Assembly (NCBI GenBank): GCA_029881255.1
Contig: JAOUMY010000002.1
Span: 248,001 to 312,000 of the forward strand
Origin: Gammaproteobacteria bacterium
GTDB lineage: Bacteria; Pseudomonadota; Gammaproteobacteria; S012-40
Reading direction: 5' to 3'
Length of the DNA stretch: 64,000 nt
The notes below the pieces were generated by a model that saw only the letters and a program-made list of their open reading frames with translations, searched no databases and was not told the DNA's origin. Both the position numbers and the translations under genes were made by a program. This document shows positions 1 to 64,000 of this stretch, one piece after another; positions within the stretch are counted from its first letter, which is position 1, and the number at the start of each line of letters is the position of its first letter.

Positions 1-345
1 CAATTTCAGGCCAGCGTGAATTTTCATCAGGCTACGCTCGACAACCCCGAACAAATCGACGACGATCTCGACGTGGGGGCGTTGAGTATGCTCGCGCTGG
101 CACGTGACCTGATTGCACTCAAACAGTATGATCGCGCGCAAATCGTGTTGCAACGCATGCATGAGGACTATCCAGATTGGGCTTCATTTGATTTGATTTA
201 TTTACAACAGGCACGCCTTGCACTCGCGCAAAACCGACGCGAGATCGCCTCACGCGTACTAGATGAATGCAAAAAACGGCAAGTGCAGATTGGCGTAAAC
301 AAGTCCTGCAATAATTTCAGGGAGTCCTTCCATGTGGCACCCTGA
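1..345 (+). CDS. 3' end of a TPR-like protein (5' truncated by window edge)
   Basis: The frame is open from the first base of the window, so the true start probably lies upstream; a GTG at 16 is only the first internal candidate. The visible 115 or so residues are helical. A segment around ALARDLIALKQYDRA and another around YLQQARLALAQNRR have the spacing and small/large residue pattern of tetratricopeptide repeats. No signal peptide or catalytic motif is visible in this fragment. The stop codon overlaps the next gene by 14 bases, which implies co-translation with the membrane-anchored protein and perhaps with the minor pilins further on. The function is not recognised; a scaffold in pilus or envelope assembly is only a guess from position. 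Confidence 0.6.
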   Translation, partial: QFQASVNFHQATLDNPEQIDDDLDVGALSMLALARDLIALKQYDRAQIVLQRMHEDYPDWASFDLIYLQQARLALAQNRREIASRVLDECKKRQVQIGVNKSCNNFRESFHVAP

Positions 346-1177
346 TCGATCGAATAATTGTTTCTACCGCATGCTGGCAGGGGTGTTGTTACTCCTGATA
401 TATACAGGCATGGCAAGCGCAGAAGAAGCAAAATTGTCAGCCTCTATCCAGGTGAAACTTGTCGACAAGCAGTTCCACCTGAATTGCCGAATCGAAAACA
501 CGGGGACCGTATCGCTATTCGATGTTGCGCCCGTGCTATTTGTAAACAACCAGCGCATACGCTTGCCCGCCAGTCCGCAGCTATCCGCAGGTGCGACTTA
601 CCAGCACATCATGCAAATGGATAACCCCTGGTCGACCAGAGGTAACTTTCTGTTTCCTGTGAATATCACCTATCGTAACGAAGAGGGCGTCACCGGTAGT
701 TTTTATGCCGTAGCCGACGTCGCGCATGAGGCAAGTGCCTCGCCCAAACTCGTCATTGCCGTGCCTCCTAACTTTCTTAGCGACGATGAATCATTTGATG
801 TTGATACTTTTATCCGCAATGCGGAAGACCAGGCGATAGACATTACGCTGTCACTCTATCCTTCAGGGCAGGTGTCCCGCCGTTTTTATCAAAGCGCGGC
901 GCTGACAGCAGGACAATCGCTTGAATTGAAGACCGAAGTAGAAACGGAGCTAAGTCTACACAAGAAGGAGATGCTCATCATTGTTGACTATGAAAAACAG
1001 GGATATCACTATGCGCAATTAACGCGCACCTATTTTTCCGAACCCCCTGACTATGAATGGCTGTCGGCCTTTTTCTCGAAATCCAGGCTTGTCTATAGCC
1101 TGATGTCAGTTCTATTCCTCATAGCACTCACCATCATTTTTCTCGACTGGCGTAAACGCCGCCTCACACGTACTTAA
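332..1177 (+). CDS. membrane-anchored periplasmic protein of unknown function
   Basis: This is a 281-residue protein. The ATG at 332 is chosen because GGGAG lies about 6 bases upstream; an internal ATG at 371 (MLAGVLLLLIY) is the alternative. A signal-like hydrophobic stretch ends near TGMASA|EEA at about residue 30. The long middle part is predicted beta-rich and exported, with no Cys pairs or catalytic motif. A single hydrophobic helix near residues 253-272 is followed by the positive tail DWRKRRLTRT, so the body should sit in the periplasm with a short cytoplasmic C-terminus. It overlaps the upstream TPR-like gene and precedes the minor pilin cluster by 74 bases. I do not recognise the family. 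The topology (signal, beta domain, C-terminal anchor) resembles periplasmic adaptor proteins of envelope assemblies, which is inference only. Confidence 0.75.
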   Translation: MWHPDRSNNCFYRMLAGVLLLLIYTGMASAEEAKLSASIQVKLVDKQFHLNCRIENTGTVSLFDVAPVLFVNNQRIRLPASPQLSAGATYQHIMQMDNPWSTRGNFLFPVNITYRNEEGVTGSFYAVADVAHEASASPKLVIAVPPNFLSDDESFDVDTFIRNAEDQAIDITLSLYPSGQVSRRFYQSAALTAGQSLELKTEVETELSLHKKEMLIIVDYEKQGYHYAQLTRTYFSEPPDYEWLSAFFSKSRLVYSLMSVLFLIALTIIFLDWRKRRLTRT

Positions 1178-1251
1178 TATTCGGTTAATCCCGCTTTTCT
1201 ATAAAGTCGCTTCGTTGAAAACAATAAAAATATGGAACGAGATTTTCAGGG

Positions 1252-1803
1252 ATGATGCTGCATACGCGGGCGCAAGGTTTTAGCCTATTCGAACTACTCA
1301 CCGTCATAACACTCGTATGTCTGCTCGTACTGGCAGCCGTTCCAGCGTTTACCGATCTCATCGACCGCATTCGTATCAAGCAACAAACGCATACCTTGTA
1401 TTCACGACTACAACTGGCCCGACAATTAGCCTTGAGTAGCGGTAGCGATGTACGGGTGCGTTTTCAGCAACACCAGGGGCGCTGGTGTCTGGGTTTTTTT
1501 GATGAAATACATGGCGCGTGTGATTGCACGCAAGCTGACAGTTGTCGCGTTTCGGAGCGGGAATATCGCTACACCATCGACAACCACGATGCCGCCTTGT
1601 ACCGGACGCGATTTGCCGGAGGCGGCGTTCTCGGGTTTTCCGCCAGCCGAGGGATAGCCAGCGATAGCGATGGTTTTCACAACGGCAGTGTGTGGTTGCG
1701 TTCGCCTCGCAACAAAACCTTTGCGGTTGTCGTCAGTCGGCTTGGGCGATTGCGCCTGTGTGAAGCAGGCGTCGGTAATTGTCCGCCAGCGCCGGGAGCC
1801 TAA
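1252..1803 (+). CDS. fimT: FimT/GspH-type minor pilin (prepilin)
   Basis: This is a 183-residue prepilin. Residues about 8-16 (QG|FSLFELL) form a classical type III signal: Gly at -1, Phe at +1 and Glu at +5, followed by a 20-residue hydrophobic helix. Prepilin peptidase would cut after the Gly. The globular part contains paired cysteines (CDCTQADSC, and CEAGVGNC near the C-terminus) and the GspH/FimT-like length. In known systems such proteins sit in the tip complex that primes type IV pilus assembly. It starts a row of four minor pilin genes; the next ATG follows the stop by one base. The ATG at 1252 has a weak ribosome site (CAGGG directly upstream), and 1255 is equally possible. The gene symbol is a family-level assignment. 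Confidence 0.85.
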   Translation: MMLHTRAQGFSLFELLTVITLVCLLVLAAVPAFTDLIDRIRIKQQTHTLYSRLQLARQLALSSGSDVRVRFQQHQGRWCLGFFDEIHGACDCTQADSCRVSEREYRYTIDNHDAALYRTRFAGGGVLGFSASRGIASDSDGFHNGSVWLRSPRNKTFAVVVSRLGRLRLCEAGVGNCPPAPGA

Positions 1804-1804
1804 C

Positions 1805-2506
1805 ATGCACAATCAGCGAGGTCATAGCCTAGTCGAACTGGTAATCGCCAGTGCCATCGGCGTCGTCGTGTTAACCCAGGCGCTGGACTTATTTGCTCAT
1901 CGAGTAGCGGCGCAAACCCATCACCAGGGGCAACTACGACTCGAACAGGAAGTCCGCGCCATTATCGCCGTCGTGGAAAACGAGGTATCGCGTCATGCCT
2001 ATTGGAATTCCGCTGATCAAACGCACAATCCACACGCGCAATGGATCGCACGCAGCGACTGCCTAATCGTCAGCCACGATCGTAATCGCGACGGTTCGAC
2101 TTCTGTCGATAGCGGCGAACGAAGTGGCATACGATTTCGTGAACAACGTGTCCAATGGCGCAGCAATGCCACGGATTGTGATAGCGGTCGCTGGGAGGCG
2201 CTGAATGAAGACTCCACCGTCGTGATCGACGAGTGGCGTTTTGTGTTTGTCGCGGATGGCGACTGTACAAATCTTAGTCATACCCCGCCGTCTTCGTGCA
2301 ATCCTACGATTTGTCCTTATGATCAGTTTCGAAGGGGTGACAAACTAAGAAAACATTATCGCGTCGGTATAGACATAGACGCCCACTTACGCGCCAACCC
2401 AAACACTAAAATTCAAATTCAACATCAGATTCATCTACACAATCCGCTTGTAGAAATTTCAAGCACCGACGGGCCATCACAAGGAGAAGAACATGCCTGT
2501 AACTAA
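1805..2506 (+). CDS. pilW: PilW-type minor pilin
   Basis: The start is set at the ATG at 1805, one base after the fimT stop, because it places the prepilin signal at the N-terminus (MHNQRG|HSLVELVIAS, Glu at +5). The frame is open further upstream, but that extension overlaps fimT and has no leader. The product is 233 residues, with a hydrophobic N-terminal helix and a globular region rich in Cys and Asp (a DRNRDGST segment resembles a calcium-binding loop). PilW proteins are tip minor pilins needed for type IV pilus biogenesis. The last 14 bases overlap the pilX-like start, typical of tight coupling. The role is known for the family; the exact orthology here is inferred from signal, size and neighbours. 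Confidence 0.82.
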   Translation: MHNQRGHSLVELVIASAIGVVVLTQALDLFAHRVAAQTHHQGQLRLEQEVRAIIAVVENEVSRHAYWNSADQTHNPHAQWIARSDCLIVSHDRNRDGSTSVDSGERSGIRFREQRVQWRSNATDCDSGRWEALNEDSTVVIDEWRFVFVADGDCTNLSHTPPSSCNPTICPYDQFRRGDKLRKHYRVGIDIDAHLRANPNTKIQIQHQIHLHNPLVEISSTDGPSQGEEHACN

Positions 2507-3485
2507 ACAACAAGGAGCGTATACACTTAGCACGGTACTTACCATCTTATTTATTTTCGGTCTTGCGAGTATCTTTAGTGCACAGACGAGCATCGCCGAA
2601 ACACGCATGGTGAATGCGGAAGCCCAGCGACACCTGGCGTCACAGATTGCGCAAATCGGTCTCGCCACCAGTTTGCAACAACTTTCCGCAGAGACGTTCC
2701 ACTCGCTGTCTTCTTCGGAAACGCAAACGATAGCAAGCGAGGCACTATCCAATTCGTCTGGTTTGGCCATTGGTAGTTACACAAGCTCGATACAACGCAA
2801 TTCCAACGTCGACGCATTCGTCACGGTAGAGGCAAGAACTGCCGACAACAGTAGTCGTCAACGTGTGCAACAACAGGTCAATCTGCAACCATTGTTTCAC
2901 TATCTTCCACGCAGCGCGGCCACGATTAGCGGTGATGCGGTATTGCATCCACTGGTAACGATTAACGGCCTGGATGAGACGCCCTTGTGGTGGAGCGGTG
3001 GCACAAAACACGGCGGATTCGCCTATCGGCCTGTTACCAACGATCAACACCTCAGACAACTCAATAGAGATTCCTTTATTGCGAATTTCAGCACCTTGTC
3101 ACTCGACGGTCTACGTCAGGCCTTGACCAACATTGATTGCACTGACACATGCTCAACCTCGCAGCTCGACGATGTCGGCAATGCCTTTATCGTCGGTGAT
3201 TTGAACATAGAGCATAGCTTCGGCACGATCGAATCACCTCGCCTTCTAATCGTCGATGGCAATGTGAATATTCGTGACCGCGCGACGTTCACAGGCGTGC
3301 TGATATGTCTCAACGGATGGAATAACCGAACACATGTTGGTGGTGTGCGCGGCGAAGTTCTCGTATGGGGAGATGTCAGCATCGATAATATCTTTCAACT
3401 GTCTTACGATTCTGGCGTCGTCAGCACCGTGATACGTAATAGCGCGTTTTTAGTGCCGGTTGCGGGAACCCTGATTGATGGATAA
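2493..3485 (+). CDS. pilX: PilX-type minor pilin lacking Glu+5
   Basis: This is a 330-residue protein with a ribosome site AGGAGAAG shortly before ATG 2493. The N-terminus reads QQG|AYTLSTVLTILF: Gly at -1 and a hydrophobic helix, but Ser instead of Glu at +5. This is the usual behaviour of PilX- and GspK-like minor pilins, which sit at the outermost tip. After the helix comes a segment TSIAETRMVNAEAQRHLASQ that matches the helical PilX_N pattern. The C-terminal third has beta-solenoid-like repeats with turns such as IVDGNVNIRD and GVRGEVLVWGDV. The gene overlaps both neighbours. PilX-type subunits promote fibre assembly and contacts in known systems. No pilY1 or pilE follows, so the cluster is shorter than the textbook order. 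Confidence 0.8.
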   Translation: MPVTKQQGAYTLSTVLTILFIFGLASIFSAQTSIAETRMVNAEAQRHLASQIAQIGLATSLQQLSAETFHSLSSSETQTIASEALSNSSGLAIGSYTSSIQRNSNVDAFVTVEARTADNSSRQRVQQQVNLQPLFHYLPRSAATISGDAVLHPLVTINGLDETPLWWSGGTKHGGFAYRPVTNDQHLRQLNRDSFIANFSTLSLDGLRQALTNIDCTDTCSTSQLDDVGNAFIVGDLNIEHSFGTIESPRLLIVDGNVNIRDRATFTGVLICLNGWNNRTHVGGVRGEVLVWGDVSIDNIFQLSYDSGVVSTVIRNSAFLVPVAGTLIDG

Positions 3486-3894
3486 CCAAGGTGGCGCGTC
3501 GCTCATTGAAGTAATGATCGCGATGGCGATACTCGTCTCCGGTAGTCTCGCCTTTGTACAACTGGACAATAAACTGCTACGCCATACCCGTGAGACGATG
3601 AACCACGCCCACGCTGCTCAGCTGTTACAACAAAAGTTGGTCGAACTGCAACATACTACGTCCCTGCACGATGGTAGTGATCAGATAGAAACGGACACGC
3701 ATGTATTTGAGCGGCGCTGGCAGATGTCATCTGAGCAAGGCATTGTTTATATTCACGTCTATATTCGTTGGCCCGATGTCCAGGGAGAATTTAGTGATCG
3801 CAGCCAGCAACAGGCGTCGCTACGCATCCGTGCTCCCGAACTGGACCTTGCCCCAGCTCGGCCTATCCAGATCATACGATTCCCCGCTGAGTAG
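3478..3894 (+). CDS. pilV: PilV-type minor pilin
   Basis: The ATG at 3478 overlaps the last eight bases of pilX (a TTG at 3475 is the alternative), giving 138 residues. The N-terminus MDNQGG|ASLIEVMIAMAIL has Gly at -1, Glu at +5 and a hydrophobic helix, as in PilV and GspI proteins. A conserved-looking helix LLQQKLVELQ follows, then a short beta-rich C-terminal part without the usual Cys pair. It is the last of the four minor pilins and is followed directly by a GC-rich hairpin. The order here (FimT, PilW, PilX, PilV) differs from the common fimU-pilV-pilW-pilX order. The family call rests on the prepilin signal and the context. Confidence 0.8.
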   Translation: MDNQGGASLIEVMIAMAILVSGSLAFVQLDNKLLRHTRETMNHAHAAQLLQQKLVELQHTTSLHDGSDQIETDTHVFERRWQMSSEQGIVYIHVYIRWPDVQGEFSDRSQQQASLRIRAPELDLAPARPIQIIRFPAE

Positions 3895-3909
3895 CCCGGT
3901 AGCCGGGCT
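3893..3909 (+). terminator. small GC-rich hairpin after the minor pilins
   Basis: The arms AGCCCGG and CCGGGCT are separated by TAG and begin at the pilV stop codon. There is no T tract after the stem, so it is either a weak terminator or an mRNA 3' stabiliser that separates the pilin genes from galE. Confidence 0.35.
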
Positions 3910-3961
3910 CAATCTACGCCAATTCTGTGTTAAAATGCCGACTTTTCGCCCCGAGGATGTT

Positions 3962-4948
3962 ATGGCAAACAAAGGAATTCTAATCACCGGTGGCGCCGGT
4001 TACATCGGCAGTCATGTGGTAAAGCTATTGGGAGACAGCGGTTATGACAATATCGTGGTGCTCGACAATCTGAGCAAGGGCTTTCGCGAGGCTGTCTTAT
4101 ATGGCGAACTCGTCGTCGGCGATACCGGCGACAAGGATTTAGTCAGCCAGGTCTTGCGTGAACACAATATCGAATCTGTCATCCATTTCGCCGCGCATAC
4201 CATCGTCCCCGAGTCTGTCGAGAATCCGCTCAAGTATTACGGCAACAATACCTGTAGCACGCGTAATTTGCTCGAATGTTGTGCACAAGCCGGTGTTATA
4301 CAATTTATTTTTTCCTCTACCGCTGCGGTATACGGCATTCCCGAGGTCAGCCCGGTGACCGAAGACACGCCCAAGTCGCCTATCAATCCCTATGGCACGT
4401 CCAAGCTGATGACGGAATGGATGCTTCAGGATTTAGGCGCTGCAACGTCGATGAAGTATGTCGTATTGCGTTATTTCAATGTCGCCGGTTGTGACCCGGA
4501 AGGAAAAATCGGTCAGTCCACACCCGAGGCGACGCTGTTAACCAAAGTCGCGTGTGAAGTTGCGATAGGCAAGCGCGAAAAGCTTTATGTTTTTGGCACT
4601 GATTACGACACCCACGATGGCACCGGTGTGCGTGATTATATTCACGTCGTCGATCTTGCCGATGCACATATCAAGGCGTTGGAGTATTTACAGCAAGGCG
4701 GCGCCTCTGATGTGTTTAATTGCGGCTACGGTCACGGCTATAGTGTGCGCGACATGATTAAAGCAGTAGAGAAGGCACATGGTTCGCCTTTGTCGGTTGA
4801 AGAACATCCTCGCCGTGCGGGCGATCCCCCGTCATTGATTGCGGATAGTAGCAAGCTCAAACAAAAAATGGGCTGGGTGCCAAAATATGATGATCTGGAT
4901 GGGATCGCGGCGACGGCGTTGAACTGGGAGAAGAACCGGCATTATTGA
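3962..4948 (+). CDS. galE: UDP-glucose 4-epimerase
   Basis: GalE interconverts UDP-glucose and UDP-galactose in the cytoplasm, using bound NAD, to supply galactose for surface polysaccharides. The 328-residue product begins MANKGILITGGAGYIGS, with the GxxGxxG dinucleotide motif at residues 10-16. The short-chain dehydrogenase catalytic set is present: Ser/Thr in FSSTAAVYG near 119 and YGTSK with Tyr144 and Lys148. Also seen are NPYG, VLRYFNVAG and RDYIHVVDLADAH, all typical of GalE. The frame is open upstream, but ATG 3962 is preferred because it has CCGAGG about 7 bases upstream and matches the family N-terminus. It stands alone between the minor pilins and a convergent protease gene. Confidence 0.95.
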   Translation: MANKGILITGGAGYIGSHVVKLLGDSGYDNIVVLDNLSKGFREAVLYGELVVGDTGDKDLVSQVLREHNIESVIHFAAHTIVPESVENPLKYYGNNTCSTRNLLECCAQAGVIQFIFSSTAAVYGIPEVSPVTEDTPKSPINPYGTSKLMTEWMLQDLGAATSMKYVVLRYFNVAGCDPEGKIGQSTPEATLLTKVACEVAIGKREKLYVFGTDYDTHDGTGVRDYIHVVDLADAHIKALEYLQQGGASDVFNCGYGHGYSVRDMIKAVEKAHGSPLSVEEHPRRAGDPPSLIADSSKLKQKMGWVPKYDDLDGIAATALNWEKNRHY

Positions 4949-4956
4949 CGCCGGTT
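4934..4956. terminator. hairpin between convergent galE and protease gene
   Basis: The arms AACCGGC (4934-4940) and GCCGGTT (4950-4956) enclose the galE stop codon. The T run after it is short (TTTGCTT). It may serve as a terminator for galE and possibly for the opposing gene. Confidence 0.45.
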
Positions 4957-4975
4957 TGCTTATATCGCGAAATTC

Positions 4976-5749
4976 TTAATACGGTATCTTGGCATCTTCG
5001 AGCAACTGACGTACGTGGCTTACCGGAATCGCATAGGTAATGCCACTAGGGTTCTCCAAAATTTTTTCCTTGGTTTCCTTTACAAACACCTTGTTGATCA
5101 CGCCAACCACTTTGCCAGTTTCGACGTGGTATACCGGACTGCCACTATTACCCGGATAGGCGGTGGCGTCCAGTTGGAAGACATCGAAGGGATCACGCAG
5201 GCGTCGTATCATTCTGACATCGAGATCCTTGGGATTCACTACCGGAATAGCGACCGGCGAAATCGCCGAAACGATACCGCGATGGGTAACCGGATAAACT
5301 CCTAGTACTGCGCCAATAGGAAAACCGGTGAACGCGATTTCATCACCCTCGCGTACTTTTTCCGTATGTCCCATGACCATAGCCGGTACCGGTTCGCCGC
5401 TTATCGCGATCAAAGCCAGGTCGTGAATGTGATCAATTTGAATTTGTTTGGCAGGTCGTACCTTCGCAGATTCACCGGTGCCGACGATGACACACAGGGT
5501 TTCTTTGTTTTCTTCGTCCAGGACTTCCGGCAACACATGGGCATTGGTAACAAAATAGGTTCCGTTACCAACCGCAAATCCGGTCCCCATCAATTTGGTG
5601 CCTGGACGTCGAGTGGTTTGATGCGTACAAACGCCGACGATGCTGGGTTTAATTTTTTCGATAGTGTCCGCAAGACTGGCGATTGCCGATTGACCCAGGC
5701 CAAATGCGCACATGTTTATCGCCATAACGCTGAGAATAATCCGTTTCAT
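4976..5749 (-). CDS. exported trypsin-like serine protease without PDZ domain
   Basis: This 257-residue protein has a signal peptide (about residues 1-24, ending near SAIAS) and one chymotrypsin-fold domain. The triad can be placed at His71 (TNAHV), Asp110 (HDLAL) and Ser202 (PGNSGSP), with the glycines of the oxyanion loop intact. It lacks the C-terminal PDZ domains of DegP and DegS, so it is not a classical HtrA; it resembles the small S1C-like periplasmic proteases. The substrate is unknown. It lies 24 bases downstream of the small periplasmic protein gene and probably shares its transcript at the end of the pgpA operon. It is convergent with galE. Confidence 0.85.
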   Translation of the reverse strand: MKRIILSVMAINMCAFGLGQSAIASLADTIEKIKPSIVGVCTHQTTRRPGTKLMGTGFAVGNGTYFVTNAHVLPEVLDEENKETLCVIVGTGESAKVRPAKQIQIDHIHDLALIAISGEPVPAMVMGHTEKVREGDEIAFTGFPIGAVLGVYPVTHRGIVSAISPVAIPVVNPKDLDVRMIRRLRDPFDVFQLDATAYPGNSGSPVYHVETGKVVGVINKVFVKETKEKILENPSGITYAIPVSHVRQLLEDAKIPY

Positions 5750-5773
5750 TTGCTTGCTCTGTTTTACCTATGC

Positions 5774-6169
5774 CTAGCGATTAACACGATAACGCGGTCC
5801 ATTTTGTCTGTCGAGATCAACCTGAACGCGCTCATCTGCCCAGCCGTGCACATTGTCGCGGGCTTCGATGTAAATAATTTTGATATTGCGCGGGATTTTA
5901 AGATCGCCGAGACTGCGCGTGAATGGCTGTTCGGTTTCATGTGGATGCATCAACACCCGTCGTCCCAGTTCATTGCCTTTTTTGTCGACGACTCTCCAGG
6001 CGTCGGCATAGTGATCCCAGCCGCTGTCTTCATGTTTTAAGGTGACGCGCACTGTCCAGGTATTCTGTTTTTGCGTGAGCAGAACATCCATGATTTCGAC
6101 TTCGTTGGCGTTTGCAATACTGGGCATGATCAGGACAAACAGCATCAACAGATACATGTGTTTCATCAT
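5774..6169 (-). CDS. small periplasmic protein, unknown function
   Basis: The ATG at 6169 overlaps the pgpA stop codon (TGATG) and has GGAG five bases upstream; an ATG at 6166 is almost as good. The 131-residue product has a clear signal peptide ending near SIANA|NE and a single mature domain of about 110 residues. That domain has alternating polar/apolar strands (WTVRVTLKHED, IKIIYIEARDNVHGW) suggesting a small beta-sandwich. No Cys or metal motif is visible. Translational coupling to pgpA suggests an envelope role. I do not recognise the family. Confidence 0.75.
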   Translation of the reverse strand: MMKHMYLLMLFVLIMPSIANANEVEIMDVLLTQKQNTWTVRVTLKHEDSGWDHYADAWRVVDKKGNELGRRVLMHPHETEQPFTRSLGDLKIPRNIKIIYIEARDNVHGWADERVQVDLDRQNGPRYRVNR

Positions 6170-6624
6170 CAAAACTCCACGTAAGGTTTTATCAGTATTA
6201 TTACCACCATGCCGAAAACTCCGGCGAGCATGTCGTCTACCATAATGCCGAAGCCACCGTGCACGTGACGATCAAGCAGGCGTATCGGCCAGGGTTTCCA
6301 GATGTCGAATAATCGAAACAGAAAAAACCCGATCACGATCCATTGCCAGCCTTGTGGCGCAAACATCATCGTTATCAAATAGCCAACGACTTCGTCCCAT
6401 ACGATACTGCCATGATCGTGTACACCGAGTGCGCGGCTATATACGTGGCAGGCCCAGATGCCGACTATGGAAAATATTAGCACTAGGCCTATATAGGTCG
6501 ATGTTGGTAAGTTTTGCATGAGCACAAAGATGGGAATCGCGGCGAGTGTGCCGAAGGTGCCAGGGGCGACTGGCGCCAAACCTGATCCGAATCCGAGTGC
6601 TAGCCATTTGGCGACGAAGTTCAT
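6169..6624 (-). CDS. pgpA: phosphatidylglycerophosphatase A
   Basis: PgpA dephosphorylates phosphatidylglycerol phosphate in the inner membrane, the last step of phosphatidylglycerol synthesis. The 151-residue protein has the family hallmarks: the N-terminal GSGLAPVAPGTFGTL loop, the acidic VWDEVVGY motif, and FFLFRLFDIWKPWPI followed by GFGIMVDDMLAG. Four hydrophobic segments are visible. It follows thiL by 8 bases, the conserved nusB-thiL-pgpA order of proteobacteria, and overlaps the next gene. The Asp/Glu residues in the DE and DD motifs are the likely metal ligands by family knowledge. Confidence 0.94.
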   Translation of the reverse strand: MNFVAKWLALGFGSGLAPVAPGTFGTLAAIPIFVLMQNLPTSTYIGLVLIFSIVGIWACHVYSRALGVHDHGSIVWDEVVGYLITMMFAPQGWQWIVIGFFLFRLFDIWKPWPIRLLDRHVHGGFGIMVDDMLAGVFGMVVIILIKPYVEF

Positions 6625-6632
6625 AGGTCTCC

Positions 6633-7583
6633 TTAGGCGAAGTGGTCGTATCCACGTTTCGTCACGGCCAGTTCCCGGCCGTCACGATAGAGGCATTGCA
6701 GGGTGTTTCCTTTCACCATCTGCCCGATTTGAGTTATGACGATACCATGTTGGCTGGCAATGTCGAGTAGTGTGTTCACGTGTTCGTCTGCAACGGTGAA
6801 GCAAATTTCGTAGTCGTCGCCGCCGCTGAGCAAAAATTGGTATTCTTCGTCATCTATTCCTTTGTCTGTTACACCTTCGGACAATGGAACATCTTCGATT
6901 TGGATGGTCGCGCCAAGCTCACTACGCTGCATAATGTGACCAAGATCTGCGAGCAGGCCATCGGAGATGTCGATGGCGGCGTTGATATACGGTTTTAGTA
7001 TTTGCATGTCAACGACTCGCGGGGTTGGGCGGTTTAGTCGTTGTAGAAAATAATCATCCGCAGAGGCCGTGCTCAGTTGTCGTAGGCCGATGGCGGCGTC
7101 ACCAATTGTGCCGGTGACAAATATTTTGTCGCCGGGTTTTGCGGCGTCACGGCGTAGTGCTTTCCCGTCTTCGATGATTCCGGCGATTTGTACGCTGATG
7201 GTCAGTTGTGTTCCCCGGCTGGTGTCGCCGCCGATAATCTGTACACTATGTTGGCGCGCGAGTTCATCCATGCCCAGAGCGAATTCTTTTATCCACTGTT
7301 CGTCTTCAAACTCACTGAGGGTGATGGCGAGTGTGGCCCATTGGGGTTTGGCGCCCATGGCGGCCATGTCACTGAGGTTTACGGCGAGGCTTTTGTAGCC
7401 TATATCGCGTGCTTGTGTTTGTTCGGGAAAGTGTACGCCACGGACGAGGGTGTCGACGGCAATGCATTGTTGTACATTGCCGGTTTGTATTATGGCACCA
7501 TCGTCACCAACACTGAGTATGACATCGTTTCTGTTCTCACCGATGTGCGCAAAGTAACGGTCGATGAGGGAAAATTCTGACAT
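6633..7583 (-). CDS. thiL: thiamine-monophosphate kinase
   Basis: ThiL phosphorylates thiamine monophosphate to the active cofactor thiamine diphosphate, using ATP. The 316-residue sequence shows the PurM/ThiL fold signatures: VGDDGA at residues 25-30, VRGVHFP, the metal and nucleotide loop NLSDMAAMGA, IGGDTSRG near 120, AIDISDGLLADLGHI near 200, and LSGGDDYEICFT. It starts 3 bases after the nusB stop and is followed by pgpA. All key Asp residues appear present. The cofactor it makes is used by the AceE enzyme at the other end of this window, although no co-regulation is visible. Confidence 0.96.
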   Translation of the reverse strand: MSEFSLIDRYFAHIGENRNDVILSVGDDGAIIQTGNVQQCIAVDTLVRGVHFPEQTQARDIGYKSLAVNLSDMAAMGAKPQWATLAITLSEFEDEQWIKEFALGMDELARQHSVQIIGGDTSRGTQLTISVQIAGIIEDGKALRRDAAKPGDKIFVTGTIGDAAIGLRQLSTASADDYFLQRLNRPTPRVVDMQILKPYINAAIDISDGLLADLGHIMQRSELGATIQIEDVPLSEGVTDKGIDDEEYQFLLSGGDDYEICFTVADEHVNTLLDIASQHGIVITQIGQMVKGNTLQCLYRDGRELAVTKRGYDHFA

Positions 7584-7586
7584 AGT

Positions 7587-8033
7587 TTATGATTTGCGTT
7601 TCTTATCTGCGTTTATTTCAATCTGGCGAGTGTCGATGGCGACTTTGTCGACGACGCCGTTGATGAAGCGGTGAGATTTGTCTGCGCCGAAGCGTTTTCC
7701 AAGGTCGATGGCTTCGTTGATTACAATGCGATACGGAATGTCGATAACGTATTTGAGTTCGTAGGTAGCCAGTCGAAGTATGGCGCGTTCGATAGGACCA
7801 AGGTCATCGAGGTGGCGGGTAACATGTGGTTTGTAGAGTTCGTCGATTTCGCTGGCGTTTTGGGTGATGCCGCTGATCAAGCGTTCGAAGTATTCCATGT
7901 CGGTGTTTGAGCCGCTATGCTCTTCACGAAATTGTTTGATGATGTCACCGATATTTTGCTGCGCGATTTGCCATTGATATATTGCTTGTACTGCGGCTTG
8001 ACGTGCGCGACGGCGTGCTTGTCCGACATTCAT
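7587..8033 (-). CDS. nusB: transcription antitermination factor NusB
   Basis: NusB binds the boxA element with NusE (S10) and supports processive rRNA transcription. The 148-residue all-helical protein has the family features: the basic start VGQARRRARQAAVQAIYQWQ, the central helix YFERLISGI, GPIERAILRLATYEL, and IVINEAIDLGKRFGAD near the C-terminus. It is followed closely by thiL. Upstream, the expected ribH neighbour is displaced by almost 900 bases of palindromic repeats, so expression of nusB may depend on read-through of strong hairpins or on a promoter inside that region. Neither can be decided by eye. Confidence 0.96.
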   Translation of the reverse strand: MNVGQARRRARQAAVQAIYQWQIAQQNIGDIIKQFREEHSGSNTDMEYFERLISGITQNASEIDELYKPHVTRHLDDLGPIERAILRLATYELKYVIDIPYRIVINEAIDLGKRFGADKSHRFINGVVDKVAIDTRQIEINADKKRKS

Positions 8034-8082
8034 TTTCTACTACCTTTTTAAAGAGCTTTTGGACTGTTGTCCGTTTTACATT

Positions 8083-8244
8083 CTGTGTTGTGCAATTGTT
8101 TAGTTTGTTTTGTGCCTGGGTTCCCGTTGCTCCATGCCTGGAAAGGGCTTCTGTTTACAAAACTCGCTGTGAATACTTCCCTGTACGCTCTGCGGCCGCG
8201 TCCATGCGGCCGAAGGTTTTGTAAACAGAAGCCCTTCCCAGGCA
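8083..8244 (+). repeat. palindromic repeat unit A (leader + hairpin with 52-nt core)
   Basis: A leader of about 50 bases (8083-8134, containing TTTAGTTTGT and TGCCTGGGTTCCCG) precedes a long hairpin. Its arms, 8135-8163 and 8216-8244, pair over 29 bases with one mismatch (A/C here, a G-U wobble if the minus strand is transcribed). The loop is a 52-base core, 8164-8215, with two small internal stems: TAC/GTA around TTCCCT, and CGGCCG(C) arms around a GTCCAT-type loop. Reading outward from the core, each arm has GTTTTGTAA, then 7 copy-specific bases (ACAGAAG), then CCCTTCCC, then a copy-specific end. No coding potential is apparent. Confidence 0.9.
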
Positions 8245-8252
8245 ATACGCAA

Positions 8253-8307
8253 CTGTATTGTGCTATTGCTTAGTTTGTATTCGTGCCTAGGTTCCCGCTA
8301 CTACGAG
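8253..8307 (+). repeat. repeat unit B (leader copy without the hairpin)
   Basis: Bases 8267-8305 match 8354-8392 with one difference and also resemble 8097-8136, so this is a third copy of the leader. The GGAAGGG arm, core and second arm are absent. Instead a short CACTT/AAGTG mini-palindrome lies at about 8318-8330 before unit C begins. Confidence 0.85.
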
Positions 8308-8345
8308 TTTTTGTATTCACTTCAAGTGACTCGCCCATTCGCTGC

Positions 8346-8508
8346 TGTGTATCTGCTTAGTTTGTATTCGTGCCTAGGTTCCCGCCACTACGCGCTTGGA
8401 AAGGGATTCGATTACAAAACTCGCTGTGAATATTTCCCTGTACGCTCTGCGTCCACGTCCATGCGGCCGAAGGTTTTGTAAACGAATACCCTTCACGGCC
8501 ACTGCGCG
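8346..8508 (+). repeat. palindromic repeat unit C (leader + degenerate hairpin)
   Basis: The leader at 8354-8392 is nearly identical to unit B. The core at 8421-8472 differs from the core of unit A at 3 of 52 positions, two of which break the internal CGGCCGC stem. The left arm (8396-8420) and right arm (8473-8494) still pair but with one mismatch and one bulge near the variable segment. A further CGCGC/GCGCG pairing (8391-8395 with 8504-8508) closes the base. It looks like a decaying copy of the same element, in the same orientation as unit A. Confidence 0.85.
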
Positions 8509-8510
8509 GC

Positions 8511-8766
8511 TACTTTGTGCTAAATGTCTAGATTTGGCGTTTTCGTTTTAACCGCTTAAAACCAAGATATTCGATACACAATGTTGCGCAACAAAACTTC
8601 CTGCCACCGAAAACTAATCTCGACTCCGCGAACGAAACCAAAGTACAACCACATTCGGATTCTTACGAGTCACAAACACTTCTAGAATTAGGTTTCATAT
8701 TCATTGAACCGAAATTACAAAACCAATTCTGAATTTCTCTCCCAAACCACTACCACGATCTCTCAA
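8511..8766. other. non-coding spacer between repeat units C and D
   Basis: This A/T-rich stretch of about 256 bases has no credible reading frame. A lone TTACAAAAC at 8715-8723 equals the constant part of the repeat arms, flanked by GAAAT and ATTTC, and may be the remnant of another copy. Nothing else is recognisable. Confidence 0.5.
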
Positions 8767-8888
8767 GCACAGTGTTGGGGAAGGGTGTGGCGTTACAAAA
8801 CCTTCGGCCGCATGGACGCGGCCGCAGAGCGTACAGGGAAGTATTCACAGCGAGTTTTGTAACGCCACACCCTTCCCCAACACTGTGC
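8767..8888 (-). repeat. palindromic repeat unit D (perfect 35-bp hairpin, inverted core)
   Basis: The arms 8767-8801 and 8854-8888 are perfect 35-base inverted repeats. The loop 8802-8853 is the exact reverse complement of the 52-base core of unit A (52 of 52). The arm segments next to the core (GTTTTGTAA) and the CCCTTCCC block are shared with unit A. The 7 bases between them (CGCCACA instead of ACAGAAG) and the outer 10 bases are different, yet are perfectly matched in both arms. It lies 32 bases from the end of ribH and could fold in the ribH-nusB mRNA. Confidence 0.92.
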
Positions 8889-8919
8889 CCACCACGAAAC
8901 ACGAATTCACAACGGAACC

Positions 8920-9393
8920 CTACATATTGCGAAACAAATTCACCATTTCGATCGCAGAAACTGTCGCTTCGACACCTTTGTTACCGGCCTTGGTGCCTGC
9001 ACGTTCGATCGCTTGCTCTATCGTATCCACCGTCAACACGCCGAATGCGACAGGCACATCGTCGTTGAGCGAAACGTGTGACAGACCCTTGGTCACCTCA
9101 CCCGCGACATATTCAAAGTGCGGTGTTCCGCCACGGATAACAACGCCAAGCGCGATAATCGCATGGTATTTTTTACTACGGGCCATACGCTGTGCGGCCA
9201 GGGGAATTTCAAAGGCACCGGGAACTCGGACGATTTCGATATCGCTGCGTTTGCCGCCATGACGGACGATGGTGTCGATGGCGCCTTCGAGTAGGCTTTC
9301 GCCGATATAGCTGTTGAAGCGGCTCACGACGATACCGAATTTGGTGTCTTTTGCTACGGTGAGTTCGCCTTCATATGTTTTGATGTCGTTCAT
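8920..9393 (-). CDS. ribH: 6,7-dimethyl-8-ribityllumazine synthase
   Basis: RibH condenses the pyrimidine intermediate with 3,4-dihydroxy-2-butanone 4-phosphate to give lumazine, the penultimate step of riboflavin synthesis; the enzyme forms icosahedral or pentameric shells. The 157-residue protein shows SRFNSYI near residue 24, VPGAFEIP at 57-64 and [14 protein letters not shown], with the catalytic-type His at 92. It starts 4 bases after ribBA. Its usual partner nusB should follow directly, but here the palindromic repeats intervene. Confidence 0.96.
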
Positions 9394-9397
9394 AGTG

Positions 9398-10513
9398 TCA
9401 TCCGTCTATCGATACGTATTCTGTCACTTCCAGTCCGAAGCCTGAGATGCCGTGCATTCTCTTCGGCGCACCTATTACGCGCATTTTCTTTACGCCAAGG
9501 TCAGCGAGGATTTGGGCGCCGAGGCCATAGGTACGCAAATCGCCTGCCGGTTCCGGTTGCGGCAGTATACCGCCACCATCTTGTAATTGGTAATTGCGGA
9601 TGCGCTTGATCAAATCATTGGCGGCAATTTCTTTGCGGATGAGTATGGCTATACCACTGCCCTCACGTGCAATGGCTTGCATGGCCTTGCGCATCGGTAA
9701 GGGTAATCCATCACGTTCCGCGTTCAATACATCGGTCACGTCATCGCGCAGGTGTACTCGAACCAATGTCGGTGTTTCTCCATTGACCTCGCCGTAGACG
9801 GCGGCCAGATGCACTTGCTGGCTGAGTAAATCGCGATAGGCGCACAGGGTAAATTCACCCCATTCCGTCGGCAGGCTGCATTCGGCAACTCGTTCGATGC
9901 TTTTTTCGTTGCGTATGCGGTAGTCGATCAGGTCGGCAATAGTGCCCATCTTCAGGCCGTGCTCGCGGGCGAAGATTTCCAGGTCGTCGCGACGGGCCAT
10001 AGTGCCATCTTCATTGAGTATCTCGATGATGACCGCAGCGGGTTCAAGTCCTGCTAGACGTGCGAGATCGCATCCGGCTTCCGTATGTCCGGCGCGGGTA
10101 AGTACGCCGCCGGGTTGGGCCATGATCGGGAAGATGTGGCCCGGTTGTACGATGTCTTCCGGTTTGGCGTCGGCCGCAACGGCAGCGCGTACGGTTTGGG
10201 CGCGGTCGGCGGCGGAGATACCGGTGGTCACGCCGTGGGCAGCTTCGATTGAAACCGTGAAATTGGTCGAGTGTTTGTCATTGGTGTTGCTCACCATTAG
10301 CGGCAGTTTTAATTGCTGACAGCGCTCAGTGGTGAGAGTCAAACAGACCAGGCCGCGGCCATAGCGGGCCATAAAATTGATGTCGTCGGGACGCACCCAT
10401 TGCGCGCCCATGATCAGGTCGCCTTCGTTTTCCCGGTCTTCGTCGTCCATCAGGATGACCATTTTGCCCTGACGGATGTCTTCGATGATGTCTGCTATTG
10501 GACTGAAAGCCAT
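9398..10513 (-). CDS. ribBA: DHBP synthase with degenerate GTP cyclohydrolase II-like domain (RibBA/RibBX)
   Basis: The N-terminal 200 residues are 3,4-dihydroxy-2-butanone 4-phosphate synthase: the acidic [10 protein letters not shown] loop is at 23-32 and RAGHTEAG holds His143 and Glu145. The C-terminal 165 residues align in length with RibA, but where active RibA has a CX2GX7CXC zinc site after VRVH, this protein reads [14 protein letters not shown] and has no cysteines. GTP cyclohydrolase II activity is therefore unlikely. Proteobacterial variants of this kind have been described as RibBX. The ATG at 10513 follows ribE by 6 bases. A separate ribA must exist elsewhere for GTP entry into the pathway. 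Confidence 0.93.
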
Positions 10514-10519
10514 GAGTGA

Positions 10520-11182
10520 TTATCCACGTTTGAAACCGTGCTCGGCGAGCAGGGCTTCGGTAATGCCGGAGGAGGTTTGTTGCGCCGCTTTGTCGCCAAG
10601 GATTAATCGTTCCAAATAACGCGCAATGATATCGACTTCGAGATTCACCCGGGTACCGGGGCGAAAGTCATCCATGGTGGTGATCTTGAGCGTATGCGGC
10701 ACGATGGTCAGGCGAAAGGTATTACCGTTCACGGAATTTACCGTCAGGCTAATCCCATCGACACAAATCGAGCCTTTTTCGGCGACATAGCGGGCCAGTT
10801 CATCAGGTGCACGCACCCAGAATTCCTCGGCGCGGGCCTGTGTCTCCCGGGACAGAATTTCTCCCACGCCATCGACGTGGCCGCTGACCAGATGCCCACC
10901 CAGCGGGGTAGCCAAAGTCAGGGCTTTTTCGAGATTGACGTGATGACCAACCGATAGATTTCCCAAGGTAGTACGTGACAACGTTTCCCGCGAGACATCG
11001 GCGGCGAATCCCTGGGTGTCTTTTTCGATGACCGTAAGACACACCCCATTCACCGCGATACTGTCGCCAAGATTGACCGTATCCATGCCCAGATCGGGGC
11101 AACGTATGGATAGGCGCATGTCACCGCCGCGTGCTTCGCTGCGCGATAACTGGCCTTTGGTCTGTATGATACCGGTGAACAT
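10520..11182 (-). CDS. ribE: riboflavin synthase, alpha subunit
   Basis: This enzyme dismutates two lumazine molecules into riboflavin and the pyrimidine that RibH reuses. The 220-residue protein begins with the invariant MFTGIIQ and contains the two tandem lumazine-binding barrels expected: the first includes NGVCLTV, the second HLVSGHVDGVG and GISLTVNSV. It sits between ribD (98 bases upstream) and ribBA (6 bases downstream). The C-terminal extension after residue 200 is slightly longer than usual, with no visible motif. Confidence 0.95.
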   Translation of the reverse strand: MFTGIIQTKGQLSRSEARGGDMRLSIRCPDLGMDTVNLGDSIAVNGVCLTVIEKDTQGFAADVSRETLSRTTLGNLSVGHHVNLEKALTLATPLGGHLVSGHVDGVGEILSRETQARAEEFWVRAPDELARYVAEKGSICVDGISLTVNSVNGNTFRLTIVPHTLKITTMDDFRPGTRVNLEVDIIARYLERLILGDKAAQQTSSGITEALLAEHGFKRG

Positions 11183-11280
11183 AGGAGATTTATTGTCTCA
11201 GGGTGTTGGTTTTGAACGTCAAAAGGCCTGCGAGTATAACATGAAGCGCTAATACTTAACCAAGTCCGGCCAGCGTAGTT

Positions 11281-12387
11281 CTATCGCTTGCCCGGTCGGC
11301 AGGTGATGCGCCAGTCCTGACCAATCGCGCGGATATCGACGATTTCCATGGGTATCTTCTGTTCCATGGAAATCACACCTGGCAGGTGCATCATGCCGGC
11401 GGCGGCATCGCCCATCAACACCGGCGCCATATAAATAATGAGTTCATCGAGGAGTTTTGCGCGTAGCATTGCGCCATTGAGTATGGCCCCCGCTTCCATC
11501 ATGACCTCATTGATCTCCAGTTGACCCAGCTTATCCATCAAGGCATTAAGATCCACGCCGCCCTGATAATCCGGCAGGACATAGACCTCAGCACCCCGTT
11601 GTTCGAGGGCGGCCTTTTTTTCTGTATTGCGCGAAGTACAGAAGATGAGGGTGCGTCCGGAGAGTTCGAACATGCGTGCATCCGGCGGCGTGCGCAGTTC
11701 GCTATCGAGGATGATACGCGCGGGTTGGGTTGTCGGTTCTTCACCGAGCTCGTTTTCGCGCAGATTGAGATAGGGATTGTCCGACAACACCGTGCCGATA
11801 CCGCTCATAATGGCAGAGCTGCGCGCGCGCAATCGTTGTACATCGCGGCGTGCGGTGGGCGCGGTTATCCAGTGACTCTCACCGGTTGCCATGGCGGTGC
11901 GACCGTCGAGACTCATCGCGACCTTACACATTACCCATGGCCGACCAGTACTCATGCGTTTGACGAAGCCGCGATTGAGTAGTTGAGCCTGTTCGGTCAT
12001 CAGACCTTCACGCACCGTAATGCCCGCCTGTTTGAGCTCTGCAATGCCATTGCCCGCGACTTGCGGATTAGGATCGGTCATGGCCACTACCACTTCTGAC
12101 ACTCCGGCGGCGATCAAGGCCTGTGTACACGGCGGTGTTTTACCGTGATGGCAGCAAGGCTCGAGGGTGACATAGGCTGTCGCACCTCGCGCCTGTTCAC
12201 CGGCCATGTTCAAGGCATTCACTTCGGCATGCGCCTGCCCAGCTAAGGCATGATATCCCTCGCCTACTACTGCGCCATCTTTGACCAACACACATCCGAC
12301 ACGCGGATTAGGATGAGGACTGCACATCGGCGTCTCCGCGAGTTGAATCGCGCGCGCCATAAAACGATGATCATCGCTGTTGAACAT
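11281..12387 (-). CDS. ribD: bifunctional pyrimidine deaminase / reductase
   Basis: RibD performs the second and third steps of riboflavin synthesis: zinc-dependent deamination and NADPH-dependent ribose reduction. In the 368-residue protein the deaminase domain shows HAE at 53-55 and PCCHHGKTPPC with Cys78 and Cys87 as zinc ligands. The reductase domain starts near 150 (KVAMSLDGRTA) and includes ITAPTARRDVQRLRA and IMSGIGTVLSDNP. Its start codon overlaps the nrdR stop by one base (TAATG), so translation is coupled. No FMN riboswitch is visible upstream, because the gene is inside the operon. Confidence 0.96.
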   Translation of the reverse strand: MFNSDDHRFMARAIQLAETPMCSPHPNPRVGCVLVKDGAVVGEGYHALAGQAHAEVNALNMAGEQARGATAYVTLEPCCHHGKTPPCTQALIAAGVSEVVVAMTDPNPQVAGNGIAELKQAGITVREGLMTEQAQLLNRGFVKRMSTGRPWVMCKVAMSLDGRTAMATGESHWITAPTARRDVQRLRARSSAIMSGIGTVLSDNPYLNLRENELGEEPTTQPARIILDSELRTPPDARMFELSGRTLIFCTSRNTEKKAALEQRGAEVYVLPDYQGGVDLNALMDKLGQLEINEVMMEAGAILNGAMLRAKLLDELIIYMAPVLMGDAAAGMMHLPGVISMEQKIPMEIVDIRAIGQDWRITCRPGKR

Positions 12388-12899
12388 TAGTGTCTCTTGT
12401 CGTCGTCAGGAAGAAGTGGCATTTGCTGGCGATTGAATTCTTCGTTGGGCTCGCGTTCCAGTTTTTCGATCTCATCGCGGAATTCGCTCACGTCCTGGAA
12501 ACTGCGATAGACCGAAGCAAAGCGAATATAGGCAACGCGATCAAGTTTGCGCAGTTCGTCCATAACCCAGCCTCCCAATTGATCCGACGAAACTTCGCGA
12601 TCGCCGGTTGCGCGCAGTTTGCGTGTAATCATATTAATGGATTGCTCGATTCTTTCCGTGTCGACAGGGCGTTTTTCCAGGGCGCGCATAATCCCCTGAC
12701 GCATTTTGACTTCATCAAAGGGGACGCGGCTGCCATTGCGTTTGATGATGCGCGGCATTACCAGCTCAGCGCTTTCAAAAGTGGTGAATCGCTCAGCGCA
12801 GGTCAGACACTCACGGCGGCGACGGACCATATCGCCTTCGTTCGCCAGCCGCGAGTCTATTACCTTGGTTTCGGTCGCGCCGCAGAATGGGCAACGCAT
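12387..12899 (-). CDS. nrdR: transcriptional repressor NrdR
   Basis: NrdR senses ATP/dATP through an ATP-cone and represses ribonucleotide reductase genes. The 170-residue protein has the N-terminal zinc ribbon with Cys3, Cys6, Cys31 and Cys34 ([19 protein letters not shown]). It is followed by the ATP-cone beginning at about residue 49 ([14 protein letters not shown]), and [13 protein letters not shown] in the C-terminal part. The gene lies 26 bases after glyA and overlaps ribD, the standard gammaproteobacterial arrangement. No NrdR box was looked for beyond this window. Confidence 0.96.
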
Positions 12900-12925
12900 G
12901 TTTGGCCTTCCCTGTCGTTTAGTCC

Positions 12926-14179
12926 CTAGGCATAAACCGGGAATTCACGGCACAAGGCCAGAACTTCCTGCTTTACGCGCTGAATGGTGGCGTCATCGTT
13001 GATGTTTTCAATCACGTCGCAACACCAGTCGGCGACCTTGATAATCTCTGCCTCTTTGAAACCACGCGTCGTTGCCGCCGGTGTACCGATGCGCAGTCCG
13101 CTGGTGACAAATGGTGACTGTGGATCATTCGGTACGGCGTTCTTGTTCACGGTGATATTGGCGCGACCCAGTGCTTCTTCAGCGTCTTTGCCAGTAATAC
13201 CTTTCTTTTGCAAATCGACCAGAAACAGGTGATTCTTGGTGCCATTGGAAACGATATCGATACCGCGTTCCTGCATGCGCTTGGCGAATGCCTGGGCGTT
13301 CAGTACAACCTGCTTCTGATAGGTTTTGAATTCCGGCTCAAGCGCCTCTTTGAAGGCAACCGCCTTGGCGGCGATGACGTGCATCAAAGGTCCGCCCTGG
13401 GTACCAGGGAATACCAGTGAATTGAATTTCTTTTCGATCTCGGGATTGGATTTGCACAGTATCAAACCACCGCGAGGACCACGTAGAGTTTTGTGTGTAG
13501 TCGTAGTAACCACGTCTGCGATGGGCACTGGGTTGGGGTATTCACCCGTGGCAATCAGACCGGCGACGTGGGCCATGTCTACCATCAGATAGGCACCAAC
13601 CTCGTCAGCGATATCACGGAATTTCTGCCAGTCGACGATTTGGGAATAGGCGGAAAAACCAGCGACGATCATCTTCGGCTTGTGCTCACGCGCCAAACTC
13701 GCGACCTGGTCGTAATCGATTTCACCGGTGGCGTCATTCAGACCGTATTGCTGGGCGTTGAAAAGCTTACCCGAGAAATTGACCTTGGCACCGTGGGTCA
13801 GGTGACCGCCGTGGGCCAGACTCATACCGAGTACGTGGTCACCCGGTTGTAGCAGCGCGAGATACACGGCCGCATTGGCCTGAGAACCGGAATGCGGTTG
13901 CACATTGGCGTAGTCTGCGCCGAATAGTTGCTTGGCGCGATCAATCGCCAGTTGTTCGGCAACGTCGACATACTCACAACCGCCATAATAACGACGACCG
14001 GGATAACCCTCCGCGTACTTATTGGTCAGCTGAGTACCCTGGGCCTGCATTACCCGTGGGCTGGCGTAGTTTTCCGAGGCGATCAGCTCGATATGCTCTT
14101 CCTGGCGACGATTCTCGTTTTCGATGGCGCCCCACAGTTCCGGATCATAATCCGCGATATTCATTGATTTAGAAAACAT
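12926..14179 (-). CDS. glyA: serine hydroxymethyltransferase
   Basis: GlyA transfers the serine hydroxymethyl group to tetrahydrofolate, giving glycine and one-carbon units. The start is placed at 14179 rather than the ATG 12 bases upstream, because GGAG lies about 6 bases before it and the resulting 417 residues equal the E. coli enzyme. The PLP lysine is Lys230 in [38 protein letters not shown] and the DMAHVAGL motif are intact. It heads the nrdR-rib-nusB block. A stem CTCGCCG/CGGCGAG (14221-14227 with 14248-14254) lies in its leader. Confidence 0.96.
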
Positions 14180-14220
14180 AACAATCTCCATTACTTAGAA
14201 TTCGGTGGGCCACCGGGGAA

Positions 14221-14254
14221 CTCGCCGCCGGGACGTGGCCATGAAGCCGGCGAG
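14221..14254 (-). promoter_or_regulatory. inverted repeat in the glyA leader
   Basis: The arms CTCGCCG and CGGCGAG are separated by 20 bases, between the pilus operon end and glyA. It could be an mRNA hairpin, a terminator without a T run for the pilus operon, or an operator. The evidence is structural only. Confidence 0.3.
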
Positions 14255-14301
14255 TATACCGCAATAGAGGGGAGTTTTCATTCACGCGAGTTACAGGGAC
14301 T

Positions 14302-14748
14302 TTACCACTCCACGGTCACGACGACCGCGTCGCGATAGCTGCCGGGTTCCACTCGTTGGGCGGGAGGGATGCGTCCATACACGTTCAGACGTGTTGTCGC
14401 GCCAACAGGTGTGCCACTGTAAAAAAGACTATCGCCACTGCCGTCACCCCAGATCTGGCGTCGCTGCGGGTCGAGATAGAGATTATAGAGCAGACTGCTG
14501 GCGCCATCGCCTTGCATGCGTCGATAGGCAAAGGCGCTGTCGCCATCCAGCCCACCATCGATGATGACGCGAAACGGTTCGCTGCTTTGACAATCCACCT
14601 GGATAAAACCTGTCGCATCCAGGGGTGCCGGAAGAAAGCTGTCGTAGGCGCCAAAGTACACGCCTTGCGCATTGACAAAACAATGATTGGCCTGCGCCGT
14701 TACACATTGCAAGACCAACAATAAAAACACGATTGTTCTAGCGTACAC
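14302..14748 (-). CDS. SCPU-domain tip subunit of a Csu-type pilus
   Basis: This 148-residue exported protein (signal ending near TAQA|NH) starts with GTG inside the usher gene, overlapping it by 11 bases with GGGAGAAG upstream. It contains one spore-coat-U/SCPU domain: an N-terminal Cys pair (Cys in NHCFVN and VDCQSS), a central YNLYLDPQRRQIWGDGSGDS segment, and a C-terminal strand GSYRDAVVVTVEW. The pilin of this operon ends in a similar strand. Being last in the operon and distinct from the major pilin, it is probably the tip or adhesin subunit. Archaic CsuE tips have two domains and about 340 residues, so this one is unusually short. Confidence 0.8.
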   Translation of the reverse strand: MYARTIVFLLLVLQCVTAQANHCFVNAQGVYFGAYDSFLPAPLDATGFIQVDCQSSEPFRVIIDGGLDGDSAFAYRRMQGDGASSLLYNLYLDPQRRQIWGDGSGDSLFYSGTPVGATTRLNVYGRIPPAQRVEPGSYRDAVVVTVEW

Positions 14749-17104
14749 AGCGGACTTCTCCCAGATCCTGTACCAGCGCGGTGGACGGCGGTACCTTTAG
14801 TTGAAATTGACAGTGCTGTCCTTCGAGCAACATGCTCGCCTGATACTCTCCCTCGCTGAGGTTTTCAAAATAGAACAGGCCTTCTTTTCCGATGATACTT
14901 TCCGTACGTAGTTCACCACGACGTAATTCCAGTAACGCAAACTCCGGAATTTTTTTTATGCCGAAATCGTCGAATACCAGATGACCGCTCACTGCCTGAA
15001 ACTGTTTGAGTTCAAAATCAATCACACTACCGCTGCGATAGGCAGGGACGACGATCTTGCTCGTGTGCGCTATAGAATAATTGACCGGAATTGATTGCGT
15101 ATCGATGCGAATCTGGTTGCGCGAATACGAAGTGAGATTGGGGATAATGGCGTCGCCGTTATGTGTGCTTCCCATTAATTCGCCAGAGAGATACACATCC
15201 ACGTCATCGAGCTTGCCCAGTTGCACCAGGCCGAAACTGTCATATATGGGTCGTGTCAGAAATGTCTTGCCATTTACCAATGCCAGGGCACCAGACAGGG
15301 TTCCCTGATAGCTGTTCCTATCGGCGAGACGATACCAGGACACATTGGTGTTCAGGTGTTGTGAATTCCAGCTTGCACCGACTTCGCCCTGCATTTGGTC
15401 GTTGACCTGAAACGTATCCTCAGTCCAGCCGCGTGCACGTATGCCTATACCCTGACCAGCAGGCGTTGCGCGCTGCATGTAATAGTGGTGCGCAAAACTG
15501 TCCTGCTGTTGTTGATAGCGATAACTGGCAGTGAAGTGGCGATCGAAGATTGCGTTTACGCCAAGCATAAACGTATTTTGGCCAGAAGCGCTATCGAACT
15601 GATAACTGTAGCGGGCGAAGAAGTGCGTCGCTCTGGTCAGGCGTTTATTGTAAAGCACGCTGACGTTTTCTCGATCGGCCACTAATTCCGGAGAAGCAAA
15701 TTCATCGCCTTCTGAATACGATTGCACACGGTTATAAATCAGCGAGATGGTACCGATAGGAAGCCCATGTAGACCTGCCGAGTAGGCTTGCGTAAATCGC
15801 GACTCCCATTGTTCAGGTTTATACGAAAGATTCGCGTAGGCGTCAGATGTATACGACAGTAATGCGCGTACATGAAAGCGTCGCCCGACATAGTGATAAC
15901 GACCCAGAGCGGCGTAGGCATTTTGCTGTTGATAAAGACTATACCCGCCGAGTAATTCAAACTCACCGAGGCGCGATAACAATATTACCGAATGTGCGCG
16001 AAGATTGATTACCTCTTTATCAACATCCATACGTATTCCTGCGGTGAGTTCACGCCGTATTCCGACATCATGGGAAACGAGTAACATCGGCCGATCTTCG
16101 TACTCACTGACGAATAAATCGGCATAATGTCTCCGCCAGCCAAACGCGTAGTGATATTCGTGTCGTCCGGGTAATAACAAACGCGACGACACATAATAGG
16201 GTTCCTGTAAACGCTGCTCGCGACCAAAGGCATCGGTTACCACGACTTCTGCCTCACCGCCGCCAAATACGTTCGGAATATTGTCGAGTGTGTATGGCCC
16301 GGCGGGTAATTCCTCGCTGCGTAGCAACATGCCATTGGCATAAACATCTACGCGTGAAGGTGTAGCCAACAGGCCTTCGAGACGCAGGCCGACGCCGCGT
16401 CCCAGCCAGTTATCCAATTGCGTGTGACGGGAAAATCGTATGCCGCTAAACATACCGCTACCACCGAGTTCGCCACCGCTGGCAAAAAAGTCTCCGACGA
16501 GCAGCCGTTTCCCTTGTTCGGGATAATCCGCTGTAATATGCCCCAGACCGCGACGCCAACGGTATCCACCCTGATAGGGAAAAACAGAATAATTGAGACG
16601 CAGACTGACGTTGTTGCGACTGGCTACCGCTTCTAAAGGAAATTCCCAGGCTGCATAGGATGCCTCTTCACTTCCACGATAGATTGCGCTGTAATTAAGA
16701 AAGGCGGCCGCTGTCTTGCTTTCAACTTCCAGCGATCTGTTTGCGCCATAGTCGATATGCGTAGCGGGCAGGTAATAGGGATTGATATCGACATACAGAA
16801 CGAGTTGTTCACTGTCTAGCTTAAAGGTCAAGCGTGCACTGTGAGACTTTAGTGATACATAGCGCTGTTGCTTGTATGTAAGACCATCCAGTTTCAATAA
16901 GGTGTTTAGATTTCGCATGTCCTCGTATGGAACCCACACATCTCCGTCATCACGAAGCAACACGAAACTTTCCTGTCGTTCAAGCTGATTGACAAAGAGT
17001 TTGAGAGGTATGACTTCATGAGCATAGACGGTGAGTGATAATAGTTGACAATAGATTACACAGAAAAATAATAGTGCCTGTTTCGACTGAACACTCACAG
17101 CCAT
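14738..17104 (-). CDS. outer-membrane usher of a Csu-type chaperone-usher pilus
   Basis: This 788-residue usher has a signal peptide (to about residue 28). It then has an N-terminal chaperone-binding domain (VPYEDMRNLNTLLKLDG, AAAFLNYS), a long beta-barrel region, and the usher core motifs GRGVGLRLEGLLATPSRVDVYANG and GPYTLDNIP-like plug sequences. The C-terminal domains end with LVQDLGEVRCVR. It forms the pore through which chaperone-bound subunits are secreted and assembled. It follows the chaperone by 32 bases and overlaps the tip gene. The length and the SCPU-type neighbours place it with the archaic CsuD family rather than with FimD. Confidence 0.88.
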   Translation of the reverse strand: MAVSVQSKQALLFFCVIYCQLLSLTVYAHEVIPLKLFVNQLERQESFVLLRDDGDVWVPYEDMRNLNTLLKLDGLTYKQQRYVSLKSHSARLTFKLDSEQLVLYVDINPYYLPATHIDYGANRSLEVESKTAAAFLNYSAIYRGSEEASYAAWEFPLEAVASRNNVSLRLNYSVFPYQGGYRWRRGLGHITADYPEQGKRLLVGDFFASGGELGGSGMFSGIRFSRHTQLDNWLGRGVGLRLEGLLATPSRVDVYANGMLLRSEELPAGPYTLDNIPNVFGGGEAEVVVTDAFGREQRLQEPYYVSSRLLLPGRHEYHYAFGWRRHYADLFVSEYEDRPMLLVSHDVGIRRELTAGIRMDVDKEVINLRAHSVILLSRLGEFELLGGYSLYQQQNAYAALGRYHYVGRRFHVRALLSYTSDAYANLSYKPEQWESRFTQAYSAGLHGLPIGTISLIYNRVQSYSEGDEFASPELVADRENVSVLYNKRLTRATHFFARYSYQFDSASGQNTFMLGVNAIFDRHFTASYRYQQQQDSFAHHYYMQRATPAGQGIGIRARGWTEDTFQVNDQMQGEVGASWNSQHLNTNVSWYRLADRNSYQGTLSGALALVNGKTFLTRPIYDSFGLVQLGKLDDVDVYLSGELMGSTHNGDAIIPNLTSYSRNQIRIDTQSIPVNYSIAHTSKIVVPAYRSGSVIDFELKQFQAVSGHLVFDDFGIKKIPEFALLELRRGELRTESIIGKEGLFYFENLSEGEYQASMLLEGQHCQFQLKVPPSTALVQDLGEVRCVR

Positions 17105-17136
17105 ACCTTACAACTTCTACTGGGGCGCATAGACAG

Positions 17137-17871
17137 CTAACAACCAATCTGTTCCTTTGGCACCCTGGCAACGAGGGTCTTTGCAGAGGTTCTTGTGGTC
17201 AGTTCCAGAAATTCACTACGACCACATTCCTGGTCGCTTAGTTTAATGGAAAAGGCGTTATGGTTGCCTGACAACACGTACCAGCCTTTGGACTCGTGAA
17301 AAAATATTTCGTGTTGATTACGATCCAGTCCTGTGACCTGAAACTGTTTGACGATTACGTGCTGATTCCCTCTATTCTCAAGCACAACGCTGGCCTTTCC
17401 ATTTTTGACCGAAGCTCCGGACAAGGCCACTTCGACTTTCTCTCTCTCTGGCTGAATAAACAGGGGAATACTGAAACGCAAGGCAAAATTCAATGCCTGA
17501 TTGCGTTCACTACGACTGACCAGCTCCTCAACGAAAATCCGATAGGTCATTTCTTTTTGCGCATCGCGTGTACCGTTAAAACCTATACGTATCGTTCTTT
17601 GTTCATTGGCTTTCAGGGTTACTATGCGCGGAAAAAAAACAATTTCATCGGCCTCGTCGTATACATCGGTTCCAGAGGCATCCTGCATCCATTTACGCGC
17701 ATCGATTTGCAGCGTTACGGAGCCATTACTGGTATTGCTCAACTCCAGAATGCTGGTGCGTGTGTTTTGAGAAAATTCCAGCTTGAGGGGGTTTACCTTG
17801 AAGGAAGCGGCATATGAAAACGTAGCAGCCTGGACAAGCAAAACAAATATGAATAATCGATACAACATTCC
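17137..17871 (-). CDS. periplasmic pilus chaperone (Csu/PapD fold)
   Basis: The start is set at 17871, because GGGAGGAAAGGGA lies directly upstream and the product then begins with a normal signal peptide (MLYRLFIFVLLVQAATFSYA). The frame continues upstream to 17931 but would run through a terminator hairpin. The 244-residue protein has two immunoglobulin-like domains: domain 1 with FKVNPLKLEFSQ, the donor-strand region around RIVTLKANEQRTIRIGF, and TYRIFVEEL. Such chaperones hold pilins by donor-strand complementation and hand them to the usher. It is the second gene of the pilus operon. Confidence 0.88.
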   Translation of the reverse strand, partial: GMLYRLFIFVLLVQAATFSYAASFKVNPLKLEFSQNTRTSILELSNTSNGSVTLQIDARKWMQDASGTDVYDEADEIVFFPRIVTLKANEQRTIRIGFNGTRDAQKEMTYRIFVEELVSRSERNQALNFALRFSIPLFIQPEREKVEVALSGASVKNGKASVVLENRGNQHVIVKQFQVTGLDRNQHEIFFHESKGWYVLSGNHNAFSIKLSDQECGRSEFLELTTRTSAKTLVARVPKEQIGC

Positions 17872-17881
17872 CTTTCCTCCC

Positions 17882-17917
17882 AAAAAAAATGCCTCTTCCC
17901 CAATACAGAGAAGAGGC
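17882..17917 (-). terminator. terminator/attenuator between pilin and chaperone genes
   Basis: Read on the minus strand, GCCTCTTC and GAAGAGGC form an 8-bp stem with an 11-base loop, followed by ATTTTTTTT. It starts about 10 bases after the pilin stop codon and sits within the ribosome-binding region of the chaperone gene. It should reduce read-through so that pilin is made in excess over chaperone and usher. Confidence 0.85.
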
Positions 17918-17927
17918 GAGAACGTGA

Positions 17928-18407
17928 TCAAAATGCCACAGTCACCGTCACTGTATCGGAATAAACACCGGGAGGGACATCGATGTTTCCGAACAGTCTG
18001 GCTTCCACGTTAAATGTTTCGGGTAAACCGATACCGGTTCCTGCGACAGGTTCTCCAGGATAGGTGTTGGTTACGCCGACATCACCCCAATCATTGCCAC
18101 CATATGTAAGACGGTATGGCAAAACTGCCCCGGTGCCATTACTCAACATACGATTCGCGCCATCGGAGTTTACACCCGCATCCAGCGCCACGTTATAAAC
18201 CACCCCATTGTTACAGCTGACAGTAACCTGTCCGCTGGTGTCAACTTGTGCGCCACTGTATACACCGAAATCGATTGGCGCCGCCTGTACCGTACAGGCT
18301 CCCGCCACTGTCGCGGTAATTTCCATTTGCGCGGTATTTGCACCCGCATTTGAGATCGTTAACATACTTGCAAGCAAAGCAGCAAAAGTCAGGAAACGTT
18401 TGTCCAT
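17928..18407 (-). CDS. major pilin of a Csu-type pilus (SCPU domain)
   Basis: This 159-residue protein has a signal peptide ending near NAGA|NT and a single SCPU domain with the archaic-pilin pattern. It has an N-terminal donor strand (AQMEITATVAGACTV), one Cys pair (GACTV and VSCNNG), DFGVYSG, a middle YRLTYGGNDWGDVG, and a terminal GVYSDTVTVTVAF strand. AGAGGA lies 6 bases before the ATG. It is the first gene of the operon and is followed by a strong terminator-like hairpin, as expected for the most abundant subunit. The pilus type is known to mediate biofilm formation in Acinetobacter; the role here is inferred. Confidence 0.87.
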   Translation of the reverse strand: MDKRFLTFAALLASMLTISNAGANTAQMEITATVAGACTVQAAPIDFGVYSGAQVDTSGQVTVSCNNGVVYNVALDAGVNSDGANRMLSNGTGAVLPYRLTYGGNDWGDVGVTNTYPGEPVAGTGIGLPETFNVEARLFGNIDVPPGVYSDTVTVTVAF

Positions 18408-18781
18408 GTTTCTGTCCTCTTTTCAAGGGTGAAAGCGGCAAATCAAAATGCCGTCTCCCACGTTATAAATTAATTATCTTCACGGCTGATTCTGTTTCGA
18501 CGAGTTATTTAGTCGAGGCAGTCAGAATAGAAAAAATCCAATGAAACAAAGCTGAAAGGTGTGAATTTAATTTTTCATATCAAATTAATGCTGGAACACA
18601 TTGTGTGTTTTGACACAATTCAGATTTTCAACGAATCAGAAATTCAACAATAAGACAGGAAAAATTCAGATAGAAGTCAGGTATAAAATCAAAAAAGAAT
18701 GGAAGTATGCGTTAACTAACAACTATTCACCATAGCGTCGAACAAGCACAGATATCACCAGACAGATGTTGGTAACGTATC
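18408..18781. other. intergenic region upstream of the pilus operon
   Basis: This A/T-rich stretch of 374 bases lies between the end of the GGDEF/EAL gene and the pilin start, and must hold the pilus promoter. An inverted repeat ATTGTGT/ACACAAT (18600-18606 with 18613-18619) could be an operator. A small CGGCA/TGCCG stem lies in the leader near 18434-18450. No -35/-10 pair stands out convincingly and no gene is visible. Confidence 0.5.
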
Positions 18782-21700
18782 TCAGTGCTCCAATGCGATA
18801 CTCTTCCCTATATAGTTTCCCTGCGCAAAATCGACCCCTATTTCCATTAGCAAGTCATGCACAGGTTCACTCACGACAAATTCGGCTACGGTTTTGGTAC
18901 CCATTAAATGACCAATATCATTGAATGCCTCAACCATTGCGCGATCGAGGGGATCACTCTCCAGGTCTTTGATAAAGCTGCCGTCGATCTTGATATAGTC
19001 CACCGGTAATTGCTTGAGATAGGAAAATGAACTCAGACCGCTACCAAAATCGTCCAGTGCAAATCGACAGCCTTTTTCACGCAGGGTTTGAATAAAGTCT
19101 CTGGCACGCTGCAGATTTGAAATAGCCGCGGTTTCGGTTACTTCAAAACAAATAGAGTGACTTGTAATATTGTTCCCATCGATTGTGTCTAGTACAAACT
19201 GCAAAAAGGACTCGTCGCATATTGACTGCGCAGAAAGATTAATCGAAAAACTGCTGGTTTTATCGCCTGATAATTGGCGACCACTCAGATTTTGCAAAGC
19301 ATTATTGACCACCCAGCGATCTATATGCGTCATTAATTGATATCGTTCTGCCACAGGTATAAATGTATTTGGCGCGATCACCTGACCATTCTCATCCAGC
19401 ATACGTATCAAGATTTCACAATAAGGGAGACCTCCACCGCCGTTCAAGGGCACGATCGGCTGTTGGTACAACACAAATCGATCTGCCTCTAACGCCCGCT
19501 GTATGCGTTGCAACCAGGCCATTTCTCCTCTGCGCTGGCTAAGCAAAGCGTCACCCTGACGATAGACATGAATGCGATTACGTCCAAGCTCTTTCGCCAG
19601 ATAGCAAGCCGAGTCGGCAGCCTTCAATACATCAGCAACCGTACCTGCCATTCCGGAAATCTCTACCAGGCCAATACTCATTCCGATGTCGAAGGTCTTG
19701 GTTTCCCAGGTAAAGCGAAAGCGATTAATCATGGCAAGAATTTGTGAGGCGCGTTGTTGCGCGACCTTTACGTTACAGTGGTTAAGCAGCAGACCAAATT
19801 CATCACCACCAAGGCGAGACAAAGTATCACTATCCAAGACGCAACTTTTCATATTGCTCGCTAATTGTTTCAATAAGGCATCACCGGCGACATGTCCGCA
19901 TAAATCATTCACGACTTTGAATTGATCCAGGTCGATGTAGCACAGCGTATGCACATAACCTCTTTCACGTGAACTGTTAATTTGTCTTTCTAATACCGTT
20001 TCAAATTCGCGTCGATTGACCAAACCCGTCAGGGGATCGTGAGATGCCTGGTAGGCAAGTTTCAACGTCAGTCGTGATAATTCGCTGATATCGTGAAATA
20101 TCAGAATACTGCCTAAAACATCGTTATCCTCGCCACTGATTGGCGAAGCGTGTGCTTCAAATACCTTCTCCCGTTTTGAACCGGTTTCAGGCGTTATCGT
20201 GTCACCATAGGTCAATGCGCAATTAAGATGCATTACCTGCGACAACATGTGTTTCAGTGCATCTGGTTTACAGATTCCTGCGTCGCTGAGTAGATTGTCG
20301 ACGGGCAATCCCATATATCCTTCATTCGGCATGGACAACCAGGAGGCAAACGCCGGGTTAATGAATTCAACGGCGAGATTTCTATCAGTAGTAATGATCC
20401 CATCACTAACTGATTCCATTGCCGAGCGTAAACGTGCGTCGGCAACGTTGCGTTGCCTTTGCTCATACAAGCTATTATCCCGCAACAATTGGTGATGAAT
20501 GACAATCGCCGCCTCTCCCGCCAAGGCTTCCGTCATTTCGATTTCATGATGGCTGAAATGATGGACAGAATGACGGTGTATGCCGACGATCACGCCGATA
20601 GTTTCGTCTTCCACTAAAAGAGGCGAACAAATAAGTGCTCTCACCTCATAGCGTTCTAACAATGTGCGCTCATCTTCACTCAAATTATTTGCATCACTTA
20701 CGCATACCGTACGCCCTTCCATAAACGCTTGTGAGCTAACACTGAGACCGCCCAGAGAGATCGACTCATAACCTTCCGACAGATAAGGCCCTTCATTGTG
20801 CACAACGGCAATCAGTTTATCCTGTTGCTTGTCGTGTAACATAATCGCGACAAGATCGAAGCGCAGCAATGAAACACTGAGCTCAACAATATTTTCAAAT
20901 ACGTTTTTGACGGAAAGGTCCGGGGCACCGCGCAAAATACGATTGCCCACATGAAGAATCTTGTGTGAATGTTCAATATGTTCAAAAAGCTCACGAAAAC
21001 GACCGGTAAGCACGCCGAGTTCGTCAGTGGAGCTTGCCGCGAGTTCGCGTGCGACTACGTCGTTCTGGCTTTCTTCACCGAAAAGTGATTGCAATGGTTG
21101 CAAGGCCTGCCCAAAGCTATGGACAAACATCAGCGCGCCGGCGATCGCCAAAAGCTCGAGTGACAACCACACAAAAAACACTTCGTTATCAAAAACACCG
21201 GTACGTGCCCAATAGTATTGCACCAGAACGGTATCAATTAACAAAGGCGTGAGCGCGCCGATCAAAAACACTCGCGTTTTTATCGTCAAGCGGGGCTTAT
21301 TTAGATTCAGTTGCCCAAGCGCACGACCAAATAAATCATAGAACTTAAAAAAAACAGGCAAACCGACAATAATCGAAACAATCAAGGCGACCAAGTGTAT
21401 CTTGAACCACTCGACCGGACCGGCAACAAAATCCGTCGCTATCTCAGCCGTTATGATTACCGAGGAAGGCGCCAGGGCTAAACTACCTAAAAACAAACTC
21501 CAGAACTGCAAAGGAAATCTACTGAGAATTCGATCAACATCAGCTACTGCACTATTGTCCTGGCTCAAATACCGCGCCACCGGCTGCACGTAAATGCGAA
21601 ACCATATTTGGGCAAAAACAAAAGTACCAGCGATAAACAGAATTTCGAGAGGATGACTAAGGATGGCGTAGGTTTGTCCTGGTGTGAACAACCCTATATA

Positions 21701-21790
21701 CAGCATAAAAGCAAAACCAATCACCGGCGGTAAAGTCCAGCAGATGGCGACCAGGGTGGTAAAGTGGACGTTAAACTCTTTAGCCTTCAT
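18782..21790 (-). CDS. membrane GAF-PAS-GGDEF-EAL cyclic-di-GMP protein
   Basis: The ATG at 21790 is chosen because GGGGAGGAC precedes it. The 1002-residue protein has about six membrane helices (residues 15-225), a HAMP-like linker, a GAF domain (about 290-440) and a PAS domain (about 455-570). A diguanylate cyclase domain follows, with an intact GGDEF at 661-665, and then an EAL-type phosphodiesterase domain. The EAL signature reads EIL (Glu792). The other catalytic elements are present: SINLS, FEVTE, LDDFGSG and IKIDGS. Both activities are therefore possible. It lies just upstream of the pilus operon, whose expression or assembly c-di-GMP commonly controls; that link is inferred. Confidence 0.9.
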   Translation of the reverse strand: MKAKEFNVHFTTLVAICWTLPPVIGFAFMLYIGLFTPGQTYAILSHPLEILFIAGTFVFAQIWFRIYVQPVARYLSQDNSAVADVDRILSRFPLQFWSLFLGSLALAPSSVIITAEIATDFVAGPVEWFKIHLVALIVSIIVGLPVFFKFYDLFGRALGQLNLNKPRLTIKTRVFLIGALTPLLIDTVLVQYYWARTGVFDNEVFFVWLSLELLAIAGALMFVHSFGQALQPLQSLFGEESQNDVVARELAASSTDELGVLTGRFRELFEHIEHSHKILHVGNRILRGAPDLSVKNVFENIVELSVSLLRFDLVAIMLHDKQQDKLIAVVHNEGPYLSEGYESISLGGLSVSSQAFMEGRTVCVSDANNLSEDERTLLERYEVRALICSPLLVEDETIGVIVGIHRHSVHHFSHHEIEMTEALAGEAAIVIHHQLLRDNSLYEQRQRNVADARLRSAMESVSDGIITTDRNLAVEFINPAFASWLSMPNEGYMGLPVDNLLSDAGICKPDALKHMLSQVMHLNCALTYGDTITPETGSKREKVFEAHASPISGEDNDVLGSILIFHDISELSRLTLKLAYQASHDPLTGLVNRREFETVLERQINSSRERGYVHTLCYIDLDQFKVVNDLCGHVAGDALLKQLASNMKSCVLDSDTLSRLGGDEFGLLLNHCNVKVAQQRASQILAMINRFRFTWETKTFDIGMSIGLVEISGMAGTVADVLKAADSACYLAKELGRNRIHVYRQGDALLSQRRGEMAWLQRIQRALEADRFVLYQQPIVPLNGGGGLPYCEILIRMLDENGQVIAPNTFIPVAERYQLMTHIDRWVVNNALQNLSGRQLSGDKTSSFSINLSAQSICDESFLQFVLDTIDGNNITSHSICFEVTETAAISNLQRARDFIQTLREKGCRFALDDFGSGLSSFSYLKQLPVDYIKIDGSFIKDLESDPLDRAMVEAFNDIGHLMGTKTVAEFVVSEPVHDLLMEIGVDFAQGNYIGKSIALEH

Positions 21791-21841
21791 CCACTGTGTC
21801 CTCCCCTTTCGGGAAAGACACACCACCCCGTCAGAATAAAA

Positions 21842-22783
21842 TTACATAACAGGTTCCTGGTCTTCTCCTTCCTTATCAGGAGGCAGAAGATCTTCCTTGG
21901 TGACCCCCAGCATGAGTGCACTAGCGCTGGCAATATAGATAGAGGAATAGGTTCCAACGACGATACCAACAATTAGCGCAGTGGCAAATCCATGAATCAA
22001 TTCGCCGCCGAATATGAATAATGCAACCAATACCAGCAAAGTGGTTAATGAAGTCATCATGGTTCGTGACAAGGTTTGGTTGATCGACTGATTAACGACA
22101 TCAGTCGGTGTTCCCTTACGCATTTTGCGAAAATTCTCGCGTACCCGGTCAAAGACGACGATGGTGTCATTCAAGGAATAACCTATCACCGCCAGAATAG
22201 CTGCCAGTACTGTAAGATCAAACTCCAAACCAAGAATCGAAAAAGCGCCCATGGTGAAAATGACGTCATGCACCAATGCTGCGATTGCTCCCAGTGCGAA
22301 ACGTTTTTCAAAACGTATCCATACATAGACTAGAATACATCCCAGCGCAGTCAACATCGCCAGGCCACCTTTTTCGATTAGCTCGTCACCAATCTGTGGT
22401 CCAACAAACTCAACACGACGCATATCGGCTGTGCCGTTTTCCGTTGAACTCAATACAGCAAGCAATTGAGTACTCAATTGTGCAGAGGTGACGCCCTCTC
22501 GCGGCGCAATGCGCACTAACACATCCTTGGCGGTTCCGAAGTGTTGCACGACGGCATCGTCAAATCCCTGTTTCGCAAGCGTGTCACGAAGACTGGAAAG
22601 TTCTGCCGCTTGTTGATACCCCACTTCTATCAGGGTTCCTCCGGTAAAATCGATGCCAAGGTTCATTCCCTTAGTCACAACCGATCCAAGACCAATCAAC
22701 AAAAAGATCATTGAAATCATCATCGCGGTCTTATGCACGCGCATAAAATCAAATTGAGGAGGCTGTTTTAGTATTTGCAACAT
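21842..22783 (-). CDS. secF: protein translocase subunit SecF
   Basis: SecF works with SecD in the inner membrane to pull exported proteins through SecYEG, using the proton gradient. The 313-residue protein has the N-terminal helix, the periplasmic P1-like domain, and the RND-type membrane core with GIDFTGGTLIEV near residue 43, VGPQIGDELIEKGG and VIGYSLNDTIVVFDRVREN. It lies 11 bases after secD and ends the tgt-yajC-secD-secF block. The acidic C-terminal tail (PPDKEGEDQEPV) is slightly longer than in E. coli. Confidence 0.97.
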   Translation of the reverse strand: MLQILKQPPQFDFMRVHKTAMMISMIFLLIGLGSVVTKGMNLGIDFTGGTLIEVGYQQAAELSSLRDTLAKQGFDDAVVQHFGTAKDVLVRIAPREGVTSAQLSTQLLAVLSSTENGTADMRRVEFVGPQIGDELIEKGGLAMLTALGCILVYVWIRFEKRFALGAIAALVHDVIFTMGAFSILGLEFDLTVLAAILAVIGYSLNDTIVVFDRVRENFRKMRKGTPTDVVNQSINQTLSRTMMTSLTTLLVLVALFIFGGELIHGFATALIVGIVVGTYSSIYIASASALMLGVTKEDLLPPDKEGEDQEPVM

Positions 22784-22794
22784 GTCACGTCGTC

Positions 22795-24669
22795 CTAGAT
22801 CGAAAGTTTACTCACCTTGCGTCCACCGTAAATCAAATTGGCGATGGCGCGAGTACCCATGATGGCGGTAAACATAGAGGTCAGAATACCGATAGAAAGT
22901 GTTATCGCGAATCCCTTGATAGGACCGGTTCCCAAAGCAAATAGCACGATTGCGGCGATAAGCGTTGTGATATTCGCATCGGCAATAGTCATGAAGGCGC
23001 GACCATAACCAAGATCGATCGCATTTTGCGGTTTAATTCCTGCGCGTAATTCTTCTCTTATGCGTTCAAAAATAAGTACATTGGCGTCAACCGCCATACC
23101 CACTGTAAGAACGATACCCGCGATACCCGGCAAAGTCAGCGTGGCCTGCATCATAGACAAAATGGCGACGATAAACACCAGATTGGCTGCCAACGCCACA
23201 TTCGCAATCATGCCGAAACCACGATAGTAGAAAAGCATAAATCCCAACACCACCACGAAACCGATGATGACAGATTCGAAACCCTTATCGATATTGTCTT
23301 GCCCCAAACTTGGGCCGACCGTACGCTCTTCCACAATATCAATAGGCGCGGCCAAGGCACCGGCACGCAGTAACAAGGCCAAATCGCGTGCTTCTTCGGT
23401 GCTATCCAGACCAGTGATCTGGAAACGACTGCCTAGACGATCACGGATACGCGCAATATTGATTACTTCCTCAATCTTGCGCTTGGTACGTATCGTTTCT
23501 CCATCCACCACGCGTCTATCGGTCTTCGACTCGATAAACACCACCGCCATCAATTTGCCGACATTATCCTTTGTGGCATTGGTAAAGATGCGGCCACCCT
23601 TGCTATCAAGAGTGATATATACCGCTGGGCCACCGCTTTGGGTATCGATACCGGAAGATGCATCGACGATGTAGTCACCGGTCAGCATTACCTGGCGCTT
23701 GAGCAAGGCAGGATCACCATTACGTTCTTTATACAACTTTGAACCCGGTGGCACGCGACCGCTTAATGCTGCTTGAACATTGTGTTCTTCATCCACCATG
23801 CGGAATTCCAGGGTGGCTGTCGCACCTAAAATTTCTTTGGCGCGCGCAGTGTCTTGTACACCTGGCAACTGTACGACGATGCGATCAACGCCTTGCTGTT
23901 GTATTAAAGGCTCGGCAACGCCCAATTCATTGACGCGATTGCGCAGCGTGGTGATATTTTGTTGTAGGGCAAATTTCTGAGTTTCACGAATTTCCTGTTC
24001 ACTCAGACTGACTTGAAGATAGTGATAGGGCTCTTCGTCGATATCGGTAAACAGGAGATTACTATTCGATTTTTTGATCAGGCGACGCGCTTCTTCGCGC
24101 ACATCGGCACCACGGAATTTCAATTGAACGTAGGCATTACCGCTGGCGACATCTCCCTCACGGTCGATACCCAGGTAACGGACTTTTTCTTCGCGTAACA
24201 GGCTGCGAAAATCGCCGGTATAGCGTTCCAGTGCCTGGGTGATAGCGGCCTGCATATCAACTTCCATCAGGAAGTGCACGCCACCACGCAAGTCGAGACC
24301 GAGATACATCGGCAGGGCATCAATAGACGTCAACCACTCAGGCGTCGATGGCGCCAGATTTAAGGCCACGATATAACCTTCACCGAGTCGCTCACGCACC
24401 AGTTCCTGCGCCTTGAGCTGGGTATCGGTATCGCTGAAACGCGCCAGGATACGATCACCTTCGAGTACGACGCTCTTAAAGACGATATTCTGGTCTTTGA
24501 GTATTTGCTCGACACGACCCAGAGTGCCAGTGTCTATTTTGACAGTGCGCTCTCCAGAAACCTGTACTGCCGGGTCCTCACCATAGAGATTGGGCATGGC
24601 GTATAGCGCGCCAACGACCACTGCAATGACGAGAATGAGATATTTCCACAACGGATATTTGTTTAGCAT
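22795..24669 (-). CDS. secD: protein translocase subunit SecD
   Basis: SecD is the larger partner of SecF, with a big periplasmic domain that grips emerging preproteins. The 624-residue protein shows the N-terminal membrane helix, LGLDLRGGVHFLMEVD near residue 125, NELGVAEPLIQQQG, and VQLPGVQDTARAKEILG. The C-terminal six-helix RND core has GIVLTVGMAVDANVLIFERIREEL, in which the functional Asp is present, and FMTIADANITTLIAA. Length and motifs match the gammaproteobacterial type. It is separated from yajC by 85 bases that contain a terminator-like hairpin. Confidence 0.97.
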   Translation of the reverse strand: MLNKYPLWKYLILVIAVVVGALYAMPNLYGEDPAVQVSGERTVKIDTGTLGRVEQILKDQNIVFKSVVLEGDRILARFSDTDTQLKAQELVRERLGEGYIVALNLAPSTPEWLTSIDALPMYLGLDLRGGVHFLMEVDMQAAITQALERYTGDFRSLLREEKVRYLGIDREGDVASGNAYVQLKFRGADVREEARRLIKKSNSNLLFTDIDEEPYHYLQVSLSEQEIRETQKFALQQNITTLRNRVNELGVAEPLIQQQGVDRIVVQLPGVQDTARAKEILGATATLEFRMVDEEHNVQAALSGRVPPGSKLYKERNGDPALLKRQVMLTGDYIVDASSGIDTQSGGPAVYITLDSKGGRIFTNATKDNVGKLMAVVFIESKTDRRVVDGETIRTKRKIEEVINIARIRDRLGSRFQITGLDSTEEARDLALLLRAGALAAPIDIVEERTVGPSLGQDNIDKGFESVIIGFVVVLGFMLFYYRGFGMIANVALAANLVFIVAILSMMQATLTLPGIAGIVLTVGMAVDANVLIFERIREELRAGIKPQNAIDLGYGRAFMTIADANITTLIAAIVLFALGTGPIKGFAITLSIGILTSMFTAIMGTRAIANLIYGGRKVSKLSI

Positions 24670-24715
24670 CCTGTTACCCAGACTTCCTTATTAAATACGG
24701 GGGTTGTTTGTATAG

Positions 24716-24743
24716 CAAAAACCGGGCAGGAATCTCCGCCCGG
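24716..24743 (-). terminator. hairpin with T run between yajC and secD
   Basis: Read on the minus strand, CCGGGC (24738-24743) pairs with GCCCGG (24722-24727), with further pairing inside the loop (GGA/TCC), and is followed by TTTTTGC. This is a good intrinsic terminator shape in the middle of the yajC-secD-secF operon, so it may act as an attenuator. Confidence 0.65.
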
Positions 24744-24754
24744 CCAATTTGCGG

Positions 24755-25087
24755 TTACTTATACGTTCCCTTGGGAACCAGATTGATGACAGACTGGCGC
24801 TGAATTCTCACCTGCGTATTGGCGGCAATTTCCAGTGTCACGAAATTTTCATCGACTTCGATGACCTTGCCCAGCAGACCACCGCTGGTGACGATCTCAT
24901 CACCCTTGGAGACTGACTCAGTCAGCTTCTTGTGTTCCTTGGCACGCTTGACCTGCGGACGTATTAACAAGAAATAGAAAATCAGAAAAATGACCAGTAG
25001 TGGCAGTAAGCCCAGCAAGTCACCAGCACCCGGTGCTGGAGCAGCCGCGCCGCCCTCAGCCATAGCATCAGAGATGAAAAAGCCCAT
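24755..25087 (-). CDS. yajC: Sec translocon accessory protein YajC
   Basis: The start at 25087 has AAGGA upstream and gives 110 residues, the same as E. coli YajC; the open frame to 25138 has no comparable signal. One membrane helix (LLGLLPLLVIFLIFYFLLI, about residues 22-41) is followed by RPQVKRAKEHKKL. A cytoplasmic SH3-like domain comes next, with VSKGDEIVTSGGLLGKV. YajC associates with SecDF. It is the second gene of the tgt-yajC-secD-secF block. Confidence 0.95.
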   Translation of the reverse strand: MGFFISDAMAEGGAAAPAPGAGDLLGLLPLLVIFLIFYFLLIRPQVKRAKEHKKLTESVSKGDEIVTSGGLLGKVIEVDENFVTLEIAANTQVRIQRQSVINLVPKGTYK

Positions 25088-25246
25088 CGCGTTTTCCTTT
25101 AGCTCCCAATAGTGATAAGGCCGCGTATTATCACACAAACCAGCCAGCGTTAGAACGGAGTTTTACCGGAACGTCAATTTTCCAGCAACCGGGTCACACT
25201 TCCGAGAGGCGCGATCTTTCATTGGCTTATCGGGTCACTTTGCCAC

Positions 25247-26395
<1,149 letters not shown>

Positions 26396-26423
26396 TTACC
26401 GCAAAACAGGGTGATTACAAACG

Positions 26424-29414
26424 TCAGGCGGCCTGAGCCAGCTCGGCGACGCTCTCGAGTATGCGCAGTGGTTCGACCGGCTTCATCAAAAAGGCGCGTA
26501 TACCCATGGCATGGGCCTTTTTCTCGTCCATGCGTTCGCTATAGCCGGTACACATCAGGATGGGCATGTCCTCGCGTAGCGCCAATATTTGCCGACTCAA
26601 CTCCTCGCCAGTTATGCCAGGCATGGTGTAATCGGTAACAATGACGTCAAATGCGTAGGGATTCTGTTTGACGAGTTCGAGCGCCGCCTTCGGATCGGTC
26701 ATAGCCGTAACTTCATAACCATACATCTCGAAAAGTATCCCATACAGTTCGACTATGGATTCTTCGTCGTCTACAACCAGCACTCGCGCCTGGTTTCCAT
26801 CAACTATGACGCTGTTTACAACTTCCTTATTATCTGCGACTTCCAGACAATCACTCGTCGGTAGAAAAATACTGAACCGCGTACATCCTGGTTGCGACTG
26901 CACTTCCAGATGCCCTCGGTGCTGATGAACAATCGCCTGCACCATGGAAAGCCCCATTCCCGAACCCTTGCCCACCTCCTTGGTGGTAACAAACGGATCG
27001 AAAATACGCTCTAACAGAGACTCGTCTATACCTGCACCACTGTCCTCCACTTCTAACACCACATAGTCGCCAATAAATGTCTGGAAACATGCACTACAAG
27101 TTGAATGGGCGTTTTGTTTAACCCCCAGTTGAATTTTAATGCGCCCCTGACCCTCCATTGCGTCGCGCGCATTGATACACAAATTCATCAACACCTGTTG
27201 GAGTTGAACGATAGTGCCTTGCACAATGGGTATGTCTTCGCCAATGTCACAAACGATTTCAACACTGCTCGGCATGGTCGGACCGAGCATGTCGACGACT
27301 TCGTTCACCAGCATGGGCATCTGCACGGGCTCGAAGACATCAGTCTGGTCTCGACTAAATGCGAGCAACTGCTTCACCATATCCCTCGCGCGCTGTCCGG
27401 CAAGGCTGATTTTTTTGACGTACTGAACGATATCTTCTTTGCTAAAGCTGTCCGGCATTTCCGTAACTAGTTTTGAATAACCCAAAATACTGGTCAGCAT
27501 ATTATTAAAATCGTGGGCAATTCCACCTGTCAGTTCGCCGATAGCCTCCATTTTTTGCGCCTGTTGTAATTGTCGTTGCAGACGCATTTTTTCGCTTTCA
27601 GACTTCACCACTTTATCAATGTCGATCAACACTCCCAGCACTCGACGAGCAGTGCCATCTCTATCGATTTCCACATTCCCCTTGAGATTCACCCAGCCAA
27701 CGGAGCCGTTTTCCCATTGAAAACGAAAGCGCGTATCCAGCTCGATGTGTTCGCGTACACAAAAAAGAATCGCCTGATCGACATCTTGCCTGTCGTCAAC
27801 GTGTATGCGTGATAAAAAGTTTTCAAATGTCCGCTCGAAAGCGCCGGGGAAAGCCCCCATTAATCGCCACACTTGTTGGGACCAGACAATTTCTTTCGTT
27901 TGCGGATTTAGTTCCCAGGTACCTATATTGGCGAACTGTTGACTCATCTCAAATCGAATCTGGCTATTGATCAATTCCTGTTCAGTGATGCGACGTTCAG
28001 TGATGTCGCGTCCGGTTCCCACTTGGCCGATAATTTGTCCGTTAGCGTTGCGCAATACCGAGCCCTTGATATGAAACACCCGTGGCCCGGCTTTCGTTTG
28101 TAACACCGCGTCAATTTCGTCGCTGCCAACGGCCATCACGCTATCGAAAGCCGCCTGCACCCGATCTCGATCTTCAGTCGAAACAAACTCCAGGGCATTT
28201 CGCTGCCACATATCGGATTCTTCCCATCCCGTCATACGCTGCAGTGCGCTATTAAACCAGACGATGCCGCCGGACAAATCCAACTGGTATACAATGTCCT
28301 GCATGGTGGCATTAATCAGTTCATATTCGCTCAACACTTTTTTCAGTCGATCTTCGGCATTCGTGCGTTCCGCGATTTCCTTGCTTAGGTATTCGAGATA
28401 ACTACGTTCTGACAGATCTCTAACAATGGCAACAACGTATTTTTCTCCACGAATCGTGGTAGGAAACAAGTCAACCTGCGCGGGAAATACAACGCCATTG
28501 GCGCGTTTTGCGTCGATCTGAATTCCGCCAGACATCGTTCTGGCTCTCATGTCCTTAAAATATTCTTCACGCAAATGCTGATGATTTATTGACATTTCGG
28601 TGGGAATCAAATCATCCACGCACATTTGAAGTAGCTGACTGGTTGAAACGCCAAAAATCCCCTCAGAAGAACTATTGCAGAATCGTATTATGCCTTCTTC
28701 ATTCACCATCAGTACCGCGTCGGGAATGGTTTCCATCAGAATACGAAACTTTTCCTGCGATTCGTTTAATGCAAGCTCTCTTGCCTTGCTCTCTTCTATC
28801 TTGTTTTGCAGTTCTTCATTAACCCGCCCCAACCTGCCCGCCATGTCCGCATTGGTTTGCCACAAGGTAATATGCTGAACGAATTGTTTTTGAACCGCGC
28901 GTGACAGTGCCAGAACACCGAGTACAAAAATACCAAAAAAAACTAAAAACTCAGTCGTAAACGATTCCCTATTACGAAATACCCAAACCACCGTACACAT
29001 TAGCAGCGGTACCGCAAAACTGTAATAGAGTGTGGAATGTAAGGCTGTGGCCAGCGCACTTGCTGTCACCAAACCTGCGTAAATCAACATAACGCTATAG
29101 ACGACGTGTGGCGAGGAAGCGCCGTCGACCAAAAACAGACCGCTACCCCAGACAACCGCCGACATAAGATTACCCAACTGCAGCAATAAGGCCCTGGTAC
29201 GAAAATGTAACTCTTGATCTGTTTTAACGTAGAAGCTGGTGGCCAGGCGAAAGATGCTGACTAACACATGCGTCAGAAACCAATACCAGCAAACGATATT
29301 CTCGGTGTAATTCCAGGCAAAAAATGTATAGATCAAACCAACAAGAATACCTGCCAGGATTGTACGTGGCAGATTTTCGTTAGCCGAATTTAGTTGCGTC
29401 TGTTTTAAATTCAA
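26424..29414 (-). CDS. multi-PAS hybrid sensor histidine kinase
   Basis: This 996-residue protein starts with a TTG; no better start is visible. About six membrane helices (residues 18-185) are followed by three PAS domains (about 220-340, 360-475 and 485-605). The histidine kinase core has phospho-acceptor His634 in GGIAHDFNN, the N box NLCINARDAM, DSGAGID, and GKGSGMGLSM. A C-terminal receiver domain carries the acceptor Asp928 (VTDYTMPG) and LMKPV. The HDFNN type of H box is typical of hybrid kinases that pass phosphate to another protein. No partner regulator is adjacent, and the ligand is unknown. Confidence 0.92.
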   Translation of the reverse strand: MNLKQTQLNSANENLPRTILAGILVGLIYTFFAWNYTENIVCWYWFLTHVLVSIFRLATSFYVKTDQELHFRTRALLLQLGNLMSAVVWGSGLFLVDGASSPHVVYSVMLIYAGLVTASALATALHSTLYYSFAVPLLMCTVVWVFRNRESFTTEFLVFFGIFVLGVLALSRAVQKQFVQHITLWQTNADMAGRLGRVNEELQNKIEESKARELALNESQEKFRILMETIPDAVLMVNEEGIIRFCNSSSEGIFGVSTSQLLQMCVDDLIPTEMSINHQHLREEYFKDMRARTMSGGIQIDAKRANGVVFPAQVDLFPTTIRGEKYVVAIVRDLSERSYLEYLSKEIAERTNAEDRLKKVLSEYELINATMQDIVYQLDLSGGIVWFNSALQRMTGWEESDMWQRNALEFVSTEDRDRVQAAFDSVMAVGSDEIDAVLQTKAGPRVFHIKGSVLRNANGQIIGQVGTGRDITERRITEQELINSQIRFEMSQQFANIGTWELNPQTKEIVWSQQVWRLMGAFPGAFERTFENFLSRIHVDDRQDVDQAILFCVREHIELDTRFRFQWENGSVGWVNLKGNVEIDRDGTARRVLGVLIDIDKVVKSESEKMRLQRQLQQAQKMEAIGELTGGIAHDFNNMLTSILGYSKLVTEMPDSFSKEDIVQYVKKISLAGQRARDMVKQLLAFSRDQTDVFEPVQMPMLVNEVVDMLGPTMPSSVEIVCDIGEDIPIVQGTIVQLQQVLMNLCINARDAMEGQGRIKIQLGVKQNAHSTCSACFQTFIGDYVVLEVEDSGAGIDESLLERIFDPFVTTKEVGKGSGMGLSMVQAIVHQHRGHLEVQSQPGCTRFSIFLPTSDCLEVADNKEVVNSVIVDGNQARVLVVDDEESIVELYGILFEMYGYEVTAMTDPKAALELVKQNPYAFDVIVTDYTMPGITGEELSRQILALREDMPILMCTGYSERMDEKKAHAMGIRAFLMKPVEPLRILESVAELAQAA

Positions 29415-29616
29415 AGGACTGGTTCAATTCAAGAGTTAAACGCTTGGGGATTTTAAGCCACTGGCCTGGTGCTGACTGCGCTACATTGCCGGTTGACTCA
29501 GAGTTCCCTTGGATGTTTTTGTCACTCCTAATATGTCGAACCAAAGACTCTTTATATGTATGTGGTTTACAATTGTTTACGCCATTTATTGACGTGTGGA
29601 ATAATTTTCGTGTGGA

Positions 29617-30627
29617 TTATAACGACTCATTCAGCCATTCTTTTTCCATGATAAAGTCATCCATATAAAAACCTGCGCCAATATCTTTTTTCAATTTTTC
29701 TGTCTTCGAAAAACCATGTTTTTGGTACCAGTCTATTGCCAAAATATTGCGTCTATTCACCGTTAACCATAGTTTGCTGATGGATTTTTCACTGCGCGCC
29801 ATTGATTCGGCCAATCGCAGCATGCTCGTCGCGACACCGCGTTGCCTGTGCCGTTTCGACACGTAGAATTTGCTTATCATCATAGAACGCGCCGATGCAT
29901 CTGGGATAAGAGACATATAGCCTGAGGCTTGTCCCTCAAAATACGCCAGGAAATATGAGGCCCCTGACGCAATTTGGGCATTAATCGCTGCTGGACTTTG
30001 AAATTTTTCCAGCATATACACTACCTGATCGACGCCGATGATGGGCACGAAGTGTTCATGCCAAATTTCTTTTGCCAGCACAGACACAGTATTTTTCATC
30101 TCGTCATTTTCAACCGCAACAATTTCCACGGTTTGAAAATCGTCTATCCACTCATTCGAGCTCAGTTCTTTTTTCTTTCCTGGAAAACCTTCGAGTAGAT
30201 TGCGATGTGCAGTCAAAGAATATTCGTCATCGCGCCGAGCATAATCGCTAAGCCAGTTGATCAACATTTCCAGATTGCGCTGCTGCGCCTCAAGACTGCT
30301 GTATTTGTGTGCCTCCCACGGACGCTTTTTACAATTTTGTATGCATGCATCAATGCCCGGATTGAGAAATATCATCTCCGTTGCCTGTGAAGACAATAAC
30401 TCCAACAAGTCGGCATAACAGCCCTCGATTATCCACTGCGTTTTTCCGGCGATAAAATCCTCAATCTGCGCCATACTCTCATTTAACGGCTTTCTTTGGG
30501 GATGCGTACCGACATGCCAGGCCACGGTATCGAGATCAAGATGCGCCAGATCATGGCGCGTACTTAGCAGTCGCGCCAGTGTTGATTTACCCGATCCTGA
30601 GTTTCCAAAGACGAGGATACGTTGCAT
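29617..30627 (-). CDS. P-loop kinase-like domain fused to a GNAT acetyltransferase
   Basis: This 336-residue cytoplasmic protein has two parts. Residues 1-165 form a small P-loop NTPase with Walker A GNSGSGKS at 8-15, and HLDLDTVAW and WIIEGCYAD as in adenylate-kinase-like (FlaR-type) proteins. Residues about 190-336 are a GNAT acetyltransferase with the acetyl-CoA loop RQRGVATSMLRLAE and a typical YQKHGF strand near the end. Each domain is common alone; the fusion is unusual. It stands as a single gene between the sensor kinase and a non-coding region. Substrates cannot be told from sequence. Confidence 0.85.
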   Translation of the reverse strand: MQRILVFGNSGSGKSTLARLLSTRHDLAHLDLDTVAWHVGTHPQRKPLNESMAQIEDFIAGKTQWIIEGCYADLLELLSSQATEMIFLNPGIDACIQNCKKRPWEAHKYSSLEAQQRNLEMLINWLSDYARRDDEYSLTAHRNLLEGFPGKKKELSSNEWIDDFQTVEIVAVENDEMKNTVSVLAKEIWHEHFVPIIGVDQVVYMLEKFQSPAAINAQIASGASYFLAYFEGQASGYMSLIPDASARSMMISKFYVSKRHRQRGVATSMLRLAESMARSEKSISKLWLTVNRRNILAIDWYQKHGFSKTEKLKKDIGAGFYMDDFIMEKEWLNESL

Positions 30628-31050
30628 AAAATTCCTATATTTGTTTCGACACGTCGATCAATGCCGATTCCAGCGTTCGAAGAAAAATAACAGCGGTCCG
30701 AGAGTTACTCTATTGCTTATGCCAGACCGCCTCAGTCTACTCGTTTTCAAACAACTGGAGAACGATCTGAAACGCTGACACCGTCCGTCAACCTGCATTC
30801 TTCCGGGTCCCTGACTACCTGACGCAGGATTTATTTTCGCTTTCCCGCGGCCGCTCCACTTTGCACCATGATGACTGTCATCGCTGGCCTCGCCTGACCA
30901 CCAATAAGTTGTCGCCATAACACCTTGCCTGGAACCAATCCATATCTCCCCAAGAGACAGCTACCTGAGGAGTGAAATTAAGGTTCATTTGGGCTATCTT
31001 TACTACAGTAGTCACCAATAATAAACATCGCTGACAGCGTGGGGAAAATG
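30628..31050. other. intergenic region, no gene recognised
   Basis: This 423-base stretch lies between two divergent genes. An open frame on the minus strand (30658-30918) encodes a low-complexity, Arg/Ser/Gly-rich 86-residue peptide without a ribosome site and is judged spurious. An 11-base palindrome ACTACAGTAGT lies at 31002-31012, where promoter elements of the beta-helix gene would be expected. Otherwise I see nothing. Confidence 0.45.
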
Positions 31051-32496
31051 ATGGTCTGCAAGCGACTCCTTGGCCTGGGATGGTTGCTGCTTTTCGCGGA
31101 AACTATCTTTGCAAATCAATTTGTTATAGACGGCTCTAGCGAGCTTTGTTCCGATGATATCGGTACGCCATTCTGTACTGTGCAGGCCGCAGTCAATTTC
31201 GCTGCTACGGGCGATGAGCTAAAAATCGCCCCGGGAACCTATCCAGGCAATCTGCACATCAGTAAATCTGTCTCTCTCATCGGCCAGGAAGGGGTCATAC
31301 TCGACGGGCAAGGAAAATCCGCCGTCATTATCATCAATCCCGCCGTGGATGTTGTGTTAGAACAGCTCGTAATCACCGGCGGCAAGGCAAAGAAAGGCGG
31401 TGGAATCTATAATCTGGGCAACTTGATCATTCGTGGCTGCAGGATTGAATACAATACTGCAGAAGAAAGCGGCGGAGGCATCTATAGCGCCGGGTCGATG
31501 TCTGCTTCCCTGGTAATTGAAGACTCGCGTATTAACAACAACGCCGCCAGAGGCGACGACGAATTCAATATCAAATTCGGCGGCGGTGGCATCTTTAGCG
31601 ATGCGCCGATGTTGATCAAGAATTCGGATATCAGCCATAACATTGCTCTGGAAGATGGTGGCGCCATTTATTCTTCATTTACCTATCGCCGTGATGCCAC
31701 CCAGCTCGAACAACTGAGCGAGGAAATGGGCGTGGCCTCCAAACCGATTACGCATACGGCCCTGAACACTACCTTGCAGCGTGACAAAGTCAGAATCATC
31801 AATACTATGATTGCGAATAATAGTGCCGACTATGGTGGTGGTATCTATGTTCTTGGCACCCTGGATCTACGCAATAGCCGCATTATTCATAACAGCGCCA
31901 CTTCCTCTCGGCTTTCCTCTGGAGGCGGATTGTTCGCCCATTTCAATGCCGGCCTGACCCTGGTGAATAGCATTGTCGCGCACAACCAGGCATCTTCCCG
32001 CGGTGGCGGCATTCGCTACTACTCGGCCCACGATAGTGATATTTACAACACTACTATTATTAGCAATAAAGTGGATGCCCACGGATTCGGAGCTGGCGTG
32101 TTCGTACAAAAAGGTTCAGCGCTGCTGCGATTACAACATAGCGTTATTGCCGAAAACGTCAAGAATGACAAACCCGGCCACAATTGCTACGGCCCGCTTC
32201 ATTCCAATGGTAATAATTTCCTCAGCCAGAACCGACGCTGTGAATTGACGATAGACGCCAGCGACATCGTCAGTACGGAAAAAAATGCGATCTCGAGCGG
32301 TATTGCCGACATTACGGATGACGGCAATTACCGTCTTGCAGAAAACAGCGTTTTAATCGACGCGGGTAATGAAAAAGGTTGTGCAGGTCCGGAAGGCATA
32401 CCACCGAGTAGCGATATCAATCACAAAACACGTATTGCCGATGGAAACAAGGATGGCAATGCCCGTTGCGATATTGGCGCACTCGAACAGCAATAA
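31051..32496 (+). CDS. secreted right-handed beta-helix protein
   Basis: The ATG at 31051 is preferred because GGGGA lies 5 bases upstream (an ATG at 31048 and a GTG at 31039 are alternatives). After a signal peptide ending near TIFA|NQF comes FCTVQAAVNFAATGDELKIAPGTY, the start used by many beta-helix proteins. Then there are about ten parallel beta-helix coils marked by GGGIYNLG, GGGIYSAG, GGGIFSDA, GGAIYSS, GGGIYVLG and GGGIRYY. The C-terminus (RCDIGALEQQ) is typical of choice-of-anchor/CSLREA-like beta-helix proteins. It is probably extracellular or surface-bound and could bind or cleave polysaccharide, but no lyase residues are evident. It converges on the FGE-like gene. Confidence 0.82.
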   Translation: MVCKRLLGLGWLLLFAETIFANQFVIDGSSELCSDDIGTPFCTVQAAVNFAATGDELKIAPGTYPGNLHISKSVSLIGQEGVILDGQGKSAVIIINPAVDVVLEQLVITGGKAKKGGGIYNLGNLIIRGCRIEYNTAEESGGGIYSAGSMSASLVIEDSRINNNAARGDDEFNIKFGGGGIFSDAPMLIKNSDISHNIALEDGGAIYSSFTYRRDATQLEQLSEEMGVASKPITHTALNTTLQRDKVRIINTMIANNSADYGGGIYVLGTLDLRNSRIIHNSATSSRLSSGGGLFAHFNAGLTLVNSIVAHNQASSRGGGIRYYSAHDSDIYNTTIISNKVDAHGFGAGVFVQKGSALLRLQHSVIAENVKNDKPGHNCYGPLHSNGNNFLSQNRRCELTIDASDIVSTEKNAISSGIADITDDGNYRLAENSVLIDAGNEKGCAGPEGIPPSSDINHKTRIADGNKDGNARCDIGALEQQ

Positions 32497-32511
32497 ATCC
32501 TGAGTGCCACA

Positions 32512-33456
32512 TCACTGAGCATCTTGCGCACAACGAAAACCCAGGCCGGCCTTTCTATCGTCGGGATGGAGATGGGCGCGATAGGCACCGCGTTGAAAAT
32601 AGGTTAAGGCATAGTGTCCTATGCCACCGTATCCTGCACCTCTCACCACTTTGTGTACTCTACCGTAGTCTTTGTCTTCGTCATCAGATCCAGGATAAGC
32701 GCGATACCAGTCGTCGACCCATTCCTGTACATTCCCGGCCAGATCGAACACGCCATAGGTCGAACGGTCTTTCGGATAGGCGCCAACAGGTGCGACGAAG
32801 TGTTTCCAGTTTTCGTCTCCAGTATTCGCCATCCCTGACTGCCATTTCATCCCCCACGGATATTCATTGCCCTTCACGCCGCGCGCGGCCTTTTCCCATT
32901 CGACCTCGCTGGGCAAACGCTTGCCGGCCCATTCGCAATAGGATTTCGCCTCGTACCAACTGACATACATCACCGGCAGTGTATCCAATTCGTGCCAATG
33001 CTGATTTACTGCCTCACGCATGTGATCAAGCGTATCGTTCTGACGTTTGGACAGCGGTATATCCGCTCCCTGAATGAGTCGTTGCAATTGGCTCTGATTC
33101 ATATTGGCGAGTAGTTCCAGACGTACGCTCAACGCATAACTGTTCTCAATCCAGTAACGAGGAACGTTCTTTCCGGTTTTGCGTATGTATTCGCGATAGG
33201 CCTGGTTAGTCACTTCGTATTGGTCGATGGCAAAGCCCCGCAGCTCCAATTGGCGTTGCGGGTGTTCATTGCGATACCAGTCAGTTTTTCCGCCGTAGCG
33301 TTTGGATAAACCTTCATCATCGACGCGATTACTGCCCATAACGAATTCACCAGCCGGTATCGCTATCATCTCTGCCGCTTTAAGCGGTGATAACAGAATA
33401 AATGACACCACTACGAGAGCAACATTTAGGGGAAGTGAATTTTTCATGCGTGCCAT
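32512..33456 (-). CDS. exported formylglycine-generating-enzyme-fold (SUMF1) protein
   Basis: A start at the ATG at 33456 gives a signal peptide [20 protein letters not shown]... ending near PLKA|AEM, and 314 residues in total. The family signature is clear: [77 protein letters not shown] and LGFRCAQD. Real sulfatase activators need a Cys pair that is not obvious here, so it may be a structural or binding member of the fold. An insert of about 60 residues (110-170) follows [11 protein letters not shown]. No sulfatase gene is nearby. Confidence 0.82.
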
Positions 33457-33992
33457 GCTAGTTTTTTTTGCTGACTTCAAGCTGTACGTCCACGACTATC
33501 CCAACAGAGATAGATAAAGACAGACTATTCCGGTCTCTGAATTGCAAAATATTAAACGAAAGGAAGTAAATGTGTTATGCCCCTGGTGGCAGCTTTACCA
33601 AGAGTTGATTTGCAGTGGTCGACCTCGAGTGAGCAAACATAAGCGAACACAGGTCTATTGGCAGCACGTGGGAACGAAGGACGGTATAACGTCCTCAATT
33701 AAATCCACTGAAATCTCCTTCTACCCCACCAGGGGTTCACTTCGTAAGCAAACATTGTTCCGCGAAATTTCAGTTCACCTCTTATGTCATCTTCCCGTTT
33801 CCACCACGCACAATACGGCATACACGCGCCAGTATTGAACGGGTTTGAAAGACATACTCGCTGTTCAAGTGACAAAATTACGCCGAAAACGCGTCATATT
33901 TTTACCGCGCCTGAAATTTGCCGGACAATGCGAGCTTTTGTAATGTCACAATTCCGCTATAATCCTATGTAAATTCGCCCTGGGAGATGTCT
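33457..33992. other. intergenic region with inverted repeats and a promoter
   Basis: No credible gene lies here; a 98-codon frame on the plus strand (33542-33838) has no ribosome site and atypical composition. Two pairs of inverted repeats face each other: CCCCTGGTGG at 33580-33589 with CCACCAGGGG at 33726-33735, and ACTGAAAT near 33707 with ATTTCAGT near 33768. The right end holds the promoter described separately. Confidence 0.45.
33935..33963 (+). promoter_or_regulatory. sigma-70-like promoter of the outer-membrane protein gene
   Basis: A perfect TATAAT -10 box is at 33958-33963, with CTTTTG 17 bases upstream as a weak -35. It lies 30 bases before the likely start codon. The -10 match is exact, so the call is reasonable although the -35 is poor. 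Confidence 0.6.
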
Positions 33993-34532
33993 ATGTTTCG
34001 CTTTGTCCTATCAATGCTTTTCGTTTTATTGATATCCGCACATACAGCAATGGCTGCACCGCAATTTGCCGCGCAACTACAGGCACAATACGCGCCACCA
34101 ACCGGCGGTATGGTTGGATTTACCGTCGAAACCCAGTTGGATGCGCTTCCCGCTGGTCTGAGTCTCGTGGGCAGATATGGTTATCTTAGTTACTCCTTTG
34201 AAGACGGCGATTATTGGGAAGATGGCTACGGCGGCATGTATGGCATAGGCGTAAAATATTACACCGCATCCACCCCACTAGAGGGCTGGTATGTGGGCGT
34301 TGAATTACAAAGTATCGATGTCACTGTGGACTGGGGCGGCTATAGTAGTTATGGCACCACCTGGATAGAGGGTGTGATGCCTGGACTCGCTGCGGGTTAT
34401 CACAAGAACCTCGGCAAACTCTTCATCGAACCACATCTACTTGTTGCCGTTACCGCAGCTGCAGGTGGCGGTACTAACGATAGCCCTCCGCTGATTCTCG
34501 CCATCGGTATAGGCGCAGGTGTCACTTTCTAA
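33993..34532 (+). CDS. small outer-membrane beta-barrel-like protein
   Basis: The ATG at 33993 is preferred over 33987 because GGGAG lies 6 bases upstream. The 179-residue protein has a signal peptide ending near AMA|APQ. The mature part is rich in Gly, Tyr and Trp with alternating hydrophobic strands (GLSLVGRYGYLSYSFED, WYVGVELQSIDVTVDWGG). It ends in LAIGIGAGVTF, and a terminal Phe is the BAM recognition pattern. An eight-strand barrel is plausible. The family is not recognised. Its gene is followed within a few bases by a radical SAM gene. Confidence 0.75.
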   Translation: MFRFVLSMLFVLLISAHTAMAAPQFAAQLQAQYAPPTGGMVGFTVETQLDALPAGLSLVGRYGYLSYSFEDGDYWEDGYGGMYGIGVKYYTASTPLEGWYVGVELQSIDVTVDWGGYSSYGTTWIEGVMPGLAAGYHKNLGKLFIEPHLLVAVTAAAGGGTNDSPPLILAIGIGAGVTF

Positions 34533-34536
34533 GTCT

Positions 34537-35421
34537 ATGCTGAAATACATAGAACCCGTTTTTCGACCGCCGAGTGAGGCCAACTCACTCATCCTGCCGG
34601 TGACCAATGGTTGTTCCTGGAACAAATGCGCATTTTGCGAAATGTACACCGCTCCGCAAAAACAATTTCAAACGCGCAAAGAGGAAGACATCCTCGCAGA
34701 CATTGCCCGTGTAGCCCAACACTATCCCGACGTGCGCCGGATTTTTCTGGCCGATGGCGATGCCATGGTGTTGTCGAGCCGTCGCCTGTTAAACATACTT
34801 CAGGCGATAAAACAGTCCTTTCCTCAACTGCAACGAGTGTCTTCTTACTGCCTGCCGCGCAACGTACGCAACAAAAGCGTGGACGAACTCAAGGAAATAA
34901 AAGACGCCGGTTTGTCGTTGGTATATGTCGGCGCCGAGTCAGGTGATGATGAACTGTTGAACATGATAAATAAGGGCGAGACGCTATCATCGACAGTGAC
35001 CTCACTCAATAAACTCAATAACGCGGGTATCAAATCTTCCGTGATGTTGTTAAACGGTCTGGGGGGCGTAATGTTTAGCGAACAACATGCAAAGCACTCC
35101 GCGCAACTGGTCAATGACACTCAACCACACTATCTCGCGACGCTAGTAGTCAGCTTCCCCATGGGACAACAGCGTTTTCTAAGCCATTTCCCTGAAGGCT
35201 TTCAACTCCTCGACCAGAGTGGACTGTTTCGCGAAATGGAAATGTTGATCGAACAAACCCACCTCAAAAACACTATTTTTCGTAGTGATCACGCCTCGAA
35301 TTATCTGGTATTAAAAGGTGTTTTAGGCAAAGACAAACCGTCCATGCTCGAAAAACTGCGACTCGCCCTGAACAATCCGGAACTGGCCAATCTGCGTCCG
35401 GAGTGGAGTCGTGGTCTGTAG
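34537..35421 (+). CDS. radical SAM protein with CX4CX2C cluster motif
   Basis: The ATG at 34537, 4 bases after the preceding stop, is chosen; a GTG at 34519 would overlap that gene. In the 294-residue product Cys26, Cys31 and Cys34 (CSWNKCAFC) form an iron-sulphur motif with four residues, not three, between the first two cysteines. This variant is seen in a COG1032-like family. VTNGCSWNKCAFCEMYT, FLADGDAM, VYVGAESGDDELLNMINKGE and MLLNGLGG follow as in radical SAM TIM barrels. There is no B12 domain. The reaction is unknown; pairing with an outer-membrane-like protein may be operonic coincidence. Confidence 0.82.
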   Translation: MLKYIEPVFRPPSEANSLILPVTNGCSWNKCAFCEMYTAPQKQFQTRKEEDILADIARVAQHYPDVRRIFLADGDAMVLSSRRLLNILQAIKQSFPQLQRVSSYCLPRNVRNKSVDELKEIKDAGLSLVYVGAESGDDELLNMINKGETLSSTVTSLNKLNNAGIKSSVMLLNGLGGVMFSEQHAKHSAQLVNDTQPHYLATLVVSFPMGQQRFLSHFPEGFQLLDQSGLFREMEMLIEQTHLKNTIFRSDHASNYLVLKGVLGKDKPSMLEKLRLALNNPELANLRPEWSRGL

Positions 35422-35801
35422 TTATTAACGTCGTTTGCAATACATTATTAACAAATCTTAACTAGGTATATTTGACGACGGTGTGCGAAAATCTTAGTGC
35501 GCAAGTGTTTATTCAGTCCAGCCGTTGCCTTGTATATTCCGAACAGTTTTTCACGTAAGCAATAGTAGTGAGAAAACCGGCATCAAAGGTTGCTTGTGCT
35601 GTAAAAAACACTGGCCTGATTTTTTCTTTAATCTAAATACTAGATCAAAGTGAAATTTTGAGAATAATTGTTCGAACCAAATTGTACACCTGGTCGTCAA
35701 TTAACCAGACTCTGCGGTGATGCACGAACGATTGCCGCTATTGTCCGCGTAACCGTTTGTCAATTCATGCTCAAACAAATAGTAGGAAAGGGAAGCATAC
35801 T
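35422..35801. other. leader region of the cytochrome operon
   Basis: This 380-base non-coding stretch lies between the radical SAM gene and the cytochrome operon. It is A/T rich and contains the 25-base palindrome described separately. No terminator with a T run and no small gene are visible. Confidence 0.5.
35626..35650. promoter_or_regulatory. palindromic operator-like site upstream of the cytochrome operon
   Basis: CTTTAATCTA (35626-35635) and TAGATCAAAG (35641-35650) are inverted repeats with 9 of 10 matches and a 5-base spacer. It lies about 150 bases before the first gene. Its half-site is not a clear FNR or CRP box, so the regulator is unknown. Confidence 0.5.
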
Positions 35802-36962
35802 ATGAAAAACCGACAGCCGCTACATAGCGAACACTCACCCAAACTTATTTGGGATTTGCCTTCGAGGGTGTTCCACTGGTTGCTTGTCGCCTGCTTTATC
35901 ACAGCGTGGATTACCCATGAGAGCGATCGATTTCTCTATCACCACGTATTCGCTGGCTATCTTTTTTTTGGTTTATTGATATTTCGTTTTGTATGGGGCT
36001 TTATCGGAAGCCACTACGCCCGCTTTCGCTCCTTTGCCCACGATTGGAAATCGGTAACAGAATACTTAAAGGCATTACTCGACGGTTCCGCCAGTCGCTA
36101 TATTGGCCACAACCCTGCCGGTAGTTGGGCGATATTTATGATGCTGGCACTAGGCATACTCATCGCGATCAGCGGCATGCTAGTCCTTGGTGGCGAAGAA
36201 GGTCATGGCCCGCTCAAGGGGCTGATCAGTTTCGATGTAGGCAGTTTCGCAAAAGAGGCGCACGAAACACTTGCCGCATTAATGCTGCTAGTAGTATTCG
36301 TCCATGTAGGAGGCGTTATCGTCGAAAGTATATATCACAAGGAAAACCTGATCTGGTCGATGATCGTCGGGCACAAACCAGCGCCGGATGACACTCATCA
36401 TGTACATTTGTATCCTCTGCTCGGCGTGATTTTACTTGGCATCGCCCTTACTTCTGCCATCGTCTATTTTCGCGGCTATGTAACCCAGACTGCCGATGCG
36501 CCGTTTCTTGCCTTTAAGCACGAACCTTTAGTCATGAACGATACCTGGCAAAGTGAATGTAGCGAATGTCATCTGGCTTTTCATCCTTCTTTACTTCCGG
36601 CTAAGTCCTGGCAAAGCCTGTTCGCTCAACAGAACGAACACTTCGGTGATGATCTGGCATTGGACGAAGATACAGTCAACGCACTGCTTCAGTACGCATT
36701 AGACAATTCTTCAGAAAAAGGCGCCACCGAACCAGCACACAAAATCACGCGCTCGGTGGGAAATGGGCCGTATCCAATTCGCATCACTGCGGTTGAATAT
36801 TGGAAACACAAACACCATGAGATAGCCGATTCCATGTGGCGGAGTAGCAAGGTAAAGAGCAAAGCCAATTGCGCTGCCTGTCATCTCGACGCCAAACAGG
36901 GCTGGTTTGAAGACTCTAATATGCGATTACCCAAACTAGAGGAAAAGGTAGGTAATAAATGA
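35802..36962 (+). CDS. cytochrome b561-type membrane protein fused to a diheme cytochrome c domain
   Basis: The ATG at 35802 has GGAAAGGGAAG upstream. The 386-residue protein starts with a four-helix di-haem b domain; likely ligands are His25 (RVFHWLL), His47/48 (HHVFAGY), His154 (HETLA) and His168 (FVHVGG). A further helix near 203-223 leads into a periplasmic domain of the DHC family, with haem c sites at 253-257 (CSECH) and 357-361 (CAACH). Cytochrome b, SHP and DHC genes form a known operon type in proteobacteria. The fused protein could pass electrons from the quinone pool directly to periplasmic haem. It overlaps the next gene by ATGA. Confidence 0.88.
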   Translation: MKNRQPLHSEHSPKLIWDLPSRVFHWLLVACFITAWITHESDRFLYHHVFAGYLFFGLLIFRFVWGFIGSHYARFRSFAHDWKSVTEYLKALLDGSASRYIGHNPAGSWAIFMMLALGILIAISGMLVLGGEEGHGPLKGLISFDVGSFAKEAHETLAALMLLVVFVHVGGVIVESIYHKENLIWSMIVGHKPAPDDTHHVHLYPLLGVILLGIALTSAIVYFRGYVTQTADAPFLAFKHEPLVMNDTWQSECSECHLAFHPSLLPAKSWQSLFAQQNEHFGDDLALDEDTVNALLQYALDNSSEKGATEPAHKITRSVGNGPYPIRITAVEYWKHKHHEIADSMWRSSKVKSKANCAACHLDAKQGWFEDSNMRLPKLEEKVGNK

Positions 36963-37366
36963 GAATGGCAACATCAATGACTTTCGGCCTGATATTTCTG
37001 TTCGGCGCAGCCAGCAGTTACGCCACGGTTGTGGACGACCAATTAAAAGCCTATCAAGCGCAGGGCGCTGGCAGTTTCAGTGCGCAACGGGGAGAACAGA
37101 TGTGGAATAAGGACTATCCCGACCCGGAAGAGCCAGGAAAAGTCAGAAACTGTCATGTGTGTCATGGCAAGGATTTCAAAGCCAGTGGCAAGCATGCAAA
37201 GACCGGCAAAACGATAGACCCGCTTTCGCCTTCGGTAAACCGCGAACGCTTTACCGATCCTCAGTTTATCGAAAAGTGGTTCAAACGGAATTGTAAGTGG
37301 GTAATGGATCGTGAGTGCACGCCTCAGGAAAAAGGCGATTTTCTTATGTATCTTAAAGACAAATAA
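36959..37366 (+). CDS. SHP-like monohaem cytochrome c (DUF1924)
   Basis: This 135-residue exported protein has a signal ending near SSYA|TV and one haem site CHVCH at 65-69. The region FKRNCKWVMDREC, with Asn111, Cys112 and Cys120, fits the sphaeroides haem protein, whose haem iron is bound by an Asn and which has a nearby disulfide. SHP binds oxygen or nitric oxide and takes electrons from DHC in the known system. The start overlaps the stop of the cytochrome b gene, and a DHC gene follows 20 bases later, which supports the assignment. The Asn and disulfide roles are inferred by motif. Confidence 0.82.
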   Translation: MRMATSMTFGLIFLFGAASSYATVVDDQLKAYQAQGAGSFSAQRGEQMWNKDYPDPEEPGKVRNCHVCHGKDFKASGKHAKTGKTIDPLSPSVNRERFTDPQFIEKWFKRNCKWVMDRECTPQEKGDFLMYLKDK

Positions 37367-37386
37367 TTTCATCGAGGTAATTAATT

Positions 37387-37899
37387 ATGCGATCTCAACC
37401 GTTTTTTCTTAGTCTGCTTTTACTGTCTGCCACCAGTCAGGTTTCCGCTGCGCTTGATGTCGCGCCAGTCACGAACAAGACTTACCAGGAAGAATGTAGC
37501 GCCTGCCACATGGCCTATCAACCCGGATTTCTTCCTGCGCGTTCCTGGCAAAAGATTTTCGACACGCTGGATAAACATTTTGGTGAAAACGCAGAACTCT
37601 CTGCTCAACAGACCCAGGCATTAAAAGCCTACGCCATGGAAAATGCCGCCGATCACTCCCACTACAAACGGTCGCGTAAAATTATGTCTTCGCTCTCTGC
37701 GAGTGACACGCCTCTGCGCATTTCTGAAGTGTCCTATATTCAACGCAAACACCGCGAAGTGCCTGATCGTTTGATTACGCGTAATCCTCAAATCAAGACA
37801 CTGGGACGTTGTGAAGCCTGTCACCCCGACGCAAAACAAGGTGACTATAACGAGCATCGTGTGAAAATTCCTGGCGCTAACGGCCATTGGGAAAACTAG
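37387..37899 (+). CDS. diheme cytochrome c (DHC)
   Basis: This 170-residue periplasmic protein has a signal peptide ending near QVSA|AL. Its two haem c sites are CSACH at 37-41 and CEACH at 142-146. Between them lie the DHC landmarks YQPGFLPARSWQKIFDTLDKHFG (as three shorter blocks), YKRSRKIM and SYIQRKHREVP. DHC is the electron donor to SHP in the characterised operon. The same fold occurs as the C-terminal half of the cytochrome b protein and again in the last gene of this operon. The sequences have clearly diverged, so the duplication is not recent. Confidence 0.9.
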   Translation: MRSQPFFLSLLLLSATSQVSAALDVAPVTNKTYQEECSACHMAYQPGFLPARSWQKIFDTLDKHFGENAELSAQQTQALKAYAMENAADHSHYKRSRKIMSSLSASDTPLRISEVSYIQRKHREVPDRLITRNPQIKTLGRCEACHPDAKQGDYNEHRVKIPGANGHWEN

Positions 37900-37923
37900 G
37901 ACATACCATCGCCCGGGGGACTT

Positions 37924-38490
37924 ATGCTAGTTCGCAGACCGGTTCTGTTTGTATGCCTGTATTTGGCCAGCCATATGACGCATGCCACGACTTTGGACCT
38001 TAGCCTGCAAAACCAGGGGCCTTTCGTAGTCGGCTCAAATACGGATTCGACGAAACTCAATAACAAATTGATGTTGAGTGATTCGGCATCGAACAATCAA
38101 GACACGATGCATTCTCCGCTGTTTAGTCTGAATAAGGCCCACCAGTATTTAGGTATAGGTTCGCTGGTTCTGGCGACTGTTGCCGCAGTCCTGCCTAAAC
38201 CCGAGGACGAATACGGCATCGTTGATATAGAAAACAGTTGGCACCATCGAACTGCGGTAACAGCCGCTTATTTTGGTGGCGCTGCAGTGGCTTCCGGCAT
38301 TGCGTTTCACTATAAAGACATACGCTGGAGTAAGTTTTTCAAAGACCCTGACGCCTTACATGCAGCTTTGGCGACACTGGCAACGGCGGCATTTGCATCC
38401 ACGCTTGTGCTCGCCCCGGAGGAAGTACATGCAAGCGCAGGTATTGCAGGACTCGTGAGTATGGCCGTCGCTATTAAGATCACCTGGTAA
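37924..38490 (+). CDS. four-helix membrane protein with His at each helix end, unknown family
   Basis: This 188-residue protein has an N-terminal signal or anchor (residues 1-22), a polar stretch to residue 65, and then four hydrophobic helices (about 74-90, 109-128, 147-164 and 170-187). A His stands at the start of each helix: His73, His107/108, His146 and His169, plus His129 at the end of helix 2. Such a pattern fits b-type haem ligation across a four-helix bundle, though no family motif is recognised. It is embedded between two DHC genes, so a quinol or electron-transfer role is plausible. This is inference. Confidence 0.72.
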   Translation: MLVRRPVLFVCLYLASHMTHATTLDLSLQNQGPFVVGSNTDSTKLNNKLMLSDSASNNQDTMHSPLFSLNKAHQYLGIGSLVLATVAAVLPKPEDEYGIVDIENSWHHRTAVTAAYFGGAAVASGIAFHYKDIRWSKFFKDPDALHAALATLATAAFASTLVLAPEEVHASAGIAGLVSMAVAIKITW

Positions 38491-38504
38491 GGAGCGGAGA
38501 GAAA

Positions 38505-39050
38505 ATGAAAATATATTTTCTAAAACGTTCTTTTGCGACGCTCCTCGGCCTTGCTCTATATATACCTGCAGTTCAGGCGGAAGACAGCTTTTTCTCCTGG
38601 GCTATTTCGCCGTGGCGCATGAAAGGTGTCGCGGTTGTCAACAACGCCGAATACCAGGAAGAATGCGGCGCATGCCATTTCCCTTACCCGCCGGGACTAT
38701 TACCTGAACGCTCGTGGAGACAGCTACTCGACACCAAGGCCTTGCAGGACCATTTCGGTGACAATGCCGAACTCAATGACGCTGTGCGCTTACGTTTGCT
38801 GGACCTGGTGGTAACCAATGCGGCGGAGAAGTCCTGGTATAAACGCTCACGTAAACTCATGGCCTCTCTTGATGACGACGTCATTCCACAGCGTATTACC
38901 GAGACTTTATATATAAAAGAAAAGCACGAGGATATCCCTTTGGAAACGCTTCGCCGTCCGAGTATAAAGTCGCTGAGTCATTGCGATAAATGCCATACGG
39001 GTGCCAGTCGTGGAGTATACGATGACGACACGGTGGTGATTCCAAAGTAA
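38505..39050 (+). CDS. second diheme cytochrome c (DHC paralogue)
   Basis: This 181-residue exported protein has a strong ribosome site (AAGGAGCGGAGAG) before ATG 38505 and a signal ending near AVQA|ED. Its haem sites are CGACH at 54-58 and CDKCH at 160-164, with PPGLLPERSW, DHFGDNAEL, WYKRSRKLM and YIKEKHEDIP between them, exactly as in the other DHC copies. It closes the cytochrome operon and converges on the patatin gene with only 21 bases between. With the fused copy and the free copy upstream this makes three DHC modules in one operon. Confidence 0.9.
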   Translation: MKIYFLKRSFATLLGLALYIPAVQAEDSFFSWAISPWRMKGVAVVNNAEYQEECGACHFPYPPGLLPERSWRQLLDTKALQDHFGDNAELNDAVRLRLLDLVVTNAAEKSWYKRSRKLMASLDDDVIPQRITETLYIKEKHEDIPLETLRRPSIKSLSHCDKCHTGASRGVYDDDTVVIPK

Positions 39051-39071
39051 CATCGGTTATTACCAGGCGAT

Positions 39072-41465
39072 TTAGAAAAAGCCAAATAGAATACGGCTGA
39101 TTCCTTTTACATCCGTCACACCTACTGTCATTTCTATGCGCTGACGAAAGTCGCTTTCCTGCATAAACAATCGATAGCTGCCGGAGATTTTGATCTTGTC
39201 AGAGAACAAGCCCAGTTTACCGGTGATCCCTGCGTATTGGTCGTTGACGAAGCGATCTTTCGTACCAATAGTTCTGAATAATTTTGCGCCAATTCCGATA
39301 CTGGTGATGAAAATATTGTAGCTTTCATATCGCATCAGTATTTCGGCACTGGCATAGTCATCAGTATCGATTGCGAAATGAACAGGGTCCACGCCGATAT
39401 CAAAAGACTGCCGACTGAAAAAGCCAGGAAATTGATAACGCCACGAAAGGTAACCACCAACACTGTCCGTGTGCATGCCAATCTCATCTGGTATCAAACA
39501 TGACCATCCACCAAACATCAATACACAGCTGTCATCGCTAGTCGACGCTGGCCAGTAGCCGAGTGAGTGTCTTTTGAAAAAACTTTGTCCATAGAGTGAT
39601 AGCACTTCCAGTCCACTGACAACGTATTGCTGCGTTTGTTGCCGTTCTTTGTCTTCAAATGTGTTTTGCTGTGACTTCTGATCCCGCAGGTAATTGAGTT
39701 TCAGTCTTTCCACTTCAATGCTGCGCTTTAGCATTCTATCCATCAGAGAATGACTCCAGTGATTGGGCGAGGCTGCCATTTGTTGCGTCATATGCTGATA
39801 TCGATCAATCTCGGTCAGGGAACTGAGAAAATGGCCAAAGCTTTGTACTTTGATATTTTTTCCGCATAACTCCCGACGAGGGTTACAGCGATCAAGAGAC
39901 AGAAAAATATCCACCAGTTTTCCACGATCTGTCTTCATCCCGCGCAACACGGTAAGCTGACTCACTAATATCTCAACAGGTTCAAACAACCAAGCCCACG
40001 ACGGTAGCTCGCGATATGCAGCAAATTCTTTCGCTGCCAGCAAGGGGAACATAACAACGCCATCGCTGTTTTCGATATCAAAGTGTTTCAAGTTTTCCCG
40101 CAACTGACGCGACAAACATTCGTCTTGATTCGCGTTACCCAAACAATCCAGTCTCGTAATGTTTACGATGCCGTCATAAACACCAACATAATAATCAAAC
40201 AAACGGTAGGCCTTGTCGAAAAACGCCCCAAAATGCTCGGCATAGTCTCCTACCAAAGGATAAAAACGAGAAGAAGAAAGCAGTCGTCCCTTACTATTAC
40301 GTTGTTCAGCGAGACTTCGATACAACTCGGCTGACATCCCGTAGTCAACGATGTGGCCTGCAATCGATATATAGTCCGTGAGTCCACTAATCTCCGCTGG
40401 CCCATGATTACTCGCCTCTCCTTCCGATGCCTGTTCACTACGTTCGCGAATTCGACCCGGGTTGATATAAACCAGAGTATGGTCACTATCGTCCCCAAGA
40501 ATGCAGTCACTCGACCGTGCGCCGGTACATGGCAACTGTCCCGCGATACGCTGCGCGGCGCCGATCGGCGCATTATCGAAACTACCGCCATCAATGAAAA
40601 CGCTTTCCTCGTAGAAATAGCCCTGTGGACAAAGCTCAGACACACTTGCCAGATTGGCATTTCGGGCTACGCAATAGGCCATAGTGACCGGTGGAAAGGC
40701 AATGGGAAATGCGCTAGAGGCCATTACTGCGCGATAGATATCAAACCGTGAAATCTCGCCTTTTATTTCAGGTAGAAAAATAAAACGATCGATATCGTTT
40801 AAACGCTGACGATGTCGTTCCTGATCGTTAAATAGATGCGAGTTGAAAAAACGCAGTCTCCCCTCGACAACCTTGATGATAAAGGGAATAACATAGCGCT
40901 GATTTTTGACATTGATGCCGTTGACGTCGTAGGTATCTGGAACGAATTTGGTAACAGCAATCCCTAGTTTTACTTCACAACCTTCGCGAAATTTCCCCTG
41001 CCCTATCCGAGCCTCTACCTTGCGTAGGCTACCCAATAAGGCGCTACGATCAAACAGACCACCACGGTCTTTACCCGAATGTCCATCCTGATCCTTGCTG
41101 ACCGCGTTCGCTATATCCTCGACAAAATCTAGAAATCTGCCGTCTGACTTATTGTCAGCAAGCAGAGCGTCTATTCCAATATCCCAGGTTTGGCGAAACA
41201 AATTGTCATTGATATCGGTGGCATCAGATTGCTCACAATAACGCAATGCCGCTACCAAGGCATTGATACTACCTGCCGAGGCGCCGGTAAACGTGTTCAT
41301 ATTCTCTTTGCGTAACCGGAGTTGTTCGATATACGTCCATAGCAAGCCGGCTTCGTAACTGCCGAGACTTACACCACCTTTGACTGCAAAACTGTAATTT
41401 TCAGCATGTGCAACAATTGGTACGAGCAAACAGAGTCCGAGGAGTAATGGCTTTATATTGTTCAA
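39072..41465 (-). CDS. patatin-like phospholipase with possible C-terminal beta-barrel
   Basis: No ATG fits; a TTG at 41465 with AAAGGGTGGA upstream gives a clean signal peptide (NNIKPLLLGLCLLVPIVAHA). The 797-residue protein has the patatin oxyanion loop GGVSLGSYEAG near 30 and the nucleophile Ser63 in GASAGS. The dyad Asp is in FIDGGSFDNAP, further on. The middle (about 380-640) is helical and unrecognised. The last 150 residues are a series of amphipathic strands (SVGGYLSWRYQF, FITSIGIGAKLF, IKISGSYRLFM) ending in FGFF, which suggests an outer-membrane barrel. PlpD-type patatins have such a design, but a POTRA domain is not evident. Confidence 0.82.
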   Translation of the reverse strand: MNNIKPLLLGLCLLVPIVAHAENYSFAVKGGVSLGSYEAGLLWTYIEQLRLRKENMNTFTGASAGSINALVAALRYCEQSDATDINDNLFRQTWDIGIDALLADNKSDGRFLDFVEDIANAVSKDQDGHSGKDRGGLFDRSALLGSLRKVEARIGQGKFREGCEVKLGIAVTKFVPDTYDVNGINVKNQRYVIPFIIKVVEGRLRFFNSHLFNDQERHRQRLNDIDRFIFLPEIKGEISRFDIYRAVMASSAFPIAFPPVTMAYCVARNANLASVSELCPQGYFYEESVFIDGGSFDNAPIGAAQRIAGQLPCTGARSSDCILGDDSDHTLVYINPGRIRERSEQASEGEASNHGPAEISGLTDYISIAGHIVDYGMSAELYRSLAEQRNSKGRLLSSSRFYPLVGDYAEHFGAFFDKAYRLFDYYVGVYDGIVNITRLDCLGNANQDECLSRQLRENLKHFDIENSDGVVMFPLLAAKEFAAYRELPSWAWLFEPVEILVSQLTVLRGMKTDRGKLVDIFLSLDRCNPRRELCGKNIKVQSFGHFLSSLTEIDRYQHMTQQMAASPNHWSHSLMDRMLKRSIEVERLKLNYLRDQKSQQNTFEDKERQQTQQYVVSGLEVLSLYGQSFFKRHSLGYWPASTSDDSCVLMFGGWSCLIPDEIGMHTDSVGGYLSWRYQFPGFFSRQSFDIGVDPVHFAIDTDDYASAEILMRYESYNIFITSIGIGAKLFRTIGTKDRFVNDQYAGITGKLGLFSDKIKISGSYRLFMQESDFRQRIEMTVGVTDVKGISRILFGFF

Positions 41466-41986
41466 TATTCCACCCTTTATTTCATCCGTGCGGTAGTAGC
41501 GCAAGAATAGCAGATAAGACCTGTTCCAGGTTACCCTTACATGAATTCATTTTTGGCCTTAATTCAAGATCAAATTCCTTTGCCATCTAACACTTTTAGG
41601 CTAATGATAATCTCCCATTTTTTCTAAACAAATTTCCCTGTCGGACGATAGTTACGGCAGTGAGATGAGAGAGCGTGGTGATTGGGGAAACCGACACGAT
41701 TGACGCCTGAAATTGTTTGGCTAATCACGGATGAACAAACCCAAAGAATCAGTTACATAAGAAATAGAATATGGCGGAAAATTTCTCGGAACTGGACCTG
41801 GAACAGATCTTTTCAGGATTAATCCAGCCGTAAGAAAACGTGTTTAACATTCCTTAAGTTTTACGTAATGGAACCTGTTGTTTAAGGTCACGTAGCACCA
41901 CTCCCGGCCAATCAAGCGTCCGGACCAGGCACCCCGCCTTCTCATAACAAAAATCACACCCTGAATGCTAGCGACTATTTCTGCCG
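41466..41986. other. intergenic region between divergent patatin and multihaem genes
   Basis: These 521 bases must contain two divergent promoters. A 20-codon frame at 41771-41833 (MAENFSELDLEQIFSGLIQP) reads like the N-terminus of a real protein but has no ribosome site and stops at once. It may be a gene remnant or a leader peptide. No terminator or repeat is evident. Confidence 0.45.
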
Positions 41987-44815
41987 ATGGATTTTGGCGA
42001 GTATATGCGCATACAACAGGAACTTCGAATTTTGATGTTGAGAAGAGCCGCGAATATGTTGTTTGGTGGAAGAACCCTAATCGTATCGATCATAGCAGCG
42101 TTGTTAATTTCAGCCTGCGGTGAACCTATTCCTTCACGCAAAAATCAGAACAGCAAAGATATTCTTCTTATTGATGAAGAAATTCTGGCGAAAGCGTCTA
42201 TCATCGTGACTGCTGAGGCAGGCCCCGTGCAAGAGGTCAGCGTTGGCACTAGCGTATCGGTCGATGGCTCAAAATCCCGCACCTCTGACGGCTCCGTACT
42301 GTCTTATCAATGGTCATTTGCGAAACTCCCCGTCGGTAGCACGGCTGTTCTGCGTGACCCTACGGCAATGAAGACATCATTTACTGTCGATGTAGCCGGC
42401 GACTATCTGGTACAGCTGATCGCTAGCGCCAGTGGCATAGACAGTCAGAGAGATGTTGTGCTAGTGGTGGCAGGGAAAACCAGCGGTCCCCATCACACCG
42501 GTCTGTCTTCTAATTGCGTGCAGTGTCATGACGATGTATCCGCCGTCGGCAAAACGGGAAATCACGTTGCTACCACAAACGAATGCGCCGCCTGCCACTC
42601 GACTACCGCCTTTGCCAATATCGCTGCCGTCGATCACAAGGAAGTTTTCGGCGTTTGTACGGACTGTCATGATGGCGTCATTGCGATTGGCAAATCTTCA
42701 ATACACTTACCTACACAAGAACCGTGTGATTCCTGTCATAACACGAGTGGCTTTATCCAACTTACGGCTGAAGGCACGTACTTTCACAATGGCGTAAAAA
42801 GCGATTGCGCGATTTGTCACAACGGTATTGTAGCAACAGGCAAGTCCGCGACACATATCGTCACCCTTAGTGATTGCAGCGTCTGTCACCTGAATGTATT
42901 AAATTTTGCAGACGTGGTGTTTGATCACAGCACCATCACCAGTCCATGCGCCGATTGTCACAACGGGACGATCGCAATTGGAAAGATTGCGACGCATCCT
43001 GCCACCTCTGACGACTGCGGCCAATGTCACAATACCAAAAGTTTTATCAACAAGATTTTTGACCACACGGGCGTGGTAGATGGTTGCGCAGACTGCCATA
43101 ACAATATTACAGCATTAGGTAAATCGGCCACGCATATACCCACCACTTTGGGCTGCGAGTCATGTCATACTCCCGGTACTTTCGCAACCGGCGTTTTCGA
43201 TCATGCCGGGGTAACCAGCGGCTGCGCGAATTGTCACGATAATGTCATCAGCAATGGATTACCGGCAACGCATATACCGACCACCCAGGATTGCATAGAC
43301 TGCCACAATACGGTCAGCTTTAACGGAACAGCCTTCGACCATACCGGCATCATCAGTAATTGCAACAACTGTCACAACGGTATATTGGCGACTGGAAAAT
43401 CTCTGACGCATATTCCCACCCTGGAAGATTGTAGTGCCTGCCACAACACGGCAACCTTTGTCGGTGCACTAATGGACCATACTGGGATCACGCGAGGCTG
43501 TGAAGGCTGCCACAATGGTACGCAAGCGCTCGGTAAAGATAGCGCCGTACCAACTCATCTACCTACAACACAGGATTGCCAATTTTGTCACATGACGGGC
43601 GCGTTCAGTCCTTCTATTTTTACGCATACCGGAATTAGTGCCAATTGCGCTAGCTGCCATAATGGAACATTCGCTACCGGGAAGTCTGTAGGTCATATAT
43701 CAACTACCGCAGACTGTGGCGTGTGTCATGGAACTGCAGGTTTTCTAACCGCCGTCTTCAACCATACGGGTTTTATCGACAATTGTGCTTCGTGTCACGG
43801 TGTTTCCGCATCGGGTAAAAGCGTCAATCACATTCCGACAACAGAAGACTGTGGTGTTTGCCATGTACCCGGTACGTTTAAGCCAGCCGTTTTCAACCAT
43901 GCCGGGATTTTGAGTAATTGCGAATCGTGTCATAACGGCACCAACGCCACCGGTAAACCGACAACGCATATTGCGACAGTTATCGACTGTGCCAGTTGTC
44001 ACAACACGACTGCCTTTGCTGGCGCCAAATTCGATCACGCCGGCATTACCAACGGCTGTAAAGTATGTCATAACGGTACCACTGCAATCGGAAAGAAAAC
44101 GAATCACGTACCAACAAACAGTGACTGCTATGCCTGCCACACGACAGCAGGATTTTTACCGGCATCTTTCAGTCATACGGGAATTACTGGCAATTGTTCA
44201 TCCTGCCACAACGGTATTTTCGCAATCGGCAAGAGTGCGATTCACATTGTTACCAATCAGGATTGTGGCGTCTGCCATTCAACCGCGGGATTCTTGAGCG
44301 CTACATTTAATCACACGGGCATAATCAGCGGCTGTGCGACCTGTCACAACAACATTAATGCGCTCGGCATGCCGGATACGCATATTCCGACGTCGCTGGA
44401 TTGTATTAACTGCCACACAACGGCGACATTCGTTGGTGCCACTTTCGACCACCAGAACAACACCACCGGTTGTAGTAATTGCCATAATGGAGTTTCAGCG
44501 AGAGGCAAAGCCGCAACGCATTTTGTGACGACGCTCGAGTGTGTGACGTGTCACTCAACCACCGCCTGGACGCCGTTAATATTTAAACATTCTGCAACTG
44601 GCAACTATCCGGGAGATCATAATGCGACACTGGGATGTATTTCCTGTCATACGACGAATAGTCAGACGATAAATTATCCAACTCCGTCGCTCGCACCGAA
44701 ATGCGCAGGCTGTCACGCATCTGACTATCGCGCCAGTGATCATGACCGCACACTGGCACAAAATGCCAACTGCGGCGCATCGGGTTGTCATCGTGTTAAC
44801 AGCCGCGGTTGGTAA
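41987..44815 (+). CDS. tandem-repeat multihaem c-type cytochrome lipoprotein (33 potential haem sites)
   Basis: This protein of up to 942 residues has a lipobox LISAC (Cys44). A start at the ATG at 42056 would give the neatest signal (MLFGGRTLIVSIIAALLISA), while 41987 is the longest frame. A PKD/REJ-like beta domain covers about 75-165 (DGSKSRTSDGSVLSYQWSF). The rest is a tandem array with a period of about 45 residues. Each module has two CXXCH motifs and conserved extra His (GKSATHIPTT, FDHTGI) that could be distal ligands. I count 32 CXXCH plus one terminal CX4CH (CGASGCH). It is probably on the outer membrane, carrying electrons over long distance; that role is inferred. Confidence 0.9.
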   Translation: MDFGEYMRIQQELRILMLRRAANMLFGGRTLIVSIIAALLISACGEPIPSRKNQNSKDILLIDEEILAKASIIVTAEAGPVQEVSVGTSVSVDGSKSRTSDGSVLSYQWSFAKLPVGSTAVLRDPTAMKTSFTVDVAGDYLVQLIASASGIDSQRDVVLVVAGKTSGPHHTGLSSNCVQCHDDVSAVGKTGNHVATTNECAACHSTTAFANIAAVDHKEVFGVCTDCHDGVIAIGKSSIHLPTQEPCDSCHNTSGFIQLTAEGTYFHNGVKSDCAICHNGIVATGKSATHIVTLSDCSVCHLNVLNFADVVFDHSTITSPCADCHNGTIAIGKIATHPATSDDCGQCHNTKSFINKIFDHTGVVDGCADCHNNITALGKSATHIPTTLGCESCHTPGTFATGVFDHAGVTSGCANCHDNVISNGLPATHIPTTQDCIDCHNTVSFNGTAFDHTGIISNCNNCHNGILATGKSLTHIPTLEDCSACHNTATFVGALMDHTGITRGCEGCHNGTQALGKDSAVPTHLPTTQDCQFCHMTGAFSPSIFTHTGISANCASCHNGTFATGKSVGHISTTADCGVCHGTAGFLTAVFNHTGFIDNCASCHGVSASGKSVNHIPTTEDCGVCHVPGTFKPAVFNHAGILSNCESCHNGTNATGKPTTHIATVIDCASCHNTTAFAGAKFDHAGITNGCKVCHNGTTAIGKKTNHVPTNSDCYACHTTAGFLPASFSHTGITGNCSSCHNGIFAIGKSAIHIVTNQDCGVCHSTAGFLSATFNHTGIISGCATCHNNINALGMPDTHIPTSLDCINCHTTATFVGATFDHQNNTTGCSNCHNGVSARGKAATHFVTTLECVTCHSTTAWTPLIFKHSATGNYPGDHNATLGCISCHTTNSQTINYPTPSLAPKCAGCHASDYRASDHDRTLAQNANCGASGCHRVNSRGW

Positions 44816-44820
44816 TCGGG

Positions 44821-47800
44821 TTACAGCCCGCGAATTCTTTGGAACATTCGCACGCTTTGTTGCAGCCGCTCATCGCCTGCTTTAGTCGCTGCCTTCAGCA
44901 GATCTGAATTTAACAGCATGTTGAGTTGAGACTCGAAGGCACTGGCGTCCATGAGTCCTGCGTGTTTCGCCACTCCGTGATTAAGCACCGAAAAATGAAA
45001 ATGCTCAACACGGTCAGACTCTGAGGGTTGAGAAATTGCCGCATAGGCAGCCTCCACGCCTTGAGTCAATTTCTGAATCCTATCCAGTAGAGATTTGTCT
45101 ACCTCGCCAGCATGCTGAATGATTAGCGTCAAACCGTTATACAACCCTTGGGACACTGACGGTGATAAATAGTCACCCAATTCCTCTGCCAACACTGTGA
45201 TGGTATCGAGCATACGCGACAGGTTTTCAAACATTTTCGATTTGTTTTTTTCCTGCTCATTTAACAACACCAGTTTTTGATAATCTTTGGCTATGAGTAC
45301 CAGTCGAGACGCCTCATCCATTGCAAATACATCTGTCTTTCCCTTGAGCCCTTCCAGGATATCGATACGCGAACGCAAATGTTGTATGCGCTGACTGGCA
45401 TCTGTCTCTAGCGTGGCAAGAAATCCGTGTGCTAATAGCGCCTGCCGGTCGCTATCATATGCCAGAAGGAAAAGATTATCGGCCTTGCGTGACGCCCCCT
45501 TTCTTGTCAATTCCAGCAGACGTCGGTACGCTTCCCGCGCGGAATCCGTCTGACCGTTTTTCATTAAGCTATAGGCATAGGCATTTTGTATGCGTATCTG
45601 ATTACCTATATCCAAAGACTTGCTATCAAGTCGCTGGTATATCTCAACCGCCTTCTTGTAATCACCCCCGTTCATCAGATAAAACGCACGCCGTTCGTCC
45701 AGGGCTTTTGCTAAACCATGTTGTGGCTTGATGCGTGACTGTATCTGTGTAATCTGCGCTGCGGCATCAAGATGTTGATTGGTGTAATAAAGACTGCGCG
45801 CCAATGTCCAGCGGGTGCTGTACTCATCGTCTTCGCTGACAAATGGAAACTGCAAACGCTTACGAAAGAAGCCTTCTGCCATGGCATACTGACGCACATC
45901 GACTTGTAGCCAGGCGAGATTATTCAAGGTGACTGGCACGACCCGCCCGTTATTTTTTTCCAGATCAAGCGCCATCATATAGTGATAATGCGCCTTCTGG
46001 TAAAGCGTCTTGTCATAGGCGTAACCCTTCTTACCATGTCGCAACTGGATATGATAAAGATAGCCAAGCAATAGATCGCGCATCGACGCACCCGAACCGA
46101 TGCTACTCATTTTGCGCAGGTCTTGAAGTGCAGTTAGGACTACTTTTTCATCGTAATTTCCGCGCATTTCCATCTCATAGACGGATCGCATAGCACGCAC
46201 GTAGTTTGCCGCTTGTCCGAGAATTTGTTGCTTGTTCAACAGTTCATAGGAGGAATCCAGATTGTCGCGTTTGTTTAGCTCAGGATTCAGTCCAAGTCGT
46301 ATAAATTGATAATGCGCTTCCAGGTCATTGGTCTGACGTATCGCGCTATAAAACACCGAGTAGGCTTTGGCCAACTCCTTGTCCAAAATCAGCCCATAAG
46401 CCTTATCCAACGTTATGACTGAATACTGTTCCGCTACTGTCGCAAATTCGATTTCCTTGATATTGGTTACCTGCAACCAATGACGCGACATCAATTCCAG
46501 AAACTTATATTCCTCATGCTCACCAAGCACTCTTATAGCACGCGAGTGCATCGCATGACGTAATCTGACATCTCTTTGTTGCTTCTTAAGTAGTTTGGTC
46601 AGTTCGCTATACAGGCTGTTTTTCTTGGCATCATCGGCCTCGGCGATCAGTTTATAGACCAGTCTTTCCGTCTCAACAAGATCTGTTATACGGGATTCAA
46701 GCGGTGATTCTGCCAATTTATCAAGCGCCGTTGCAATACGGGAGACGTCTTTCTCCACATTGCTCAGTAATTGAAGATAACGATAGGCGTAATACAACCG
46801 TGATTGTTCATCCAGTTTTGCATCATCCAATAAGGCGCGATAACTGGACAATACGAAACGCTGATCCACTTCACTGAACAACTGGGCAGTCAATTCAGCC
46901 AGGATATGCTTCTGTAAAGAGAAATCCAGCTGAGCTAACTTTATCTGCTTCAATTTTTCGCGTGCAGCGTCATACTGCTCCAGCTCATAAAGCAAATACA
47001 CGTCGACCAGTGAAATAAAGTCCCCAAATTCGCTATCATCGTGTAGTTGAGATTGTATTTTCTTTACCTGTAATTCATAACGTGCGGTCATCTCCCCTCT
47101 TGGCACACGTTGTTTTAGCGAACTTGCATCCAGTAGCTTTTCTAATATGCGATAGAAGTTGCTCTTATTTCCAGTTACAGACTCGGTCGACTGTAATATC
47201 TTTTGAATATAAAAACGCGACGCCGTGTAATCACGCAGTTGCAGGTGATTGACCAAAAGTCGTTCATTTAGACCAAGATCACCGGTCCTGGTTTGATACT
47301 TGATACGATTGAGCAATAACAGTCGTTGCTCGTAGCTACGTGCAGCCGAATGTGCTTCCCACAATTGATCGAGCTTCCAGTGCTCAGGAATACTGCCACT
47401 CATGGGCAGACGGTAGATATCCAGAGACCCTTCGAAGGCGCAAGTTACATACAGTTGTTTTTGTGACAAACGGGGGAAGGTACAGTTATTGTCAACAGAG
47501 ATGAGTTGTTCCGGGAAATACGCCTTCTTTGATTTCTTCCATTCAGTGTAATCGGCACGGAACACCACGCTATGATCATTGCCATCTATGCGCTGATCGC
47601 CGTTTGTATCGTTTAGATAATGATTAAAATAATAATACTTGCCGTCATGCGAAAAACTGGCATAGCCTGTCTTTCCCGGCAAATCCATCACAGGCATCGG
47701 TTTACGCGAGCTATCTTCAACAGAGAGACGATAAAATTCACTACGCACGCCTGACGACGACACAAAAATGATTTCGTCACCCGGTGGCACGAGAACGGGT

Positions 47801-48330
47801 GCACTGATATCGCCTCTATAAAGTTCTCGCGACTTACCATCCGCGAGGTTATACAGCATTAGAGCCGACACCTGATCACCGCTTTCTCTGGCAATATAGG
47901 CCAATTGGGTATTACCAACCCAGAACGGGGTATGAGCGATTTGCTGTTTAGGCGTAATACAGTGTTTTTGCGTCAATTGCATGGTGTCATAACAGATGTC
48001 ACCAAGCGCATCTTTACCATAAGAGGTGTACGCCACAAGCTTTTGATCAGGGCTGATGCGAAACTGTTTCGCGTCACCCTCTTTTCCGATTAGTAATTCT
48101 GTCTCTGTTGATGGGAGGTTTTGTTTATATATATTGGGCACCTGGTTCAAATCACGCGTAAAATACATGACCTGGTCGTCATTACTAACCGAGGCATCGT
48201 AATTATCCCAGGGTCCGACCGATAACTTTTCTAACGGCAGCACCTGGTTCGCCGCCCAGTCCGTTGTCTCTGCCTGTGCAAGAGTGCTTACACTCAATGC
48301 GCAGGCAATAAATTTTAACAGCGCCCTCAT
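44821..48330 (-). CDS. large exported beta-propeller and TPR protein, unknown function
   Basis: This 1169-residue protein has a signal peptide (ending near AQA|ET). The first 330 residues have TolB/WD40-like propeller blades: FRISPDQKLVAYTSYG, TQLAYIARESGD, IIFVSSSGV and ASFSHDGKYYYFNHY. A calcium-loop-like segment DTNGDQRIDGNDH lies near residue 250. The remaining 800 residues are helical, with many TPR-like pairs (LNNLAWLQVDVRQYAMAEGF, YQRLDSKSLDIGNQIRIQNA). It overlaps the small lipoprotein gene by 4 bases and converges on the multihaem gene with 5 bases between. No enzyme motif is seen. It could be a scaffold or secretion partner in the periplasm. Confidence 0.78.
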   Translation of the reverse strand: MRALLKFIACALSVSTLAQAETTDWAANQVLPLEKLSVGPWDNYDASVSNDDQVMYFTRDLNQVPNIYKQNLPSTETELLIGKEGDAKQFRISPDQKLVAYTSYGKDALGDICYDTMQLTQKHCITPKQQIAHTPFWVGNTQLAYIARESGDQVSALMLYNLADGKSRELYRGDISAPVLVPPGDEIIFVSSSGVRSEFYRLSVEDSSRKPMPVMDLPGKTGYASFSHDGKYYYFNHYLNDTNGDQRIDGNDHSVVFRADYTEWKKSKKAYFPEQLISVDNNCTFPRLSQKQLYVTCAFEGSLDIYRLPMSGSIPEHWKLDQLWEAHSAARSYEQRLLLLNRIKYQTRTGDLGLNERLLVNHLQLRDYTASRFYIQKILQSTESVTGNKSNFYRILEKLLDASSLKQRVPRGEMTARYELQVKKIQSQLHDDSEFGDFISLVDVYLLYELEQYDAAREKLKQIKLAQLDFSLQKHILAELTAQLFSEVDQRFVLSSYRALLDDAKLDEQSRLYYAYRYLQLLSNVEKDVSRIATALDKLAESPLESRITDLVETERLVYKLIAEADDAKKNSLYSELTKLLKKQQRDVRLRHAMHSRAIRVLGEHEEYKFLELMSRHWLQVTNIKEIEFATVAEQYSVITLDKAYGLILDKELAKAYSVFYSAIRQTNDLEAHYQFIRLGLNPELNKRDNLDSSYELLNKQQILGQAANYVRAMRSVYEMEMRGNYDEKVVLTALQDLRKMSSIGSGASMRDLLLGYLYHIQLRHGKKGYAYDKTLYQKAHYHYMMALDLEKNNGRVVPVTLNNLAWLQVDVRQYAMAEGFFRKRLQFPFVSEDDEYSTRWTLARSLYYTNQHLDAAAQITQIQSRIKPQHGLAKALDERRAFYLMNGGDYKKAVEIYQRLDSKSLDIGNQIRIQNAYAYSLMKNGQTDSAREAYRRLLELTRKGASRKADNLFLLAYDSDRQALLAHGFLATLETDASQRIQHLRSRIDILEGLKGKTDVFAMDEASRLVLIAKDYQKLVLLNEQEKNKSKMFENLSRMLDTITVLAEELGDYLSPSVSQGLYNGLTLIIQHAGEVDKSLLDRIQKLTQGVEAAYAAISQPSESDRVEHFHFSVLNHGVAKHAGLMDASAFESQLNMLLNSDLLKAATKAGDERLQQSVRMFQRIRGL

Positions 48331-48590
48331 GGCTTGGTACCGCTGTCCTGTTTGACAAACTCACCTTGCAACAAGGTAAAGACTTTCTCTTTGCGCTCAG
48401 TGGAAAAGCGGTCTTCTATATCGATCGCGCCACTGTTCAAGGCCTTGTCGCTAAAACGTTGCTCCAGTTCCGGCCATTCCCCTGCCGCTTCGAGTTCCAT
48501 CACGGTGTGGCGGTCGATTAAGTAGACATCGGGCACGCTTACACAGGCACCGAAAGCGGGAATAAGACAAATCAACATCAGTTTTTTCAT
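48327..48590 (-). CDS. small lipoprotein, DUF1318/YnbE-like
   Basis: This 87-residue lipoprotein has lipobox AFGAC (Cys16) and GGAGTAGCCG before the ATG. The mature part VYLIDRHTVMELEAAGEWPEL resembles the pattern of DUF1318-type lipoproteins (an Ile-Thr/Asp-Arg-Thr stretch, then Glu, Gly, Glu-Leu). In E. coli the AsmA-like YdbH is encoded with a small lipoprotein, YnbE, and a DUF1318 protein, YdbL. Here the lipoprotein lies directly after a YdbH-like gene (10 bases), which supports the idea. Similarity is weak and the call is tentative. Confidence 0.65.
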   Translation of the reverse strand: MKKLMLICLIPAFGACVSVPDVYLIDRHTVMELEAAGEWPELEQRFSDKALNSGAIDIEDRFSTERKEKVFTLLQGEFVKQDSGTKP

Positions 48591-48600
48591 CGGCTACTCC

Positions 48601-51600
48601 TTATTGCAGAGGTATCGTCCTGAATTCGTCCAACGTGTCGCCTGCGTATTGCTGTATCAACCCGCTGAGCGGTAAGCGTCGGATTTCAATCGGTGTCGGA
48701 ATCAAAGACATTTTGACCTGTAGATTCATCAGGCCCTGACTCATGTCGATGCTCACCCACTCGGGATGTGCAGTTCGCACAGCCTTGCGCACCAGAGCCA
48801 GTTGTTCGTCTTCATGATTCGGATCGATAAACTCGATTAATTGTAATAGCTGTTGCTTATTGATATCCGAAACGTTAATACGCCCTTCCAGCAAACGGCG
48901 ATTAAAATCGAAAAGCACTGCCGTGCGCGCGTTCACCGGTGATCGTTCGCTTTGTTTCATGCGCGACTTGGGATCAAGCAAAAAGCGTGGGTCAACATTA
49001 CTGACGCGGCTAAGCAAGCCAAACTTCCAGTTACCTGGTCGCGCATCAAAGAACAGCTGCCCGGTAACAAAACCATCGAATATTTTTAGATTGAAATCGG
49101 GAAACCGTATTAAATTCTGTTTGATCGAAGACTGTGCATGCATAGGCCCGATGTCGAGATTATCGATGTGTATCTGATCGATTTTCAGATGATCGCTATC
49201 GACGAAAGGCTGAAAGGCATTGTAGTCAACACGCTGGAAGGGATCGATTTCGTCGACGTAACGAAACTGCACATATTCATCCCCTAATATCAGTTCTTCC
49301 TCCAGCTTGATCCTGCCATTCATACTGCCGACTGACATATCATCAATTTGCACCTTCACCTGTTCAAATTCGAGTGCCCCATCCAGCGACACCTTGTCGC
49401 CTTCAACGATACTGATAATCACGGGTGTGCGTATCTGCCCACTACCTGCCAATGCGGGTGAAGACAACATATCAGGCGAAAACGTCAACGCATTATTCAG
49501 TTGGAACTGACCATCCAGCGTAGAAAGATTTATCTGGCCACTCAGGTGAGTATCGACGTGATTGCTACCAACCGTATTGCGCAGGGAATCCAGAACCAAT
49601 AAATCACCACGTTGACCAGCGCGCAGACGGGTCTTGATGGGCGTAATCAAATTATCCAGTTGAATACGTTGATCGCCATCGAGCATGGCGATTTCACTTT
49701 TGTCCAGATCGAAATCAAATTCGATTTGCGCCGGTTCCAGTCCGTCTTTTGCCAAGGCGCGAATAGACCCGGACATTTGTTTTATATCGATACTATTATC
49801 CAGGGTCGTCTTGTTTATCGCATAACGACCATCGAAGTGTGCCTGCTCCGGTGACCAGTCCAAACGTCCGGTGAAGGTTATCGGTTCACGCATGACTAAC
49901 ACTGCCTTATCGGTATTGCCGATTTGCGACACGGCAAGACTAATGTCGGTACCCAGTTGCAGACTATTCAACTTGTCTGGTTCTATTTCGGTGATATTGT
50001 CTTTGTCGTGCGTCAGTGTCGTTTTGATATCCAGACGCGTGTTCACGTCACCGGTTTGTTCAAGATCTTTGAAATCCGCCATGATATTGTGCCAGCGCTG
50101 GTACACACTCGCCTGTACATTCAAGGCCGCCTGAAGTTTGCCTGGATCGTTATTCACCGTACCATCGACAATCACAGCCTGCTTTCCATCCAATGCGAGA
50201 TTGATTTTGCTGGCTATCTTTTTCAGCGCTGCATCCATTTTTTGCTGTACTTGCAAGTCAACCTCGACATACTTTTCCAGCGGCTCGGTTTTTATGCCGG
50301 GGACAAGTACCCGCATGTCCAGTGCTATCTGCTCACCGTTTTGGACGGCATAAATGATTTGCGGCTTGCCTTCCAGAAAAATACTGCCTTGCTCAGCAGT
50401 GGGCTTACTGGTTTGGCTAATTTCAATATTGCCTGCAGTTTCAACACGCATGCGATCCGCTTGTGAAAAATCCGCATCCAGCAAGGCCGCAGCCCCATGA
50501 TGCACGCGCGCATCACCCTTAATCGTAAGTTCCGCCCCGCCTATCGTCTTTAAATCCGCGAGCAGAGCACTATAAGCGGTAAGACGTTTAGGCGCGTTCG
50601 CACCTATATCGTGATGCACTGAAAGTATGCCACCCTCGTTTTGCGTCTTAATTTTCGCATCAAACAGCTTCGATTTGTCCAGCGACAAACTGAGCTGCAC
50701 ATCGCTCGCCTCGGCATCCAGTCTGGTGTCGACTGCAAAAGGTAGTTGTATATTGACCCGCTTGAGTAGTTCCGGTAACTGAGCCTGCGCCAACCCCAGC
50801 TTGCCGTCGATTTTTACACGGCCTTCATTAAGCGACAGATTTGTATTCAACTGCAATTCCGGAATATCTATCTTGTTGCTGCCACTGGCATCGACCATAT
50901 TGAGTTTTACTTTGGAAAAAGCGAGCGCCTGCCTTCCGCTCATATCCAATTGTTGCGGTATATCGTCAAACGACTTCAGACGACCTTCGCCAGAAAAACT
51001 AAAATGCTCTTTAAATGCAACAAAGGTTTTTTCGCTTTTGATATCGCCTTTAAACGCATCTATGTCCAGAAGCGTGGAAACGGAAAATTGCACCGGACCA
51101 GATTGAGCCCCCTGTGAATTATTAGCCTGTACCCTGGCAATATTGTGCAGACGATCAAGCGTCAACTGATCCTTACCCATACGTGCTGTCAAAAAAGGAA
51201 TGTCCAGTCGATGATCGACATCGATACTGACTTGGGGTGTCGGTTCGTCAAACGGATGTAATTGACCCTTAATCGTCATATCAGTACCAGTGACAAGCTC
51301 GGTATCCAGATACATATCGTCGACGGAAAGCTTATCGACTTTTAACTGATCGACCTGGTTACGGATGTGAATATTGGTATCAAGGGGAAACAGACTCAAC
51401 AGACCTTCATGACCAGAACTGTCGACGCTATTCAGGCTGGCATTCACTTCGGTTTTAAGCGCGCCCATTTTGCCAACATCAGGACGATTCGGCTGATCGA
51501 TATCCAGATCACTGAGACTAAACAACAGTTTTAATGTGGGGAGACTCAAACGCCAGTTACGTTCGTCTCTCACGAGCGACCATTGAGCATCGGCCTGCAA

Positions 51601-52326
51601 ACGGATCAGCACATGTGCCGCCATGCTTTCCCCACCAGAGGCATACGCCAAACTGATGGAGTCCTGCCCCTGCTTACCCATGGAAAGCGTGGTCATGCCT
51701 TCCAGGCGCTGCTCATCCCAGTTTAGCTGTACCTCGAATCGATCCAGCGTCCCCGAATAGTCCAGCGTCTGCTGTGCGTCATGTAGTTTTATCTGAAACT
51801 GAAAGTCACTCAACAACAATTGCTGTAGACGAATATTCAGCGGAGGTTCTGACAATAATTGCTCAATCTCAGCCAGTTCCATCGGCGGCGAGGCTTCTTC
51901 CTCTACCCCATCTTCCTGCGCGGGGAGTAGCGCGATATTACCTGTAACTTTCAAACCCGATACTTCAACGCGCTCGATGTCGAGATTACCGAATAATATC
52001 GGCAACAGTGAATAACGAACTTCCACCTTAGACAAGGCTACTGAAGCATTGCCTAACTGGGCATCCTTCCACTCAAGCGCAATCTCATCCAGGTCTACAT
52101 CGCCAAATAAATCCACACTGATGTTTTTGGCCTGAAAACCGGTGACTCCCGCGTCACTTAACGAAGATTGCGCGATTGAAACAATAGGGCCGGTCAAGCC
52201 CCCTGAGAGTAAGGCAATATGCAAGGCCACAATCCCCAAAAGACCCACGCCAGAAACGGCGAGCAAGCCTTTCAGTATCGAGCTTTTGTTGAACAGTTTA
52301 CCTGGGGGGGCGCCATCCTTGCCCAA
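48601..52326 (-). CDS. AsmA-like / YdbH-like inner-membrane-anchored bridge protein
   Basis: This 1241-residue protein uses a TTG start at 52326; no in-frame ATG with a better site is near. One membrane helix (about 20-42) is followed by a very long periplasmic region made of repeating amphipathic beta-strands: VSVDLFGDVDLDEIALEWKD, VEVRYSLLPILFGNLDIERV, then many strand-turn-strand units. This is the mark of AsmA/YdbH/TamB-like beta-taco proteins, which form hydrophobic grooves for lipid passage between the membranes. The C-terminal segment (VKMSLIPTPIEIRRLPLSGL) fits a YdbH-like end. It is longer than E. coli YdbH (about 880). A lipid-transport role is inferred. Confidence 0.72.
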   Translation of the reverse strand: MGKDGAPPGKLFNKSSILKGLLAVSGVGLLGIVALHIALLSGGLTGPIVSIAQSSLSDAGVTGFQAKNISVDLFGDVDLDEIALEWKDAQLGNASVALSKVEVRYSLLPILFGNLDIERVEVSGLKVTGNIALLPAQEDGVEEEASPPMELAEIEQLLSEPPLNIRLQQLLLSDFQFQIKLHDAQQTLDYSGTLDRFEVQLNWDEQRLEGMTTLSMGKQGQDSISLAYASGGESMAAHVLIRLQADAQWSLVRDERNWRLSLPTLKLLFSLSDLDIDQPNRPDVGKMGALKTEVNASLNSVDSSGHEGLLSLFPLDTNIHIRNQVDQLKVDKLSVDDMYLDTELVTGTDMTIKGQLHPFDEPTPQVSIDVDHRLDIPFLTARMGKDQLTLDRLHNIARVQANNSQGAQSGPVQFSVSTLLDIDAFKGDIKSEKTFVAFKEHFSFSGEGRLKSFDDIPQQLDMSGRQALAFSKVKLNMVDASGSNKIDIPELQLNTNLSLNEGRVKIDGKLGLAQAQLPELLKRVNIQLPFAVDTRLDAEASDVQLSLSLDKSKLFDAKIKTQNEGGILSVHHDIGANAPKRLTAYSALLADLKTIGGAELTIKGDARVHHGAAALLDADFSQADRMRVETAGNIEISQTSKPTAEQGSIFLEGKPQIIYAVQNGEQIALDMRVLVPGIKTEPLEKYVEVDLQVQQKMDAALKKIASKINLALDGKQAVIVDGTVNNDPGKLQAALNVQASVYQRWHNIMADFKDLEQTGDVNTRLDIKTTLTHDKDNITEIEPDKLNSLQLGTDISLAVSQIGNTDKAVLVMREPITFTGRLDWSPEQAHFDGRYAINKTTLDNSIDIKQMSGSIRALAKDGLEPAQIEFDFDLDKSEIAMLDGDQRIQLDNLITPIKTRLRAGQRGDLLVLDSLRNTVGSNHVDTHLSGQINLSTLDGQFQLNNALTFSPDMLSSPALAGSGQIRTPVIISIVEGDKVSLDGALEFEQVKVQIDDMSVGSMNGRIKLEEELILGDEYVQFRYVDEIDPFQRVDYNAFQPFVDSDHLKIDQIHIDNLDIGPMHAQSSIKQNLIRFPDFNLKIFDGFVTGQLFFDARPGNWKFGLLSRVSNVDPRFLLDPKSRMKQSERSPVNARTAVLFDFNRRLLEGRINVSDINKQQLLQLIEFIDPNHEDEQLALVRKAVRTAHPEWVSIDMSQGLMNLQVKMSLIPTPIEIRRLPLSGLIQQYAGDTLDEFRTIPLQ

Positions 52327-52333
52327 TTCGGTA

Positions 52334-52834
52334 CTAATTGTTGTCGGCTCCGTTGTTAATCCAGGCTATTAGCTGTGTCTTTAAATTTTCGGACTCAACG
52401 TGAGTCTTGTTGAGCACATGCACATTGAAAGAGGTCGTACATTCATAAGTCGTGCTAAAGCTGCTGGAAGAACTTTCGATTAACGACGCAAGTAGTAAAG
52501 AACCGTCCGCGTTGGCGGGATCAATATAAGCATAGTCGCGGCATTCACTATTTATGTTCCATGAGTAATCGCTAGCGGTTTTTTGATAAAGTCCTGCGTA
52601 AAACGCTGCCTTGCTACTCATGTCTGGCCCGTCACCCAAATCCGCATTACTCGGCTCATGACAGTTTGGCCCACAACCACTGAAATAGGATTCCCACAAA
52701 CTCGTGTAGGTAGGCTGAACATCAGCATAAGGATCTTTATCAAGCTGGCTCAACATATCACAGGCGTTAATCACTACAACGACTAACAGCAACAGTCCCA
52801 CAAACCACAGTTTGCGCACCGTGTTTCCATTCAT
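52334..52834 (-). CDS. lipoprotein with a CX3CH cytochrome-like motif
   Basis: This 166-residue protein has lipobox VINAC (Cys25) after a strong hydrophobic signal. Near residue 54 it reads FSGCGPNCHEPSNADLG. Many haem c proteins have CXXCH followed by such a sequence, but here three residues separate the cysteines (Cys54, Cys58, His59). CX3CH may bind haem with a specialised lyase or be a non-haem disulfide site. The end (LKTQLIAWINNGA) resembles planctomycete-type cytochrome c domains with their ...WI..GA ending. It begins the operon with the YdbH-like gene 7 bases behind. Confidence 0.72.
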   Translation of the reverse strand: MNGNTVRKLWFVGLLLLVVVVINACDMLSQLDKDPYADVQPTYTSLWESYFSGCGPNCHEPSNADLGDGPDMSSKAAFYAGLYQKTASDYSWNINSECRDYAYIDPANADGSLLLASLIESSSSSFSTTYECTTSFNVHVLNKTHVESENLKTQLIAWINNGADNN

Positions 52835-52921
52835 ACCCTATTCTCCTTCTGGCCGTCCGCGCTATGAAACGATTATTCTAGTACAATCACGCAAGCGCGG
52901 AAAAGTTGAAAAGACAGATCA

Positions 52922-53329
52922 ATGACACATGAACAATATTGTCCTTTTGCCAAAGCCATCTTTAATGGATGTGTACAATGCGCCTATGCACTCAAGTTAG
53001 ACCAACGCACCCGCAAAGTAAATTGTCAGCAGGCCATTGATAAACGCCCTTCATGCATCGAATTAAACGAGCTGTTACTAAGCCAATTCAATATACTCGA
53101 TAATGTCGAGCAACACGGCGAAATTTCATACTCCCAAAGACTGAAACTTGTGTGCGGCGGAATAGCGGGTATACAAAGTTTGCTAGACAAAACCTCCGCA
53201 CAAGCCCCAGATGTCCAGCAAACCATTTCCTCGGTACAGCACGCCTATAACACGCTTTCAGATTTCCCGTTTCATGAGCTAGCAAATTTCATTCTCGGTT
53301 TTGACGTTCGTAGAAACAGACGTCGTTAA
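52922..53329 (+). CDS. Cys-rich cytoplasmic protein, unknown function
   Basis: This 135-residue protein has no signal peptide. Five cysteines cluster in the first 45 residues: Cys7 (QYCPFAK), Cys17 and Cys20 (GCVQC), Cys34 (NCQQ) and Cys44 (PSCIE). The rest is helical and Leu/Ser rich. The spacing could hold a zinc ion or an iron-sulphur cluster. It is transcribed divergently from the cytochrome-lipoprotein operon, with 87 bases between starts, so shared control is possible. The family is not recognised. Amino-acid composition and codon use look like those of a genuine gene. Confidence 0.68.
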   Translation: MTHEQYCPFAKAIFNGCVQCAYALKLDQRTRKVNCQQAIDKRPSCIELNELLLSQFNILDNVEQHGEISYSQRLKLVCGGIAGIQSLLDKTSAQAPDVQQTISSVQHAYNTLSDFPFHELANFILGFDVRRNRRR

Positions 53330-53766
53330 ACCCCGTGCGGTTAGGAATCCGCCATTTCGCCAAGCGGTATCGACTACTAGTCTATTTGCACTAGTTACCA
53401 CAATCCGTACTAGCCATCCTCATCTGTAACAGGAGTTGGCTTTATGCCCACACGTCCGTGAGCCGTGAAGAGGCAAAATCCTGTACCACACTCGTGTTTT
53501 CCCGCACTCAAACGTGACAAAGCAGCCTTTTATCCAATTGTGTTCGGGGAATATCAGCAAGAAGAAAAATTTATTTTTTTATCAACACAATCAGCTGTTG
53601 CAATTAGCCGACACTTTATTCAGAATAACCATATACTTACAAAAAACCAAACAGCTGTTCTGCCGTAATTAGGCAAAGAAATCCGATAGTTATGACCTTG
53701 TATTTATAAAGTCTTTTAACTATCATACCCACAGATAACAGTTTTCCACATAGAGGGAACAAAAAG
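53330..53766. other. intergenic region, no gene recognised
   Basis: These 437 bases are A/T rich toward the right. A tiny frame with a good ribosome site (AGGAG before ATG near 53443) ends after five codons. A 67-codon frame from a GTG at 53465 lacks a ribosome site and is doubtful. Promoter elements for the PEP-CTERM gene should lie near 53690-53740 (TATAAA occurs there), but I cannot define them. Confidence 0.4.
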
Positions 53767-54414
53767 ATGAAAAGAATAATGTCTGTTTTGGGCTGCTTGT
53801 TCGCGATTAGTACCGCGAATGCCACACCGGTCGTCATCGGTTTCGACGATTTGAGCGCAGGTGTCGTTGTTGGGGGACACTATTCGGGGCTAGGCGTCAC
53901 TTTCGTAGACGCACTGACTACGAGCAGTGCTTTGCCAGGGACTTCAACACCGACGGCTCTCCGACACACCGACACCTACCGACCACAGCCAAGCAATCCG
54001 ATTGAAGCCATATTTGACTCGGCGGTTGATTCTGTCAGCTTGACCGGTATAGATGTTGGTGTCGCCGGGTTCGTCTTGAGTGCATATGACGATGTTAGCG
54101 GTGGAAATCTACTGGCGTACTCAGAAGTATTTGGAACAGATTTAGGCGTAGGTCAAAGCTTTACTTTGTCCGTAGCTGCTACAGGTATACGTCGAGTGGA
54201 GTTTTCACAGGCGCACCTTGACCAAACTGATGGAATATTATTTGATAATTTCACATTTGAAGTTGCCCAAGTTAGCCCTCCGCCACCTCCGGCTACTCCA
54301 GCCGATGTCCCTGAACCTATCAGTGCCGCATTGTTTGGATTAGGTCTAGTCGGCATCGGTGCGAGTCGTATGCGTCGAAAGTCTAAGCCTAGCCCCCCCC
54401 CCAAAGAGGGATAA
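53767..54414 (+). CDS. PEP-CTERM sorting-domain protein
   Basis: This 215-residue exported protein has a short signal (ending near TANA|TP), a beta-sandwich middle with VVIGFDDLSAG and GILFDNFTFEV, and a Pro-rich linker (SPPPPPATPADV). The C-terminal PEP-CTERM signal follows: VPEP, a hydrophobic helix (ISAALFGLGLVGIGA) and RMRRKSK. Such proteins are cut by exosortase and displayed with exopolysaccharide. No exosortase gene is in this window. A run of ten C (54393-54402) lies in the last codons, beyond the Arg cluster, and gives the tail SPPPKEG. A strong terminator follows the stop. Confidence 0.88.
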   Translation: MKRIMSVLGCLFAISTANATPVVIGFDDLSAGVVVGGHYSGLGVTFVDALTTSSALPGTSTPTALRHTDTYRPQPSNPIEAIFDSAVDSVSLTGIDVGVAGFVLSAYDDVSGGNLLAYSEVFGTDLGVGQSFTLSVAATGIRRVEFSQAHLDQTDGILFDNFTFEVAQVSPPPPPATPADVPEPISAALFGLGLVGIGASRMRRKSKPSPPPKEG

Positions 54415-54744
54415 CTAAGACGAAAAACCGGCCAAATGGCCGGTTTTTTGGTTTATGTCAAAACCAAACGCCAATCCCCCATTGTTATCCCAGCTTCAAT
54501 AGGGTGGCCTGCAGTCCAGTATTCACGATAATTGTGTCCACTGCCATTTGTACCATCGGGCCTGGCGTTCAAAAACCTGACTCACTCAAACCGCCCCATG
54601 GAATATTAGCAATCCGTGATATTCCACGCAGTTCTGACATCTCATCCGCTAGACAAAGCCAAAACACAAAAATAGCCATTAAAATGTATCTAAAAATGAA
54701 CGATAAGCTAGGGAATATTCCATTGTTTGAGGGACTACTTACCC
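54415..54744. other. intergenic region upstream of the chemoreceptor gene
   Basis: These 330 bases begin with the terminator described separately. An inverted repeat GGAATAT/ATATTCC (54600-54606 with 54619-54625, 12 bases apart) could be an operator or the decayed stem of an element. No gene is visible. Confidence 0.45.
54423..54449 (+). terminator. strong Rho-independent terminator after the PEP-CTERM gene
   Basis: AAAAACCGGCCA and TGGCCGGTTTTTT pair across a two-base loop and are followed by a T run, 9 bases after the stop codon. It is near-symmetrical and could work in both directions. Confidence 0.93.
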
Positions 54745-56262
54745 ATGGCAGGCTTTATTTCAATAAGTCGACTATATGCAATTATCGCGATTTTCGTTGC
54801 CGCTTCAATTGGTCAAATACCGAGCTTCCTCGCTGGTGACGTTTTGGCAGCTGTTACTGGGGGGATAATTACCACGATACTCGCCATCACTTTGCTATTG
54901 TTTGTGCTTCCATTCATAAACAAACACACTAATACACTAGGATCGACTCTTGCCGGGATTGCAAATGGCAGCATTAGCAAATCCACGCCTTTGGAAAAAA
55001 CTGGAAACCCGGCACTAGACCAAGTCATTGAACTCTACAACTCAGTTATCCAACAGTTTGGCAACAGCTACACAAAAATCATGTCTACCGTGAACAAACT
55101 CGACTTCACGACTTCACGGCTCACAGACGTTACCGAACGCACCGAGAAAAACACGCGGAAACAACGCAACGAGACCGAACAAGTTGCCGCCGCAATGAAT
55201 GAAATGGCAGCGACAGTCGACGAAGTTGCGCGCAATGCCGCACAGGCATCAGCCGCTACGTCTCAGGCAAACAACGCCGCGAGTAGCGGTGTCTCGGTCG
55301 CAACGCATACCCAAAAGGAAATCGCCGGTCTTGTAGCCGATATTGAGCGGTCCTCAGACGTTATCTCTGTCTTAAAGTCTGAAAGCGAGAATATCGGTGT
55401 TGTGCTCGACGTTATCAAAAACATTGCGGAACAAACAAACCTACTCGCGTTAAATGCCGCCATAGAGGCGGCGCGCGCTGGTGAACAAGGAAGAGGATTC
55501 GCTGTCGTCGCCGATGAAGTTCGCACCTTGGCAAGTCGCACACAAGACTCCACAAGTGAAATCGAAGTCATGATCAGTCGCCTGCAAGGCGGCGTAAATA
55601 ATGCTGTGTCGGTAATGCAACACTCAATGGAAAAAGGACGTCGCGGTGAAGAGTCTGTTGGCAATACCCTTGCCTCGTTAAATGAAATACTTTCGGCGGT
55701 AAAACATATTGATAATATGAATACACAGATCGCAGCGGCAGCGGAACAACAAAGCAAAGTCGCAAACGAAATCGGACGCAATATTGTTGCAATAAATGAT
55801 ATAGCGGTAATGACCGCCGAAGATGCTAGTGAGTCACGAGAGACCGGTGTTGAACTTGCTGGACTATCCATACAGCTTGGAGATTTTCTCAAGCAAGTTG
55901 GATTGAGTAAAAATAATAGCCTTGATTTATCGTCTGCAAAGGCCGCACATCTAAACTGGAAAACACGCCTGCGTTCGTTTTTGGACGGAAAAGAAAGTCT
56001 CACTCGTGAACAGGCAGTATCACATCACCACTGTGCATTTGGTAAGTGGTATTACTCAGAGGGCCTGCAAAGCTTCGGACATTTGAAGGCTATAAAGGCC
56101 GTGGAAGACCCTCATGCAGATCTTCATCGACTCATTAAAACAATTATCGAATTGAAAGAACAAGGGCGAACTACAGAGGCAGAAAAAGAATATGCCAAGG
56201 TGGCAGGGATTTCCGAGAAGATCGTGTCTTTGTTGGATCAGGCGGAGCGTGAGGCTAGATAG
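54745..56262 (+). CDS. methyl-accepting chemotaxis protein with C-terminal CZB zinc domain
   Basis: The ATG at 54745 is chosen over a TTG at 54727, with GAGGGA upstream. The 505-residue protein has two membrane helices (about 8-25 and 36-58) with almost no periplasmic loop, then HAMP-like and signalling regions. The hairpin tip EQTNLLALNAAIEAARAGEQ is canonical. A C-terminal CZB domain (about 390-500) has HLNWK, CAFGKWY and HADLHRL, which supply the His/Cys/His/His zinc site. CZB receptors sense hypochlorous acid or zinc through the Cys. With no periplasmic sensor the stimulus is probably cytoplasmic. There is no cheA nearby. Confidence 0.92.
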   Translation: MAGFISISRLYAIIAIFVAASIGQIPSFLAGDVLAAVTGGIITTILAITLLLFVLPFINKHTNTLGSTLAGIANGSISKSTPLEKTGNPALDQVIELYNSVIQQFGNSYTKIMSTVNKLDFTTSRLTDVTERTEKNTRKQRNETEQVAAAMNEMAATVDEVARNAAQASAATSQANNAASSGVSVATHTQKEIAGLVADIERSSDVISVLKSESENIGVVLDVIKNIAEQTNLLALNAAIEAARAGEQGRGFAVVADEVRTLASRTQDSTSEIEVMISRLQGGVNNAVSVMQHSMEKGRRGEESVGNTLASLNEILSAVKHIDNMNTQIAAAAEQQSKVANEIGRNIVAINDIAVMTAEDASESRETGVELAGLSIQLGDFLKQVGLSKNNSLDLSSAKAAHLNWKTRLRSFLDGKESLTREQAVSHHHCAFGKWYYSEGLQSFGHLKAIKAVEDPHADLHRLIKTIIELKEQGRTTEAEKEYAKVAGISEKIVSLLDQAEREAR

Positions 56263-56396
56263 CACCGCTATCACTTGCAGGCTTGGAATCACATCCGCTA
56301 GGCAAGTTGGACCTGGCTCAACCGACTCTTATTGTCGCAAAAAATCTTCATGTTTCATCGACCCTATTAACAAAAAGCTTCCCAGAGCACTGAAAC

Positions 56397-56426
56397 AAAC
56401 AAGCCGACACGAAGGCCGGCTTGTTT
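56397..56426. terminator. terminator between convergent chemoreceptor and lpd genes
   Basis: AAACAAGCCG (56397-56406) and CGGCTTGTTT (56417-56426) form a 10-bp stem with a 10-base loop. It lies in the 184-base gap between the convergent genes and has T-rich flanks on both strands. Confidence 0.75.
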
Positions 56427-56446
56427 GAATTTAAGAACAAGTAATT

Positions 56447-58213
56447 CTATTTCTTCTTCGGCGCATACAAATCCGTACACGTCCCCTCAGCCACCTCTGC
56501 GGCAAAGTTAAACGTCTCGGATAGCGTCGGATGCGGATGTATCGACAAGGCAATGTCTTCGATATCTGCCCCCATTTCCAGGGCCAATACCGCTTCGGCT
56601 ACCAGTTCACCCGCGTTCGGTCCGCACATAGCGGCGCCGATGAGTTTGTGGTTTTCGTCGAAGAGTACCTTGGTCATGCCTTCGTCACGTCCGAGAGACA
56701 AGGAACGTCCACTCGCCGCCCACGGGAAAACGCCTTTTTCGTAGGCAATGCCTTTGGCCTTGCACTGTTCTTCGGTCATGCCCATCCAGGCGACTTCCGG
56801 ATCAGTGTAAGCAACCGACGGAATCGTGCGCGCATCAAAGAATGATTTTTCACCAGCAATATTTTGTGCGGCAATCTTGCCTTCATGCGTGGCCTTGTGT
56901 GCCAACATCGGCTGGCCGACTACGTCGCCTATCGCAAAAATGTGAGACACATTGGTACGCATTTGTTTGTCGACGGGAATAAAGCCGCGATCATCAACGA
57001 ATACACCGGCCTTGTCTGCATCGATCATTTTACCGTTAGGGCTGCGACCGATAGCGACGAGTACACGATCAAAGGTATCTTCGGCGGGGGCCTTCTTGCC
57101 TTCGAACTTACACACCAAACCTTTGTCTGTCGGTGTGATCTCGGTCACCTTGGTATCGAGGAAAATGTTTTCGTATTTATTCTTAATACGACGTTCAAGT
57201 GGGCGTACCACGTCACGGTCCGCGCCAGGAATTAAGCCCGGTGACAATTCGACAACCGTGACTTTCGCACCGAGTGCGTCGTAAACCGTCGCCATTTCCA
57301 AACCGATGATGCCACCACCAACTACCAGCAAACGCTCTGGAACTTCTTCAATCTCCAATGCGTCGGTAGAGTCCATTACGCGTGGGTCGTCCCACGGAAT
57401 GAATGGTAGCTTGGTAACGCGTGAACCTGCGGCAATAATGCAGTACTCAAAACCAACTACGGTTTTACTACCATCGGCAGCAACCACTTCAATCGTGTTC
57501 GACGAAGTAAATTTGCCGTAGCCGTGAACCAGTTGCACCTTGCGCTGCTTGGCCAAATGCTTGAGGCCGCCGGTGAGTTTACCGATGACGTTGTCTTTAT
57601 GGCCACGCAGTTTATCCAGATCGACTTCAGGCTTGTTAAACTGTACGCCGATTTCATGAAACTCGGCGGCTTCGTTTATCACTTGCGCGGTATGCAACAA
57701 GGCCTTCGAAGGAATACAGCCCACGTTCAAGCACACGCCACCTATGCTGTCGTATTTTTCGATCAATACAACTTGCTTACCCAGGTCTGCCGCGCGAAAC
57801 GCTGCGGTATAACCGCCAGGACCGGAACCCAATACAACGACTTCCGTACTAACATCAACATCACCGCTAAAACTTTGCGCCTTAGGCGCGCTGACAGGCG
57901 CAACCGGTTTTTCGGCAGTCGCGGCAGCAGCGGGTTTACTCTCTGGCACCGGCGCACCAGCGCCGCTAGCAGCGCTCACTTCCAATTTCAGTATCGGACT
58001 ACCTCGCGAAACGCGATCGCCGACTTTGATATAAAGCTCGTGCACTTTACCCGCTTGTGGCGCAGGAATTTCCATGGCCGCTTTGTCGGACTCGACCGTA
58101 ATCAAAGACATTTCCGCCGCGACGGTATCACCCTCTTTGACCAATACCTCTATGACTTCAACATCGGCAAAATCGCCAATGTCTGGAACCGCGATATCAA
58201 TAATCTGACTCAT
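56447..58213 (-). CDS. lpdA: dihydrolipoamide dehydrogenase (E3) with N-terminal lipoyl domain
   Basis: E3 reoxidises the dihydrolipoyl groups of the pyruvate dehydrogenase complex using FAD and NAD. The 588-residue protein has a lipoyl domain at its N-terminus ([11 protein letters not shown], about residues 38-48, with the lipoylated Lys) and an Ala/Pro-rich linker to about 118. The flavoprotein follows: GSGPGGYTAA, the redox pair in GGVCLNVGCIPSK, the NAD site GGGIIGLEMA, and the C-terminal His-Glu dyad in HPHPTLSE. Most E3 proteins lack a lipoyl domain; those with it occur in several beta- and gammaproteobacteria. It is the last gene of aceE-aceF-lpd, 9 bases after aceF. Confidence 0.96.
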   Translation of the reverse strand: MSQIIDIAVPDIGDFADVEVIEVLVKEGDTVAAEMSLITVESDKAAMEIPAPQAGKVHELYIKVGDRVSRGSPILKLEVSAASGAGAPVPESKPAAAATAEKPVAPVSAPKAQSFSGDVDVSTEVVVLGSGPGGYTAAFRAADLGKQVVLIEKYDSIGGVCLNVGCIPSKALLHTAQVINEAAEFHEIGVQFNKPEVDLDKLRGHKDNVIGKLTGGLKHLAKQRKVQLVHGYGKFTSSNTIEVVAADGSKTVVGFEYCIIAAGSRVTKLPFIPWDDPRVMDSTDALEIEEVPERLLVVGGGIIGLEMATVYDALGAKVTVVELSPGLIPGADRDVVRPLERRIKNKYENIFLDTKVTEITPTDKGLVCKFEGKKAPAEDTFDRVLVAIGRSPNGKMIDADKAGVFVDDRGFIPVDKQMRTNVSHIFAIGDVVGQPMLAHKATHEGKIAAQNIAGEKSFFDARTIPSVAYTDPEVAWMGMTEEQCKAKGIAYEKGVFPWAASGRSLSLGRDEGMTKVLFDENHKLIGAAMCGPNAGELVAEAVLALEMGADIEDIALSIHPHPTLSETFNFAAEVAEGTCTDLYAPKKK

Positions 58214-58222
58214 GCGTAACTC

Positions 58223-59527
58223 CTATAGCAACAGGCGACGCGTGTCGGATAACACACGGCTGAGGAAAGAGGTGAAACGCGCACCATCAGCACCATCGAT
58301 AACACGATGATCATACGACAAGGACATCGGTAGAATCAGACGCGGCTCGAATTCCTTGCCATTCCAAACCGGCTGCATCTTGGAACGAGACACACCGAGT
58401 ATGGCGACTTCCGGCGCATTCACAATCGGCGTGAACTTGGTTCCGCCAATCCCGCCGAGACTGGAGATTGAAATACTGCCACCCTGCATATCCGAAGGCT
58501 TGAGTTTCTTGTCGCGCGCCTTGATGCTGAGTTCGGTCAATTCATGCGCGAGCTCGATCAGCGTTTTACGATCAACATCTTTGACCACTGGCACCACCAG
58601 GCCGTCTGGTGTATCAACCGCAATACCGACATTAAAATATTTCTTGAGTATCAGGTTTTCGCCAGTTGCATCGAGCGAGGAATTGAAACGGGGATACTCC
58701 CGCAACGCCGACACAACCGCCTTCATCAAAAAGACCAGCATCGTCAGCTTAACGCCTTTTTCCTTATACTCATGCACCATGGACTTACGGAAAGACTCCA
58801 GGTCAGTAATGTCGGCCTCGTCAAACTGGGTAACATGCGGAATCGTCACCCAGTTGCGATGTAAAAACTGTCCGGTGAGTTTGTTGATTTTAGTCAGTGG
58901 CTTTTCTTCGATCTCGCCCCATTGACTGAAATCGATTTCCGGCATCGGCGCGACACCGAGACCGCCACCTGTACCTTGTGATAAGGCGCGTTTGACGAAA
59001 CCTTGTACGTCTTCTTTGGTAATTCGGCCCTTGCGTCCACTACCATCGACTTTGCCTAAATCTACACCGAGTTCACGCGCAAACTTACGTATCGACGGCG
59101 TTGCATAGGCCTTGGAGAAACTGGCTTCATCGATTTTAGCGGTAGGTGATTGACGCAATGGCGTGGGAGCAGGTGCAGGTTTGGACGGAGCGGAAGCGGC
59201 CGCAGGTTTAGGTGCTTCGGCCGTAGCTTTTGGTGCTTCAGCGGCGGCTTTGACCGGTGCCGCCTTCGGCGCTTCCACCGCAGGCGCATCACCACTAGGC
59301 TCCATGATCAACAACAAACTACCCTGTGATACACGATCACCGACGTTGATCTTTAATTCCTTGACCACGCCAGACTCGGGCGCAGGAATCTCCATCGCTG
59401 CCTTGTCGGATTCAACCGTGATCAAGGATTCTTCGGCCTTGATCTGTTGTCCGGGCTTAACGAGAACCTCAATAACCTCTACATCGGAGAAATCGCCGAT
59501 GTCCGGGACCAATACCTCTTTCGACAT
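58223..59527 (-). CDS. aceF: dihydrolipoamide acetyltransferase (E2)
   Basis: The start at 59527 has GGAGG 10 bases upstream; an ATG 15 bases earlier would overlap that site. The 434-residue E2 core protein has one lipoyl domain ([14 protein letters not shown] near 40-53) and a long Ala/Pro/Lys linker (about 85-135). A peripheral-subunit-binding domain follows ([27 protein letters not shown]), then the catalytic domain with [15 protein letters not shown] near the end, in which His and Asp are the active pair. E. coli has three lipoyl domains; here there is one, plus one more on E3. It transfers acetyl groups to CoA. Confidence 0.96.
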
Positions 59528-59545
59528 GATGACGTCCTCCATAGC

Positions 59546-62209
59546 TTACACGCTCAACGGGTTTGGTTTTTCAGGATTGAGGCCATACTTTTTGATCGCC
59601 TCATCGACCTTGCCCGCAGGCAGTTCACCAGTATCGGCCAGCGCCTTGAGCGCGGCGACCACAACATGGTAACGATTCACCTCGAAGTGCTTGCGCAATT
59701 GCGCGCGTGTATCACTGCGACCAAAACCGTCGGTACCCAACACAGTATAGCTGGCAGGAACCCACTTACGAATTTGCTCCGCATAGTTACGAATATAGTC
59801 GGTAGCGGCAATCACCGGACCGCGGCGACCCTTGAAGCACTGTTCTACATAAGATGTCTTCGGATCGGCCAGCGGATGCAGACGATTCCAGCGGTCTACC
59901 GCATGTCCATCACGCGCCAGTTCGTTAAAGCTTGTCGCACTCCAGATATCCGCATCCACTGCCCACTCTTCGTCGAGCATTTCAGCGGCAAAAATTACTT
60001 CACGCAAGATGGTGCCTGAGCCCATCAACTGAACCTTGCGCTTCTTCTTGCCACCGGAACGGAACAGATACATGCCCTTGACGATGCCCTCTTCCGCGCC
60101 CTTAGGCATGGCCGGATGGCTGTAGTTTTCGTTCATGGTAGTGACGTAGTAGAAAACGTTTTCCTGATTCGCATACATGCGACGCAGGCCGTCCTGAACA
60201 ATCACCGCCAGCTCATAGCTGAAAGTTGGGTCGTAGCTAACGCAGTTTGGAATCGTACCCGCCAGGATCAGACCATGGCCGTCCTGGTGCTGCAGACCTT
60301 CACCTGCCAGGGTAGTACGACCTGCAGTAGCACCAATCAGGAAGCCACGCGCCTGCATATCGCCTGCGGCCCAGGCCAGATCACCGATGCGTTGGAAGCC
60401 AAACATGGAGTAATAAATATAGAATGGAATTGTATTCACGCCGTGGGAGCTATAAGACGTCGCTGCTGCAATCCACGAAGACATAGAGCCCGCCTCGTTA
60501 ATCCCCTCTTCGAGGATTTGGCCGGTCTTGTCTTCCTTGTAGAACATGATTTCGTCTTTGTCCTGAGGCGTGTATAGCTGCCCCACAGAAGAATAAATAC
60601 CCAGCTGACGGAACATACCTTCCATACCAAAGGTACGCGCTTCATCAGGAACGATGGGCACGATGTTCTTGCCGATCTTCTTATCTCGACAAAGCAGTGT
60701 CAGCATACGTACATAGGCCATAGTGGTGGACATCTCTTTGTCGCCACTGCCTTTGAGCAAGACATCAAACGCATCCAGTCCCGGTACTTCCAAAGGTGTC
60801 GCCACATTGGCACGCGCAGGCAGATAACCACCAAGCGCCTTACGACGCTCATGCAAATACTTCATTTCCGGGCTGTCCGCGTCCGGCACAAAATACTTGG
60901 CCGCACCCGCATCTTCGTCGTTTAACGGAATATTGAAACGGTCGCGCACGTAAATCATGTCTTCCGCACCGAGCTTCTTCTGCGAGTGAGTACGATTCTG
61001 CGCTTCACCAGCCGCACCCATACCGTAACCTTTTACCGTCTGGACCAGAATGACCGTCGGCTGGCCCTTGTGCTCAGCGGCGGCTTTATAGGCGGCATAC
61101 ACCTTGTGGGGATCGTGGCCACCACGGTTCAGACGCCAGATATCGTCATCAGACATCTTCGAGACCATGGCCCTTAGCTCAGGGTACTTACCGAAGAAAT
61201 GCTCACGCACATATGCGCCGTCTTTGGATTTGTAGTTCTGCAGATCGCCATCGACCACTTCCATCATGCGCTTCTGCAACAGGCCATCTTTGTCTTTGGC
61301 CAGCAACGGATCCCAATAGGAACCCCACAACACTTTAATAACATTCCAGCCTGCGCCACGGAACATGGCTTCCAGTTCCTGAACGATCTTGCCGTTTCCA
61401 CGTACAGGACCATCGAGGCGCTGTAGATTACAGTTCACCACCCAGGTCAGGTTGTCGAGTTTTTCACGTGAAGCGAGTGAGATCGCACCGAGCGATTCCG
61501 GCTCGTCGGTTTCGCCGTCGCCAAGGAAAGACCACACCTTGCGATTGCGGGTATCGGCCAGACCACGGTCTTGCAGATACTTCATAAAACGGGCTTGGTA
61601 AATCGACATAATCGGACCGAGACCCATGGATACGGTTGGGAATTGCCAGAAATCAGGCATCAACCACGGGTGAGGATAGGAAGACAGACCTTTACCATCA
61701 ACTTCCTGACGGAAATTGTCGAGTTGTTCTTCGGTCAAGCGCCCTTCGAGGAAGGCGCGTGCATAAGTTCCTGGAGATGCATGACCCTGAGAGTAGATCA
61801 GGTCGCCACCGTGTTCATGAGATGGTGCACGCCAGAAGTGATTCATACCCACGTCGTATAGCGTCGCTGCCGAGGCGAAAGTCGCGATATGGCCGCCCAG
61901 TTCTGAGGCCTTGCGGTTGGCCTTGACCACCATCGCCATCGCATTCCAGCGGATATAGGAACGGATGCGGTCTTCCAGCGCCGGGTCACCAGGCATATCC
62001 GGCTCCATATGGGGCGGGATGGTGTTTACATAGGCGGTATTGGCAGAATAAGGTAGGTTGGCACCAGAGCGACGGGCCTGGTCGATCATTTGTTCTAATA
62101 GATAGTGGGCACGTTCTATCCCATCGTTCTCTAATACAGATGCCAGGGCATCCAGCCATTCCTGGGTTTCGATAGCATCGAGATCAAGCATCTGAGCGGA
62201 TTGCGACAT
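59546..62209 (-). CDS. aceE: pyruvate dehydrogenase E1 component (homodimeric type)
   Basis: AceE decarboxylates pyruvate on thiamine diphosphate and acetylates the lipoyl group of E2, linking glycolysis to the citric acid cycle. The 887-residue protein has the same length as the E. coli enzyme. The thiamine motif GDGETDEPES...NCNLQRLDGPV is intact. HEHGGDLIYSQGHASPG is present, and the second half contains DEARTFGMEGMFRQLGI and YYVTTMNENYSHPAMP. It is the first gene of the operon and is followed 18 bases later by aceF. The upstream region contains two exact 23-base repeats, listed separately. Regulation is unknown. Confidence 0.97.
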   Translation of the reverse strand: MSQSAQMLDLDAIETQEWLDALASVLENDGIERAHYLLEQMIDQARRSGANLPYSANTAYVNTIPPHMEPDMPGDPALEDRIRSYIRWNAMAMVVKANRKASELGGHIATFASAATLYDVGMNHFWRAPSHEHGGDLIYSQGHASPGTYARAFLEGRLTEEQLDNFRQEVDGKGLSSYPHPWLMPDFWQFPTVSMGLGPIMSIYQARFMKYLQDRGLADTRNRKVWSFLGDGETDEPESLGAISLASREKLDNLTWVVNCNLQRLDGPVRGNGKIVQELEAMFRGAGWNVIKVLWGSYWDPLLAKDKDGLLQKRMMEVVDGDLQNYKSKDGAYVREHFFGKYPELRAMVSKMSDDDIWRLNRGGHDPHKVYAAYKAAAEHKGQPTVILVQTVKGYGMGAAGEAQNRTHSQKKLGAEDMIYVRDRFNIPLNDEDAGAAKYFVPDADSPEMKYLHERRKALGGYLPARANVATPLEVPGLDAFDVLLKGSGDKEMSTTMAYVRMLTLLCRDKKIGKNIVPIVPDEARTFGMEGMFRQLGIYSSVGQLYTPQDKDEIMFYKEDKTGQILEEGINEAGSMSSWIAAATSYSSHGVNTIPFYIYYSMFGFQRIGDLAWAAGDMQARGFLIGATAGRTTLAGEGLQHQDGHGLILAGTIPNCVSYDPTFSYELAVIVQDGLRRMYANQENVFYYVTTMNENYSHPAMPKGAEEGIVKGMYLFRSGGKKKRKVQLMGSGTILREVIFAAEMLDEEWAVDADIWSATSFNELARDGHAVDRWNRLHPLADPKTSYVEQCFKGRRGPVIAATDYIRNYAEQIRKWVPASYTVLGTDGFGRSDTRAQLRKHFEVNRYHVVVAALKALADTGELPAGKVDEAIKKYGLNPEKPNPLSV

Positions 62210-62338
62210 AGGTCTTCCTCACTTGGTTAGTGCCCCCATCAAACAGAGGGCTTCAGACTTGGGCTATAGTGTCGTTTTTGGGGGTGAAAATCAATCAAAT
62301 TCGGCTCATATTTTGTCAGGCTAATTTTTTCAATTTGT

Positions 62339-62361
62339 TTTTCATAAAGTTACAGAACGAG
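62339..62361. repeat. 23-base direct repeat, copy 1
   Basis: The repeat starts TTTTCATAAAGTTACAGAAC and continues CGAG to 62361. An identical copy lies at 62519-62541, exactly 180 bases further. No internal palindrome is evident, so it is more likely a protein site or a duplicated segment than a hairpin. Confidence 0.85.
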
Positions 62362-62518
62362 AATAATTTCTCCCCATTGGCAGAAAGCGACGTAACGTAC
62401 CCAAAATAGTAGCTTTTTGGCCGCTTTTTGGCCAAAACACACAAACCGCCCCAGATTCACCCCGGTTTTGGGCCCAATTTGCATCCAATTCTTGGGCCAG
62501 TAATTTTTATCTATTGAA

Positions 62519-62541
62519 TTTTCATAAAGTTACAGAACGAG
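62519..62541. repeat. 23-base direct repeat, copy 2
   Basis: This copy is identical in all 23 bases to the one at 62339-62361. The flanks differ except for an A/T-rich stretch on the left side. It is closer to pyrC than to aceE and could affect either gene. Confidence 0.85.
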
Positions 62542-62637
62542 TTTATTTTTGAGCACACCTGCACCAACACCGGCACAGACGTACAGACCTGTATATATGT
62601 TATGATGTGCGCTCCCAACGCCCCATGAATGGAAACC

Positions 62638-63672
62638 ATGCAAGAGATTACCATCACCCGTCCCGATGATTGGCATTTACACCTTCGTGACGGCGCGGCC
62701 ATGCAATCAGTAGTGGCCTATACGGCGAAACAGTTCGGACGCGCGATCGTGATGCCGAATCTCTCTCCACCGATTACCACTGTTGCCGACGCCCACAGCT
62801 ACCGCGAACGCCTATTGGCTGCTTTACCCGCCAATACGAACTTTCAACCTTTGATGACGCTATATCTCACCGACAAGACGAGCGTATCGGAAATCAAGAA
62901 AGCCGCGGCCAGCCCTCACGTCTACGCTGTAAAACTCTATCCTGCGGGCGCGACCACCAATTCTGATTCCGGTGTTACTGCGATTGAAAATGTCTTTGGT
63001 GCCATCGAGGCCATGGCCGATACCGGCTTGCCCTTACTGGTACATGGTGAAGTCACAGGCGCCTCGATTGATGTATTTGACCGTGAGCAGGTTTTCATCG
63101 ATCAAACACTCAGTCCGCTGAAACAGCGCTTTCCGAAACTACGCATGGTGCTCGAACATATCACCACACGAGAAGGCGTGGACTTTGTTAACGCACACGA
63201 TGACAGTGTTGGTGGAACTATCACACCGCAACATCTGTTGCTAAATCGCAACGCTTTATTTCAAGGCGGCATACGTCCACATCACTATTGCCTGCCAGTA
63301 TTGAAGCGTGAAGAACATCGGCAGGCCTTGATTAAGGCTGCCACCTCAGGCAGTAAAAAATTTTTTCTCGGCACTGATAGCGCGCCTCATGCACAACACA
63401 GAAAAGAAAATGCGTGTGGTTGCGCGGGAATATTCTCAGCTCACGCCGCGATTGAATTTTATGCCGAGGCCTTTGATTCCGTCGGCAAACTCGACCAATT
63501 AGAGGCCTTCGCCTCATTTAATGGACCAGACTTTTATCATTTACCACGAAATCAGGATACAATATGCCTGCTCAAACGGAAGTGGACGGTTCCCACCTCA
63601 ATCGAATTTGGCAATGAACGACTCATCCCATTTCGCGCAGGCGAAGAACTCGCTTGGAAAATGAAAGAATAA
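62638..63672 (+). CDS. pyrC: dihydroorotase
   Basis: PyrC closes carbamoyl-aspartate to dihydroorotate in pyrimidine synthesis, using two zinc ions. The ATG at 62638 has GGAAA upstream, while the ATG at 62629 has no site; the product is 344 residues, close to the 348 of E. coli. Zinc ligands are visible: HLH in [10 protein letters not shown], the carbamylated Lys in [12 protein letters not shown], His in LVHGEV and EHITT, and Asp in [18 protein letters not shown] is also characteristic. It is divergent from aceE and is followed 7 bases later by rnt. Confidence 0.96.
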
Positions 63673-63679
63673 GGAATAC

Positions 63680-64000
63680 ATGCAGGTATCCAACGCACAC
63701 AGCAAAGATATGGCAACCCGTTTTCGCGGATATTTGCCAGTCGTAGTTGATGTGGAGACAGCGGGCTTTAACTCAAAGACGGATGCACTACTGGAAATCG
63801 CAGCGGTTTTAGTCGAGATTGATAAGGAAGGTTTTCTATCACCCGGCAGAACCGTGCAATGCAATGTCGAGCCCTTTCCCGGCGCCAATCTCGAACCTGA
63901 AGCGCTGGCTTTCAACGGCATCGATCCCCACCACCCTTTTCGTGACGCCAAAACCGAACACGATGCGCTCAACGAAATTTTTCGTCCCGTGCGTCAGGCC
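63680..64000 (+). CDS. rnt: ribonuclease T (3' truncated by window edge)
   Basis: RNase T trims the 3' ends of tRNA and other stable RNAs as a DEDD exonuclease dimer. The 107 codons visible start at ATG 63680 with AAGGAAT upstream. Exonuclease motif I is seen in [23 protein letters not shown] as Asp and Glu of the DVE segment. [14 protein letters not shown] is an RNase T signature. The frame is still open at base 64000, so motifs II and III lie outside. The coupling pyrC-rnt is common in gammaproteobacteria. Confidence 0.94.

Follow-up and report, generated by a model that had tools for sequence, protein, structure and literature searches.

The TwoAYGGAY RNA (RF01731), discovered by Weinberg and co-workers (PMC2864571), consists of two A-N-GGA-Y-looped hairpins and a long, poorly conserved closing stem that meet in a three-way junction. 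Binding of CsrA has been proposed for this family, and a tandem G·A in a stem has been noted (PMC4333381); in Rfam it belongs to the same clan, CL00106, as CsrB. The SELEX consensus of CsrA is RUACARGGAUGU, its sites are ANGGAN hexaloops, and its dimer bridges sites 10–63 nt apart (PMC7652899). As for the evolution of such structures, template switching has been reported to create and maintain RNA hairpin stems (PMC8794818), and also to homogenize arms and invert spacers (PMC8604942).

The hairpins considered here were found in a 64,000-nt stretch of a gammaproteobacterial genome (the window). Like REP/BIME elements, they are intergenic palindromes, often forming inverted pairs, but REP/BIME keep the sequence of the stem, whereas in these hairpins it is the loop that is constant and the stem that varies. 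We consider it reasonably probable, taking the account as a whole, that they represent a dispersed TwoAYGGAY-like hairpin that would bind CsrA or act as its decoy, is carried on MITE-type units, and has its arms copied in place.

Three hairpins between ribH and nusB

Hairpins A, C and D of the window are located between ribH and nusB, both encoded on the minus strand. The features, with matches to R1, a covariance model made here for the element (its E-values are rough), are as follows:

7587–8033, minus: nusB, downstream neighbor with the same direction of transcription (TIGR01951, E 1.4e-43); context only
8135–8244, minus (RNA-like strand): hairpin A, 29-bp stem with one mismatch around a 52-nt core
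8135–8163 and 8216–8244: stem arms of A
8144–8237: R1 match of A, 97.3 bits
8164–8215: loop (core) of A, 52 bases
8177–8182, minus: second loop of A, AGGGAA
8200–8205, minus: first loop of A, ATGGAC
8399–8494, minus (RNA-like strand): hairpin C, 22-bp stem with three mismatches
8399–8420 and 8473–8494: stem arms of C
8401–8494: R1 match of C, 70.3 bits
8421–8472: loop (core) of C, three bases unlike A
8434–8439, minus: second loop of C, AGGGAA
8457–8462, minus: first loop of C, ATGGAC
8767–8888, plus (RNA-like strand): hairpin D, perfect 35-bp stem around the core
8767–8801 and 8854–8888: stem arms of D
8780–8873: R1 match of D, 98.5 bits
8802–8853: loop (core) of D, reverse complement of loop A, 52 of 52 bases identical
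8812–8817, plus: first ANGGAN loop of D, ATGGAC
8835–8840, plus: second ANGGAN loop of D, AGGGAA, within GTACAGGGAAGT
8920–9393, minus: ribH (lumazine synthase), upstream neighbor (TIGR00114, E 5.5e-55); context only

The re-measured coordinates agree with the geometry given by the first-pass annotation, that is, loops of A and D identical in opposite orientation, three differences in C, and stems of 29 bp with one mismatch and of 35 bp without any. The copy-specific stem 7-mers it pointed out, ACAGAAG in A and CGCCACA in D, were found as claimed, and the 7-mer in C is ACGAATA. In 64 kb, chance would produce about 5e-17 perfect 35-bp inverted repeats with a fixed spacing, and thus a chance origin of stem D is excluded. 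The same annotation divided the stems into constant and copy-specific parts. The variable part is indeed variable and internally paired, but the arms of different copies are not unrelated: in most of 19 copies from the source genome, GTTTTGTAA adjoins the loop and positions 17–24 form a C-rich block. Overall, homology between the arms in this genome is recognizable despite divergence, with the C-rich block and the first ten positions largely retained and the rest variable.

A second repeat, TGCTTAGTTTGTATTCGTGCCTAGGTTCCCG, is present in three copies beside hairpins A and C (window positions 8096–8139, 8267–8310 and 8354–8397). Window-like clusters of three to four hairpins also occur at a related locus in two genomes (G322, C6:195190–195755; G387, C2:22534–23126), and there the palindromes are conserved far better than the intervening sequence.

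The core, its functional strand and a probable link to CsrA

On one strand the core folds into a three-way junction of a long stem, P1, and two hairpins, P2 and P3. ANGGA is invariant in both hairpin loops among 77 aligned copies, with N unrestricted and not limited to Y. The median arm length is 30 bp (147 copies from many genomes), and in the same set the pairing score of real arms has a median of 26, whereas exchanging arms from copy to copy gives a mean of 7.0. In the 77-copy alignment 96.7% of cells are paired, and two-sided changes are seen in 30 of the 35 pairs. The covariation score of this alignment was 0.696, versus 0.140 for shuffled and at most 0.133 for slid controls. The hairpin structure itself is near certain to be real.

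Mispairs in the stem are distributed unequally between the strands. With the stem read on the ATGGAC...ACAGGGA strand, 71 G·U cells stand against 14 A·C cells outside stem positions 4–8; counted as distinct events, in a slightly different stem register, the ratio is 64 to 22, with 18 genomes versus 3. As G·U outnumbers A·C there, we take this strand to be the functional one; the excess suggests that the element functions as RNA, or as a single strand, of this sense. When the strand is ignored, G·T is not enriched among mismatches (147 copies). Moreover, G·A and A·G are enriched at stem positions 5–8 over all copies, though present in a minority of them.

At the Rfam gathering cut-off (43 bits for RF01731), the window copies matched no family, and most other copies also missed RF01731. 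The best copy of the source genome scores 42.8 bits against RF01731, on the same strand and loop on loop, and one locus in a relative (G004) reaches 43.8 bits, likewise on the predicted strand and loop on loop. Low-scoring matches to h2cR and microRNA families were rejected, as any long hairpin gives such scores. The element has the two hairpins of TwoAYGGAY, its three-way junction, and its long, sequence-variable outer stem; it differs in the short P3 with a UUYAY bulge (the P3 of RF01731 has 15 bp) and in the unrestricted N of the loops. Judged by sequence and predicted fold, the window hairpins closely resemble TwoAYGGAY as a variant; since they fall below the RF01731 cut-off, we call them TwoAYGGAY-like rather than members of the family. 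The first-pass annotation had proposed a candidate for an undescribed element, and this holds only in part, as the core is TwoAYGGAY-like. No paper naming this repeat was found in the literature.

The family-consensus P3 contains GUACAGGGAUGU, which is the CsrA SELEX consensus; GTACAGGGAAGT of hairpin D matches it at 11 of 12 positions, the window copies differing at one position. The two GGA are spaced by 23 nt, inside the 10–63 nt bridging range. A csrA gene was found in the source genome, which shows compatibility with CsrA binding only. ANGGA hexaloops, short hairpins and paired sites at bridging distance are also features of CsrA/RsmA-binding RNAs such as CsrB and RsmY/Z. However, in the latter many sites are located on one RNA, whereas here one pair of sites sits on a long duplex stem and is dispersed in up to approximately 114 copies. 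On these grounds we predict, with moderate confidence, that the element binds CsrA. Once transcribed, it would expose two loops 23 nt apart to a CsrA dimer and so may provide CsrA with a small binding site or act as its decoy.

Distribution and mobility of the element

The core is present at 18 places in the source genome, nearly all of them intact hairpins with arms of their own, and several copies form oppositely oriented pairs approximately 100–350 bp apart. A pattern search retrieved at least 120 stretches with gammaproteobacterial titles, mostly metagenome-assembled genomes (MAGs), but also Microbulbifer, Methylomonas and Thiohalobacter. A search with the covariance model R1, a kind of check suggested by the first-pass annotation, covered 370 gammaproteobacterial species in 273 genera and detected the element in 81 of these species and 70 of these genera; most of the genomes are MAGs. 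The scatter of similar loops in gammaproteobacterial genomes, which that annotation had mentioned tentatively, is thus real and covers at least 70 genera. In a phylum-level draw, for which the composition is not given and no absence elsewhere is claimed, 34 of 397 genomes were positive, all of them Gammaproteobacteria. No match to the element was found in the viral, phage, plasmid and E. coli collections searched, and plasmids therefore offered no empty sites for comparison.

The structure has several local variants. In some copies P2 is longer by about 51 nt (L014:1490–1634 and L006:1744–1888, with matches of about 145 nt in three further genomes, G384, G428 and G430); this variant occurs in several genera and may represent an ancient subfamily whose apical structure is larger. 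Nested second stems of 20–33 bp lie outside the first one (L010:1430–1630, L015:1430–1640 and L015:1030–1310), and in L010 and L015 a conserved internal loop (CTGYGTCAGGYRTT / ACACCYTCCTTGCRCA) lies between the first and second stems. At L018:1473–1566 most of the core is deleted, yet the 33-bp stem is perfect, and at L004:1700–1800 a tandem array of CGAATCCA lies between two hairpins.

In a relative with 114 copies (G371), the hairpin is the center of a transposed MITE. The copies are non-coding, near-identical and about 200 bp long; they carry terminal inverted repeats, and 9-bp target duplications accompany 13 of 14 of them (0 of 5000 swapped pairs). The whole unit moves together with its stem. 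In another genome (G429) the units that contain the core have terminal repeats of two kinds, while terminal inverted repeats common to the copies of G384 are suggestive. Copy number among relatives of one family ranges from 0 to 105. In these respects, i.e., size, absence of coding capacity, terminal inverted repeats and target duplications, the G371 units are like prokaryotic MITEs. On the contrary, what is conserved in the element is its center and not its ends, and in the copies of the source genome no terminal inverted repeats, shared outer sequence or target duplications were detected. Spread as the center of a non-autonomous MITE-type transposon is shown in relatives, and for the source genome we infer it.

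Copies occur evenly in both orientations relative to flanking genes (gene calls being simple open reading frames). This gives no support to a cis role within the host mRNA, and a fixed role of that kind is unlikely. This lack of preference also suits a purely DNA element, a transposase binding or processing site of the REP/BIME kind with no RNA role, as do the dispersed intergenic positions, the frequent oppositely oriented pairs and the mobility in G371. Moreover, G·T is the better-tolerated mispair in single-stranded DNA too. The invariance of ANGGA in both loops, apart from its free N, the SELEX-like P3 and the resemblance to an RNA of the CsrA clan point instead to RNA, and MITEs that differ in their terminal repeats contain the same core. 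We treat the purely DNA element as a serious rival, but an unlikely one.

Mirrored stem changes and their implications

Each hairpin would be a copy of the dispersed TwoAYGGAY-like RNA element, and the sequence of its P1 changes freely with pairing kept. The in-place evidence comes from two orthologous loci in one species pair (G418 and G420), which differ by nine mirrored pair changes, four of them transversions, and four one-arm changes, compared to 0.5 mirrored and 13.8 single changes expected for independent arms. The flanks of these loci are 82% identical (18% diverged), and a stem pair changes approximately as often as one flanking site. Ortholog comparisons between G428/G429 and G384/G430 were too distant, and the sister pair G079/G199 too similar, to inform.

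The paralogous copies of one genome (G384, 59 copies) provide larger numbers. Among 45 distinct copies, 887 of 900 stem cells are Watson-Crick, and the minimum spanning tree implies 89 mirrored changes (55 double transversions) versus 13 one-sided ones, with a mirrored change separating 10 of the 12 one-step neighbors. This tree took in lower-scoring copies, which reduces the bias of a top-scoring sample; the top-scoring sample alone agreed. In G002, on the contrary, one-sided stem differences dominate, so that either mirroring is not universal or the copies of this genome are decaying.

Selection alone could in principle produce paired changes, if an RNA function requires the stem and compensatory changes accumulate one arm at a time via G·U or weakly deleterious mismatches. 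Strong covariation agrees with this, as does the prevalence of G·U over A·C on the RNA strand, seen in 18 of the 21 genomes that are informative. However, double transversions cannot pass through G·U, and yet they are the largest class (55 of the 102 changes inferred in G384). The preponderance of mirrored changes between one-step neighbors also argues against it, as does the rate at which pairs change, which is close to that of single flanking sites; moreover, a single mismatch in a 30-bp stem should be cheap. As stepwise G·U compensation cannot yield double transversions, copying from arm to arm is the better account, and we consider selection acting alone rather improbable.

Mirrored multi-base changes, perfect arms and spacer inversion are known from homogenization of quasipalindromes by template switching (PMC8794818; PMC8604942), but here this would concern a whole repeat family with arms of 30–55 bp and a 52-nt spacer, unlike the known cases. 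At one locus (L361), comparison with L364, L366 and L376 shows the core hairpin turned around with respect to the outer parts of its element, which is what spacer inversion predicts. We consider it likely that arm copying explains the mirrored stems: DNA-polymerase template switching within the hairpin would copy a mutation in one arm to the other arm, or erase it. The data favor selection for RNA pairing in addition, with template-switch copying working on top of it.

The first-pass annotation had offered either selection on structure or a mechanism by which one arm is rewritten from the other, such as fold-back synthesis upon each insertion. Selection is supported by the G·U excess on one strand, and arm copying, acting in place, is well supported by the mirrored changes at orthologous elements, whereas synthesis at insertion is not: copies share diverged arms and, moreover, orthologs show mirrored changes in place, so that the stems were not made from target DNA. 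At L006 (1276–1294 and 1478–1507) an arm matches 18 of 19 bases of a neighboring rmuC-like gene about 190 nt away, which may be its donor or an antisense target. Arms taken from flanking sequence as a rule were rejected, since own-flank and swapped-flank matches are alike except for L006, a real exception, and L144, where the match is a local duplication. Despite the perfect copy-specific arms of the source genome and the arm of L006, a stem obtained by each copy at insertion, through fold-back synthesis or target capture, is very improbable given homologous arms, flank matches no better than swapped ones, mirrored differences between orthologs at one locus, and units that in G371 move with their stem.

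In this family, each stem pair appears to evolve as if it were a single site. Its copies amount to a large natural data set, which allows one to test directly, in bacteria, the roles of selection and template switching in crossing the compensatory valley. It also calls for caution in covariation tests, as copying of DNA can give mirrored changes and RNA selection is then not necessarily proven. Tentatively, and as an improbable extension of our account, transposons may have seeded gammaproteobacterial genomes with dozens to more than a hundred predicted CsrA-binding hairpins, with arm copying active in the propagation of the element itself and allowing for unique perfect stems. The family also connects mobile elements with an orphan RNA for which CsrA binding has been proposed, and such a connection would offer a means of expanding or titrating the network of a global regulator.
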